Assembly (NCBI RefSeq): GCF_051622035.1
Contig: NC_135357.1
Location: 32,778,191-32,842,190, forward strand
DNA from: Arctopsyche grandis
Taxonomy: Eukaryota; Arthropoda; Insecta; Trichoptera; Hydropsychidae
Length of the DNA stretch: 64,000 bases
Direction of reading: 5' to 3'
Position 1 is the first letter of the stretch. Each line of letters begins with the position of its first letter. The notes below the pieces were generated by a model. That model had not been told where the DNA came from. It did no database searches and saw only the letters and a list, made by a program, of their open reading frames with translations. Positions 1-64,000 of this stretch are shown one piece after another. Made by a program: the position numbers and the translations under genes.

Positions 1-2213
1 CGATTTGTGTATATTTTTGCAATGTCCAATTCTTTCTTTTCGGTGATGGTTAGGTTAGGTTGGGTTAGGTTTGGTGAGGTAAGCAAGTTTTGTGGATATT
101 TTTGCAATGTCGAATTCTTCGAATTCGGTGCTGTTTAGGTAAGTTTAGGTTACGTTTGGAAAGGTAAGCTAGTTCTGTGGATATTTTTGCATTGTCAAAT
201 TCTTTGATTTCGGTGATGGTTAGGTTAGGAAAGGTAAGGTTTGGTGAGGTTAGCACGTTTTGTGGATATTTTGCAATGTCGAATTCTTTGATTTCGGTGA
301 TGGTTAGGTTAGGTTGGGTTAGGTTTGGTGAGGTAAGCACGTTTTGTGGATATCATTGCAATGTCGAATTCTTCGATTTCGGTGCTGTTTAGGTTAGTTT
401 TGGTTTCGTCTGGTGAGGTAAGCAAGGTTTGTGTATATTTTGGCATTTTCAAATTCTTTGATTTCGGTGATGGTAAGGTTAGGTTGGGTAAGGTTTGGTG
501 AGGTAAGGACGTTTTGTGGATATTTTTGCAATGTCGAATTCTTTGATTTCGGTGATGATTAGGTTAGGTTGGGTTAGGTTTGGGGAGGTGAGCACGTTTC
601 GTGGATATTTTTGCATTCTCAAATTATTTGATTTCGGTGATGGTTATGCTAGGTTGGGTTAGGTTTTGTGAAGTGAGAACGTTTTGTGTATATTTTTGCA
701 AAGTCTAATTCTTTGATTTCGGTGATGGTTAGGTTAGGTTGGATTAGGTTTGGTGAGGTAAGCAAGTTTTGTGGATATTTTTGCAATGTCGAACTCCTTG
801 ATTTCGGTGATGGTTAGGTGAAATTGAGTAAGGTTTCGAGAAGCTAGCACGATTTGTGTATATTTTTGCAATGTCCAATTCTTTCATTTCGGTGATGGTA
901 AGGTTAGGTTGGGATAGGTTTGGGGAGGTAAGCACGTTTGTGGATGTTTTGGCAAAGTCGAATTCCTTGATTTCGGTGATGGTTAGGTTAAGTTGGGTTA
1001 GGTTTGGTGAGGTAAGCACGTTTTGTGGACATTTTGGAAATGTCGAATTCTTTGATTTCGGTGATGGTAAGGTTAGGTTGGGTAAGGTTTGGTGAAGAAG
1101 CACGTTTTGTGGATATTTTTGCAATGTCGAATTTTTCGATTTCGGTGATGGTTAGGTTAGGTTGGGTTAGGTTTGGTGAGGTTATCTCGTTTTGTGGATA
1201 TTTTTGCATTATCAAATTCTTTGATTTCGGTGATGGTTAGGTTAGGAAAGGTAAGGTTTGGTGAGGTTAGCACGTTTTGTGGATATTTTGCAATGTCGAA
1301 TTCTTTGATTTCGGTGATGGTTAGGTTAGGTTGGGTTAGGTTTGGTGAGGTAAGCACGTTTTGTGGATTTCTTTTACAATGTCGAATTCTTCGTTTTCGG
1401 TGCTGTTTAGGTTAGTTTGGGTTTCGTCTGGTAAGGTAAGCAAAAATTGTGTATATTTTTGCATTTTCAAATTCTTTGATTTCGGTGATGGTAAGGTTAG
1501 GTTGGGTAAGGTTTGGTGAGGTAAGGACGTTTTGTGGATATTTTGGCAATGTCGAATTCTTTGATTTCGGTGAAGGTAAGGTAAGGTTGGGTTAGGTTTG
1601 GTGAGGTTAGCACGTTTTGTGGATATTTTGGCAATGTCGAATTCATTGATTTCAGTGATGGTTAGGTTAGGTTGGGTTAGGTTTGGGGAGTTAAGTACGT
1701 TTTGTGGATATTTTTGCATTGTCAAATTATTTGATTTCGGTGTTGGTTAGGTTAGGTTGGGTTAGGTTTTGTCAATTGAGCACGTTTTGTGTATATTTTT
1801 GCAAAGTCTAATTCTTTGATTTCGGTGATGGTTAGGTTAGGTTGGGTTAGGTTTGGTGAGGTAAGCAAGTTTTGTGGATATTTTTGCATTGTCAAATTCT
1901 TTGAATTCGGTGATGGTTAGGTTAGGTTGGGTAAGGTTTCGTGAAGCTAGCACGATTTGTGTATATTTTTGCAATGTCCAATTCTTTCTTTTCGGTGATG
2001 GTTAGGTTAGGTTGGGTTAGGTTTGGTGAGGTAAACAAGTTTTGTAGATATTTTTGAAATGTCGAATTCTTTGAATTCGGTGATAATAAGGTAAGTTTGG
2101 GTTAGGTTTCGTGAGGTAAGCAAGCTTTGTGGATATTTTGGCAATGTCAAATTCATTGATTTCGGTGATGGTTAGGTTAGGTAAGGTTAGGTTTGGTGAG
2201 GTAAGCAAGTTTT

Positions 2214-4741
2214 GTGGATATTTTGGCAATGTCGAATTCTTTGATTTCGGTGAAGGTTAGGTTAGGTTGGGTTAGGTTTGGTGAGGTTAGCACGTTTTGT
2301 GGATATTTTGGCAATGTCGAATTCTTTGATTTCGGTGATGGTTAGGTTAGGTTGGATTAGGTTTGGTGAGGTTAGCACGTTTTGTGGATATTTTGGCAAT
2401 GTCGAATTCATTGATTTCAGTGATGGTTAGGTTAGGTTGGGTTAGGTTTGGTGAGGTAAGCAAGTTTTGTGGATATTTTTGCAATGTCGAATTCTTCGAT
2501 TTCGGTGCTGTTTAGGTTAGTTTGCGTTACGTTTGGAAAGGTAAGCAAGTTCTGTGGATATTTTTGCATTGTCAAATTATTTGATTTCGGTGTTGGTTAG
2601 GTTAGGTTGGGTAAGGTTTTGTCAAATGAGCACGTTTTGTGTATATTTTTGCAAAGTCTTATTCTTTGATTTCGGTGATGGTAAGGTTAGGTTGGGTTAG
2701 GTTTGGTGAGGTAAGCAAGTTTTGTGGATATTTTTGCGATGTCGAATTCTTCGATTTCGGTGCTGTTAACGTTAGTTTGAGTTACGTTTAGAAAGGTAAG
2801 CAAGTTCTGTGGATATTTTTGCAATGTCGAATTCTTTTATTTCGGTGATGGTTCGGTTAGGTTGGGTTAGGTTTCGTGAAGCTAGCACGATTTGTGTATA
2901 TTTTTGCAATGTCCAATTCTTTCTTTTCGGTGATGGTTAGGTTAGGTTGGGTTAGGTTTGGTGAGGTAAGCAAGTTTTGTGGATATTTTTGCAATGTCGA
3001 ATTCTTCGAATTCGGTGCTGTTTAGGTAAGTATAGGTTAGGTTTGGAAAGGTAAGCTAGTTCTGTGGATATTTTTGCATTGTCAAATTCTTTGATTTCGG
3101 TGATGGTTAGGTTAGGAAAGGTAAGGTTTGGTGAGGTTAGCAAGTTTTGTGGATATTTTGCAATGTCGAATTCTTTGATTTCGGTGATGGTTAGGTTAGG
3201 TTGGGTGAGGTTCGGTGAGGTAAGCACGTTTTGTGGATATCATTGCAATGTCGAATTCTTCGATTTCGGTGCTGTTTAGGTTAGTTTGGGTTTCGTCTGG
3301 TGAGGTAAGCAAGGTTTGTGTATATTTTAGGATTTTCAAATTCTTTGATTTCGGTGATGGTAAGGTTAGGTTGGGTAAAGTGTGGTGAGGTAAGGACGTT
3401 TTGTGGATATTTTTGCAATGTCGAATTCTTTGATTTCGGTGATGGTTAGGTTAGGTTGGGTAAGGTTTGGTGAGGTAAGCAAGTTTTGTGGATATTTTGG
3501 CAATGTCGAATTCTTTGATTTCGGTGAAGGTTAGGTTAGGTTGGGTTAGGTTTGGTGAGGTTAGCACGTTTTGTGGATATTTTGGCAATGTCGAATTCTT
3601 TGATTTCGGTGATGGTTAGGTTAGGTTGGATTAGGTTTGGTGAGGTTAGCACGTTTTGTGGATATTTTGGCAATGTCGAATTCATTGATTTCAGTGATGG
3701 TTAGGTTAGGTTGGGTTAGGTTTGGTGAGGTAAGCAAGTTTTGTGGATATTTTTGCAATGTCGAATTCTTCGATTTCGGTGCTGTTTAGGTTAGTTTGCG
3801 TTACGTTTGGAAAGGTAAGCAAGTTCTGTGGATATTTTTGCATTGTCAAATTATTTGATTTCGGTGTTGGTTAGGTTAGGTTGGGTAAGGTTTTGTCAAA
3901 TGAGCACGTTTTGTGTATATTTTTGCAAAGTCTTATTCTTTGATTTCGGTGATGGTAAGGTTAGGTTGGGTTAGGTTTGGTGAGGTAAGCAAGTTTTGTG
4001 GATATTTTTGCGATGTCGAATTCTTCGATTTCGGTGCTGTTAACGTTAGTTTGAGTTACGTTTAGAAAGGTAAGCAAGTTCTGTGGATATTTTTGCAATG
4101 TCGAATTCTTTTATTTCGGTGATGGTTCGGTTAGGTTGGGTTAGGTTTCGTGAAGCTAGCACGATTTGTGTATATTTTTGCAATGTCCAATTCTTTCTTT
4201 TCGGTGATGGTTAGGTTAGGTTGGGTTAGGTTTGGTGAGGTAAGCAAGTTTTGTGGATATTTTTGCAATGTCGAATTCTTCGAATTCGGTGCTGTTTAGG
4301 TAAGTATAGGTTAGGTTTGGAAAGGTAAGCTAGTTCTGTGGATATTTTTGCATTGTCAAATTCTTTGATTTCGGTGATGGTTAGGTTAGGAAAGGTAAGG
4401 TTTGGTGAGGTTAGCAAGTTTTGTGGATATTTTGCAATGTCGAATTCTTTGATTTCGGTGATGGTTAGGTTAGGTTGGGTTAGGTTCGGTGAGGTAAGCA
4501 CGTTTTGTGGATATCATTGCAATGTCGAATTCTTCGATTTCGGTGCTGTTTAGGTTAGTTTGGGTTTCGTCTGGTGAGGTAAGCAAGGTTTGTGTATATT
4601 TTAGGATTTTCAAATTCTTTGATTTCGGTGATGGTAAGGTTAGGTTGGGTAAAGTGTGGTGAGGTAAGGACGTTTTGTGGATATTTTTGCAATGTCGAAT
4701 TCTTTGATTTCGGTGATGGTTAGGTTAGGTTGGGTAAGGTT
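2214..4741 (+). repeat. 1,274-bp higher-order duplication in the satellite
   Basis: Two adjacent copies of a block of 15 monomers (about 2,214-3,487 and 3,488-4,741) are nearly base-for-base identical, including private variants such as the monomers with GTTAACGTTAG and the shortened TTTAGGATTTTC unit. Neighbouring monomers differ from one another far more. The second copy diverges at about 4,742, where TTTGGGGAGGTGAG replaces TTTGGTGAGGTAAG. This indicates recent amplification of a multi-monomer block, as in higher-order satellite evolution. Confidence 0.85.
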
Positions 4742-6879
4742 TGGGGAGGTGAGCACGTTTCGTGGATATTTTTGCATTCTCAAATTATTTGATTTGAGCA
4801 CGTCTCGTGAAGCTAGGACGATTTGTGTATATTTTTGCAATGTCCAATTCTATCTTTTCGGTGATGGTTAGGTTAGGTTAGGTTAGGTTCTGTGAGGTTA
4901 GCACGTTTTGTGGATATTTTGGCAATGTCGAATTATTTGATTTCGGTGTTGGTTAGTTTAGGTTGGGTTAGGTTTGGCGAGGTAAGCACGTTTGTGGATA
5001 TTTTTGCAATGTCGAATTCTTCGATTTCAGTGCTGTTAGGGTTAGTTTGGGATACGTTTGGAAAGGTAAGCAAGTTCTGTGGATATTTTTGCATTGTCAA
5101 ATTCTTTGATTTCGGTGATGGTTAGGTTAGGTTAGTTAAGGTTTGGTGAGGTTAGCACGTTTTGTGGATATTTCGCAATGTCGAATTCCTTGATTTCGGT
5201 GATGGTTGGGTTAAATTGGGTTAGGTTTCGTGAGGTAAGCACGTTTTGTGTATATTTTTGCAATGTCGAATTCATTGATTTCGGTGATGGTTTGGTTAGG
5301 TTGGGTTAGGTTTCGTGAGGTTAGCACTTTTGTGGATATTTTGGCAATGTCGAATTCTTTGATTTCGGTGAAGGTTAGGTTAGGTTGGGTTAGGTTTGGT
5401 GAGGTTAGCACGTTTTGTGGATATTTTGGCAATGTCGAATTCTTTGATTTCGGTGATGGTTAGGTTAGGTTGGGTTAGGTTTCGTGAAGCTAGCACGATT
5501 TGTGTATATTTTTGCAATGTCCAATTCTTTCTTTTCGGTGATGGTTAAGTTAGGTTGGGTTAGGTTTGGTGAGGTAAGCACGTTTTGTGGATATTTTGGC
5601 AATGTCGAATTCTTTGATTTCGGTGATGGTTAGGTTAGGTTGGGTTAGGTTTAAGGAGGTAAGCACGTTTCGTGGATATTTTTGCATTTTCAAATTATTT
5701 GATTTCGGTGTTGGTTAGGTAAGGTTGGGTAAGGTTTTGTCAATTGAGCACGTTTTGTGTATATTTTTGCAAAGTCTAATTCTTTGATTTCGGTGATGGT
5801 AAGGTTAAGTTGGGTTAGGTTTGGTGAGGTAAGCACGTTTTGTGGATATTTTGGCAATGTCGAATTCCTTGATTTCGGTGATGGTGAGGTTAGGTTGGGT
5901 TAGGTTTGGTGAGGTTTGCACGTTTTGTGTATATTTTTGCAATGTCGAATTCATTGATTTCGGTGATGGTTAGGATAGGTTGGGCTTAGTTTCGTGAAGC
6001 TAGCACGATTTGTGTATATTTTTGCAATCGCCAATTCTTTCATTTCGGTGATGGTAAGGTTAGGTTGGGTTAGGTTTGGGGAGGTAAGCACGTTTTGTGG
6101 ATATTTTTGCATTGTCAAATTCTTTCATTTCGGTGATGGTTAGGTTAGGTTGGGTAAGGTTTGGTGAGGTTAGCACGTTTTGTGGATATTTTGCAATTTC
6201 CAATTCTTTGATTTCCGTGATGTTTAGGTTAGGTTGGGTTAGGTTTGGTGAGGTAAGCACGTTTTGTGGATATTTTTCCATTGTCAAATTATTTGATTTC
6301 GGTGATGGTTAGGTTAGATTGGGTTAGGTTTTGTGAAGTGAGCACGTTTTGTGTATAATTTTGCAAAGTCTAATTCTTTGATTTCGGTAATGGTTCGGTT
6401 AGGTTGGGTTAGGATTGGTGAGGTTTGCACGTTTTGTGGATATTTTGGCAATGTCGAATTCTTTGATTTCGGTGATGGTTAGGTTAGGTTGGGTAAGGTT
6501 TGGTGAGGTTAGCACGTTTTGTGGATTTTTTGCAATGTCGAATTCTTTGATTTCGGTGATGGTTAGGTTAGGTTGGGTTAGGTTTAGTGAGGTAAGCACG
6601 TTTTGTGTATATTTTTGCAATGTCGAATTCATTAATTTCGGTGATGGTTAGGTAAGGTTGGGTTTAGTTTCGTGAAGCTAGCACGATTTGTGTATATTTT
6701 TGTAATCGCCAATTCTTTCATTTCGGTGATGGTTAGGGTAGGTTGGGTTAGGTTTGGTGAGGTAAGCACGTTTTGTGGATATTTTGGCAATGTCGAATTC
6801 TTTGATTTCGGTGATGGTAAGGTTAGGTTGGGTAAGGTTTGGTGAGGAAGCACGTTTTGTGGATATTTTTGCAATGTCG

Positions 6880-9800
6880 AATTCTTTGATTTTGGTGATG
6901 GTTAGGTTAGGTTGGGTTAGGTTTCGTGAAGCTAGGACGATTTGTGTATATTTTTGCAATTTCCAATTCTATCTTTTCGGTGATGGTTAGGTTAGGTTGG
7001 GTTTGGTTTTGTGAAGTGAGCACGTTTTGTGTATATTTTTGCAAAGTCTAATTCTTTGATTTAGGTGATGGTTAGGTTAGGTTGGGTAAGGTTTGGTGAG
7101 GCTAGCACGTTTTGTGGATATTTTGCAATGTCGAATTCTTTTATTTCGGTGATGGTTAGGTTAGGTTGGGTAAGGTTTGGTGAGAAAAGCACCTTTTGTG
7201 GATATTTTTGCAATGTCAAATTCTTCCATTTCGGTGATGGTAAGGTTAGGTTGGGATAGGTTTGGGGAGGTAAGCACGTTTGTGGATGTTTTGGCAAAGT
7301 CGAATTCCTTAATTTCGGTGATGGTAAGGTTAAGTTGGGTTAGGTTTGGTGAAGTAAGCACGTCTTGTAGATATTTTGGCAATGTCGAATTCTTTGATTT
7401 CGGTGACGGTTAGGTTAGGTTGGGTTAGGTTTGGGGAGGTAAGCACGTTTTGTGGATATTTTTGCATTGTCAAATTCTTTGATTTCGGTGATGGTAAGGT
7501 TAGGTTGGGTAAGGTATGGTGAGGAAGCACGTTTTGTGGATATTTTTGCAATGTCGAATTCTTTGATTTTGGTGATGGTTAGGTTAGGTTGGGTTAGGTT
7601 TCGTGAAGCTAGGACAATTTGTGTATATTTCTGCAATGTCCAATTCTATCTTTTCGGTGATGGTTAGGTTAGGTTGGGTTTGGTTTTGTGAAGTGAGCAC
7701 GTTTTGTGTATATTTTTGCAAAGTCTAATTCTTTGATTTCGGTGATGGTAAGGTTAGGTTGGGTAAGGTTTGGTGAGGTTAGCACGTTTTGTGGATATTT
7801 TGCAATGTCGAATTCTTTTATTTCGGTGATGGTTAGGTTAGGTTGGGTAAGGTTTGGTGAGAAAAGCACGTTTTGTGGATATTTTTGCAATGTCAAATTC
7901 TTCCATTTCGGTGATGGTAAGGTTAGGTTGGGATAGGTTTGGGGAGGTAAGCACGTTTGTGGATGTTTTGGCAAACTCGAATTACTTGATTTCGGTGATG
8001 GTAAGGTTAAGTTGGGTTAGGTTTGGTGAGGTAAGCACGTTTTGTGGATATTTTGGCAATGTCGAATTCTTTGATTTCGGTGATGGTAAGGTTAGGTTGG
8101 GTAAGGTTTGGTGAGGTTAGCACGTTTTGTGGATATTTTGCAATGACGAATTCTTTGATTTCGGTGATGGTTAGGTTAGGTTGGGTTAGGTTTGGTAAGG
8201 TAAGCACGTTTTGTGGATATTTTTCCATTGTCAAATTATTTGATTTCGGTGATGGTTAGGTTAGGTTGGGTTAGGTTTTGTGAAGTGAGCACGTTTTGTG
8301 TATATTTTTGCAAAGTCTAATTCTTTGATTTCGGTAATGGTTCGGTTAGGTTATGTTAGGATTGGTGAGGTTTGCACGTTTTGTGGATATTTTGGCAATG
8401 TCGAATTCTTTGATTTCGGTGATGGTTAGGTTAGGTTGGGTTAGGTTTCGTGAAGCTAGGACGATTTGTGTATATTTTTGCAATTTCCAATTCTATCTTT
8501 TCGGTGATGGTTAGGTTAGGTTGGGTTTGGTTTTGTGAAGTGAGCACGTTTTGTGTATATTTTTGCAAAGTCTAATTCTTTGATTTCGGTGATGGTTAGG
8601 TTAGGTTGGGTAAGGTTTGGTGAGGCTAGCACGTTTTGTGGATATTTTGCAATGTCGAATTCTTTTATTTCGGTGATGGTTAGATTAGGTTGGGTAAGGT
8701 TTGGTGAGAAAAGCACCTTTTGTGGATATTTTTGCAATGTCAAATTCTTCCATTTCGGTGATGGTAAGGTTAGGTTGGGATAGGTTTGGGGAGGTAAGCA
8801 CGTTTGTGGATGTTTTGGCAAAGTCGAATTCCTTAATTTCGGTGATGGTAAGGTTAAGTTGGGTTAGGTTTGGTGAAGTAAGCACGTCTTGTAGATATTT
8901 TGGCAATGTCGAATTCTTTGATTTCGGTGACGGTTAGGTTAGGTTGGGTTAGGTTTGGGGAGGTAAGCACGTTTTGTGGATATTTTTGCATTGTCAAATT
9001 CTTTGATTTCGGTGATGGTAAGGTGAGGTTGGGTAAGGTATGGTGAGTAAGCACGTTTTGTGGATATTTTTGCAATGTCGAATTCTTTGATTTTGGTGAT
9101 GGTTAGGTTAGGTTGGGTTAGGTTTCGTGAAGCTAGGACAATTTGTGTATATTTCTGCAATGTCCAATTCTATCTTTTCGGTGATGGTTAGGTTAGGTTG
9201 GGTTTGGTTTTGTGAAGTGAGCACGTTTTGTGTATATTTTTGCAAAGTCTAATTCTTTGATTTCGGTGATGGTTAGGTTAGGTTGGGTAAGGTTTGGTGA
9301 GGTTAGCACGTTTTGTGGATATTTTGCAATGTCGAATTCTTTTATTTCGGTGATGGTTAGGTTAGGTTGGGTAAGGTTTGGTGAGAAAAGCACGTTTTGT
9401 GGATATTTTTGCAATGTCAAATTCTTCCATTTCGGTGATGGTAAGGTTAGGTTGGGATAGGTTTGGGGAGGTAAGCACGTTTGTGGATGTTTTGGCAAAC
9501 TCGAATTACTTGATTTCGGTGATGGTAAGGTTAAGTTGGGTTAGGTTTGGTGAGGTAAGCACGTTTTGTGGATATTTTGGCAATGTCGAATTCTTTGATT
9601 TCGGTGATGGTAAGGTTAGGTTGGGTAAGGTTTGGTGAGGTTAGCACGTTTTGTGGATATTTTGCAATGTCGAATTCTTTGATTTCGGTGATGGTTAGGT
9701 TAGGTTGGGTTAGGTTTAATAAGGTAAGCACGTTTTGTGGATATTTTTCCATTGTCAAATTATTTGATTTCGGTGATGGTTAGGTTAGGTTGGGTTAGGT

Positions 9801-9975
9801 TTTGTGAAGTGAGCACGTTTTGTGTATATTTTTGCAAAGTCTAATTCTTTGATTTCGGTAATGGTTCGGTTAGGTTATGTTAGGATTGGTGAGGTTTGCA
9901 CGTTTTGTGGATATTTTGGCAATGTCGAATTCTTTGATTTCGGTGATGGTTAGGTTAGGTTGGGTTAGGTTTGGG
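6880..9975 (+). repeat. 1,524-bp higher-order duplication in the satellite
   Basis: Blocks of 18 monomers at about 6,880-8,403 and 8,404-9,975 match at an offset of 1,524 bp. The marker phrase GGGTTTGGTTTTGTGAAG occurs at about 6,998 and 8,522 and again at 7,676 and 9,200. The copies differ at only a few scattered bases. Each block also contains an internal shorter repeat of about 677 bp, so duplication happened at more than one scale. Confidence 0.8.
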
Positions 9976-12900
9976 GAGGTGAGAACGTTTTGTGGATATT
10001 TTTGCTTTTTCAAATTCTTTGATTTCGGTGATGATTAGGTTAGGTTGGGTAAGGTTTTGTGAGGAACGTACGTTTTGTGGATATTTTGGAAATGTCGAAT
10101 TCATTGATTTCGGTGATTGTTTGGTTAGGTTGGGTTAGGTTTTGTGAGGTTAGCACGTTTTGTGTATATTTTGGCAATGTCGAATTCTTCGATTTCGGTG
10201 ATGGTGAGGTTAGGTTGGGGTGGTTTGGTGAGGTAAGCACGTTTTGTGTATATTTTTGAAATGTCGAATTCATTGATTTCGGTGATGGTTAGGATAGGTT
10301 GGGTTTAGTTTCGTAAAGCTAGCACGATATGTGTATATTTTTGCAATCGCCAATTCTTTCATTTCGGTGATGGTTAGGTTGGGTTGGGTTAGGTTTGGTG
10401 AGGTAAGCACGTTTTGTGTATATTTTTGCAAAGTCTAATTCGTTGATTTCAGGGATGGATAAGTTAGGTTGGGTTAGGTTTGGTGAGGTAAGCAAGTTTT
10501 GTGGATATTTTTGCAATGTCGAATTCTTCGATTTCGGTGCTGTTTAGGTTAGTTTGCGTTACGTTTGGAAAGGTAAGCAAGTTCTGTGGATATTTTTGCA
10601 TTGTCAAATTCTTCGATTTCGGTGATGGTTAGGTTAGGTTTATTAAGGTTTGGTGAGGTTAGCACGTTTTGTGGATATTTTGCAATGTCAAATTCTTTGA
10701 TTTCAGTGATGGTTAGGTTAGGTTGGGTAAGGTTTGGTGAGGTAAGCACGTTTTGTGTATATTTATGCATTGTCAAATTATTTGATTTCGGTGATGGTTA
10801 GGTTAGGTTGGGTTAGGTTTTGTGAAGTGAGCACGTTTTGTGTATATTTTTGCAAAGTCTATTTCTTTGATTTCGGTAATGGTTAGGTTAGGTTGGGTTA
10901 GGATTGGTGAGGTTTGCACGTTTTGTGGATATTTTGGCAATGTCGAATTCTTTGATTTCGGTGATGGTAAGGTTAGGTTGGGTAAGGTTTGGTGAGGAAG
11001 CACGTTTTGTGGATATTTTGCAATGTCGAATTCTTGGATTTCGGTGATGGTTAGGTTAGGTTGGGATAGGTTTGTCAGGTGAGCACGTTATTTGGATATT
11101 TTGGCAATGTCGAATTCTTTGATTTCGGTGAAGGTTAGGTTAGGTTAGGTAAGGTTTGGTGAGATTAGCACAAATTAGGGATATTTTTGCAATGTCGAAT
11201 TCTTTGATTTCGGTGATGGTAAGGTTAGGTTGGGTTAGGTTTGGTGAGGTAAGCACGTTTTGTGGATATTTTTGCAATGTCGAATTCTACGATTTCGGTG
11301 CTGTTTGGGTTAGTTTGGGTTACGTATGGTGAGGTTAGCAAGTTTTGTGGATATTTTTGCATTTTCAAATTCTTTGATTTCGGTGATGGTTAGGTTAGGT
11401 TGGGTAAGGTTTCGTGAAGCAAGCACGATTTGTGTATATTTTTGCAATGTCCAATTCTTTGATTTCGGTGATGGTTAGGTTAGGTTGGGTTAGGTTTCGT
11501 GAAGCAAGCACGATTTGAGTATATTTTTGGAATGTCCAATTCTTTCATTTCGGTGATGGTTAGGTTAGGTTGGGATAAGTTAAGTAAGGTTAGCACGTTT
11601 TGTGGATATTTTGGCAATGTCGAATTCGTTGATTTCGGTGATGGTTAGATTAGGTTAGGTTAGGTTTGGTGAGGTTAGCACGTTTTGTGGATATTTTGGC
11701 AATGTCGAATTCTTTGATTTCGGTGAAGGTTAGGTTAGGTAGGGTTAGGTTTGGTGAGGTTAGCACGTTTTGTGGATATTTTTACAATGTCGAATTCATT
11801 GATTTCGGTGATAGTTAGGTTAGGTTGGGTTTAGTTTCGTGAAGCTAGCACGATTTGTGTATATTTTTGCAATGTAAAATTCATTGATTTCGGTGATGGT
11901 TAGGTTAGGTTGGGTTAGGTTTTGTGAAGCAAGCACGATTTGTGTATATTTTTGGAATGTCCAATTCTTTCTTTTCGGTGATGGTTAGGTTAGGTTGGAA
12001 TAGGTTAAGTAAGGTTAGCACGTTTTGTGGATGTTTTGGCAATGTCGAATTCATTGATTTCGGTGATGGTAAGATTAGGTTAGGTTAGGTTTGGTGAGGT
12101 TAGCACGTTTTGTGGATATTTTGGCAATGTCGAATTCTTTGATTTCGGTGAAGGTTAGGTTAGGATCGGTTAGGTGTGGTGAGGTAAGCACGTTTTGTGT
12201 ATATTTTGGCAATGTCAAATTCTTTGATTTCGGTGATGGTTAGGTTAGGTTGGGTAAGGTTTGGTGAGATTAGCACAAATTAGGGATATTTTTGCAATGT
12301 CGAATTCTTTGATTTCGGTGATGGTAAGGTTAGGTTGGGTTAGGTTTGGTGAGGTAAGCACGTTTTGTGGATATTTTTGCAATGTCGAATTCTACGATTT
12401 CGGTGCTGTTTGGGTTAGTTTGGGTTACGTATGGTGAGGTTAGCATGTTTTGTGGATATTTTTGCATTTTCAAATTCTTTGATTTCGGTGATGGTTAGGT
12501 TAGGTTGGGTAAGGTTTCGTGAAGCTAGCACGATTTGTGTATATTTTTGCAATGTCCAATTCTTTGATTTCGGTGATGGTTAGGTTAGGTCGGGTTAGGT
12601 TTCGTGAGGTTTGCACGTTTTGTGGATATTTTGGCAATGTCGAATTCTTTGATTTCGGTAATGGTTAGGTTAGGTTGGGTTAGGTTTAAGGAGGTAAGCA
12701 AGTTTTGTGGATATTTTTGCATTGTCAAATTCTTTCATTTCGGTGATGGTAAGGTTAGGTTGGGTTATGTTTGTTGAGGTTAGCACGTTTTGTGGATATT
12801 TTGGCAATGTCGAATTCTTTGATTTCGGTGATGGTTAGGTTAGGTTGCGTAAGGTTTGGTGAGGTAAGCACGTTTTGTGGATATTTTGGCAATGTCGAAT

Positions 12901-15900
12901 TCTTTGTTTTCGGTGATGGTTAGGTTAGGTTGGGTTAGGTTTTGAAGCAAGCACGATTTGGGTATATTTTTGGAATGTCCAATTCTTTCATTTCGGTGAT
13001 GGTTAGGTTAGGTTGGGATAAGTTAAGTAAGGTAAGCACGTTTTGTGGATATTTTGGCAATGTCGAATTCGTTGATTTCAGTGATGGTTAGATTAGGTTA
13101 GGTTAGGTTTGGTGAGGTTAGCACGTTTTGTGGATATTTTGGCAATGTCGAATTCTTTGATTTCGGTGAAGGTTAGGTTAGGTAGGGTTAGGTTTGGTGA
13201 GGTTAGCACGTTTTGTGGATATTTTGGCAATGTCGAATTCTTTGATTTCGGTGAAGGTTAGGTTAGGATCGGTTAGGTGTGGTGAGGTAAGCACGTTTTG
13301 TGTATATTTTGGCAATGTTGAAGTCTTTGTTTTCGGCTAGTTGAGATATTTTGGCAATGTCGAATTCTTTGATTTCGGTGAAGGTTAGGTTAGGTTGGGT
13401 TTAGTTTCGTGATGCTAGCACGATTTGTGTATATTTTTGCAATGTCAAATTCATTGATTTCGGTGATGGTTAGGTTAAGGTTGGGTTAGGTTTTGTGAGG
13501 TTTGCACGTTTTGTGGATATTTTGGCAATGTCGAATTCTTTGAATTCGGTGATGGTTAGGTTAGGTTGGGTTAGGTTTGGGGAGGTAAGCAAGTTTTGTG
13601 GATATTTTTGCATTGTCAAATTCTTTCATTTCGGTGATGGTAAGGTTAGGTTGGGTTATGTTTGTTGAGGTTAGCACGTTTTGTGGATATTTTGGCAATG
13701 TCGAATTCTTTGATTTCGGTGATGGTTAGGTTAGGTTGCGTAAGGTTTGGTGAGGTTAGCACGATTTGTGGATATTTTGGCAATGTCGAATACTTTGTTT
13801 TCGGTGATGGTTAGGTTAGGTTGGGTTAGGTTTTGAAGCAAGCACGATTTGGGTATATTTTTGGAATGTCCAATTCTTTCATTTCGGTGATGGTTAGGTT
13901 AGGTTGGGATAAGTTAAGTAAGGTAAGCACGTTTTGTGGATATTTTGTCAATGTCGAATTCGTTGATTTTAGTGATGGTTAGATTAGGTTAGGTTAGGTT
14001 TGGTGAGGTTAGCACGTTTTGTGGATATTTTTACAATGTCGAATTCATTGATTTCGGTGAAAGTTAGGTTAGGTTGGGTTTAGTTTCGTGAAGCTAGCAC
14101 GATTTGTGTATATTTTTGCAATGTCAAATTCATTGATTTCGGTGATGGTTAGGTTAGGTTGGGTTAGGTTTTGGGAAGCAAGCACGATTTGTGTATATTT
14201 TTGGAATGTCCAATTCTTTTATTTCGGTGATGGTTAGGTTAGGTTGGGATAGGTTAAGTAAGGTTAGCACGTTTTGTGGATATTTTGGCAATGTCGAATT
14301 CATTGATTTCGGTGATGGTAAGATTAGGTTAGGTTAGGTTTGGTGAGGTTAGCACGTTTTGTGGATATTTTGGCAATGTCGAATTCTTTTATTTCGGTGA
14401 AGGTTAGGTTAGGTTCGGTTAGGTGTGGTGAGGTAAGCACGTTTTGTGTATATTTTGGCAATGTTGAAGTCTTTGTTTTCGGCTAGTTGAGATTTTTTGG
14501 GTAAAGTTTGAGGAGGTAAGCAAGTTTTGTGGATATTTTTGCATTGTCAAATTCTTTGATTTCAGTGATGGTTAGGTTAAGTTGGGTTAGGTTTCGTGAA
14601 GCTAGGACGATTTGTGTATATTTTTGCAATGTCCAATTCTTTCATTTCCGTGATGGTTAGGTTAGGTTGGGTTAGGTTTGGTGAGGTTAGCACGTTTTGT
14701 GGATATTTTGGCAATGTCGAATTCTTTGATTTCGGTGAAGGTTAGGTTAGGTTGGGTTAGATGTGGTGAGGTTAGCACGTTTTGTGTATATTTTAACAAT
14801 GTCAAATTCTTTGATTTCGGTGATGGTTAGGTTAGGTTGGGTAAGGTTTGGTGAGATTAGCACAAATTAGGGATATTTTTGCAATGTCGAATTCTTTGAT
14901 TTCGGTGATGGTAAGGTTAGGTTGGGTTAGGTTTGGTGAGGTAAGCACGTTTTGTGGATATTTTTGCAATGTCGAATTCTACGATTTCGGTGCTGTTTGG
15001 GTTAGTTTGGGTTACGTATGGTGAGGTTAGCATGTTTTGTGGATATTTTTGCATTTTCAAATTCTTTGATTTCGGTGATGGTTAGGTTAGGTTGGGTAAG
15101 GTTTCGTGAAGCTAGCACGATTTGTGTATATTTTTGCAATGTCCAATTCTTTGATTTCGGTGATGGTTAGGTTAGGTCGGGTTAGGTTTCGTGAGGTTTG
15201 CACGTTTTGTGGATATTTTGGCAATGTCGAATTCTTTGATTTCGGTAATGGTTAGGTTAGGTTGGGTTAGGTTTAAGGAGGTAAGCAAGTTTTGTGGATA
15301 TTTTTGCATTGTCAAATTCTTTCATTTCGGTGATGGTAAGGTTAGGTTGGGTTATGTTTTTTGAGGTTAGCACGTTTTGTGGATATTTTGGCAATGTCGA
15401 ATTCTTTGATTTCGGTGATGGTTAGGTTAGGTTGCGTAAGGTTTGGTGAGGTAAGCACGTTTTGTGGATATTTTGGCAATGTCGAATTCTTTGTTTTCGG
15501 TGATGGTTAGGTTAGGTTGGGTTAGGTTTTGAAGCAAGCACGATTTGGGTATATTTTTGGAATGTCCAATTCTTTCATTTCGGTGATGGTTAGGTTAGGT
15601 TGGGATAAGTTAAGTAAGGTAAGCACGTTTTGTGGATATTTTGGCAATGTCGAATTCGTTGATTTCAGTGATGGTTAGATTAGGTTAGGTTAGGTTTGGT
15701 GAGGTTAGCACGTTTTGTGGATATTTTGGCAATGTCGAATTCTTTGATTTCGGTGAAGGTTAGGTTAGGTAGGGTTAGGTTTGGTGAGGTTAGCACGTTT
15801 TGTGGATATTTTGGCTATGTCGAATTCTTTGATTTCGGTGAAGGTTAGGTTAGGATCGGTTAGGTGTGGTGAGGTAAGCACGTTTTGTGTATATTTTGGC

Positions 15901-18419
15901 AATGTTGAAGTCTTTGTTTTCGGCTAGTTGAGATATTTTGGCAATGTCGAATTCTTTGATTTCGGTGAAGGTTAGGTTAGGTTGGGTTTAGTTTCGTGAT
16001 GCTAGCACGATTTGTGTATATTTTTGCAATGTCAAATTCATTGATTTCGGTGATGGTTAGGTTAAGGTTGGGTTAGGTTTTGTGAGGTTTGCACGTTTTG
16101 TGGATATTTTGGCAATGTCGAATTCTTTGAATTCGGTGATGGTTAGGTTAGGTTGGGTTAGGTTTGGGGAGGTAAGCAAGTTTTGTGGATATTTTTGCAT
16201 TGTCAAATTCTTTCATTTCGGTGATGATAAGGTTAGGTTGGGTTATGTTTGTTGAGGTTAGCACGTTTTGTGGATATTTTGGCAATGTCGAATTCTTTGA
16301 TTTCGGTGATGGTTAGGTTAGGTTGCGTAAGGTTTGGTGAGGTTAGCACGATTTGTGGATATTTTTGCAATGTCGAATTCATTGATTTCGGTGATGGTTA
16401 GGTTAGGTTGGGTTTAGTTTCGTGATGCTAGCACGATTTGTGTATATTTTTGCAATGTCAAATTCATTGATTTCGGTGATGGTTAGGTTAAGGTTGGGTT
16501 AGGTTTTGTGAGGTTTGCACGTTTTGTGGATATTTTGGCAATGTCGAATTCTTTGAATTCGGTGATGGTAAGGTTAGGTTGGGTTAGGTTTGGGGAGGTA
16601 AGCAAGTTTTGTGGATATTTTTGCATTGTCAAATTCTTTCATTTCGGTGATGGTAAGGTTAGGTTGGGTTATGTTTGTTGAGGTTAGCACGTTTTGTGGA
16701 TATTTTGGCAATGTCGAATTCTTTGATTTCGGTGATGGTTAGGTTAGGTTGCGTAAGGTTTGGTGAGGTTAGCACGTTTTGTGGATATTTTGGCAATGTC
16801 GAATACTTTGTTTTCGGTGATGGTTAGGTTAGGTTGGGTTAGGTTTTGAAGCAAGCACGATTTGGGTATATTTTTGGAATGTCCAATTCTTTCATTTCGG
16901 TGATGGTTAGGTTAGGTTGGGATAAGTTAAGTAAGGTAAGCACGTTTTGTGGATATTTTGTCAATGTCGAATTCGTTGATTTTAGTGATGGTTAGATTAG
17001 GTTAGGTTAGGTTTGGTGAGGTTAGCACGTTTTGTGGATATTTTTACAATGTCGAATTCATTGATTTCGGTGATAGTTAGGTTAGGTTGGGTTTAGTTTC
17101 GTGAAGCTAGCACGATTTGTGTATATTTTTGCAATGTCAAATTCATTGATTTCGGTGATGGTTAGGTTAGGTTGGGTTAGGTTTTGTGAAGCAAGCACGA
17201 TTTGTGTATATTTTTGGAATGTCCAATTCTTTTATTTCGGTGATGGTTAGGTTAGGTTGGGATAGGTTAAGTAAGGTTAGCACGTTTTGTGGATATTTTG
17301 GCAATGTCGAATTCATTGATTTCGGTGATGGTAAGATTAGGTTAGGTTAGGTTTGGTGAGGTTAGCACGTTTTGTGGATATTTTGGCAATGTCGAATTCT
17401 TTTATTTCGGTGAAGGTTAGGTTAGGTTCGGTTAGGTGTGGTGAGGTAAGCACGTTTTGTGTATATTTTGGCAATGTTGAAGTCTTTGTTTTCGGCTAGT
17501 TGAGATTTTTTGGGTAAAGTTTGAGGAGGTAAGCAAGTTTTGTGGATATTTTTGCATTGTCAAATTCTTTGATTTCAGTGATGGTTAGGTTAAGTTGGGT
17601 TAGGTTTCGTGAAGCTAGGACGATTTGTGTATATTTTTGCAATGTCCAATTCTTTCATTTCCGTGATGGTTAGGTTAGGTTGGGTTAGGTTTGGTGAGGT
17701 TAGCACGTTTTGTGGATATTTTGGCAATGTCGAATTCTTTGATTTCGGTGAAGGTTAGGTTAGGTTGGGTTAGATGTGGTGAGGTTAGCACGTTTTGTGT
17801 ATATTTTAACAATGTCAAATTCTTTGATTTCGGTGATGGTTAGGTTAGGTTGGGTAAGGTTTGGTGAGATTAGCACAAATTAGGGATATTTTTGCAATGT
17901 CGAATTCTTTGATTTCGGTGATGGTAAGGTTAGGTTGGGTTAGGTTTGGTGAGGTAAGCACGTTTTATGGATATTTTTGCAATGTCGAATTCTACGATTT
18001 CGGTGCTGTTTGGGTTAGTTTGGGTTACGTATGGTGAGGTTAGCAAGTTTTGTGGATATTTTTGCATTTTCAAATTCTTTGATTTCGGTGATGGTTAGGT
18101 TAGGTTGGGTAAGGTTAAGTAAGGTTAGCACGTTTTGTGGATATTTTGGCAATGTCGAATTCATTGATTTCGGTGATGGTAAGATTAGGTTAGGTTAGGT
18201 TTGGTGAGGTTAGCACGTTTTGTGGATATTTTGGCAATGTCGAATTCTTTGATTTCGGTAATGGTTGGGTTAGGTTGGGTTAGGTTTAAGGAGGTAAGCA
18301 AGTTTTGTGGATATTTTTGCATTGTCAAATTCTTTCATTTCGGTGATGGTAAGGTTAGGTTGGGTTATGTTTGTTGAGGTTAGCACGTTTTGTGGATATT
18401 TTGGCAATGTCGAATTCTT

Positions 18420-21400
18420 TGTTTTCTGTGATGGTTAGGTTAGGTTGGGTTAGGTTTTGAAGCAAGCACGATTTGGGTATATTTTTGGAATGTCCAATTC
18501 TTTCATTTCGGTGATGGTTAGGTTAGGTTGGGATAAGTTAAGTAAGGTAAGCACGTTTTGTGGATATTTTGGCAATGTCGAATTCGTTGATTTCAGTGAT
18601 GGTTAGATTAGGTTAGGTTAGGTTTGGTGAGGTTAGCACGTTTTGTGGATATTTTGGCAATGTCGAATTCTTTGATTTCGGTGAAGGTTAGGTTAGGTAG
18701 GGTTAGGTTTGGTGAGGTTAGCACGTTTTGTGGATATTTTTACAATGTCGAATTCATTGATTTCGGTGATAGTTAGGTTAGGTTGGGTTTAGTTTCGTGA
18801 AGCTAGCACGATTTGTGTATATTTTTGCAATGTCAAATTCATTGATTTCGGTGATGGTTAGGTTAGGTTGGGTTAGGTTTTGTGAAGCAAGCACGATTTG
18901 TGTATATTTTTGGAATGTCCAATTCTTTCATTTCGGTGATGGTTAGGTTAGGTTGGAATAGGTTAAGTAAGGTTAGCACGTTTTGTGGATGTTTTGGCAA
19001 TGTCGAATTCATTGATTTCGGTGATGGTAAGATTAGGTTAGGTTAGGTTTGGTGAGGTTAGCACGTTTTGTGGATATTTTGGCAATGTCGAATTCTTTGA
19101 TTTCGGTGAAGGTTAGGTTAGGATCGGTTAGGTGTGGTGAGGTAAGCACGTTTTGTGTATATTTTGGCAATGTTGAAGTCTTTGTTTTCGGCTAGTTTAG
19201 ATATTTTGGCAATGTCGAATTCTTTGATTTCGGTGAAGGTTAGGTAAGTTTGGGTTAGATGTGGTGAGGTTAGCACGTTTTGTGTATATTTTGGCAATGT
19301 CAAATTCTTTGATTTCGGTGATGGTTAGGTTAGGTTGGGTAAGGTTTGGTGAGATTAGCACAAATTAGGGATATTTTTGCAATGTCGAATTCTTTGATTT
19401 CGGAGATGGTAAGGTTAGGTTGGGTTAGGTTTGGTGAGGTAAGCACGTTTTATGGATATTTTTGCAATGTCGAATTCTACGATTTCGGTGCTGTTTGGGT
19501 TAGTTTGGGTTACGTATGGTGAGGTTAGCAAGTTTTGTGGATATTTTTGCATTTTCAAATTCTTTGATTTCGGTGATGGTTAGGTTAGGTTGGGTAAGGT
19601 TTCGTGAAGCTAGCACGATTTGTGTATATTTTTGCAATGTCCAATTATTTGATTTCGGTGATGGTTAGGTTAGGACGGGTTAGGTTTCGTGAGGTTTGCA
19701 CGTTTTGTGGATATTTTGGCAATGTCGAATTCGTTGATTTCGGTGATGGTTAGATTAGGTTAGGTTAGGTTTGGTGAGGTTAGCACGTTTTGTGGATATT
19801 TTGGCAATGTCAAATTCTTTGATTTCGGTGATGGTTAGGTTAGGTTGGGTAAGGTTTCGTGAAACTAGCACGATTTGTGTATATTTTTGCAATGTCAAAT
19901 TTATTGATTTCGGTGATGGTTAGGTTAGGTTGGGTTAGGTTTTGTGAAGCAAGCACGATTTGTGTATATTTTTGGAATGTCCAATTCTTTCATTTCGGTG
20001 ATGGTTAGGTTAGGTTGGGATAGGTTAAGTAAGGTTAGCACGTTTTGTGGATATTTTGGCAATGTCGAATTCTTTGATTTCGGTAATGGTTGGGTTAGGT
20101 TGGGTTAGGTTTAAGGAGGTAAGCAAGTTTTGTGGATATTTTTGCATTGTCAAATTCTTTCATTTCGGTGATGGTAAGGTTAGGTTGGGTTATGTTTGTT
20201 GAGGTTAGCACGTTTTGTGGATATTTTGGCAATGTCGAATTCTTTGATTTCGGTGATGGTTAGGTTAGGTTGCGTAAGGTTTGGTGAGGTAAGCACGTTT
20301 TGTGGATATTTTGGCAATGTCGAATTCTTTGTTTTCGGTGATGGTTAGGTTAGGTTGGGTTAGGTTTTGAAGCAAGCACGATTTGGGTATATTTTTGGAA
20401 TGTCCAATTCTTTCATTTCGGTGATGGTTAGGTTAGGTTGGGATAAGTTAAGTAAGGTAAGCACGTTTTGTGGATATTTTGGCAATGTCGAATTCGTTGA
20501 TTTCAGTGATGGTTAGATTAGGTTAGGTTAGGTTTGGTGAGGTTAGCACGTTTTGTGGATATTTTGGCAATGTCGAATTCTTTGATTTCGGTGAAGGTTA
20601 GGTTAGGTAGGGTTAGGTTTGGTGAGGTTAGCACGTTTTGTGGATATTTTTACAATGTCGAATTCATTGATTTCGGTGATAGTTAGGTTAGGTTGGGTTT
20701 AGTTTCGTGAAGCTAGCACGATTTGTGTATATTTTTGCAATGTCAAATTCATTGATTTCGGTGATGGTTAGGTTAGGTTGGGTTAGGTTTTGTGAAGCAA
20801 GCACGATTTGTGTATATTTTTGGAATGTCCAATTCTTTCATTTCGGTGATGGTTAGGTTAGGTTGGAATAGGTTAAGTAAGGTTAGCACGTTTTGTGGAT
20901 GTTTTGGCAATGTCGAATTCATTGATTTCGGTGATGGTAAGATTAGGTTAGGTTAGGTTTGGTGAGGTTAGCACGTTTTGTGGATATTTTGGCAATGTCG
21001 AATTCTTTGATTTCGGTGAAGGTTAGGTTAGGATCGGTTAGGTGTGGTGAGGTAAGGACGTTTTGTGTATATTTTGGCAATGTTGAAGTCTTTGTTTTCG
21101 GCTAGTTTAGATATTTTGGCAATGTCGAATTCTTTGATTTCGGTGAAGGTTAGGTTAGGTTGGGTTAGATGTGGTGAGGTTAGCACGTTTTGTGTATATT
21201 TTGGCAATGTCAAATTCTTTGATTTCGGTGATGGTTAGGTTAGGTTGGGTAAGGTTTGGTGAGATTAGCACAAATTAGGGATATTTTTGCAATGTCGAAT
21301 TCTTTGATTTCGGTGATGGTAAGGTTAGGTTGGGTTAGGTTTGGTGAGGTAAGCACGTTTTGTGGATATTTTTGCAATGTCGAATTCTACGATTTCGGTG

Positions 21401-22035
21401 CTGTTTGGGTTAGTTTGGGTTACGTATGGTGAGGTTAGCAAGTTTTGTGGATATTTTTGCATTTTCAAATTCTTTGATTTCGGTGATGGTTAGGTTAGGT
21501 TGGGTAAGGTTTCGTGAAGCTAGCACGATTTGTGTATATTTTTGCAATGTCCAATTCTTTGATTTCGGTGATGGTTAGGTTAGGTCGGGTTAGGTTTCGT
21601 GAGGTTTGCACGTTTTGTGGATATTTTGGCAATGTCGAATTCTTTGATTTCGGTAATGGTTAGGTTAGGTTGGGTTAGGTTTAAGGAGGTAAGCAAGTTT
21701 TGTGGATATTTTTGCATTGTCAAATTCTTTTATTTCGGTGATGGTAAGGTTAGGTTGGGTTATGTTTGTTGAGGTTAGCACGTTTTGTGGATATTTTGGC
21801 AATGTCGAATTCTTTGATTTCGGTGATGGTTAGGTTAGGTTGCGTAAGGTTTGGTGAGGTAAGCACGTTTTGTGGATATTTTGGCAATGTCGAATTCTTT
21901 GTTTTCGGTGATGGTTAGGTTAGGTTGGGTTAGGTTTTGAAGCAAGCACGATTTGGGTATATTTTTGGAATGTCCAATTCTTTCATTTCGGTGATGGTTA
22001 GGTTAGGTTGGGATAAGTTAAGTAAGGTAAGCACG
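18420..22035 (+). repeat. 1,910-bp higher-order repeat in the satellite
   Basis: The variant monomer containing AATGTTGAAGTCTTTG and TTTTCGGCTAG is a useful landmark. It occurs at about 19,169 and 21,079, an offset of 1,910 bp, and the flanking monomers correspond in order. The same landmark lies at about 13,314, 14,460, 15,901, 17,473, 22,857, 24,002, 25,442 and 26,543. The spacings 1,146 and 1,440 recur in two separate places, which points to repeated unequal exchange. Confidence 0.7.
22022..22035 (+). repeat. Target-site duplication, left copy
   Basis: GTAAGGTAAGCACG here is repeated exactly at 22,570-22,583, directly flanking the poly(A)-tailed insertion. The sequence is part of the satellite monomer (two GTAAG pentamers plus the start of the anchor). 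A 14-bp duplication is typical of target-primed reverse transcription. Confidence 0.9.
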
Positions 22036-22383
22036 GAGAAAACATGGTGAACTGTGCTTTCACCTAACTCAGATTTTAACAGGACATGGCTGCTTCGGAA
22101 GCTATCTGCACAAGATAGGAAAAAGAGCAACACCAGGATGTCATCACTGCAGTGCAGAAAACGACGATGCTGAACACACTGCATTCGATTGTCCAGCATG
22201 GAACGCACATAGAACCAATCTAAAAAATGAACTCGGTGTTAACTCATTAGCGACGACTAACATGATCCCTGCTATGCTTGAGAGTGCAGAGGCGTGGACA
22301 GCATGCACTACGTTTGCAGTATGCATCATGCGGGAGAAAGAAGAGGCAGAACGCGATCGAGAGAAAAAAAGTCGGACTTTGTA
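22036..22383 (+). pseudogene. R1-clade ORF2 C-terminus (CCHC zinc finger)
   Basis: An open frame of roughly 115 codons entering from the truncated 5' side and ending at TAA (22,381-22,383). It reads HGELCFHLTQILTGHGCFG, the block after the reverse transcriptase domain that R1-type ORF2 proteins share (LTQ-x-LTGHGxFxxYL). It is followed by a zinc-finger motif C-x2-C-x7-H-x4-C (CHHC, then H and FDC) and the trailing phrase CPAWNAHRTNL. The tail is rich in E, K and R and ends KKSRTL. The catalytic reverse transcriptase and endonuclease are absent, so this is a dead copy. Assignment to the R1 clade is by family knowledge. Confidence 0.85.
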
Positions 22384-22569
22384 AAATGACGAGAGCCTAG
22401 ATGGCTATTCTGGCTGCCACCCTTGAGCAATACTTAATTAGTAGCCGGGTGGTAGCTGAAGAGGAGGGGGGTTTTAGTGGGTAAAAATCCCACACTACCA
22501 CCGGAATTAAACACGTCGGTGGTGTCTTCTAGAAGATTTCCCCCCGCCGGAAAAAAAAAAAAAAAAAAA
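22036..22569 (+). mobile_element. 5'-truncated R1-clade non-LTR retrotransposon in the satellite
   Basis: This 534-bp insertion has an exact 14-bp target-site duplication on each side and ends in 19 A residues, the signature of target-primed reverse transcription. Only the 3' end of the second ORF and a ~180-bp 3' untranslated region remain. The composition changes abruptly from G/T-rich satellite to mixed sequence. TRAS and SART, two R1-clade families of moths, insert into TTAGG telomeric repeats, so residence in a TTAGG-like satellite is suggestive. With so little coding sequence the family cannot be fixed, and other R1-clade elements insert elsewhere. Confidence 0.88.
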
Positions 22570-25500
22570 GTAAGGTAAGCACGTTTTGTGGATATTTTGG
22601 CAATGTCGAATTCGTTGATTTCAGTGATGGTTAGATTAGGTTAGGTTAGGTTTGGTGAGGTTAGCACGTTTTCTGGATATTTTGGCAATGTCGAATTCTT
22701 TGATTTCGGTGAAGGTTAGGTTAGGTAGGGTTAGGTTTGGTGAGGTTAGCACGTTTTGTGGATATTTTGGCAATGTCGAATTCTTTGATTTCGGTGAAGG
22801 TTAGGTTAGGATCGGTTAGGTGTGGTGAGGTAAGCACGTTTTGTGTATATTTTGGCAATGTTGAAGTCTTTGTTTTCGGCTAGTTGAGATATTTTGGCAA
22901 TGTCGAATTCTTTGATTTCGGTGAAGGTTAGGTTAGGTAGGGTTAGGTTTGGTGAGGTTAGCACGATTTGTGGATATTTTTGCAATGTCGAATTCATTGA
23001 TTTCGGTGATGGTTAGGTTAGGTTGGGTTTAGTTTCGTGATGCTAGCACGATTTGTGTATATTTTTGCAATGTCAAATTCATTGATTTCGGTGATGGTTA
23101 GGTTAAGGTTGGGTTAGGTTTTGTGAGGTTTGCACGTTTTGTGGATATTTTGGCAATGTCGAATTCTTTGAATTCGGTGATGGTTAGGTTAGGTTGGGTT
23201 AGGTTTGGGGAGGTAAGCAAGTTTTGTGGATATTTTTGCATTGTCAATTTCTTTCATTTCGGTGATGGTAAGGTTAGGTTGGGTTATGTTTGTTGAGGTT
23301 AGCACGTTTTGTGGATATTTTGGCAATGTCGAATTCTTTGTTTTCGGTGATGGTTAGGTTAGGTTGGGTTAGGTTTTGAAGCAAGCACGATTTGGGTATA
23401 TTTTTGGAATGTCCAATTCTTTCATTTCGGTGATGGTTAGGTTAGGTTGGGATAAGTTAAGTAAGGTAAGCACGTTTTGTGGATATTTTGGCAATGTCGA
23501 ATTCGTTGATTTTAGTGATGGTTAGATTAGGTTAGGTTAGGTTTGGTGAGGTTAGCACGTTTTGTGGATATTTTTACAATGTCGAATTCATTGATTTCGG
23601 TGATAGTTAGGTTAGGTTGGGTTTAGTTTTGTGAAGCTAGCACGATTTGTGTATATTTTTGCAATGTCAAATTCATTGATTTCGGTAATGGTTAGGTTAG
23701 GTTGGGTTAGGTTTTGTGAAGCAAGCACGATTTGTGTATATTTTTGGAATGTCCAATTCTTTCATTTCGGTGATGGTTAGGTTAGGTTGGGATAGGTTAA
23801 GTAAGGTTAGCACGTTTTGTGGATATTTTGGCAATGTCGAATTCATTGATTTCGGTGATGGTAAGATTAGGTTAGGTTAGGTTTGGTGAGGTTAGCACGT
23901 TTTGTGGATATTTTGGCAATGTCGAATTCTTTTTTTCGGTGAAGGTTAGGTTAGGTTCGGTTAGGTGTGGTGAGGTAAGCACGTTTTGTGTATATTTTGG
24001 CAATGTTGAAGTCTTTGTTTTCGGCTTGTTGAGATTTTTTGGGTAAAGTTTGAGGAGGTAAGCAAGTTTTGTGGATATTTTTGCATTGTCAAATTCTTTG
24101 ATTTCAGTGATGGTTAGGTTAAGTTGGGTTAGGTTTCGTGAAGCTAGGACGATTTGTGTATATTTTTGCAATGTCCAATTCTTTCATTTCCGTGAAGGTT
24201 AGGTTAGGTTGGGTTAGGTTTGGTGAGGTTAGCACGTTTTGTGGATATTTTGGCAATGTCGAATTCTTTGATTTCGGTGATGGTTAGGTTAGGTTGGGTT
24301 AGGTTTGGGGAGGTAATCAAGTTTTGTGGATATTTTTGCATTGTCAAATTCTTTCATTTCGGTGATGGTAAGGTTAGGTTGGGTTATGTTTGTTGAGGTT
24401 AGCACGTTTTGTGGATATTTTGGCAATGTCGAATTCTTTGTTTTCGGTGATGGTTAGGTTAGGTTGGGTTAGGTTTCGTGAAGCAAGCACGATTTGTGTA
24501 TATTTTTGGAATGTCCAATTCTTTCATTTCGGTGATGGTTAAGTTAGGTTGGGATAAGTTAAGTAAGGTTAGCACGTTTTGTGGATATTTTGGCAATGTC
24601 GAATTCGTTGATTTCGGTGATGGTTAGATTAGGTTAGGTTAGGTTTGGTGAGGTTAGCACGTTTTGTGGATATTTTGGCAATGTCGAATTCTTTGATTTC
24701 GATGAAGGTTAGGTTAGGTTGGGTTAGATTTGGTGAGGTTAGCACGTTTTGTGGATATTTTGGCAATGTCGAATTCTTTGTTTTCGGTGATGGTTAGGTT
24801 AGGTTGGGTTAGGTTTTGAAGCAAGCACGATTTGGGTATATTTTTGGAATGTCCAATTCTTTCATTTCGGTGATGGTTAGGTTAGGTTGGGATAAGTTAA
24901 GTAAGGTAAGCACGTTTTGTGGATATTTTGGCAATGTCGAATTCGTTGATTTTAGTGATGGTTAGATTAGGTTAGGTTAGGTTTGGTGAGGTTAGCACGT
25001 TTTGTGGATATTTTTACAATGTCGAATTCATTGATTTCGGTGATAGTTAGGTTAGGTTGGGTTTAGTTTCGTGAAGCTAGCACGATTTGTGTATATTTTT
25101 GCAATGTCAAATTCATTGATTTCGGTGATGGTTAGGTTAGGTTGGGTTAGGTTTTGTGAAGCAAGCACGATTTGTGTATATTTTTGGAATGTCCAATTCT
25201 TTCATTTCGGTGATGGTTAGGTTAGGTTGGGATAGGTTAAGTAAGGTTAGCACGTTTTGTGGATATTTTGGCAATGTCGAATTCATTGATTTCGGTGATG
25301 GTAAGATTAGGTTAGGTTAGGTTTGGTGAGGTTAGCACGTTTTGTGGATATTTTGGCAATGTCGAATTCTTTTTTTCGGTGAAGGTTAGGTTAGGTTCGG
25401 TTAGGTGTGGTGAGGTAAGCACGTTTTGTGTATATTTTGGCAATGTTGAAGTCTTTGTTTTCGGCTTGTTGAGATTTTTTGGGTAAAGTTTGAGGAGGTA

Positions 25501-28500
25501 AGCAAGTTTTGTGGATATTTTTGCATTGTCAAATTCTTTGATTTCAGTGATGGTTAGGTTAAGTTGGGTTAGGTTTCGTGAAGCTAGGACGATTTGTGTA
25601 TATTTTTGCAATGTCCAATTCTTTCATTTCCGTGATGGTTAGGTTAGGTTGGGTTAGGTTTGGTGAGGTTAGCACGTTTTGTGGATATTTTGGCAATGTC
25701 GAATTCTTTGATTTCGGTGATGGTTAGGTTAGGTTGGGTTAGGTTTGGGGAGGTAATCAAGTTTTGTGGATATTTTTGCATTGTCAAATTCTTTCATTTC
25801 GGTGATGGTAAGGTTAGGTTGGGTTATGTTTGTTGAGGTTAGCACGTTTTGTGGATATTTTGGCAATGTCGAATTCTTTGTTTTCGGTGATGGTTAGGTT
25901 AGGTTGGGTTAGGTTTCGTGAAGCAAGCACAATTTGTGTATATTTTTGGAATGTCCAATTCTTTCATTTCGGTGATGGTTAAGTTAGGTTGGGATAAGTT
26001 AAGTAAGGTTAGCACGTTTTGTGGATATTTTGGCAATGTCGAATTCGTTGATTTCGGTGATGGTTAGATTAGGTTAGGTTAGGTTTGGTGAGGTTAGCAC
26101 GTTTTGTGGATATTTTGGCAATGTCGAATTCTTTGATTTCGATGAAGGTTAGGTTAGGTTGGGTTAGATTTGGTGAGGTTAGCACGTTTTGTGGATATTT
26201 TGGCAATGTCGAATTCTTTGTTTTCGGTGATGGTTAGGTTAGGTTGGGTTAGGTTTTGAAGCAAGCACGATTTGGGTATATTTTTGGAATGTCCAATTCT
26301 TTCATTTCGGTGATGGTTAGGTTAGGTTGGGATAAGTTAAGTAAGGTAAGCACGTTTTGTGGATATTTTGGCAATGTCGAATTCGTTGATTTTGGTGATG
26401 GTAAGATTAGGTTAGGTTAGGTTTGGTGAGGTTAGCACGTTTTGTGGATATTTTGGCAATGTCGAATTTTTTGATTTCGGTGAAGGTTAGGTTAGGTTCG
26501 GTTAGGTGTGGTGAGGTAAGCACGTTTTGTGTATATTTTGGCAATGTTGAAGTCTTTGTTTTCGGCTAGTTGAGATATTTTGGCAATGTCGAATTCTTTG
26601 ATTTCGGTGAAGGTTAGGTTAGGTAGGGTTAGGTTTGGTGAGGTTAGCACGATTTGTGGATATTTTTGCAATGTCGAATTCATTGATTTCGGTGATGGTT
26701 AGGTTAGGTTGGGTTTAGTTTCGTGATGCTAGCACGATTTGTGTATATTTTTGCAATGTCAAATTCATTGATTTCGGTGATGGTTAGGTTAGGTTGGGTT
26801 AGGTTTTGTGAGGTTTGCACGTTTTGTGGATATTTTGGCAATGTCGAATTCTTTGATTTCGGTGATGGTTAGGTTAGGTTGGGTTAGGTTTGGGGAGGTA
26901 AGCAAGTTTTGTGGATATTTTTGCATTGTCAAATTCTTTCATTTCGGTGATGGTAAGGTTAGGTTGGGTTATGTTTGTTGGGGTTAGCACGTTTTGTGGA
27001 TATTTTGGCAATGTCGAATTCTTTGATTTCGGTGATGGTTAGGTTAGGTTGCGTAAGGTTTGGTGAGGTTAGCACGTTTTGTGGATATTTTGGCAATGTC
27101 GAATTCTTTGTTTTCGGTGATGGTTAGGTTAGGTTGGGTTAGGTTTTGAAGCAAGCACGATTTGGGTATATTTTTGGAATGTCCAATTCTTTCATTTCGG
27201 TGATGGTTAGGTTAGGTTGGGATAAGTTAAGTAAGGTAAGCACGTTTTGTGGATATTTTGGCAATGTCGAATTCGTTGATTTTAGTGATGGTTAGATTAG
27301 GTTAGGTTAGGTTTGGTGAGGTTAGCACGTTTTGTGGATATTTTGGCAATGTCGAATTCTTTGATTTCGGTGAAGGTTAGGTTAGGTTGGGTTAGGTGTG
27401 GTGAGGTAAGCACGTTTTGTGTATATTTTGGCAATGTCGAATTCTTTGATTTCGGTGATGTTGAGATTAGTTTCTGTAAGGTTTTGTGAGGTAAGCAAGT
27501 TTTATGGATATTTTTGCATTGTCAAATTTTTTGATTTTGGTGATGGTTAGGTTAGGTTGTGTAATGTTTGGTGAGGTAAGCACGTTTTGTGTATATTTTT
27601 GCAATGTCGAATTCATTGATTTCGGTGATGGTTAGGTTAGGTTGGGTTTAGTTTCGTGAAGCTAGCACGATTTGTGTATATTTTTGCAATGTCAAATTCA
27701 TTGATTTCGGTGATGTTGAGATTAGTTTCTGTAAGGTTTGGTGAGGTAAGCAAGTTTTGTGGATATTTTTGCATTGTCAAATTCTTTGATTTTGGTGATG
27801 GTTTGGTTAGGTTGGGTTAGGTTTAGTGAGGCTTGCACGTTTTGTTTATATTTTTGCAATGTCGAATTCATTGATTTCGGTGATGGTTAGGTTAGGTTGG
27901 GTTAGGTTTGGTGAGGTTAGCATGTTTTGTGGATATTTTGGCAATGTCGAATTCTTCGATTTCGGTGCTGTTTAGGTTAGTTTGGGTTCCGTTTTGTAAG
28001 GTAAGCAATTTCTGTGGATATTTTATGCATTGTCAAATTTTTTGATTTCGGTGATGCTTAGGTTAGGTTGGGTAAGGTTTGGTGAGGCTAGCACGTTTTT
28101 TGGATATTTTTGCAATGTCGAATTCTTTGATTTCGTTGATGGTTAGGTTAGGTTGGGTAAGGTTTGGTGAGGTAAGCGCGTTTTGTGGATATTTTTGCAA
28201 TTTCGAATTCTTCGATTTCGGTGATGGTTAGGTTAGTTTGGGTTAGGTTTGGTGAGGTAAGCAAGTTTTGTGGATATTTTTGCATTGTCAAATTCTTTGA
28301 TTTCCGTGATGGTTAGGTTAGGTTGGGTTAGGTTTCGTGAAGCAAGCACGATTTGTGTATATTTTTGGAATATGCAATTCTTTCATTTCGGTTATGGTTA
28401 GGTTATGTTGGGTTAGGTTTAGTGAGGTTAGCACGTTTAGTGTATATTTCTGCAATGTCGAATTCATTGATTTCGGTGATGGTTAGGTTAGGTTTGGTGA

Positions 28501-28779
28501 GGTTAGCACGTTTTGTGGATATTTTGGCAATGTCGAATTCTTTGATTTCGGTGAAGGTTAGGTTAGGTTGGGTTAGGTGTGGTGAGGTTAGCACGTTTTG
28601 TGTATATTTTGGCAATGTCAAATTCTTTGATTTTGGTGATGTTGAGATTAGTTATGGTTAGGTTTGGTGAGGTAAGCAAGTTTTGTGGATATTTTTGCAT
28701 TGTCAAATTCTTTGATTTCGGTGATGGTAAGGTTAGGTTTGGTTAGGTTTCGTGAAGTAAGCACGTTTTGTGTTTATTT
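22570..28779 (+). repeat. 85-bp satellite array (right part)
   Basis: The satellite continues with the same unit and orientation after the retrotransposon. Two copies of a 1,440-bp block (about 23,340-24,780 and 24,781-26,220) plus the start of a third match almost exactly: the same 99-codon artefact ORF occurs at 23,872-24,171 and 25,312-25,611. From about 27,440 the monomers are more divergent, for example with GTTGAGATTAG replacing the pentamers, which is typical of an array edge. The last recognisable monomer ends near 28,779 at TTTGTGTTTATTTTTG. Confidence 0.95.
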
Positions 28780-28791
28780 TTGTACCGAACT

Positions 28792-28983
28792 TTATTCTCT
28801 TTTATATATTTCTTTAATTGACGTTTTGGAAACTTTTAGGGCTTCTGCAGTTATATCCATGACAAGAACCGTAGAATTATTAATTAGATGTGTACAAGCA
28901 CACCATATATAGACTTTTAATATCAATTCCTTGGATTTGCTATTGAAAAGCTTGCCTGTTCCGACTATATATGGTTTCTCCAT
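28792..28983 (-). pseudogene. Possible transposon-derived helix-turn-helix fragment
   Basis: An open frame of 63 codons directly beyond the satellite edge. The phrase LFNSKSKELILKVY, followed by ITAEALKVSKTSIKEI, resembles the N-terminal helix-turn-helix of transposon-encoded proteins that begin with LNSxxRxxIxxVYxFF and later xxTAxAxGVSxxTVxRI. It would be the start of a longer protein, but no continuation follows. The resemblance comes from motif memory only. It could equally be a chance ORF. Confidence 0.3.
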
Positions 28984-29650
28984 TTATATAAAAAGTGTGT
29001 TTAAAAAAGTAGATAAATATAGTACAAACTCAATGGTTATTTTAAAAGTAATAAGTTTGTCAACTATTTAAGTAAATGGTTTTTTTTTAGAATTTTTAAG
29101 GTGATGGGTTTTTTGAAACCCACGATTTCTGAGTTTCTTAGATCCTTTTCTGGCTTCAGGAGTGGGAAATACTGGAAAGTACGGAATACTACACCACTCA
29201 ATTAATGTTTCGTATGAAAACGCCCGGTTCGACCGATTTCTGTTTGGTCGAATCACAAAATTAATTAATTCCTCGTCTGCTTGGATAAAAAAATATACAA
29301 AACAATTTTTTTTTGGTTTGTCATAGGGTATGGAACTATTTTTCTAGGACCCGGGATTCCTCCTGGCGGCCCTGCTAATGACTAGTGCATGTATTTACAC
29401 TAACACTCAGAATTTGGTTGCTCTTTCGCTGAACGAACTCTACATACATAGAATAAATATTTCATTAATTACAAGTTCCATCCGACAGCATATTATCCAT
29501 CTATTTATTTTAATTAATAGTTTGTTATCAGACTAGTGTACCATCCAACGGGCATTGCTATTTATTCTAGCGAATGTATTACATTTTTTTTATTTATACT
29601 CAGATTTAATAATATAATACTGATCATTATGTAAATAAAAACTGATTTAC
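28984..29650. other. Unclassified AT-rich intergenic stretch
   Basis: Between the satellite edge and the first zinc-finger block. A 62-codon open frame on the minus strand (29,068-29,256) contains IEWCSIPYFPVFPTPEARKG and a basic tail; I do not recognise it. A GC-richer patch (GGACCCGGGATTCCTCC, about 29,348) stands out but matches nothing I know. No promoter or RNA gene is evident. Confidence 0.4.
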
Positions 29651-29832
29651 ATACTTGCAGAAATTTTCTAAACTACTGGCCATTTAATTTGTTGCCAATA
29701 TTTAATATTTAGGGAACATGGCTGAAAACAGCTTTAAATTTAGACCAGATCACGATGAATAATTTTTGACAGTTATCATTTGACGTTTGCATATATGTGA
29801 CTTGTTCGAATTAATGATTTTTTATCCAAGTC

Positions 29833-31548
29833 ATGGAATGTAGACTTTGTCTCTGTTCTGTTCCAATTGAATCTTCTGTTTCCATCCACGATAATCCTCA
29901 TTCACTGGTTCAATGCATTTTGACATGCTGTCAGCTGCAAGTCGGTTACAGATACTTTTGAGAAATCAATCGTTAGCTCAACAGAGATTCATTATTATTA
30001 TTTATTTTACAGGTTAATAAAGATGATTTGTTACCAGACACGATATGTCTTTTATGTAAAAACAATCTGAAATTGTTGAACAATTTTAGAAACATTTGTA
30101 TTCAGAGTGAAGAAACACAGAAACTTAGGCTCGCTGAGAGTTACGATATCAAAATAGAAGAAGTTATATTGGAAGATTTAATTTGGGAGGATAAGATTCA
30201 TATTAATTCAACATCGGCCGTTGAAGATGCGATTAATGAATCGGATTCAAGCAATTCAGGGAAAGAATGTTTAGCAGACCATTCAAAGCAAAACGCCTTA
30301 ATAATAAAAAATGAAAATGCTAGGAAAAACTCACAAGTATGACTTCGAAATTTGGCAAGTGTAACAAATATATGTATATAATTGTATAATCTTCGTTTTA
30401 TGTTGCAGACACCTGGAGGAAAACCCATGCAGGAAAACCCATACAAATGTGAAACTTGTTCAAAATCGTTCACTACTAAGCCCACCCTCGTAGAGCATAT
30501 GAATTCACACAAAGGGATAAAACCATACCAATGTGAAATTTGTTTGATTTCGTTCACTCATAGGTCCTCCTTTGGGAGACATGTAAAAACTCACAAAATA
30601 GGAACTGCACACAAGTGCAAAATGTGTTCTAAAACGTTCACTGTTAAACGTAACCTCCTGGATCATGTGAATTCTCACAATGGGATAAAACCATTTCAAT
30701 GTGAAGTTTGTATGACTTCATTCACTCATAAATCTGCCCTCTTGAGACATGTAAAAAATCACCCCGAGGAGAAACAGTTTAAATGTGACATTTGCGCAAA
30801 GTCGTTCGCTCTGAAGTATTTCCTCGTGGATCATTTGGAATCTCACACTGAGGCAGAATCGCACAAATGCGAAATATGTTCTGAATCTTTCACAATTAAA
30901 TCTAAACTTGTGGAGCATATGTATTCCCACAACGGGATAAAATCATACCGATGTAGAGTTTGTTTGATTTCATTCATTCATAGGTCTGCTCTTAGGAAAC
31001 ATGTATTGAAATCTCACACCGAGAAAAAACTGTTCGAATGTGAAACGTGTTCTAAATTGTTTACTACTAAATCTAGCTTCATAGACCATATGAATTCTCA
31101 CAAAGGGATAAAACCACACCAATGTGAAATTTGTTTGATTTCATTCACTCAAAGATCTGCCCTCAAGAGACATATAAAAACTCACACTGGGGCAAAATCG
31201 CACAAATGTGAAATGTGTTCTAAATTTTTCACTGCTAAATCCAATCTAATGGATCATATGAATTCTCACAATGGGTTAAAACCATACCAATGTGATGCGT
31301 GTCTGATTTCATTCACTCATCGGTCTGCCCTGAGGAAACATGTTTTAAAAACTCACACTGAGGAGAGACTGTTCAAATGTGAAATGTGTTCTAAAGTGTT
31401 CACTGCTAAATCTAGCTATGTGGAGCACATGAATTCTCATAATGGGATAAAACCACACAAATGTGAAATTTGTTTGTCGTCATTCACTCATAGTTCTTCC
31501 TTCAAGAGACATGTAAAAACTCATACCGAAGGGAGACGGTCCAAATGA
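29833..31548 (+). CDS. ZAD-C2H2 zinc-finger protein, 13 fingers (copy A)
   Basis: Probable DNA-binding nuclear transcription regulator of the arthropod ZAD family. I model three exons: 29,833-29,940, 30,013-30,336 and 30,409-31,548, all in phase 0 with GT-AG introns of 72 bp each, giving 523 residues. The start is the first ATG, which places Cys3 and Cys6 (CRLC) as the first half of the ZAD zinc site; CLLC at residues 48-51 after the first intron gives the second half. The middle (residues about 75-145) is acidic and Ser-rich. Thirteen C2H2 fingers follow from about residue 158, spaced every 28 residues. They mostly alternate between a CSKxFTxK...HMNSH type and a CLISFTHRS...RHVKTH type, with linkers such as GIKPY instead of TGEKP. 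The donor of intron 1 (GTCGGT) is weak. ZAD domains usually dimerise; target genes cannot be inferred. Confidence 0.85.
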
Positions 31549-31700
31549 GACATCCATTCGAAGTCGTTCACTTTGAAGGATATCCTATATTTTCAATTGA
31601 AATCTCACACTGGAAAAAAGTGCACAAATGTGGTGGTTGCTCAAAGTCCTTTACTTCGAAATATAATGTTGTAAATCATGTGAAGCGGCATACTGAGTAA
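31549..31700 (+). pseudogene. Finger relics behind the stop codon (copy A)
   Basis: The reading frame stops at TGA exactly where the first zinc-ligand cysteine of a further finger is expected: AAATGA is followed by GACATC and then CATTCGAAGTCGTTCAC, which parallels codons for C-D-I-C-S-K-S-F with both cysteines lost. After one frameshift, a complete finger-like peptide HKCGGCSKSFTSK ... NHVKRHTE ends at TAA near 31,700. The same relics follow the other two gene copies, so the truncation predates the duplications. Confidence 0.75.
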
Positions 31701-31772
31701 AACCTGTGTGCAATATCAAATGGAAAGTAGACAGAACAGATTCTAATCTGTGTATATGCATTTGTACCTATA

Positions 31773-32703
31773 TCTAATATATTATTTCGAAAGATACTTT
31801 GTAAGGTTTAATGCAAGTATGCATGTAAGGTTTGGGTGGTAGAATCCGTGACGTGTTATCGAAAAAATATAATTTTCTTTTCGATTCTTTTCTGTTCATA
31901 TTTCGATTCCGATTCATGTTTCAGTTTCGCATCCCGATTCCTTTTTCATTTCCGGTTCCGGATTCGTTTTTCATTTCCAGTTCCGAATTCATTTTTCAGT
32001 TCCTCTTATCAATCCTGTTTCAGTTCCGGATCCCGATTCCTTTTTCAATTCCGGATCCCGAATTCTTTTTCAGTTAAGGATGTTAATTCCTTTTTTGAGT
32101 TCCGGATCCCGATCTCTTTTTCATTTCCAGTTCTAAATTCCTGTTCCAGATTCCGGTTTCAGTATCGGATCCCGAATCCTTTTTCAGACCCGTATCACGA
32201 TTACTTTTTCAGTTCCGGATACCACTTCCTCTTTCAGTTCCGTATCCGGAATCCTGTTTTAGTTCCAGATCCGGATTCCTTTTTCATTTCCTGTTGCCAA
32301 TTCTTTATTCTGTTCCAGTTCCGGATTCCTTCTTCATTTCCTGCTCCGGATTCTTCATTTTGTTCCAGTTCCGAATTCATTTTTCATTTCCTGTTCCCGA
32401 TTCCATTTTCATTTCCTGTTCCGGATTCCTCTTTCAGTTCCGGATTACGATTCCTTACTCAGTTCCACATCCGGATTCGTGTTTCAGTTCCGATCCCGAT
32501 TCCTTTTTCAGTTCCGTATCAAGACTTTTTTTCCGTTCCGATTCCCTTATATATAAAAAAAGACCATTCTTTGTGTGTGTGTGTGTGTGTGTGTGTAATT
32601 TCTGATTAGTTGTCATAATTATTTTTTTTTTCGATTTAAATAAATTTAATAAAAAACAAATATATTTTTATAAATAGCGAGCAAAGCCTGGTAAAACCAC
32701 TAG
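31773..32703 (+). mobile_element. Helitron-like non-autonomous element (copy A)
   Basis: Begins near TCTAATATAT and ends at CTAG followed by T. The final bases AGCGAGCAAAGCCTGG-TAAAACCA before CTAG resemble the GC-containing 3' tail of insect Helitrons, which end CTRR and insert between A and T. There is no transposase, target-site duplication or terminal inverted repeat, as expected for non-autonomous Helitrons. The interior is mostly minisatellite. The 5' boundary is the less certain end. Confidence 0.45.
31870..32545 (+). repeat. GGATCC-rich minisatellite, ~25-bp unit (copy A)
   Basis: About 27 degenerate tandem units of the type TTCAGTTCCGGATCCC plus GATTCCTTTT. Insertions and deletions shift the period between units. 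Open frames of up to 257 codons cross the array (for example 31,836-32,609), with F-R-I-P and P-D-S-F-F phrases; these come from the repeat and are not judged to be genes. A (GT)n tract follows at about 32,572-32,597. Confidence 0.9.
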
Positions 32704-33777
32704 TATTGTATATAATCACAGCATAATGTACTAATAATACTATTGCATACCAGTAAAAAGGTTGCAGGTTCTAGTCCCGTCTCAATACGTTGCTGGCGAG
32801 ATCTACCTAGCTTAATTTTTATGACGAAACCAATAAATCAGTATCCTCCCCCTCGGTTTCTCACATATTCGAGTTATTAGCATCTCGAATTTTTTGAATC
32901 TTATAAAAAAATATGCTACCCCCATAATTTATTTCTCGCAAATTTTCTATACATATATTAAAAAAGATGTTGATTGTCCATTGTATCATAGTATGTGTCT
33001 ATCGTATTCAATGTTTGAAATGTTTGTATTCAATGTTTGAAAAATTGTTATTACTTGTGTAAAAAAATAGTCTAACCATGTGTCCATATAGTATATGTAT
33101 GTACATATATATTTAATAAAATAAAAATAAAAATATTAAAACTAAAATATCCTACATATATTGAAACGTCTTTTATATCTTGTTTTTATATTTCTACAAT
33201 TTCATTACATAGCACTGAAAAATACAAAAATATTTTTATAGAAATAGAAAAAAGATTTTATATAAATAGAAAAGAAGTGAGTACTGAAATCAGTACTCAC
33301 TTTTGGCAAAGAAATACTAGATTTTGAAGTAAAGAATGCAAAAGCTTAAAATCTGTAAAAAAATTCTCATTTTTTTAAACGCTCATATCACCTAAACGAT
33401 AGCAAGCCACCAAAAAATATTGTCATATTCGAATTAAGTTGGTCAAATTTAGTTAACCCTTTGAATTTAAATTTAGTTAACCAACGCCGATTGACCAACG
33501 TCAATCGGCGTTGTGCCCACAAGCCTATCAGCCTGAAATACGCCTATCGGCGTTGTTGTTTTTAAGTATGTAAAAAATAAATAAAAACACCACCCGTTAA
33601 GCCTTTCAAGGTAGTATTGAAAAAAAAGCATTGAACATGGATCGTGATTCATAATTTTTAATTCGTGCATCAATTACTTTCCGAAACCAGTCGTTTCAAT
33701 TTCTCTAACTTTATTTTTATTCGTGTTTCAATTTCTTTTCGAATCCACTCGTTGAAATCAACGGGCACAACACTAGT
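32704..33777. other. Noncoding part of block A
   Basis: AT-rich, no gene seen. It carries a GGTTCTAGTCC phrase at about 32,768 like a pol III B box, but without a convincing A box. There is a perfect 26-bp palindrome with 12-bp arms (AGTGAGTACTGA) at 33,276-33,301. A hairpin with 13-bp arms (AACGCCGATTGAC) lies near 33,482-33,511. Another CTAGT end (GGGCACAACACTAGT) lies near 33,775, just before block B begins. Confidence 0.6.
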
Positions 33778-33915
33778 ATTTTATATTTAGGGAACATGGC
33801 TGAAAACAGCTTTAAGTTTAGACCAGATCACGATGAATAATTTTTGACAGTTCGGGTTATCATTTGACGTTTGCAAATATGTAACTTGTTCGAATTAATG
33901 ATTTTTATCCAAGTT

Positions 33916-35379
33916 ATGGAATGTAGACTTTGTCTCTGTTCTGTTCCAGTTGAGTCTTCTGTTTCCATCCACGATTATCCTCATTCACTGGTTCAATGCA
34001 TTTTGACTTGCTGTCAGCTGCAAGTCGGTTACAGATACTTTTGACAAATCAATCGTTAGCTCAACAGAGATTCATTATTATTATTTATATTACAGGTTAA
34101 TACAGATGATTTGTTACCAGACACGATATGTCTTTTATGTAAAAACAATCTGAAATTGTTGAGCAAATTTAGAAACATTTGTATTCAGAGTGAAGAAACA
34201 CACAGACTAAGGCTCGCTGAGAGTTTAGATATCAAAATAGAAGAAGTTATATTGGATGATTTAATTTGGGAGGATGAGATTGATATTAATTCAACATCGG
34301 CCGTTGAAGATGCGACCAATGAATCGGAGTCAAGCAATTCGGGAAAAGAATTTTCAGCAGACCATTCAAAGCAAAACGCCTTAATAGAAAATGAAAATGC
34401 TAGGAAAAACTCACAAGTATGAATTCGAAATTTGGCAAGTGTAACAAATATATGAATATAATTGTATAATATTCGTTTTATGTTGCAGACACCAGGAGGA
34501 AAACCCATGCAGGAAAACCCATACAAATGTGAAACTTGTTCAAAATCGTTAACTACTAAGCCCTCCCTCGTAGAGCATATAAATTCACACAAAGGGATAA
34601 AACCATACCAATGTGAAGTTTGTTTGATTTCATTCACTCATAAGTCCTCCTTTTGGAGACATCTAAAAACTCACAAAACAAGAACTGCACACAAGTGCAA
34701 AATGTGTTCTAAATCATTCATTACTAAGCTCACCCTCGTAAAGCATATGAATTCACACAAAGGGATAAAACCATACCAATGTGAAGTGTGTTTGATTTCA
34801 TTCACTAATAGGACTTCCTTTTGGAGACATGTACAAACTCACAAAACAGGAACTGCATACAAGTGCAAAATGTGTTCTAAATCATTCATTACTAAGCTCA
34901 CCCTCGTAGAGCATATGAATTCACACAAAGGGATAAAACCATACCAATGTGAAGTTTGTTTTTTTTCATTCACTCATAGGTCCTCCTTTTGGAGACATGT
35001 AGAAACTCACAAAAAAGGAACTCCACACAAGTGCAAAATGTGTTCTAAATCATTCATTACTAAGCCCACCCTCGTAAGGCATATGATTTCACATAAAAGG
35101 ATAAAACCATACCAATGTGAAGTTTGTTTGATTTTATTCACTCAAAGGTCTACCCTCAATAAACATGTAAAAACTCACACTGGGGCAAAATCGCACAAAT
35201 GTGAAATATGTTCTAAATTGTTCACTGCTAAATCTTATCTAATGGATCATATGAATTCTCACAATGGGTTAAAACCATACCAATGTGATATGTGTCTGAT
35301 TTCATTCACTTATAAGTCTACCCTGAGGAAACATGTGTTAAACACTCGGTGTTTAACACATGTTTCACATTTAAACTGA
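33916..35379 (+). CDS. ZAD-C2H2 zinc-finger protein, truncated, 9 intact fingers (copy B)
   Basis: Exons 33,916-34,023, 34,096-34,416 and 34,489-35,379 give 439 residues with the same intron positions as copy A. The ZAD cysteines (CRLC, CLLC) are intact. Nine complete C2H2 fingers are followed by a tenth that loses its second histidine when the frame runs into rearranged sequence (ending TRCLTHVSHLN). Three tandem 168-bp units (34,687-34,854, 34,855-35,022, about 35,023-35,190), each encoding two fingers, are nearly identical, so this copy has amplified a finger pair. Stops at 35,377-35,379 and, in the same frame, a TAA near 35,392 separate it from relic fingers. It may still give a shorter protein or be a young pseudogene. 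Confidence 0.75.
35329..35365. repeat. Perfect hairpin that breaks finger 10 of copy B
   Basis: Arms AAACATGTGTTAAACA and its exact reverse complement are separated by the 5-nt loop CTCGG. In copies A and C the corresponding site encodes an ordinary finger with no inverted repeat. The following bases (CACATTTAAACTGAGTCTC) resemble the reverse complement of the finger sequence just downstream, so the change looks like a template-switch inversion during replication. Confidence 0.85.
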
Positions 35380-35400
35380 GTCTCAATTTTTCACATTTAA

Positions 35401-35720
35401 ACATGTGAAATGTGTTCTAAAGTGTTCGCTGCTAAATCTATCTATGTGGAGTATATGAATTCTCATAATGGGATAAAACAACACAAATGTGAAATTTGTT
35501 TGTCGTCATTCACTCATAGTTCTTCCCTCAAGAGACATGTAAAAACTCATACCGAAGGGAGACGGTCCAAATGAGACATTCATTCGAAGTCGTTCACTTT
35601 GAAGGATATCACCTTACAAAGTGCACAAATGTGGTGGTTGCTCAAAATCCTTTACTTCGAATTATAATGTTGTAAATCATGTGAAGCGGCATACCGAGTA
35701 AAACCTGTGTGCCATTGCAA
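35401..35720 (+). pseudogene. Relic C-terminal fingers of copy B
   Basis: The original frame resumes at TGTGAAATGTGT (35,404) after the rearrangement. It encodes two finger modules, CEMCSKVFAAKS with one histidine replaced by tyrosine (VEYMNSH), and CEICLSSFTHSS ... RHVKTH, ending GRRSK and TGA at 35,573 as in the other copies. A further degenerate finger (HKCGGCSKSFTSN-type) follows in another frame. No start codon or splice site connects these to the upstream gene without crossing the two stops. Confidence 0.75.
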
Positions 35721-35790
35721 TATCAAATGGAAAGTATCACAACCTTAGACAGAACAGATTCTAAACTGTGTATATGCATATGTACCTATA

Positions 35791-36685
35791 TATAATTTCG
35801 AAAGAGACTTTTTAAGGTTTAATGCAAGTATGTGTGTAAGGTTTGGGTGGTAGAATCCGTGACGTGTTATTCAAAAAATATAAATTTCGATTTATTTTCT
35901 TTTCGATTCTTTTCTGTTCAGATTTCGATTCCGATTCATGTTTCAGTTACGGATCCCGATTCCTTTTTCAGTTCCGGTTCCGGATTCGTTTTTCGTTTGC
36001 AGATCTGGATTTCTTTTTCAGTTCCTCTTAGGAATCCTGTTTCAGTCCTGGATCCCGATTCCTTTTTCAATTCCGGATCCCGATTACTTATTCAGTTTAG
36101 GATGTTGATTCCTTTTTTCGGTACCGGATCCCGATCTCTTTTTCATTTCCGGTTCTAAATTCCTGTTTCAGTTCCTGTCCTAGATTCCGTTTTCAGTATC
36201 GGATCCCGATTCCTTTTTCAGTTCCGTATCCCGATTCCTTTTTCAGTTCTGGATCCCACTTCCTCTTTCAATTCTGGATCCGGAATTCTGTTTCAGTTCC
36301 GGATCCGGATTCCTTTTTCATTTCCTGCTCCGGATTCTTCATTTTGTTCCAGTTCTGAATTCATTTTTCATTTACTATTCCCGATTCCATTTTTCATTTC
36401 CTGTTTCCGGTTCCATTTTCATTTCCTGTTCCGGATTACGATTCCTTACTCAGTTCCAGATCCGGATTCGTGTTTCAGTTCCGATTCCGATTCCTTTTTC
36501 AGTTCCGCATCAAGATTTTTTTCCGTTCCGATTCCCTTATACATATACATATATAAAAAAAATACCATTCTTTGTGTGTGTGTGTGTGTAATTTCTGATT
36601 AGTTTTTTTTTTCGATTTAAATAAATTTAATAAAAAACAAATAATTTTTTTATAAATATCGAGCGAAGCCGGGTAAAACCACTAG
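35791..36685 (+). mobile_element. Helitron-like element with minisatellite (copy B)
   Basis: Counterpart of the element at 31,773. It ends GAGCGAAGCCGGG-TAAAACCA followed by CTAGT, with a better preserved tail than copy A. The start has lost the TCTA of the other copies. Interior: the same ~25-bp GGATCC-containing minisatellite (35,890-36,540) and a (GT)n tract near 36,571-36,590. Open frames through the array are treated as artefacts. Confidence 0.45.
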
Positions 36686-37811
36686 TATAACATATAATAA
36701 TATCATAATGTACTAATAATGCTATTGCATACCAGTAAAGAGGCTGCAGGTTTTAGTCCCGTCTCAATATGTTGCTGGCGAGATCTACCTAGCTTAATTT
36801 TTATGACGAAACCAACAAATCAGTATCCTCCCCCTCGGTTTCTCACATATTCGAGCTATCGATCTTTGCCTTCCGATATTTGCGTTTTCTGTCATTTAAC
36901 ATTCTGTCTCGTCACGTAGACCCGTCTCTATCGTATTCAATGTTTGAAAAATTGTTATTGTGTAAAAAGAATAGTCTAACCTTGTGTCCATATAGTATAT
37001 GTATGTACATATATATTTAATAAAATAAAAATAAAAATATTAAAACTAAAATATCCTACATATATTGAAACGTATTTTATATCTTGTTTTTATATTTCTA
37101 CAATTTCATTACATAGCACTGAAAAATACAAAAATATTTTTATAGAAATAGAAAAAAGATTTTATATAAATAGAAAAGAAGTGAGTACTGATTTCAGTAC
37201 TCACTTTTGGCAAAGAAATACTAGATTTTGAAGTAAAGAATGCAAAAGCTTAAAATATGTAAAAATTGCTTATTTTTTTAAACGCTCATATCTCCTAAAC
37301 GATAGCAAGCCAACAAAAAATATTGTCATATTCGAATTAAGTGGGTCAAACATAGTTAACCCTTTTAATGCTACCTACGCCGATCGGCGTTGTGCCAACA
37401 AGCCTATCAGCCTGAAATACGCCTATCGGTGTTGTTGTTTTTAAATATGTAAAAAATAAATAAGGACACTACCCGTTAAGCCTTTCAAGGTAGTATTGAA
37501 AAAAAATGCATTGAACATGGGTCGTGTAGTCCGTGTCAATGTTCATAAAGACTGGTTGACACCGGAATTTCTGAATTTATAACGAAAGTAGAATTTCTCG
37601 ATGGAAATCACTAACTGCTGAGTATTTTAGATTGTGGTTTGGCATTTAGATTATGAGCATTATATTTTAACAACAATGAAGAAGATGGAACTAGTTTTGT
37701 AAAAATACATTCATTAATAGACTTCTTTTGTTTATTTTATATTGTTGCAAGATTGTACATATATTGGAGTCTTTTTTTGAATATGGAATATGGATCGATT
37801 TATAGATTTTA
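36686..37811. other. Noncoding part of block B and unique flank
   Basis: Block B homology continues to about 37,521. The remaining 290 bp (around CTGGTTGACACCGG and on to the Harbinger edge) is not repeated elsewhere in the window and shows no gene. Confidence 0.5.
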
Positions 37812-37979
37812 AAGGTCTGACCGCACTATACGTCTGCGACACGAACGGCAGCGTGCGGCCAAATATTGTTTGTATGCAATTGTATGAGATATAACGCACT
37901 ACGCGTCACGCGACAGAGTTGCCTTTTGCATCAACTTTGCCGTGTTGTGTTGTGTCGTGCTGCAGCAGTCGACGGCCGT

Positions 37980-38062
37980 ATGATGAAGGTTCATATAACC
38001 AAGAAAAATACACGTATCAGAGATGCTATATCCCCTGAAGAAAGGATAACTGTTACTTTGAG
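37980..38062 (+). pseudogene. Harbinger 1 transposase, exon A fragment
   Basis: Encodes MMKVHITKKNTRIRDAIS then PEERITVTLR, the segment of Harbinger transposases before the block usually reading RYLATGxxFxxL. It ends AG just before a GTAAGG donor. Sequence upstream of the ATG pair is replaced by transposon-end DNA, so the N-terminal part of the protein is missing compared with the second copy. Confidence 0.75.
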
Positions 38063-38136
38063 GTAAGGAAAACAATATTATTTATTTTTAGACTTATTTA
38101 TTGAAAAAAAAAACATAATAAAATAAAAGATAAAAA

Positions 38137-39368
38137 AAAATACCACTTCTGGTTTACGAATTCTGACCAAAACGTTAGAATTAGTAAACCGGGTTTATGA
38201 ATTCGGGTGTGACCAATCCATGACTCTATCTATTTGAGGAATATAAGAAAGTCACAAAACAAAATTCTATATTGAACCGTACAGTCCATTCACACATATC
38301 GGCAGCATTATGAAATACTAATATCTAAGACAGCATTTTCGATACAAATGTATGGAAACTTGCACAAGACAAAAGTTCTACTTCCGGTTCTCGGATTTTG
38401 TTAATTTTTTTTTTATTACTTAAAATCACTATCAGTATTATACAAATTAAATATCAAGAAAATAAAAATAATTTAAAAGGTCAAAATAAAATAATGAAAT
38501 ATTGCTTTAAAAAAATACTACTTCCGGATTACGAATTCTGACCAAAACCTTATCAGCTCTAAGTTAGTACATAAAGAATACAAATATAAATTTTCAGCTT
38601 AATACGTTCAGGGGTGTGGACAGAATCCAGGCGACAACATTTTTGACCTTTCTAAGAGGAAAAAAATCACACTTGTGGTTTATTAAATTTAGTGATTTTT
38701 ATTTTCATCACATTGATAAAATAATTATACTTGAATTTTTTCGTGAAGAACACACATGTTTTAAGGGGTCGAAAAAAATAGTGGAAGAAAAATCGAACAA
38801 GAGTAAACTGCCACTGCCGGTAGAGGGATGCTTACGAAATTTTATGCATAACTTGTAATTACGCTTAAACTTCTAGATATCAAATTTCAGTTCAATAAAC
38901 CAGAAGGTTTCTGAGAAAAACATAAAACACCTCGATTATCTAGAGTACAAGTACTACTTCCGGTTCAGATAAAAATATTTAAAAAATATTAGGTTATAAA
39001 ATTTATAATTTCTGTTACATATAAAAAACTTTTAATTCAATTTAGTTATCAGTTTGGGAGATAATTGAATTCAAAAAATTAAAAAAGGGGCCTATAAAGG
39101 GAGGTACCATTTCCAGTCAATTGAAAAATTTGAAAAAAATTTACGTCGTGTCGATAAAAATCTCAGTAACCGATACTATGTAAGTTTCAGTTCGATAGGA
39201 CTAACGGTGTTCAAAAAAATCCCCAAAATACACAGCCACACACACATTTTTTCTAGATCATGAAAACGTGATCAGTAATCGATTCCGAGTTCGAATCAGT
39301 CAAAATCTCGAGTTCGAATTTTCGCATGATCACAAAACTTCATCTTTTGTTACTACGTACATAGATAA
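38137..39368. mobile_element. Unclassified 1.2-kb insertion in Harbinger 1
   Basis: Defined by comparison: Harbinger 2 runs directly from AATAAAATAAAAGGTAAA to AAATTCAAATTGTGCAC, whereas here about 1.23 kb separates the same two phrases. The insert contains about four spaced copies of a motif ACTTCCGG plus GAATTCTGACCAAAAC-type sequence (near 38,140, 38,380, 38,518 and 38,950). It ends with TCATGAAAACGTGATCA and a stretch around GTTACTACGTACATAG. An 80-codon ORF at 38,616-38,858 is not recognised. No protein domain seen. Confidence 0.6.
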
Positions 39369-39401
39369 AGTAAAAATTCAAATTGTACACAAAACCTTTA
39401 C

Positions 39402-42400
39402 TTAATTATTATCTTCGTTCTGGAACTGCCTGAATGACTGACGAACTGTATTTTGGCCTGAATATTGAGTAGAATTTTCATGGGTTTGATATTTTATTTT
39501 GTATAACAAATTCATGACCTCTAGTCGAAACTCCAAATTTTGCCTCTCGTTCATACTATTAAGGTCGGATACTAAAGACAATAAAAATTTAGTACTGGAA
39601 TCCTCCTCGGGAGGAGCATTGTTTTGTGTCATCGAGTTGATCAAAGCCTCTTGAAATGCCGTCATGTTGTGGCCTTTGTTTTTCTTCGACGTTGTCTTCG
39701 AAGTTAGTGACTCCAATGGAGTTGCGGGGTCGTCAGTAAGATCAGTTGCGGGGTCGTCAGTAAGATCTGTAGTATGTAGAATACTGACTTCAGCACTTGC
39801 GTTGCTCGACGTGGGACGAGATTCCTTTGTGCTTTCCAAAAAGCAAAGAGATTCGACATAAGTGCATTTTCTTTTTTTAAGAGCTGCACCTCCACTCCTT
39901 GTCGTACCAAGCCTCTTTTCTTTTATAAAATAGTCTCTCAAATTCCTCCATTTCTTTTGTAATTCGTTAACTGCAAATAAAAATTAACACAAATTAATCA
40001 CATGTTTTGTTATATATCTATGGCAACTGGAATGAATTTCACCACATTGTCACAGGACTTTTTAATTGGAAGATCAACTGTAGCTGAAATAATTAAAGAA
40101 AATTGTGCGGTTTTCTGGGAGGTGCTACTGCCAGTTGAAATGCCAGAGCCTACCAAAGATTCGTGGCTGACGGTGGCAGAACAATTTTACATTAAAACAA
40201 ATTTCCCAAATTGTATTGGAGCAGTTGACGGTAAACACATACGAATTATCAACCCTGATCGTAGTTGGTCAAATTTCTTATAATTTTTTTTTTCAATAAT
40301 ACTCATGGCAGTAGCAGATTCTAATTTGTGATTTCTCACCATTGATGTTGGATCTTGTGACAAAGAAACGGATAGCAATATTTTCAGAAATTCTAATTTT
40401 GGAAAAAAAACTATATGGGGGTATGTTGGATCTACCCTTCGACAGAAAACTTCTAGATACAACTGGACCAGTACAACCATTTGTACTGCTGGATACAGAA
40501 AAACGCACTTTTAATTACCGTCTGAGCCGAGCGAGAAGGTGTGTTGAATACGCATTCGGTATATTAGTACCACTTTGTGGTACGCGGTTGATGCTTAGTG
40601 GTACGCAAAAGAAAAATCATTAATGGCGGACATGCAGTAATAAATGATTTACAATCATAAAAATAGAGATATTTTTTATATAATTAAAAAACATTATCTT
40701 TACTAATCATAATCGACGTCAGTTTGTACAGTCTATTATCGAAAATCTGGCAAAATCTACAGTTTTCCTCTGATCCGGCATGGATTTTGGAGTGCTTTTT
40801 AAATTTACCCCGTTAGCGCTCCAATAAATAAATAACTTGAATTTGATACTTCAGAACAGCTCGAAAACGATATTTAATATTGCGGATAAAATTGAAAATA
40901 TTATTAGAAAATTAGATTTTTGGAGGCTGTGTATCGAAAAGGAACGATCTGAAGTATTTGAAACCTTACGCAGTGCTTTTCCAAACCTGAAGAAGCAAAC
41001 AATTGGATTTTAAACCCTTTTAATAATGAACATTTTCGGACAGTTACGTCATTATCAATCAAGAAAAAAAAGAACTTAATTGAACTTTCAAGTGATAACA
41101 TTTTAAAAGCTGAATTTAAAAAAATAAGGTTTTAATTTTTGGCTAGATATCAGTGAAGAATATGAACAGCTTGCTGACAAACCGCTTAAATTTATGCTGC
41201 CGTTTACTAGCACTGAACTGGTTGAGAGAGCTTTCTCTTCATATATTTGTATAAAAGACAAATATTGAAATTAAATGCAGTTCCAGACTCAACGGTATAT
41301 CTCGCATAATTTGAACCGAATTAAAAAAAAAATCCTCGAAACAAGTACAAGGATCTTATTAAATTTATTTTATAAGGAGATTTAATTAAGAAAAGAAAAT
41401 AAATGATTTTAATACAAACACAAAATTACAGAGTATGTACTTATAGTAATAGAAGTATGACAAAATAGTAGATAAATATATTAAACTTTGAGCATATTAT
41501 AATTGCGACTCCGCAAATAACTTTTTTTCCACAAAATGCCTTAACAAAACAGATTCATTGCGTCTTCATATTCCTTAAAATGCAAATCTGTACTATATAT
41601 GAAATTACAATTGTAATAACTAAAGCCCGGACCCAGAGGGTACTGCGTATTGTTCAAATGTTGTAAATGCATTGTCAAAGGTTTGCCGAACCTTTTTTAC
41701 AAAGCATTTTCAACAAAGGAACAATAAGCGGCACCTTGGCTATCCTACCCCTAGTAATAACAAACTTCATGAAATACAATAATTTTTATATAGTGGTACA
41801 ATTTAGCATAATGTACTATCAAGTGGTACGCGAGTAAAAAAAGGTTGGGAAACGCTGTATTAGCCAATACATGAACACACTTGTGTGTGTGTCTCGAATA
41901 GGCTGCTAAATCACTGAACCGATTACGATGAAACTTTCAGGATTTGTTGTGTGTATGTCCGGGAAGATTACTGTGAAAAAAAAACGGGAAAAAACGGGAA
42001 CGGAAACGGAAAAAACGGGAATGAGTGTCATTGCAACGCAATAATTTCAAATGTGTTCGCTACCTGCGTTTTTCCGACAAATGGGAACGGGAACGAGAAC
42101 GGGAACGAAAACGGGAATTGCATGCGTTATTGTGGCGTTGCAACGCATGCCGGGTTCAGCTAGTTACTTATAAATAGAGACCGAAATCTGAAGGGGCTGT
42201 TTATTGTTCAAAGATTGTAAATGCATTGTTAAAGGTTTGCCGAACCTTTTTTACAAAGGATTTACAACGATTGAACAATAGGCGGCGCGTTTCCGGCCCC
42301 TTCAGATTCCGACCTCTACTTATAAATTACTTAATATTTCTTATAAATTACTTACTGGTTTCAATGTGTTCATTTTCTGTGAATAATTCCCAATTCTCGT

Positions 42401-42527
42401 ATAACACTTTTAAAATTTCATCCCATGCTCGTCTCTTTGCCGTCCTATCAGTGTAGCTTTTGTCTTTCAAGTCCCAAAGGCAAACTCTACTTTGGACTTC
42501 AGCAATGAATCGACCGGTGTCGAACAT
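39402..42527 (-). CDS. MADF-BESS protein of Harbinger 1 (intact two-exon frame)
   Basis: Second protein of Harbinger-type elements, thought to bind DNA and help the transposase. On the minus strand exon 1 is 42,527-42,356 (start MFDTGRF; MADF hallmark VCLWDLKDKSYTDRTAKR) and ends at a GTAAGT donor. Exon 2 is 39,970-39,402, after TTTGCAG, and continues the MADF domain (ELQKKWRNLRDYF ... TYVESLCFL). A BESS motif follows (FLLSLVSDLNSMNERQ). Joined length is 246 residues with no stop. A 24-bp direct repeat duplicates TDLTDDPA. The 2.4-kb intron contains the transposase exon B on the opposite strand and all the later insertions. MADF-BESS genes also occur as ordinary host genes, but the paired layout here indicates transposon origin. 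Confidence 0.75.
40014..40573 (+). pseudogene. Harbinger 1 transposase, exon B (broken)
   Basis: DDE transposase core of the PIF/Harbinger type. MATGMNFTTLSQDFLIGRS is followed by FPNCIGAVDGKHIRI, which carries the first catalytic aspartate. A frameshift at about 40,275 (T run after SNFL) and further shifts separate the DVGS block (second aspartate) from NYRLSRARRCVEYAFGI, which contains the catalytic glutamate. The splice acceptor before the exon is altered (TTATATATC, where copy 2 has TTATAGG). The frame ends where hAT-like DNA begins, so the C-terminus is lost. Nonfunctional. Confidence 0.85.
40876..41340 (+). pseudogene. hAT transposase C-terminal remnant
   Basis: Fragments in one main frame with several stops and shifts: ENIIRKLDFWRLCIEK, later LIELSSDN-like sequence, then YEQLADKPLKFMLPFTSTE and LVERAFSSYICIKDKY. 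The last block is the hAT dimerisation region of the SCAND3/ZBED-related group, usually LPFxSTYLCExxFSxxxxIKxKxRxxL. The ligand and catalytic parts upstream are largely gone. Decayed. Confidence 0.75.
41621..41753. mobile_element. Short hAT-type MITE with 8-bp duplication
   Basis: 133 bp, flanked on both sides by GTAATAAC (41,613-41,620 and 41,754-41,761). Its core (TATTGTTCAAATGTTG ... GGTTTGCCGAACC ... CAACAAAGGAACAATA) is an imperfect palindrome closely related to the MITE at 42,175. It sits inside the hAT relic and is therefore younger than it. Confidence 0.75.
41876..42163 (+). mobile_element. Non-autonomous Helitron
   Basis: The phrase AATAGGCTGCTAAATCACTG-AACCGATTACGATGAAA is common in insect Helitron 5' regions. 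The element ends CTAG followed by T (42,160-42,163). Ten bases before that is a perfect hairpin with arms GCATGCGTT and AACGCATGC (42,119-42,150), as expected for a Helitron terminator. The middle is purine-rich with repeated CGGGAACGGGAACG-type units. The exact 5' end is uncertain. Confidence 0.65.
42175..42318. mobile_element. hAT-type MITE with perfect 8-bp duplication
   Basis: 144 bp with inverted ends TAGAGACCGAAATCTGAAGG and CCTTCAGATTCCGACCTCTA. It is flanked by CTTATAAA at 42,167-42,174 and 42,319-42,326. The interior is nearly palindromic (ATTGTTCAAAGATTG ... CGATTGAACAAT) around GGTTTGCCGAACC. An 8-bp duplication indicates mobilisation by a hAT transposase. Confidence 0.85.
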
Positions 42528-42870
42528 CGTGTAGTACGCAAGCTGCACACGAATGCACGCGCCGACGACCGACCGCTAAGTGCGGCGCATTCCATCCAAT
42601 AGCATGCAAAATGCAAGGTCGCGGAGCGTTCGCAGCCGCACGCGGAATCGAAACATCCGCAGAGGTCGTGCGAACCGCAAAGGCAGGCTCTGCGCATGTT
42701 TCAATTCCGCGTGCGGTTGTCAGTCGGTCGTCGGCGCGCGCATTCGTGTACAGCTGTGAGTATGTACATATGTACTGCACCGCTCAATTCATTTTTGAAA
42801 TCCGAAGTATAGTTTGCCTTTGGGACTTAAGACAAAAGCTACAGTGATAGGACGGCAAAGAGACGAGTAT
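42466..42870. repeat. Palindromic duplication of MADF exon 1 and GC-rich flank
   Basis: The left arm (about 42,466-42,640) holds GTCCCAAAGGCAAACT, the CGACGACCGACCG motif and CGGAATCGAAACAT. The right arm (about 42,690-42,870) holds the same items reverse-complemented, including TTTGCCTTTGGGACTT on the + strand, which is a partial inverted copy of MADF exon 1. GC content is much higher than around it. Open frames in both arms (for example 42,499-42,780) are by-products of the palindrome. Confidence 0.75.
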
Positions 42871-44256
42871 TGGACAAAATTTTAATAACAGAAAAAAAAT
42901 TGTTACGATCGAGGCGGATTGCGGTTTCCGCCCTCAATGCGGCCGCGATCGTCCGCAGCTTAAGGGCCTCTGCACACTTGACGGATCTTCCGGTGCGAAC
43001 CGGCCGCACCGGTTAGCCGTTCCGGATGATCGCGGCCGCTTTGCGGACGGGAACCGCATTCCAAAATCTCGATGGCGGAACGGCGCCTACAGCTTGCGTC
43101 GCACGAAGGGTTTTCAGTATACGTTTTTACTTACACAGTACGCATGTGAGATTTGGCGGAAGCGACCCGCGGAGTGTGTACATATTCTGACTGTACGTAC
43201 ACAGTGTTGAACGTGGAGCTCTATAGTTTTCACAACATTTGTTCACACATTTTTGTTATAGACAACAACGGACCAGTGGTGGCTCGTGATAATTTTTAGT
43301 GGCGGGGTTGCACTGAAAAGATGTCTAAAAAATGTCACCATAATTGTTCTATCATGTCATAACAGGACAAAATAAGCACAATTTTTGGCGTACGACCACT
43401 TACATGTGGATTTAAGTTGTTATGTGGTACGATCTTACAACCTATGTATATACTTATGTATACTACCCTTTAGCCTTAAGTTTGAACATCTGTTTCATTT
43501 TTAACTACTTATGATGTTATCTCTTAAAGTTATCCCTCATTATTTATGAGACTTTCAATATCTTTATTGCTTCCACACTGTACAATCAACTATTCTGCTC
43601 AATCCTATCTACTTAACTTTTATCTATTATAATTTATGCGAGTTTCTAACACGATTGTTATATAAGACGACATAGTTAATGACCTGTTGAAATCCAAAGT
43701 ATTACTTTTTATAATCTTTATTGCTATAGCTGCATTTTGTCCCACGACACATGTAAACCCTCAAATATTATTATCACTATTTATCTCTATGATAAATTGT
43801 TTATCTACTCAAAAATGTCTCGATACTCTCAAAGGATACATAAATCAAATATTAAAACTGTCTTACACACGGATGTTGCTCTGTATCTTAATCACTTTGT
43901 TATTTACCAAAATTCTGTGATTGGTTAAAGCTTATCATTATTTTGTGTATAAATGCTCATGTTAGATCTATTGAACCTCACTTGCGATTAAACTGCCTTA
44001 CTAGTAACTTGTGATTACTACATAGTTACTTGCGATCAAACAGTCTCACAAGGCACTTGTGATTAAACTGCCTAACTAGCACTTCGAGACTATTAATTTG
44101 TAATACAAACTTGTAAATTAATCTCGTTTATATTTACTGCTAATTAAAGAATATAATCATTTGATAAAAACTGTGACTATAATATTCTACACCATCTCCT
44201 ACTTGTGCCCGTAACAAAGTATTATTGAAAAAAAAACTAGCAAAATTCACCACCCA

Positions 44257-45240
44257 TTAAAGGGGTGCGTCCAAACGCGATGAAGATTTCGAAAAATACG
44301 CTGGTACTCCAGTAAGATTGCTAAAAAAAATTCGTGCTTGCTGGATTCGCGACGCGGCTTTCTCAACAACTAAATTAAGTTGATGAGCATAACAGTGAAC
44401 TAAGTGTGCATTTTTATAAGTTTGTTTCAAAATTTTCTGTACACCTCCCCTCTCTCCGCTCATTACAGCGGCACCGTCGTAAGTTTGAGCAATAAGTTTT
44501 TCATTGTCATCGTTTAAAACTAGTTTTAATTGTTCAGTAATGCATGCTGCTAAACCTTCTGCGCTCTTATTTTTTTAAAAAAACCCCAAAACCTTTCAAA
44601 AACTTTACCCCCTAATTCGTAACGAAAAACATTAACCTGTTGAAAATGCATCGATACAACGGTTGTTTCATCTGCCATAACAGCTAGACAATCTAAAAGT
44701 TCATTTTGAATAGTTTTTGATGTCCCTTTAAAAACCGAAGAAGTTTGAAAATGTTTTTTTAAAGAATCGTCGAAATTTTGTGAATATTCTAGAAGCCCCC
44801 GAAAAACTCCTGGATTTTTTGAATTATCTCTTTCATCGTGTCCCCTCATTGGCATTTCAAATTTACCGCAAAATTTAACGCAATCAATAATTTTAAATAA
44901 AACAACCCGATTTTTTTTGACGTTTTCGTTATGCTTATCTATTTCCCGCCGATAAGCTTCGCTTAAATGGGTTTTTATGTTAGCCGATCCCAAAATCGTG
45001 AGATTACACACATTTTTTAAGTGTTCGAAACTTCCCTCGTATTTTTTAATTTTATCGTTTAAATGTTTTAAGTCAATAATGATCGTCCAAGATGCTTCGC
45101 CTGGCGACTCGCCTCCAAACAAAAGACACGGATAACAAAATAACGCGTTTTTTTCTCTACATCCCGTTAACCAATTGTATTTTTTATAAATGTCTGGATT
45201 AAATTTTCGCGAGTAACTAAAAGATCTACTAGTTGCAGGC
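44257..45240 (-). pseudogene. hAT transposase (TTF finger, DUF4371-like), broken
   Basis: Read on the minus strand, from about 45,240 after a CACAG acceptor-like site: YSRKFNPDIYKKYNWLTG, then CREKNALFCYPCLLFGGE, the TTF-type zinc finger of this hAT group. Next comes MRGHDERDNSKNPGVFRGLL, then SKTIQNELLDCLAVMADET with the conserved DET, then VNVFRYELGGKVFERFWGF. A frameshift at the A/T run near 44,575 moves to a frame with AQTYDGAAVMSGERGGVQ and HCYAHQLNLVVEKAA. The sequence stops at 44,257 just after FSKSSSR, before the C-terminal dimerisation domain. It cannot make a full transposase. Confidence 0.85.
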
Positions 45241-45389
45241 TGTGAAATAATTAAATTGGGCGCGAGGCAGCCTAATGCTTTTATAGCGACTTTTTCGGTA
45301 AGTTCTAGTCACGAAAAGTGCAAATTTTGTAAATATTTTACTGAATTATTTTTTTCTTCCATTTTTAAAAGAAAAAAAATCTTAATATA

Positions 45390-45586
45390 TGTAGAATTGA
45401 TTTTTAAACGAGCCGTAGGTATAGTTGGTCAAGCTGGGATAGAGTGTGTGTGGTATGCATGGGAAAGACCGGATGCGTGTTGTTATGGTCACTTGTTGGA
45501 GAACAAGCCCGAAGCATGTGTTAATAAATACATAGTTCTGACTTAATCTGCGTTTCACTTGGAATCCTTCACATCCGGATCCTATA
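45390..45586 (+). repeat. 5' LTR
   Basis: Starts TGTAGAATTG and ends near GGATCCTATA. It contains AATAAA at about 45,524, a likely polyadenylation signal, and matches the 3' LTR exactly as far as I can read. The boundary is uncertain by a few bases because TATA-type bases occur on both sides. Confidence 0.88.
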
Positions 45587-45689
45587 TTTGGGGGCTTTGT
45601 CCGGGATGCCCGAAGACATTCCAGTGACAGCCAGAAGCGGTCAGACGACGACGCGGAGTTTTGACAGTTGAGGTTAGGACGCGCGCGCG

Positions 45690-47159
45690 ATGACGAGAAC
45701 GCGTACGACGAAGCCCGTGACGTCGGTGACGTCACGTCAGCGAACACGCCACACGACGATGATGATATCCAAGACGATAACGCCATTGTCAGCGTCAGTT
45801 GTACGTCGGCTAACTGTCGTGGAGATACAGAGGTTCGCGGACTTAGACGAAGATGATGACGACGAGGATGAAGAGGAAGAAGAAGACGAAGTGCCATATT
45901 TTGACAGAGACAAATTCGAGACTTACGCGCCACGGTTTAAGGGGATCGGCGGTGTGCCAATCAGCCAGTGGATTGAGCACATGGAAGAATTTGCGAAGTT
46001 CTTCCACTGGACGCCCCTGCAGCAACTGGTCTACGGGAGAGTATATTGCGTAGGAACAGCGAGAATGTTCCTGGATTCAGAAGGGATAATTATATCATGG
46101 ACTATCCTTAAGCAGAAGCTGATAGAAGAGTTCCAGTGGGATGACGAAGAGCTCGTCTTTGAAGAACGAGAAATGCTTGCTCAAGCAGAGCCCATTGACT
46201 CCGATTCAAGCGGGGCCGGTGAAACACCAAAGATGTCAAATGGTACACAGCCTGCAGCATCGCCGTCTCAAACTACTTTAGACGCTTCTTCAGTGCGACT
46301 AGACACGGGTGAAACAGATATGACTAAATCACAAGAAGAAATAGGAGAACCAGTCAGTATTCCAACACAAGAGGACGGTGTGGACACGAGTGAAAAAGAT
46401 ATGACTAAATTACAAGAAGAAATAAGAGAACCAGTCAGTATTCCAACACAAGAGGACGGTGTGGACACGAGTGAAAAAGATATGACTAAATTACAAGAAG
46501 AAATAAGAGAACCAGTCAGTATTCCAACACAAGAGGACGATGCGAACATGGCTGATGGAGATGTAAACAGGGCCGATGTAAGTGTGAACAGTGATGGTTT
46601 GCACAGAAAAAGACCTTTGCAGCAACGGGCTTCACGAGAGATGTCTGCTCAAAGAGAACTCATTGTTTCCAATAATGAAGAGGACGATGCGAACATGGCT
46701 GATGTAAGTGTGAACAGTGATGGTTTGCACAGAAAAAGACTTTTGGATTACGGAGACATATCATTTTCAAATACAGATGAACCACCCGATGATCAATTTG
46801 GAAAAGGATCTAAGGATTATAGTCATTTGAAGAATTCTGAAGATGAGAATAAAGAAAAGGAGAAACATAAAGACAAAGAGAAAGATATGGCTAAATCACA
46901 AGAAGGATTAAGGGACCCAGTCAAAATTTCAACACCAAAAGACACTGTATTCACTTTCAAGCTCGGTCGTAGTCGGATTGATGTTAATTCAATGGAAAAG
47001 AAAATAGAACCATGGATTGAGAAAAGACTTACTGGATGTATCAGTGAGCTAGAACCAATATGTGTTGACTTCATTTATGGTAAATTACTAGCAGAAAATC
47101 TGTGGGGTGACGGCAGATTCATCGGATGGTCACGGAGAATCGCCGCGGGCATTGGATAG
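45690..47159 (+). CDS. Gag-like N-terminus fused to RBM25-like PWI domain
   Basis: 489 codons from ATG at 45,690; the exact start is uncertain because the upstream frame is also open. Residues about 55-75 are highly acidic (EDDDDEDEEEEEDE). Residues about 77-155 read as a retrotransposon Gag capsid segment (FETYAPRFKGIGGVPISQWI ... SWTILKQKLIEEF). Next come three 27-residue repeats with EKDMTKLQEEIREPVSIPTQ, then KRLLDYGDISFS, an EK/KDK-rich stretch, and near the end MEKKIEPWIEKRL plus EPICVDFIYGKLLAEN. That last block matches the PWI pattern (ME-x2-I-x-PWI-x-K, then VDF-x3-K) of the splicing factor RBM25. There is no zinc knuckle, protease or polymerase. The Gag match is by pattern. I infer that the original Gag C-terminus was replaced by a host-derived segment. 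Confidence 0.7.
   Translation: MTRTRTTKPVTSVTSRQRTRHTTMMISKTITPLSASVVRRLTVVEIQRFADLDEDDDDEDEEEEEDEVPYFDRDKFETYAPRFKGIGGVPISQWIEHMEEFAKFFHWTPLQQLVYGRVYCVGTARMFLDSEGIIISWTILKQKLIEEFQWDDEELVFEEREMLAQAEPIDSDSSGAGETPKMSNGTQPAASPSQTTLDASSVRLDTGETDMTKSQEEIGEPVSIPTQEDGVDTSEKDMTKLQEEIREPVSIPTQEDGVDTSEKDMTKLQEEIREPVSIPTQEDDANMADGDVNRADVSVNSDGLHRKRPLQQRASREMSAQRELIVSNNEEDDANMADVSVNSDGLHRKRLLDYGDISFSNTDEPPDDQFGKGSKDYSHLKNSEDENKEKEKHKDKEKDMAKSQEGLRDPVKISTPKDTVFTFKLGRSRIDVNSMEKKIEPWIEKRLTGCISELEPICVDFIYGKLLAENLWGDGRFIGWSRRIAAGIG
46297..46539 (+). repeat. Three tandem 81-bp repeats in the Gag-PWI ORF
   Basis: In-frame units of 81 bp encode the 27-residue repeat. Copies two and three are identical or nearly so, and the first has a few differences (MTKSQEEIG for MTKLQEEIR). 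A diverged fourth unit (DMAKSQEGLRDPVKISTPKD) lies near 46,885. The repeat keeps the reading frame open, which suggests the ORF was under coding constraint when it expanded. Confidence 0.9.
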
Positions 47160-47843
47160 AATTTAAGTTGTACCGATGGAAGGGAAGTGTGCGTTTGTGA
47201 ATTAGAGAATAAGTGAAATACCTGGAGGGTTTTTAGTTAAGCCTTACTTGTAATTTGATGATTGAAAAGTGTAATGTTTTATTGCTTATTCTAGTATTTT
47301 TTGGGAAGTGCTTTGTATATTGAATCATGTTTTAATTTGGTTACATGCTTATATAAGATAACTGTATTGAAATGTAATTCTAGTAATGTTTTAAAATGTG
47401 ATTGTTTCCGATGTAAAGATTTAATTTGTTATAATTGTAATTGTTATGTAAATTGTAAAATGATTGATGTATAAGTGTATTGAAATGTAGTTGTGATGAT
47501 GATTGTAATTGTGATTTAAATTGTAATTGTGACAATTGAAAGCATGTTTAGAAGAATATAAGATGATTTTATGGAATGGAAGATTAAACATTGTTGAGGA
47601 TGATAGAGGAAATGTTTTAAAAGAATGTAAGATGATACATTGTATAGAGTGGAAGATGAAATGTAAAAGAATGTGAGATGAAACATTGTTGAGGATGATA
47701 GAGGAAATGTTTTAAAAGAATGTAAGATGATACATTGTATAGAGTAGAAGATGAAATGTAAAAGAATGTGAGATGAAATGCTGTAAACATATAAAAGACG
47801 AAGAATGTCATCCGAGGGCGAATGACAGTCAGGAATGACCGAA
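47160..47843 (+). other. Noncoding 3' region of the LTR element, with 95-bp tandem repeats
   Basis: Low-complexity T/G/A-rich DNA with no ORF of note on the element strand. Two tandem copies of a unit of about 95 bp (from about 47,586 to 47,780) contain AAATGTTTTAAAAGAATG and GATGATACATTGTATAG. A GAGGGCGAATGACAGTC phrase lies just before the 3' LTR. Confidence 0.75.
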
Positions 47844-48040
47844 TGTAGAATTGATTTTTAAACGAGCCGTAGGTATAGTTGGTCAAGCTGGGATAGAGTG
47901 TGTGTGGTATGCATGGGAAAGACCGGATGCGTGTTGTTATGGTCACTTGTTGGAGAACAAGCCCGAAGCATGTGTTAATAAATACATAGTTCTGACTTAA
48001 TCTGCGTTTCACTTGGAATCCTTCACATCCGGATCCTATA
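47844..48040 (+). repeat. 3' LTR
   Basis: Same sequence as the 5' LTR, from TGTAGAATTG to GGATCCTATA, with AATAAA near 47,978. The downstream base pattern TATATTTAAATAAA belongs to the interrupted hAT element. Confidence 0.88.
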
Positions 48041-48302
48041 TATATTTAAATAAAAATTACGAGAAAAAGTAAAACAGATTTGAAAAAAGTTTGCTGTTAT
48101 CAAAATGAAAACGACTCACCGAATATTTGATGAGGGCTCGTACACAACCAATTAGGAGTAACGAAAACGAATAAAGCTGTGATCGTGCGATTCAACTAAT
48201 CAAATGTAAGATCAAGCGCGCGAAATCTTACACAAACTGACAGATGAATGTTGTTTAACAGGCGAAGGCTGCCGACTATCCAGCCCAAAACGGCAGAGTG
48301 AG

Positions 48303-48350
48303 TGAAAGAGAAAGAGCTATCTGCAGTTGCAAATAGCTCTTTCTCTTTCT
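48303..48350. repeat. Subterminal hairpin in the hAT element
   Basis: Arms GAAAGAGAAAGAGCTAT and their reverse complement ATAGCTCTTTCTCTTTC flank a 12-nt loop. A second hairpin lies at about 48,449-48,548, with the perfect inner stem ATTACTTACAATATCACCC. Subterminal palindromes like these may be transposase-binding regions, but this is only positional inference. Confidence 0.8.
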
Positions 48351-48852
48351 CGTTCCGAAACTCCGGGCTGCGTGGCGTTCAGGGCGGCGCTGTAAAACTT
48401 TACAGCCAGTACAGCAACATTTTAATTCATCTGTCACCATACAAGTTAGTGGGGTCTTCGAAACGGTCAACATTACTTACAATATCACCCTTTTGGATAT
48501 GGGTGATATTGTAAGTAATATTTACTCTGTCGAAGGCCCCAATAGTTCGTCCATCCAACTAATAAAAAAAATATCATTAATAAATAAAATATTAAATGTA
48601 TAATTAAACATATATTTTAGAATTTTATAGGAGGGGCTGCAGCCCGGCAGCCCATTAGGACGAGCCGCCACTGCAACGGACCCTATCACAATTATAGTTA
48701 TTTATGAGGCTTTAGAAGAAGACATGAGAAGGAAGAAATATTAGGTACATCCATTAAATTCTCAAAGAATGTCGACGCAGACATTTGATGAGCTTCTCAA
48801 TATGATGAAGGTTCATATAACCAAAAAAAATACGCGTTTCAGAGATGCTATA

Positions 48853-50047
48853 TTTATTTATTTATTTATTATTTATTTGGAAAATTTACAGTTTATTATG
48901 TTACATAGATTGATAGTAAAAAAAATATAATTATTTTAAGTAAACCATTAATAATTTTCGCATATAGGTAAAAAAAGAAAAGCTTAAACATTTAAAATAA
49001 GAAACAAAAATGATAATAGAGTAAGATAATTAGAGAAAACAAAAAGAAAAAATAGAAATAACAGTATAATAAAAATATCAAAATAATAAGAATAACAAAA
49101 CGATAATAATATGATAAAAATTATGAAATAATAAAAATAATATAATATATAACAATAAACAAAAAGAAAAAAAAATACATCAAAATAAAAATTCATAATC
49201 ACAATCGTAAATTTTCAATAAAATTAATCATCGAAAAACAAATTTGCAATAATCACTCTAGCTTGTATAGCATTAATATTAAATAAGTCAAACATAGAAA
49301 TTGTAGAAAGTAGTTTGTTGACGGTGGAGCTTGCACGCCAGATGAATGAGCTTCTTCCATAATTAGAAAAAATATTAGGTATGTAAAGGAGCTCATTACA
49401 TCTGGTTATTCTATTTGGCACACGCAATGATAGTCTGCTCAATAATTGAGGACAGTCGATCGAGCCGTTAAGGATGTTCAAAATTATTGAGATGTCAGCT
49501 ATCTCCCTTCTTTTGACAAGTGGAAGCAGATGCTGACACCTACAAGCATCTTCATAGGATGTATAGGATAATCCAAAACGGCTGCCAATGTAACTCAAGA
49601 ATCTCTTCTGGATGCGCTCCAATCTGTCTCTTGCACCAGAGTACTCTGGGTTCCAAACTTGGGATGCAAACTCAACAATACTTCTTACGTATGCACAGTA
49701 TAGTATTTTGTATGATTTAATAGAAATAAAGCATTTGGAGGACCGGATGACGAACCCGAGAGCCTTCGACGCTCGAGCTACAGCATTGTCAATATGTTTA
49801 CTAAAGGATAGATCAGAGTTTAATAAGACTCCCAAATCCCTAATTTCCAATACCCTTGTAAGTCTATGTCCGTTGATTGAATGAGGAAAGTCAATTGGAC
49901 ATAGTTTTCTGGTGAAGGATATGCAGGAGCATTTTGCTACATTAATTTCCAACTTATTTATGCTGCAATAAGCCTCTAGCCTGAACAAATCCTCTTGTAA
50001 GGCCAAAGCATCATTTCGGTTGTTTATTCTCTTGAAAAACTTCATAA
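48853..50047 (-). mobile_element. 5'-truncated non-LTR retrotransposon in Harbinger 2
   Basis: Placed by comparison with Harbinger 1, where GAGATGCTATAT runs directly into CCCCTGAAGAAAGG. Here about 1.2 kb separates them. The 3' end of the element faces left and consists of a (TAAA)n-like tail (TTTATTTATTTATT on +). The right end is the truncated 5' side. A short deletion at the right junction (ACCCGAAG for CCCCTGAAG) and no clear target duplication suggest imperfect integration. Confidence 0.85.
49224..50045 (-). pseudogene. Non-LTR reverse transcriptase, C-terminal third
   Basis: 273 codons open to the truncated end. The sequence holds LRLEAYCSINKLEIN-type residues (LFRLEAYCSINKLEINVAKC), GHRLTRVLEIRDLGVLL with the conserved DLGV, KALGFVIRSS, VRSIVEFASQVWNP and RDRLERIQKRFLSYIG, then LVKRREIADISIILNILNG and a VPNR tail. 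These follow the catalytic YADD region of Jockey- or CR1-type reverse transcriptases; YADD itself lies in the missing part. Long and uninterrupted, so relatively recent. A related tail fragment occurs at 57,430-60,262. Confidence 0.85.
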
Positions 50048-50202
50048 CCCGAAGAAAGGATAACTGTTACTTTGAGGTAAGGAAAACAATATTATTTATT
50101 TTTAGACTTATTTATTGAAAAAACACAATAAAAACACATAATAAAATAAAAGGTAAAAATGACAGTAAAATAAAAAATTCAAATTGTGCACAAAACCTTT
50201 TC

Positions 50203-50780
50203 TTAAGTATTATTTTCGTTCTCGGTTAAGCTGCCTGACTGATTGACGAACGAATGACCTGATTCTGGTGAATTTATAGTGGGAAAATTATACTCCGTTG
50301 TATTGTGGTCTGCATATTGAATTGAATAGGTTTGATATTTTATTCTGTATAATACATTCATGACCTCTAGTCGAAACTCTACATTTTGTCTTTCATTCAT
50401 ACCATTAAGATCCGATACTAAGGATAGTAAAAATTGTGTGCTAAAATCTTCTTTGGATTTGGTATTGCTTTGTGTAATCGAGCTGATTAGTGTTTCCTGA
50501 AATGCCGTCATGTTGGGTTTGTTTTTCTTCGACATTGTCTTCGAAGTTGGCGACTCCAACGGAGTTGCGAAGTCGTCAGTAACATCTGTAATATTGACTT
50601 CAGCACTAACATTGCTCGACGTGGGTCGAGATTCTTTAGTGCCATCTAAAAATCGAAGAGATTCGACATACGTGCACATCCTTTTTTTAGGAGCTACACC
50701 TCCACTCCTTGTCGTATCGAACCTCTTTTCTTTGATATGATAATCCCTTAAATTCATCCATTTCTTTTGTAATTCGTTAA
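50203..50780 (-). pseudogene. MADF-BESS exon 2 of Harbinger 2
   Basis: The open exon begins at 50,780 after a TTTGCAG acceptor on the minus strand. It encodes ELQKKW-MNLRDYHIKEKRF, TYVESLRFLDGT and the BESS motif FLLSLVSDLNGMNERQ. It is a close relative of the intact copy in Harbinger 1 and has a longer C-terminus (ends LTENENNT). The exon itself is open, but its exon 1 (51,756-51,912) is frameshifted, so the gene is dead. Confidence 0.75.
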
Positions 50781-50858
50781 CTGCAAATAATAATCGTAAG
50801 TGAGATATAAAAGAAGTTTGAAAAAATTAACACAAATTAATCACATGTTTTGTTATAG

Positions 50859-51684
50859 GTATTTGGCAACTGGAATGAATTTCACCACATTGTCACAAGA
50901 CTTTTTAATTGGAAGATCAACTGTAGCTGAAATAATAAAAGAAACTTGTGCAGCTTTGTGGGAGGTACTACAGCCAGTAGAAATGCCAGAGCCTACCAAA
51001 GATTCGTGGCAGACGGTGGCAGAACAATTTTACATTAAAACAAATTTCCCAAATTGTATTGGAGCAGTTGACGGTAGACACATACGAATTATCAACCCTG
51101 ATCGTAGTTGGTCAAATTTCTTATAATTTTTTTTTTTTCAATAATACTCATTGCAGTAGCAGATTCTAATTTGTGCTTTCTCACCATTGATGTTGGATCT
51201 TGTGACAAAGAAACGGATAGCAATATTTTCAGAAATTCTAATTTTGGAAAAAAACTATATGGGGGAATGTCGGATCTACCCTTCGACAGAAAACTTCTAG
51301 ATACAACTGGACCAGTACAACCATTTGTACTGCTGGGTGATGAAGCCTTTGCGACCTAATGCGACCATATCCGAGGAAAAATTTAGATACAGAAAAACGC
51401 ACTTTTAATTACCGTCTGAGCCGAGCGAGAAGGTGTGTTGAATGCGCATTCGGTATATTGGCCAATAAATGGAGAGTACTTCACACGAGCATTCTTACGG
51501 AACCTGACTTTACTACACTGATCGTAAAAACAACATGTGTTCTCCATAATTTTGTTCGCAGGAGAGATGGAATTAATTTTCAAGACGAATTGCTAGTTTC
51601 TGAACTACCAGCATTGGCACCTTGAGACATTGGTACATTGAGAGTTCAAAGTGCAATAAATACAAGAGAATTTTTTAAAAAATA
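50859..51684 (+). pseudogene. Harbinger 2 transposase, exon B (frameshifted)
   Basis: A good acceptor (TTATAG at 50,853-50,858) joins the exon A donor so that AG plus G gives arginine before YLATGMNFTTLSQDFLIG. FPNCIGAVDGRHIRI carries the first catalytic aspartate. The frame breaks near 51,124 and resumes with ADSNLCFLTIDVGS (second aspartate) and LPFDRKLLDTTG. It breaks again at DEAFAT near 51,357 and resumes with NYRLSRARRCVECAFGILAN (glutamate) and CVLHNFVRRRDG. A TGA in the tail at 51,623 precedes REFFKK. All three catalytic positions are visible but in different frames. Confidence 0.85.
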
Positions 51685-51755
51685 ATTGGCAACACAATTT
51701 CATTTGATTAATTACATTACTTATAAATTACTTTATATTACTTTATATTACTTAC

Positions 51756-51912
51756 TGTTTTCAAGATGTTCTTTTTCTGTAAATAATTCCCAATTCTCTT
51801 ACACTATTTTTGAAATTTCGTCCCATGCTCGTCTCTTTGCCGTCCTATCACTGTAGCTTTTGTCTATCAAATCCCAAAGGCAAACTGAATCGATCGGTGT
51901 CGATCATCGTGT
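51756..51912 (-). pseudogene. MADF exon 1 of Harbinger 2 (frameshifted)
   Basis: The minus strand has ATGATCGACACCGATCG, parallel to the start of the intact copy. About 20 bases encoding IAEVQSR are deleted, which shifts the frame. A later TAA (in ATAGTGTAAGAG) adds a second lesion. The donor GTAAGT is still present at 51,755. Confidence 0.75.
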
Positions 51913-52374
51913 AGAACGCAACCTGTACACGAGTGCGCGCGCCGTCGACCAACTGCAAGTGCGGCTCATTCCATTGGTTAGCATGCAAAATGCAAAATGC
52001 TGCCGCAGTCGGAGAACCGCGCGCGTAATTGAAACATTCGCAAAGGTGTGCGGTTCGCACGACAGACTTGCGGACCGCGCGCTTAGTGTGGCGGATATCG
52101 CTCATTTGTATGAAAACGGACGTACTGGCGTACGCAACCAGAAATCCGCAGCGGGCGCTCCGGCAAGTGTGCCGAGGCCTCAATACAAATGAGCGGTAGC
52201 CGCAAGTCCGTCAGTGTGGCGGCTATCGCTCATTTGTATGAACGCGTACGTACTGGCATACGCAACGGGCTAGCCGCAACGAACGGTCTGGTGCAGAAGT
52301 GTGCAGACGCCCTTACGATCGAGGCGGATTGCGGTTTCCCCCTCAAATGCGGCCCGCAAGTGTGCTGACGGCCT

Positions 52375-52543
52375 AAAAACCTGACCACACTAGGTCACTA
52401 CACTGCAGTGGAGCGGTGCGACCAAATATAGTGTGTATGAACGCACTACGACTGGCGTGACACTGCGCGTCAGAGTTGCCTTTCGCACCAACGCAGTTCC
52501 GCTGCAGTGCGGTTCCACATATTGCGGTCAGGCCTTTAAGGAC
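52375..52543. mobile_element. MITE with AAAGGCCTGACCGCA-type ends
   Basis: Left end CTAAAAACCTGACCACAC and right end TTGCGGTCAGGCCTTT are imperfect inverted repeats. The interior (GACCAAATATAGTGTGTATG, CAGAGTTGCCTTTCGC) matches 37,815-37,960, so the start of Harbinger 1 carries the same family. Flanking duplication is not clear. Confidence 0.5.
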
Positions 52544-52798
52544 AGCACAGCACAACAATCCCAATCCGTTGGCGTGTCTATTGTCTAAGCACGTAAAGGT
52601 CCATTCTGGCGAATCAATTGTTTTCGCAAGAACTCGTCCATGTCTGTGAGAACTCCAGCGTATCCTTTCTTCGGAAACATACGAGTTACGTTAGCCTAAT
52701 TCGGGTTCTCTCTCAATACCACCGAGACCTAATAACAATACTAACGAGAAATAATTACAATAATACGAGAAATAATTACTAGAAATGATTAATGAATA
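52544..52798. other. Unclassified stretch
   Basis: No gene seen. It includes repeats of AATAATTAC and CGAGAAATAATTAC near 52,745-52,785 that continue beyond the solo LTR (53,145), which suggests the LTR split a simple repeat. Confidence 0.4.
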
Positions 52799-52802
52799 AT
52801 AA

Positions 52803-53120
52803 TGTGGCGTGGACGTGAAGAGGGGGCTTCCAGGATCAGAGAGAAAGACCTAGGAGGATTGTAGAAGCGGTTTATTCGTCTGCTCTTGTCGGTGCTCCAG
52901 GTCGGAATGGTTTCCAATTCGAGAGCGGCCTATATTTATACATATTTGGGCTCAACAACTATTGGTCGATGAGTGGGACGATTCCATTGGCCGTTTCATA
53001 CGGCTCATTCATACGGCTCATTCATACGTAGAGGCCATTTTGGCGGGAACGAGAGATCGGGTGATCTGCGCTAGTAAGTCATCGGTCCACGAGCGCCACT
53101 CACTTAATCTCAACCTTACA
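52803..53120 (-). mobile_element. Probable solo LTR
   Basis: Read on the minus strand it starts TGTAAGGTTGAG and ends CACGCCACA (TG...CA), with ATAA on both sides (52,799-52,802 and 53,121-53,124). On the minus strand there is a CCAAT-like box, TATAAATATAGGCC as a TATA box about 110 bp later, then AATAAA, in promoter-to-poly(A) order. No internal coding region adjoins it. The duplication lies in AT-rich sequence, so it is weak evidence alone. A 13-bp tandem (ACGGCTCATTCAT) lies inside. Confidence 0.65.
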
Positions 53121-53224
53121 ATAATAATATTTAATTAGTAATTATTAACGAGAAATAATTACTTAACGAGCTTAAGGTTGCCAGTTGCCACCCTGGCTTA
53201 AATTTATAAGTGACAGCACCGACA

Positions 53225-53480
53225 CGTATTGGTTCGGGAGGTAAACGGACTACTAGTCATATGTGAACCAGTCACAGGATAAGCGGTCGCTCTAGATCGG
53301 TCACATGTGATCACCCGTAACACTAAAACTGGTCACACCCTAAAACTGGTCACACCCTAAAATCGGTCACGTGAAAACTGATTGAGTGTGACGGGTGATC
53401 ACGTGTGACCGATCTAGAGCGACGGGTTATACTGTGACCGGTTCACATTTGACTAGTAATCACCGAACCGGTTCGGGATT
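53225..53480. mobile_element. Fold-back element rich in GGTCAC motifs
   Basis: Arms of about 90 bp (53,229-53,327 and 53,386-53,478) are imperfect inverted copies: GGTTCGG, ACTAGTCA, TGTGAACC, GTCGCTCTAGATCGGTCAC and GTGATCACCCGT appear in both in opposite order. The loop holds tandem AAAACTGGTCACACCCT units. No ORF of interest. Probably a palindromic MITE. Confidence 0.75.
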
Positions 53481-53484
53481 CACT

Positions 53485-53935
53485 GTAAATTCGTCGAATT
53501 CGATACCGAAGCGAGTATACCGAATTTCATATTTACCTAATCTCAGTACGTCGAAGACTAATTGGTCGAATGTAAGTTTTTTACGTTGACGGATAGATGG
53601 CATTTGCATTGATAATACATTGATGATTTTGCATTGATAATTTCAAGATTATTTAAAACAAAATAATATCGGTTTCAATGGTGTTGTATTTTTAAATAAT
53701 AGATGGATTTTATTAATAGATGGAGTTTTGTGACCTTGTGAAATTTTGACTGATCTGACCAGAGTTGATCACTGCAATTATCAGTGAAAACTGATTTACA
53801 TACTGTTAAGATGTATGCGGGATGCTTCAGATAACGCAGAGTGAAAGATGAGGTATGCACGTGTTTACTGTGTCGGGTTTATTGAGCACACTGACGTGCG
53901 TGTTATGCTGCGTACGGACCAAACCAACGACGATT
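53485..53935 (+). repeat. Duplicated segment, left copy
   Basis: Matches 61,855-62,320 in the same orientation from ATTCACTGTAAATTCGTC through TTATTGAGCACACTG. The two copies flank zinc-finger block C. Indels distinguish them, including a hairpin present only in the right copy. Confidence 0.85.
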
Positions 53936-54920
53936 TTGGTCCAACGTTTTAACTAGCAGGATAAAACCATTAGCGTACAAAATATCGAAATAAAAATTAA
54001 ATTTAAAAATTGAAATTAAATATCAAAATCAAAAATATTATTATTATATTTTTAAAAATATTATTATTTAAAAATATTATTATTTAAAAATATTATTATT
54101 ATTAAAATTAAATTCTAATATCATAATAAAATTATAATCAATATATTAAATTTAAAATAAAATATTGAAAGTTAAAACAGAACATGCACAATTTAAATAA
54201 ATTTTCGAGATTGACCTAAAATTAGATCATCAACAATCACATACAGGTAATCCTCGACTTTTGTTTGTCGAAGATGTTTTGACTTATCGAAAAGATCGAA
54301 AAAAAAATCAAAGAATTATTATTTTTACTTCCCCGTAATGCGCAGTTACTGAGAATATATCATGTGTTAGTATGGGTGACCGAGCGATGGTCCCAACCCG
54401 ACACGTTGTCGGTTTTTCAAACAAAATTTTTTTAGTCTTCAATTGTTTCTCTCGTCGAAATAAATCAATTAATTAAATCATTTCAGAGGTAAATTTTATC
54501 GGATAATGTCTTCAATTGTTTCTCTCGTCGAAATAAATCAAATAATTAAATCCATCTCAAAGGTAAAATTTATCGGATAATGTGTGATTATTAATTTTAT
54601 TCCGACGAAAGAAAAAAAACCCTTTGACAAATCACCGACATTTTTTTTGTTATATATTTCATCGACGGCGAAACACGACTTATAAGAAACAATAACAAGG
54701 TTTTTTTCGCTCGTAATTATAATATTTCTCTGGTTGTAATGCGTATCGTCGTAATTCAAAACATCAACGATGATCTAATTTTAGCTCAATCTCGCTCGTT
54801 AGCTTAATTTTGATATTTAATTTCAATTTTTTTATTTAATTTTTATTTCGATATTTTGTACGCTACTGGTTTTAAAAGTTAGCCCAAAATCGTTGTTGGT
54901 TTGGTGCGTACGGACCATTA
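53926..54920. mobile_element. 1-kb palindromic MITE-like element
   Basis: Left end GCGTACGGACCAAACCAAC and right end GGTTTGGTGCGTACGGACC form the tips of inverted arms more than 150 bp long (AGCGTACAAAATATCGAAAT and its complement follow). Inner segments around AAATTAGATCATCA are also inverted, so nearly the whole element folds back. The right copy of the host segment (62,300) lacks it, which places the insertion. TTA flanks it on both sides. A 73-bp tandem duplication (CTTCAATTGTTTCTCTCGTC) lies at 54,436-54,581. An ORF at 54,538-54,759 (-) is not recognised. Confidence 0.75.
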
Positions 54921-55182
54921 CAAACGTAAGTGAAAAAATGGTTTTAGTCTTAATAGTATGTTAATATTATACATGTCGGAGGTATGCGTGCAGTTCCAAT
55001 ACATACTTGCAGAAATCGATTTGACTACTGGCCATTTAATTTGTTGCCAATATTTTATATTTAGGGAACATGGCTGAAAACAGCTTTAAGTTTAGACCAG
55101 ATCACGATGAATAATTTTTGACAGTTCGGGTTATCATTTGACGTTTGCATATATGTAACTTGTTCGAATTAATGATTAAGTC

Positions 55183-57231
55183 ATGGAATGTAGACTTTGT
55201 CTCTGTTCTGTTCCAATTGAGTCTTCTGTTTTCATCCACGATAATCCTCATTCACTGGTTCAATGCATTTTGACATGCTGTCAGCTGCAAGTCGGTTACA
55301 GATACTTTTGACAAATCAATCGTTAGCTCAACAGAGATTCATTATTATTATTTATTTTACAGGTTAATAAAGATGATTTGTTACCAGACACGATATGTCT
55401 TTTATGTAAAAACAATCTGAAATTGTTGAGCAAATTTAGAAACATTTGTATTCAGAGTGACGAAACACAGAGACTAAGGCTCGCTGAGAGTTTAGATATC
55501 AAAATAGAAGAAATTATATTGGATGATTTAATTTTGGAGGATGAGATTGATATTAATTCAACATCGGCCGTTGAAGATGCAACCAATGAATCGGAGTCGA
55601 GCAATTCGGGGAAAGAATTTTCAGCAGACCATTCAAAGCAAAACGCCTTAATAGAAAATGAAAATGCTAAGAAAAGCTCACAAGTATGAATTCGAAATTT
55701 GGCAAGTGTAACAAATATATGTATATAATTGTATAATCTTCGTTTTATGTTGCAGACACCTGGAGGAAGACCCATGCAGGAAAACCCATACAAATGTGAA
55801 ACTTGTTCAAAATCGTTCACTACTAAGACCTCCCTCGTAGAGCATATGAATTCACACAAAGGGATAAAACCATACCAATGTGAAGTTTGTTTGATTTCAT
55901 TCACTCATAGGATCTCCTTTTGGAGACATGTAAAAACTCACAAAATAGGAACTGCACTAAAGTGCCAAATGTGTTCTAAAACGTTCACTAATAAACGTAA
56001 CCTCCTGGATCATATGAATTCTCACAATGGGATGAAACCATTCCAATGTGAAATTTGTATGACTTCATTCACTCATAAATCAGCCCTCTTGAGACATGTA
56101 AAAAGTCACCCCGAGGAGAAACTGTTTAAATGTGACATTTGTACAAAGTCGTTCTATATGAAGTATTTTCTCGTGGATCATTTGAAATCTCACACTGAGG
56201 TAGAATCCCACAAATGCGATATATGTTCTGAATCGTTCATAATTAAATCTAAACTTGTGGAACATATGTATTCCCACAACGGGATAAAATCATACCAATG
56301 TAAAGTTTGTTTGATTTCATTCATTCATAGGTGTGCCCTCAGGAAACATGTATTCAAATCTCACACCGAGAAAAAACTGTTCAAATGCAAAACGTGTTCT
56401 AAATTGTTTACTACTAAATCTAGCTTCAAAGACCATATAAATTCTCACAAAGGGATAAAACCGCACCAATGTGAAATTTGTTTGATTTCATTCACTCAAA
56501 AGTCTGCCCTCAGGAGACATGAAAAATCTCACACTGGGGCAAAATCGCACAAATGTGAAATGTGTTCTAAAATGTTCATTGCTAAATCTTATCTAATGGA
56601 TCATATGAATTCTCACAATGGGTTAAAACCACACCAATGTAAAGTGTGCCTGATTTCATTCACTCATAGGTCCTCCTTATGGAGACATGTAAAAACTCAC
56701 AAAATAGGAACTGCACACAAGTGCAAAATATGTTCTAAATCATTCATTACTAAGCCCACTCTCGTAGAGCATATGAATTCACACAAAGGGATAAAACCAT
56801 ACCAATGTAATGTTTGTTTGATTTCATTCGCTAAAAGGTCTACCCTCAATAAACATGTAAAAACTCACACTGGGGAAAAATCGCACAAATGTGAAATGTG
56901 TTCTAAATTATTCTCTTCTAAATCTTATCTAATGGATCATATGAATTCTCACAATGGGTTAAAACCATACAAATGTGAAGTGTGCCTGATTTCATTCACT
57001 CGCAGGTCTGGTCTGAAGCGACATGTTTTAATAACTCACTCTGAGGGGATACTGTTCAATTGTGAAATGTGTTCTAAAGTGTTCACTGCTAAATCTACCT
57101 TTGTGGAGCATATGAATTCTCACAGCGGGATACAACCACACCAATGTAGAGTTTGTTTGACTTCATTCACTCATAGTTCTTCCCTCAAGAGACATTTAAA
57201 AACTCATACCAAAGGGAGACGGTCCAAATGA
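55183..57231 (+). CDS. ZAD-C2H2 zinc-finger protein, 17 fingers (copy C)
   Basis: Probable nuclear DNA-binding regulator. Exons 55,183-55,290, 55,363-55,683 and 55,756-57,231 in phase 0 give 634 residues. ZAD zinc ligands are Cys3/Cys6 (CRLC) and the CLLC pair at about residues 48-51. The linker is acidic and Ser-rich (SESSNSGKEFSADHS). Seventeen C2H2 fingers begin at about residue 157, mostly alternating the CSK...HMNSH and CLISFTHRS...RHVKTH types. This is the longest copy and has no lesion that I can see. Compared with copy A it has extra finger pairs in the second half (fingers 11-14). The frame ends GRRSK and TGA, followed by the shared relic fingers to about 57,358. Expression cannot be judged from sequence. 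Confidence 0.87.
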
Positions 57232-57358
57232 GACATTCATTCGAAGTCGTTCACTTTGAAGGATATCACCTTACAAAGTGCACAAATGTGGTGGTTGCTC
57301 AAAATCCTTTACTTCGAATTATAATGTTGTAAATCATGTGAAGCGGCATACTGAGTAA
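57232..57358 (+). pseudogene. Finger relics behind the stop codon (copy C)
   Basis: Same TGA in place of the cysteine codon and the same GACATTCATTCGAAGTCG continuation as in copies A and B. A shifted-frame peptide HKCGGCSKSFTSN ... NHVKRHTE ends at TAA. It shares with copy B the deletion of the sequence around TATTTTCAATTGAAATCTC, which suggests B and C are closer to each other here. Confidence 0.75.
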
Positions 57359-57611
57359 AACCTGTGTGCCATTGCAATATCGAATGGAAAGTAGACAGAA
57401 CAGATTCTAAACTGTGTATATGCATATGTTACAAGGATATTCATTTGCTAAAATTAAATGACAGAAGGGAAATTAATGATATTTCAATTCTGTGTGGTAT
57501 TCTTAACAGCACCATCAACTGCTCTGAGTTGGTGAGTTTAGTGAGCTTCCATGTGCCGGGTAGATCAATTAGATGTAACCATATTTTTGATATGCCCAGG
57601 TTTACCACTAA

Positions 57612-60129
57612 CACTGTTCGACAAATGACGACTTTTAAAATGTTACGGAGACGAGATATGACTTTTCTTATAGATCTATGCCCAGTGAACACGAATCTGG
57701 TAATAAAAAGTGTTGATTGGCTCGAGATTCGGAGATATATGTGTTTTTTAAATCGCGCGATTTTTCTATATCTTGGTGTTGTTCGGTCGATTTCTCAAAA
57801 TCTGTTAATTTTCTGTTAAAAATGAATATTGGAATCTACAGTCGGGTATTTTATCTTTCATTTGTAGTACTTTTCAGCTTTCAAATCTCTCTAAGTAGTC
57901 GTCCAGTTCAAATCAAAAGTCAAAATTACGTATTTTCACTTGGGATTTTTTCCCACTGTTAATACTATATTATATTGAGTATTTTCTATTGAAACATGTT
58001 TATTGGGATAGTGTTCTGCCCACACTATTTTTTGATTTCGTTTAAAAGGATTAATTGGATGTGTGGTGAATTTTAAGCCGGTAAAACTGTGAGGAAAAAT
58101 TTCGTATTAGTAGAGCACAAATTTGTGTTGTGTGCGCTGCATCATTGTTCGCTGTATGTGCGTCATTGACATTGTATACAACGATATAGTGGTCACAAAC
58201 TTTTTTCAATGTGTTTTTAAATAATTTTGTAATGAAATAATTAGAAGGATTTGAATTTAATAATATATTTATTGAATACGAATATGTATAACGTAAAAAT
58301 AAGTATCAGTACATTTTAAGCACCCTAATAAAAATAAAAATAGACATGGAAAATAAAAACAAAAATCAAAATGAAATTGAATATGAAGTACTTTGTACCT
58401 ACTTAAAAAATATAATGCTTTCGAAACAAAAATATTTTTTAGATTTTTGTTTTTATTTTCCATGTCTATTTTTATTTTTATTCGGGTGCTTAAAATGTAC
58501 TGATACTTATTTTTACGCTATACATATTCATATTCAATAAATATATTATTAAATTCAAATCCTTCTAATTACACTGTTCGACAAATGACGACTTTTAAAA
58601 TGTTACAGAGACGAGATATGACTTTTCTTATAGATCTATGCCCATTGAACACGAATCTGGTAATAAAAAGTGTTGATTGGCTCGAGATTCGGAGATATAT
58701 GTGTTTTTTAAATCGCGCGATTTTTCTATATCTTGGTGTTGTTCGGTCGATTTCTCAAAATCTGTTAATTTCCTATTAAAAATGAATATTGGAATCTACA
58801 GTTGGGTATTTTATCTTTCATTTGTATTACTTTTCAGCTTTCAAATCTCTCTAAGTAGTCGTCCAGTTCAAATCAAAAGTCAAAATTACGTATTTTCACT
58901 TGGGATTTTTTCCCACTGTTAATACTATATTATATTGAGTATTTTCTATTGAAAAATGTTTATTAGGATAGTGTTCTGGCCACACTATTTTTTGATTTCG
59001 TTTAAAAGGGGTAATTGGATGTGTGGTGAATTTTAAACCGGTTAATTTTCGAGCAAAAATTTCGTATTAGTAGAGAACATATTTAATAATATATTTATTG
59101 AATACGAATATGTATAGCGTAAAAATAAGTATCAGTACATTTTAAGCACCCGAATAAAAATAAAAATAGACATGGAAAATAAAAACAAAAATCAAAATGA
59201 AATTAAATACGAAGATAATGAACATTTCAAAGATAAATAATTGTGAAAAAATAAAAATATATCTATATTAAAATAAAATATTATGTTATATATGTTCTGA
59301 TATTGAAATATCAGAACATATATAGGAATAAAAACAAAATCAATTTTAATATCACACACTCAAACAGTTCAAACAAAAAAAAAAAAAATTTTTACGTAAA
59401 TATACGTTTAAAAAAATTAAGTCTATAACTTCGATCCGTAAAATTCTATGGTTTTATCAACACCTTTCGAACTGAAAGACCTCTCGAAGGGAACTGAAGT
59501 ACAATACGAATGTATAAACACATAAAAGAGTTAAAAAGATCGCGAGCATAGTGAGTCATCGACCATCGTATAGCTCGTGCAGCTTCACGCTTCACAAGCT
59601 ACATATATGTACAGCGCACGCAACACAAATATGTTCTCTACTAATACGAAATTTTTGCTCGAAAATTAACCGGTTTAAAATTCACCACACATCCAATTAC
59701 CCCTTTTAAACGAAATCAAAAAATAGTGTGGCCAGAACACTATCCTAATAAACATGTTTCAATAGAAAATACTCAATATAATATAGTATTAACAGTGGGA
59801 AAAAATCTCAAGTGAAAATACGTAATTTTGACTTTTGATTTGAACTGGACGACTACTTAGAGAGATTTGAAAGCTGAAAAGTACTACAAATGAAAGATAA
59901 AGTACCCGACTGTAGATTCCAATATTCATTTTTAACAGGAAATTAACAGATTTTGAGAAATAGACCGAACAACACCAAGATATAGAAAAATCGCGCGATT
60001 TAAAAAACACATATATCTCCGAATCTCGAGCCAATCAACACTTTTTATTACCAGATTCGTGTTCACTGGGCATAGATCTATAAGAAAAGTCATATCTCGT
60101 CTCCGTAACATTTTTCGTGTCGAACAGTG
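57612..60129. mobile_element. 2.5-kb DNA transposon-like element with ~530-bp inverted ends
   Basis: Begins CACTGTTCGACA and ends with its exact complement. TAA flanks it at 57,609-57,611 and 60,130-60,132. The inverted ends are about 530 bp and highly similar (TGTTACGGAGACGAGATATG, CGAAATCAAAAAATAGTG and others). An extra copy of the end lies inside at 58,572-59,090. A CACTG tip with a 3-bp duplication is reminiscent of the CMC (CACTA/Chapaev-like) superfamily. No transposase is encoded; ORFs of 60-110 codons inside the arms recur as shadows. Confidence 0.75.
58238..58571. repeat. Long inner palindrome
   Basis: Arms of about 130 bp start with TAATTAGAAGGATTTGAAT and contain ATAAGTATCAGTACATTTTA; they fold around an AT-rich loop near 58,400. 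A single arm copy recurs at about 59,083-59,215. The element could be a separate MITE nested in the larger one. Confidence 0.75.
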
Positions 60130-60550
60130 TAATTACTCATTGAACTCGGCTATGTTGAGACTGCACAGAATTGGAAATGAATTGTCCATGGTCGATTTAT
60201 TCATTGTTAGTAAATGCAACATGAAATCCATTCTATTTAAACATTTTTTTAGTATAATGTAGTTTATTTTGTAATATATGTATGTGTATGTGTATATATT
60301 TATATATGTATATGCGTATATGTGTATGTATATATGCGTGTGTTAAAATTTGCGTGTGCATACATGCATGTGTGTGTATCCACAAATGTGTATGTAAGCA
60401 AGCATATGTATGCATTATTCTAGTTATTAATTTTCTCTTATTTATTTCAATGTAATTTATTTTATATATTTTTTTCTTTCTCCATTTCCATTATGTAAAA
60501 TGGTCATTGTTTTCTTGATCGTAAAATAAATAAATAAATATGTACCTATA

Positions 60551-61467
60551 TCTAATATATATATATATATATATAATTTCGAAAGAGACTTTGTAAAGTT
60601 TAATGCAAGTATGTGTGTAAGGTTTGGGTGGTAGGATCCGTGACGTGTTATCAAAAAAATATAAATTTCGATTTATTTTCTTTTCGATTCTTTTCTGTTC
60701 AGATTTCGATTCCGATTCATGTTTCAGTTACGAATCCCGATTCCTTTTTCAGTTCCGGTTCCGGATTCGTTTTTCGTTTGCGGATCCGGATTTCTTTTTC
60801 AGTTCCTCTTAGGAATCCTGTTTCAGTCCCGGATCCCGATTCCTTTTTCAATTCCGGATCCCGATTACTTTTTCAGTTTAGGATGTTGATTCCTTTTTTC
60901 GGTACCGGATCCCGATCTCTTTTTCATTTCCGGTTCTAAATTCCTGTTTCAGTTCCTGTCCTAGATTCCGGTTACAGTATCGGATCCCGATTCCTTTTTC
61001 AGTTCCGTATCCCGATTCCTTTTTCAGTTCTGGATCCCACTTCCTCTTTCAATTCTGGATCCGGAATCCTGTTTCAGTTCCGGATCCGGATTCCTTTTTA
61101 ATTTCCGGTTCCGGATTCGTTTTTCATTTCCAGTTCCGAATTCATTATTCATTTCCTATTCCCGATTCCATTTTTCGTTTCCTGTTCCCGGTTCTATTAT
61201 CATTTCCTGTTCCGGATTACGATTCCTTACTCAGTTCCAGATCCGGATTCGTGTTTCAGTTCCGATCCCGATTCCTTTTTCAGTTCCGTATCAAGTTTTT
61301 TTTCCGTTCCGATTCCCTTATACATATATATAAAAAGACCATTCTTCGTGTGTGTGTGTGTGTAATTTCTGATTAGTTGTCATAATTTTTTTTTTCGATT
61401 CAAATAAATTTATTAAAAAACAAATAAATTTTTATAAATACCGAGCGAAGCCGGGTAAAACCACTAG
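60551..61467 (+). mobile_element. Helitron-like element with minisatellite (copy C)
   Basis: Starts TCTAATATAT (expanded to a TA run), contains the ~25-bp GGATCC-type minisatellite (60,665-61,320) and a (GT)n tract near 61,350. It ends CCGAGCGAAGCCGGG-TAAAACCA then CTAGT. This is the best preserved 3' tail of the three copies. ORFs through the minisatellite (for example 60,613-60,939) resemble those in block B and are taken as repeat artefacts. Confidence 0.5.
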
Positions 61468-61854
61468 TATTGTATATAATAACAGCATAATGTACTAATA
61501 ATGCTATTGCATACCAGTAAAGAGGCTGCAGGTTCTAGTCTCGTCTCAATACGTTGCTGGCGAGATCTACCTAGCTTAATTTTTATGACGAAACCAATAA
61601 ATCAGTATCCTCCCCCTCGGTTTCTCACATATTCGAGTTATTACCATCTCGAATTTGTTGAATCTTATAAAAAAATATGCTGCCCACATAATTTGTTTCT
61701 CGCAAATTTTCTATACATATATTTAAAAAAATGTTGATTGTCCATTGTATCATAGTATGTCTCTATCGTATTCAATGTTTGAAATGTTTGTATTCAATTT
61801 TTGAAAAATTGTTATTACTTGTGTAGAAAGAATAGTCTAACCATGTGTCCATAT

Positions 61855-62345
61855 GATTCACTGTAAATTCGTCGAATTCGATACCGAAGCAAGTAGGTCG
61901 AATAGCAAGACACCGAATCACGAGGATACCAAATTTCATATTTACCTAATCTCAGTACGTCGAAGGTAATTGGTCGAATGTAAGTTTTTTACGTTGACGG
62001 GTAGATGGCACTTTTGATTGATAATTTCAAGATTATTTAAAACAAAATAATATCGGTTTCAATGATGTTGTATTTTTAAATAATAGATGGAGTTTTGTGA
62101 CCTTTTGTGATGTGAAATTTGAAATTCACATCACAAAAGTGAAACACAATGCGAAATTTTGACTGATCTGACCAGAGTTGATCACTGCAATTATCAGTGA
62201 AAACTGATTTACATACTGTTAAGATGTATGCGGGATGCTTCAGATAACGCAGAGTGAAAGATGAGGTATGTGCGTGTTTACTGTTTCGGGTTTATTGAGC
62301 ACACTGTCGTGCGTGGTACAAACGTAAGTGATAAATGGGTTTAGT
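61855..62345 (+). repeat. Duplicated segment, right copy, with extra hairpin
   Basis: Matches 53,485-53,935 and continues into CAAACGTAAGTGA as at 54,926. A perfect hairpin with arms CTTTTGTGATGTGAA (about 62,102-62,139) is present here only; the left copy has a single short CCTTGTGAAATTTTGAC at this point. Confidence 0.85.
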
Positions 62346-62928
62346 CTTAATAGTATTGTAACGTAGACATTGGCAGCGTTAACACTAGCGGTGGATACCG
62401 CGGTATTTGACGGCGTGGAAACATACAGCGTGTTTCAATTTTTCACCAATCCGCGAGCCGCACGACGCCCCTCCATAGCTCAGGCAGTACCCCTAGGATT
62501 GTCCTGGGGGGATGTCGTCGATATTTCAGAGAGCGTGTCGCGAACATATTTACGACACTTGCTCGGCTCATTACTTTATTCAATTATCTTTCTATTTACC
62601 CGGCTTCGCTCGGTATTTGTAATATAAACCGCTTAAACATGGCCAATCTAATGTGGCAGCTCCCCAGGTACAAGGTGTGATACCGCTTCTTCTGTCATAA
62701 CAAAATGCAGTGCATACCATCACCTCATAACCACTTTATTGTTCAATTATCGTACTCTACTCATAACTGATCATCTAAACACGCAACTTTTATTGTTCGC
62801 AGCACACCCACAACACAGCCTTCTACGAATCGAAACTCCAAGCGAGATGACATGACTAAACTACACCGTCACTTCTCTCGCCCTTCTCCATATATATGTA
62901 TATACATATATGGGGGTGGTATATGAGT

Positions 62929-62934
<6 letters not shown>
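62346..62934. other. GC-richer unclassified stretch
   Basis: An 85-codon ORF at 62,370-62,627 (+) has no recognisable domain. ACCCGGCTTCGCTCGGTA at about 62,598 is the reverse complement of the Helitron-like tail seen at 61,441 but lacks CTAG. No other feature seen. Confidence 0.4.

Positions 62935-63021
<87 letters not shown>
62935..63021. repeat. (TA)n microsatellite
   Basis: More than 40 uninterrupted TA dinucleotides. ORFs reading alternating I and Y through it are artefacts. Confidence 0.97.
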
Positions 63022-63024
<3 letters not shown>

Positions 63025-63123
63025 ATTAGGTAATATCGGACCATTTACAGAAGATAGAATATGTAAAATCAAAATTGTTTTATTTTAAAAAACGGACAGA
63101 TTTATAGAATTCACAAATATCAA

Positions 63124-64000
63124 AATGTCAATATTGAAGTACCTACCTAGTTCGTTTTGTGACCCTCATTTATTAAAAAATGTTGCTAATTTATTGAAAA
63201 ATGTGATTTTCAGGAAAGAGTTGAAAAAAATAGAGCAATCTAAAAGGTCGGGCTGCGGAGCTGATGAGATATATATATATACCATCATCCTCGACATTTC
63301 ACGAACTGAGCTTTTTGGCCAACGTAGAAAAACCCGTGCTGACTATGGTAATCATCTTGATTATATTACTACTTTTGGAAAATAATTTATTTATTAGGTA
63401 CTATTCGACCACATCAACTTTAGTCTCGGCCCGATGATAGTAATTCGACAATGGACTGAAAACAACATTAAACACCATGAATATGGCATGAGGGCGAAAT
63501 CAGACAGCGGTGAATGTGGGACGTGGTTTTTTTAGATACATATTAGAAAAAACATGGCATTCATCGAACGCGTACATGGGATAGTTTAGAATTTTATAAA
63601 GAAAATAAGAAACTTTTGAATCAAATTAGCAGTGTATAAATAAATATAGCAACAGAGGTGATGAAATTGAGTGAGAATGAAGATGATTAAATTCAACAAT
63701 TAATTTTTAAGCGCACTTTTTAAGTTCCTAACTACATATGTATATTCCGGTTATTATGAAAGTGGAATAAGTCATATAATATTTCCTTTGAGATAATTGG
63801 ACTTTTGTGTAAATTTGTTTTAAAAATTATTGTGATACCTTAGCCTTATGGGGGTCTACGTGACGAGCCGGAATCTGATATTACCGAAAACGCAAAGATC
63901 GAACTCTTTCCTGAAAATCACATTTTTCAATAAATTAGCAACATTTTTTAATAAATGAGGGTCACAAAACGAACTAGGTAGGTACTTCAATATTGACATT
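63124..64000. repeat. Perfect 99-bp inverted repeat reaching the window edge
   Basis: 63,124-63,222 and 63,902-64,000 are exact reverse complements, separated by 679 bp. The right arm touches the last base, so it may extend further. Each arm carries the same splice-acceptor-like TGATTTTCAG followed by GAAAGAGTT. This could be a fold-back transposon or an inverted duplication of a gene edge. Confidence 0.9.
63213..63400 (+). pseudogene. MADF-domain exon fragment with a TA-run frameshift
   Basis: After TTTTCAG the exon reads RKELKKIEQSKRSGCGADEI, the middle of a MADF domain of the host-gene or Harbinger type. A short TA run (ATATATATATACC, about 63,270) shifts the frame. The continuation TFHELSFLANVEKP in the other frame fits the end of a MADF domain. 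The first MADF exon is not found in the window. Likely a pseudogene or a transposon remnant. Confidence 0.6.

Follow-up and report, generated by a model that had tools for sequence, protein, structure and literature searches.

Structure of the element

The window analysed here, a stretch of 64,000 nt from Arctopsyche grandis contig NC_135357.1 within which all coordinates below are positions, contains an LTR retrotransposon at 45390-48041, recognised by its direct terminal repeats and a target-site duplication. The repeats (45389-45587 and 47843-48041) agree over 199 bp without a mismatch. Within these shared 199 bp we place a 5' LTR (45390-45586, forward strand, TGTAG...CCTATA) that matches a 3' LTR (47844-48040, forward strand) found in the terminal repeat comparison. 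The duplicated target site, as read from the sequence, is TATA (left copy at 45386-45389, right copy at 48041-48044, neither assigned to a strand). A 4-bp match of this kind arises in 1.7% of random position pairs, with 300-bp flanks and three registers allowed.

An AATAAA polyadenylation-type signal lies within the LTR (45523-45528, forward strand) and a sequence resembling a primer-binding site, TGGGGGCTTTGTCCGGGAT (45589-45607, forward strand), adjoins the 5' LTR. The latter may correspond to a tRNA-Pro primer site, from which it would differ by one changed and one inserted base; a tRNA search of the whole window detected no tRNA gene with which TGGGGGCTTTGTCCGGGAT could be compared. The element encodes a single sense ORF of at least 70 aa (489 aa). 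Because there is no further sense ORF of 70 aa or more, and hence no pol ORF, the element is called non-autonomous. It is probably an LTR retrotransposon of the Gypsy type. Identical LTRs and a missing pol had both been described in an earlier, sequence-only reading of this DNA, and both descriptions hold.

Immediately 5' of the 3' LTR at 47844 there is no purine run of at least 9. The sole run of this length in 47160-47843 is GGAAGGGAAG (47178-47187, forward strand), which is followed by TG and would be a polypurine tract in the expected position only if the LTR were about 854 bp long. In such an anatomy, the captured sequence described below would be the same, the LTR would span 47188-48041 with GGAAGGGAAG before it and a TATA box at 47790, and the copy at 45390 would be R-U5 only, leaving this element copy with no promoter of its own. 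The purine tract does abut the TG at 47188, while none abuts 47844; the possible promoter box TATAAAAG (47790-47797, forward strand), which holds the only TATAAAA of the element, lies about 50 bp upstream of the repeated part; and 47190-47790 forms a C-poor compositional unit. However, 26% of shuffles contain a purine run of at least 10 with TG directly after it and 11.6% contain TATAAAAG, so neither is rare, and the TATA duplication (1.7% by chance) and the TG start suit an LTR of 197 bp. We lean against the long LTR, and equally against an R-U5-only 5' copy, while regarding both as quite possible. Within the 3' noncoding part of the element (47190-47789), C makes up 2-7% and G 18-27% of each 100 bp, and tandem repeats of 46, 49 and 95 bp are present.

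A Gag-like start and an RBM25-like tail in one frame

The ORF (45690-47159, forward strand, 489 aa, stop-to-stop from 45678) runs in frame from a Gag-like start to an RBM25-like tail. The earlier claim of a single ORF with MEKKIEPWIEKRL and EPICVDFIYGKLLAEN is confirmed, as both are present in it at these coordinates. By eye, its start resembles what we take to be the Gypsy Gag pattern, and a segment at 45891-46139 (forward strand) is like the first lobe of a capsid and is suitably placed after the primer site. Searches of the ORF against Pfam and against PDB sequences returned no Gag match. The structure of the Gag part was modelled poorly from the single sequence (mean pLDDT 54.2), and a Foldseek search with it returned 38 matches from PDB and 145 viral ones at E<=10, none of them at E<=0.001. 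The second capsid lobe and the zinc knuckle that we would presumably expect in a Gag protein are not evident in the ORF. The likeness of the ORF start to Gag is one seen by eye, and Pfam, PDB and fold searches lent it no support. A scan against NCBIfam detected no family at E<=1. Two sub-threshold scores for PF17549 (10.9 and 14.8 bits, cut-off 25) were attributed to an acidic stretch and set aside.

The tail was compared with 177,635 distinct PDB sequences using phmmer (last 184 residues, reporting at E<=10), and only four matches were returned. The first is human RBM25 (3v53, E=1.4e-6), aligned without gaps over 58 residues; the others are SRm160 (E=0.22), the only other PWI protein among the four, and two formyltetrahydrofolate dehydrogenases (E=0.43 and 0.45). 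The alignment with RBM25 (46923-47096, forward strand) is co-linear, has 23 of 58 residues identical (40%) and 33 of 58 positive, and covers residues 20-77 of the 119-residue chain, taking in an N-terminal extension and the beginning of the PWI domain. Its local score is 108, compared with a best score of 53 among 5000 shuffles of residues 300-489; the Gag part and the middle part of the ORF score 25 and 21, respectively. The tail is closer to RBM25 than to SRm160, both by E-value and by local score (108 versus 67), the SRm160 score coming from a shorter piece (43 versus 58 residues). The match also extends upstream of the PWI core, where KISTPKDTVFTFKL is aligned with KIPTAKPELFAYPL, and because it takes in this stretch we consider the tail to be RBM25-like and not generically PWI-like. 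The motif KRLLDYGDI, which the sequence-only reading likened to RBM25, presumably belongs to the same resemblance.

Although the tail has this 58-residue match with human RBM25, identity is limited to 40%, and the ORF contains no match for chain residues 78-119, where the second part of PWI lies. Since the match stops at residue 77 of 119, the PWI domain is cut; from the alignment, about half of it is predicted to be present, with the match ending after the VDF helix. In Pfam, neither the whole ORF nor the 184-aa tail gave a PWI row, and three short pieces scored 13.5, 13.6 and 14.5 bits against PF01480, below the cut-off of 22. Only positions 2-30 of the 72 in this profile are matched, and such truncation accounts for the low scores. 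The structure model of the PWI part, also from the single sequence, is poor (mean pLDDT 41.9).

The sequence-only reading had proposed an RBM25-type PWI tail by which a Gag particle could come to carry a splicing domain, and had suggested an HMM search against PF01480 as a check. The resemblance to RBM25 stands, whereas a complete PWI domain is not present, and the HMM check yielded no score above threshold. Formally this is an outcome that the earlier reading had named as a refutation, but the truncation explains the shortfall. The particle-borne splicing domain is not supported, with the PWI domain cut and the Gag identity unconfirmed by tools: as the domain is incomplete, a role of the fusion protein in splicing is improbable. 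Elsewhere in the window, tblastn with the tail gave two matches, at 32825-32676 (E=0.019) and 61589-61473 (E=0.14), which we rejected as chance; both are gapped, the first contains a stop codon, and the two were present in two runs and absent from one pairwise run.

Extent of the putative captured block

From the fall in GC at third codon positions (GC3) and the open frame, a captured block of 295 codons may be placed at 46215-47099 (forward strand). In overlapping windows of 40 codons, GC3 is 0.47-0.70 for windows starting at codons 1-141 and 0.20-0.42 for those starting at codons 151-451. Because of this drop, the left edge is placed within about 46110-46230, and the change in composition there suits an inserted block. 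GC3 marks the right edge poorly, as the last window (0.41) is still inside the range of the block (up to 0.42). This edge is placed at 47096-47099 because the match to RBM25 does not go beyond 47096 and overall GC increases, from 0.33 in the 100 bp before 47090 to 0.51 in the 100 bp that begin there. The end of the ORF downstream of this point (47100-47159, forward strand) is GC-richer, has no match to RBM25 and is perhaps residual element sequence.

The block is open in the ORF frame, while each of the other five frames contains 7-29 stops, and none of 2000 shuffles is open. Homology directly covers 174 of its approximately 885 bp (46923-47096). The remainder of the roughly 0.89 kb, all of it open, would belong to the block as well, an assignment that is helped by the related 81-bp repeats described below.

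In-frame duplications and the age of the capture

The block contains an 81-bp tandem repeat (46302-46539, forward strand, 2.9 in-frame copies) that is related to the segment just 5' of the PWI match: 46316-46376 and 46883-46943 are 80% identical over 61 bp. We compared the copies over the best-aligned part of each 81-bp unit, its first 63 bp, the dropped 18 bp being more divergent. Between the repeat copies and the PWI-proximal copy, 12-13 of these 63 sites differ (2 synonymous and 10-11 non-synonymous), giving dS of 0.18 and dN of 0.23-0.26, so that dN is not below dS in these small samples. Over whole units, 23-25 of the 81 sites differ from the PWI-proximal copy. In a second duplicate pair, 5 of 54 sites differ (1 synonymous and 4 non-synonymous).

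The identity of the terminal repeats suggests that the insertion is recent. The capture is probably older, because the in-frame duplicates inside the block have diverged. The earlier description of the element as a recent transducer of a host gene fragment thus survives for the insertion, which does look recent given the identical repeats, and not for the capture, given the 12-13 of 63 and 23-25 of 81 sites that differ. By a substitution-only estimate, 0.1 neutral substitutions per site would leave 295 codons open with a probability of 0.012, and 0.2 with one of 0.00015. As an open frame is this improbable under neutrality, either some constraint has acted on the frame or the divergence predates the capture and goes back to the donor gene.

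The first of these options would be expected if a PWI-tailed Gag were an established functional architecture, in which an old captured tail has been kept as useful to the element. The tail could then be an RNA-binding substitute for a lost nucleocapsid, or a tether to host RNA-processing factors. The ORF has indeed stayed open despite 12-13 differences in 63 sites between copies of one captured segment, the duplications have preserved the frame, and the chance of no stop in the 295 codons is only about 1.2% or 0.015% at the two levels of divergence considered. Nevertheless, dN is no lower than dS (0.23-0.26 and 0.18), with 2 synonymous and 10-11 non-synonymous changes in the one comparison and 1 and 4 in the other, the PWI domain is incomplete, and the divergence could stem from the donor gene. 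We consider a functional tail unlikely, in either of these roles. Also quite unlikely, in our judgement, is a fuller scenario in which, in a lineage of animal retrotransposons, part of a host splicing factor took the place of the second half of Gag and the fused frame stayed open when duplications followed, with the Lys/Glu-rich linker and the half-PWI acting as a substitute RNA-binding or host-tethering tail.

A probable origin by template switching

The explanation that we favour, and regard as probable, is that an LTR element took up a fragment of RBM25 mRNA by template switching and was mobilised by a helper pol. During reverse transcription in the particle, the enzyme would have switched from the gag RNA of the element to a co-packaged RBM25 mRNA and then back. 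The remaining gag and all of pol would thereby have given way to RBM25 coding sequence of about 0.89 kb, joined in frame, so that a single ORF leads from a Gag-like start through a Lys/Glu-rich linker into the beginning of the RBM25 PWI domain. In-frame duplication has affected segments of the block, and the present copy would have been inserted recently, with an autonomous relative providing the enzymes in trans. In favour of this explanation are the RBM25 match, the fall in GC3, the open block and the identical repeats with their flanking TATA. The sub-threshold PF01480 scores, the Gag start unconfirmed by tools, the lack of a purine tract abutting the 3' LTR, the small share of the block (174 of about 885 bp) with direct homology and the poorly marked right edge in GC3 count against it.

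Instead of template switching on a mature mRNA, the block could have been acquired by read-through transduction of an adjacent RBM25 gene or by recombination at the DNA level. The former is reported for LTR elements beside template switching in the account of PMC13317346, and the latter is an alternative that our own analysis raises. Yet the block reads through 295 codons in a single open frame with no obvious intron, and the sequence lying between it and the 3' repeat has a different composition. We judge both routes improbable. That the PWI resemblance is itself due to chance is extremely improbable: every piece submitted to Pfam did fall below the PWI cut-off, but the match is co-linear, ungapped and 58 residues long, has E=1.4e-6 among 177,635 sequences, and scores 108 where none of 5000 shuffles exceeded 53.

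We detected no relatives of the whole ORF, the Gag part or the PWI part in viral_contigs, nor of the PWI and Gag parts in genome_contigs, nor of the tail among plasmid sequences. As these collections consist of viral, prokaryotic and plasmid sequence, and as close relatives alone are detectable in the contig scans, the negative results carry little weight.

Comparison with known systems

TR-GAG elements of plants are non-autonomous and carry gag without pol, as the present element would, and maize Bs1 is non-autonomous too. To our knowledge, the definition of TR-GAG elements includes no host-derived tail, unlike what is seen here. Capture of host sequence by LTR elements is itself already known. 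Template switches in which the RNA of an LTR element and a cellular mRNA take part have been described (PMC5408686), and the capture of host mRNAs by LTR elements is known in plants and animals (PMC8232201). In metazoans, LTR-mediated retroposition (Tan et al. 2016, as cited in PMC8232201 and PMC9674220) likewise involves chimeric cDNA of an LTR element and a cellular mRNA; the present case is known from the element copy alone.

Among the cases that we found, maize Bs1 and Pxyfem are the nearest, as far as they are portrayed in the accounts cited here. Bs1, too, is an LTR element that has transduced fragments of host genes and has a hybrid ORF; it differs in being from a plant and in having three donor genes, whereas here there is one recognisable donor, with in-frame duplications (PMC13317346, PMC7264820). 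In Pxyfem of Plutella xylostella, partial PxyMasc cDNAs lie next to the gag sequence of an LTR retrotransposon, so that, as proposed here, a host cDNA fragment is combined with gag in an insect, and template switching is what its authors propose (PMC9674220). Pxyfem is described as W-linked multicopy clusters that lie next to fossil remnants of elements and give rise to silencing RNAs (PMC9674220), in contrast to the present element with its identical terminal repeats and fused ORF. In the one literature collection searched, judged by titles and the openings of abstracts, we found no paper on a retrotransposon bearing RBM25 or PWI sequence. An apparently young animal element with an in-frame fragment of a splicing factor would lend itself to dating a capture relative to an insertion. 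It would also be suited to examining switch points, and to asking whether captured tails are selected or just tolerated.

Neighbourhood of the element

A 28.8-kb array of an 85-bp satellite (4-28782, about 337 copies) occupies the start of the window. The array is asymmetric between strands, with a GC skew of 0.52-0.59 in the first seven 4-kb steps, and is rich in GGTTAGG, which to us recalls the TTAGG telomere repeat of insects. An Rfam search of 28000-64000 gave no match at the gathering score.

Three copies of a zinc-finger gene (29977-31548, 34060-35379 and 55327-57231) are very similar by eye. The third, the only one scanned, matches zf-AD with E=2.8e-6, its 27.9 bits falling just short of the cut-off of 28. 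Taken with the TTAGG-like satellite and the MADF-BESS fragments described below, this gene suggests insect DNA. Minisatellites of 25 bp with an SVPDPDSF-like reading lie 3' of the zinc-finger genes at about 31900, 35927 and 60708.

The LTR element lies just upstream of an ORF on the reverse strand (44257-45308) that matches DUF4371 (E=1.8e-6; 28.4 bits, cut-off 32.1) and, weakly, DUF659 (E=0.044); we take these fragments to be like a hAT-type transposase. A 280-aa ORF on the reverse strand (49224-50066) resembles, by eye, the C-terminal region of a reverse transcriptase of the non-LTR type and has no Pfam match at E<=1. Two related MADF-BESS fragments, both on the reverse strand (39402-39983 and 50203-50826), match BESS above the cut-off (E=1.7e-7 and 7.8e-5) and MADF below it.
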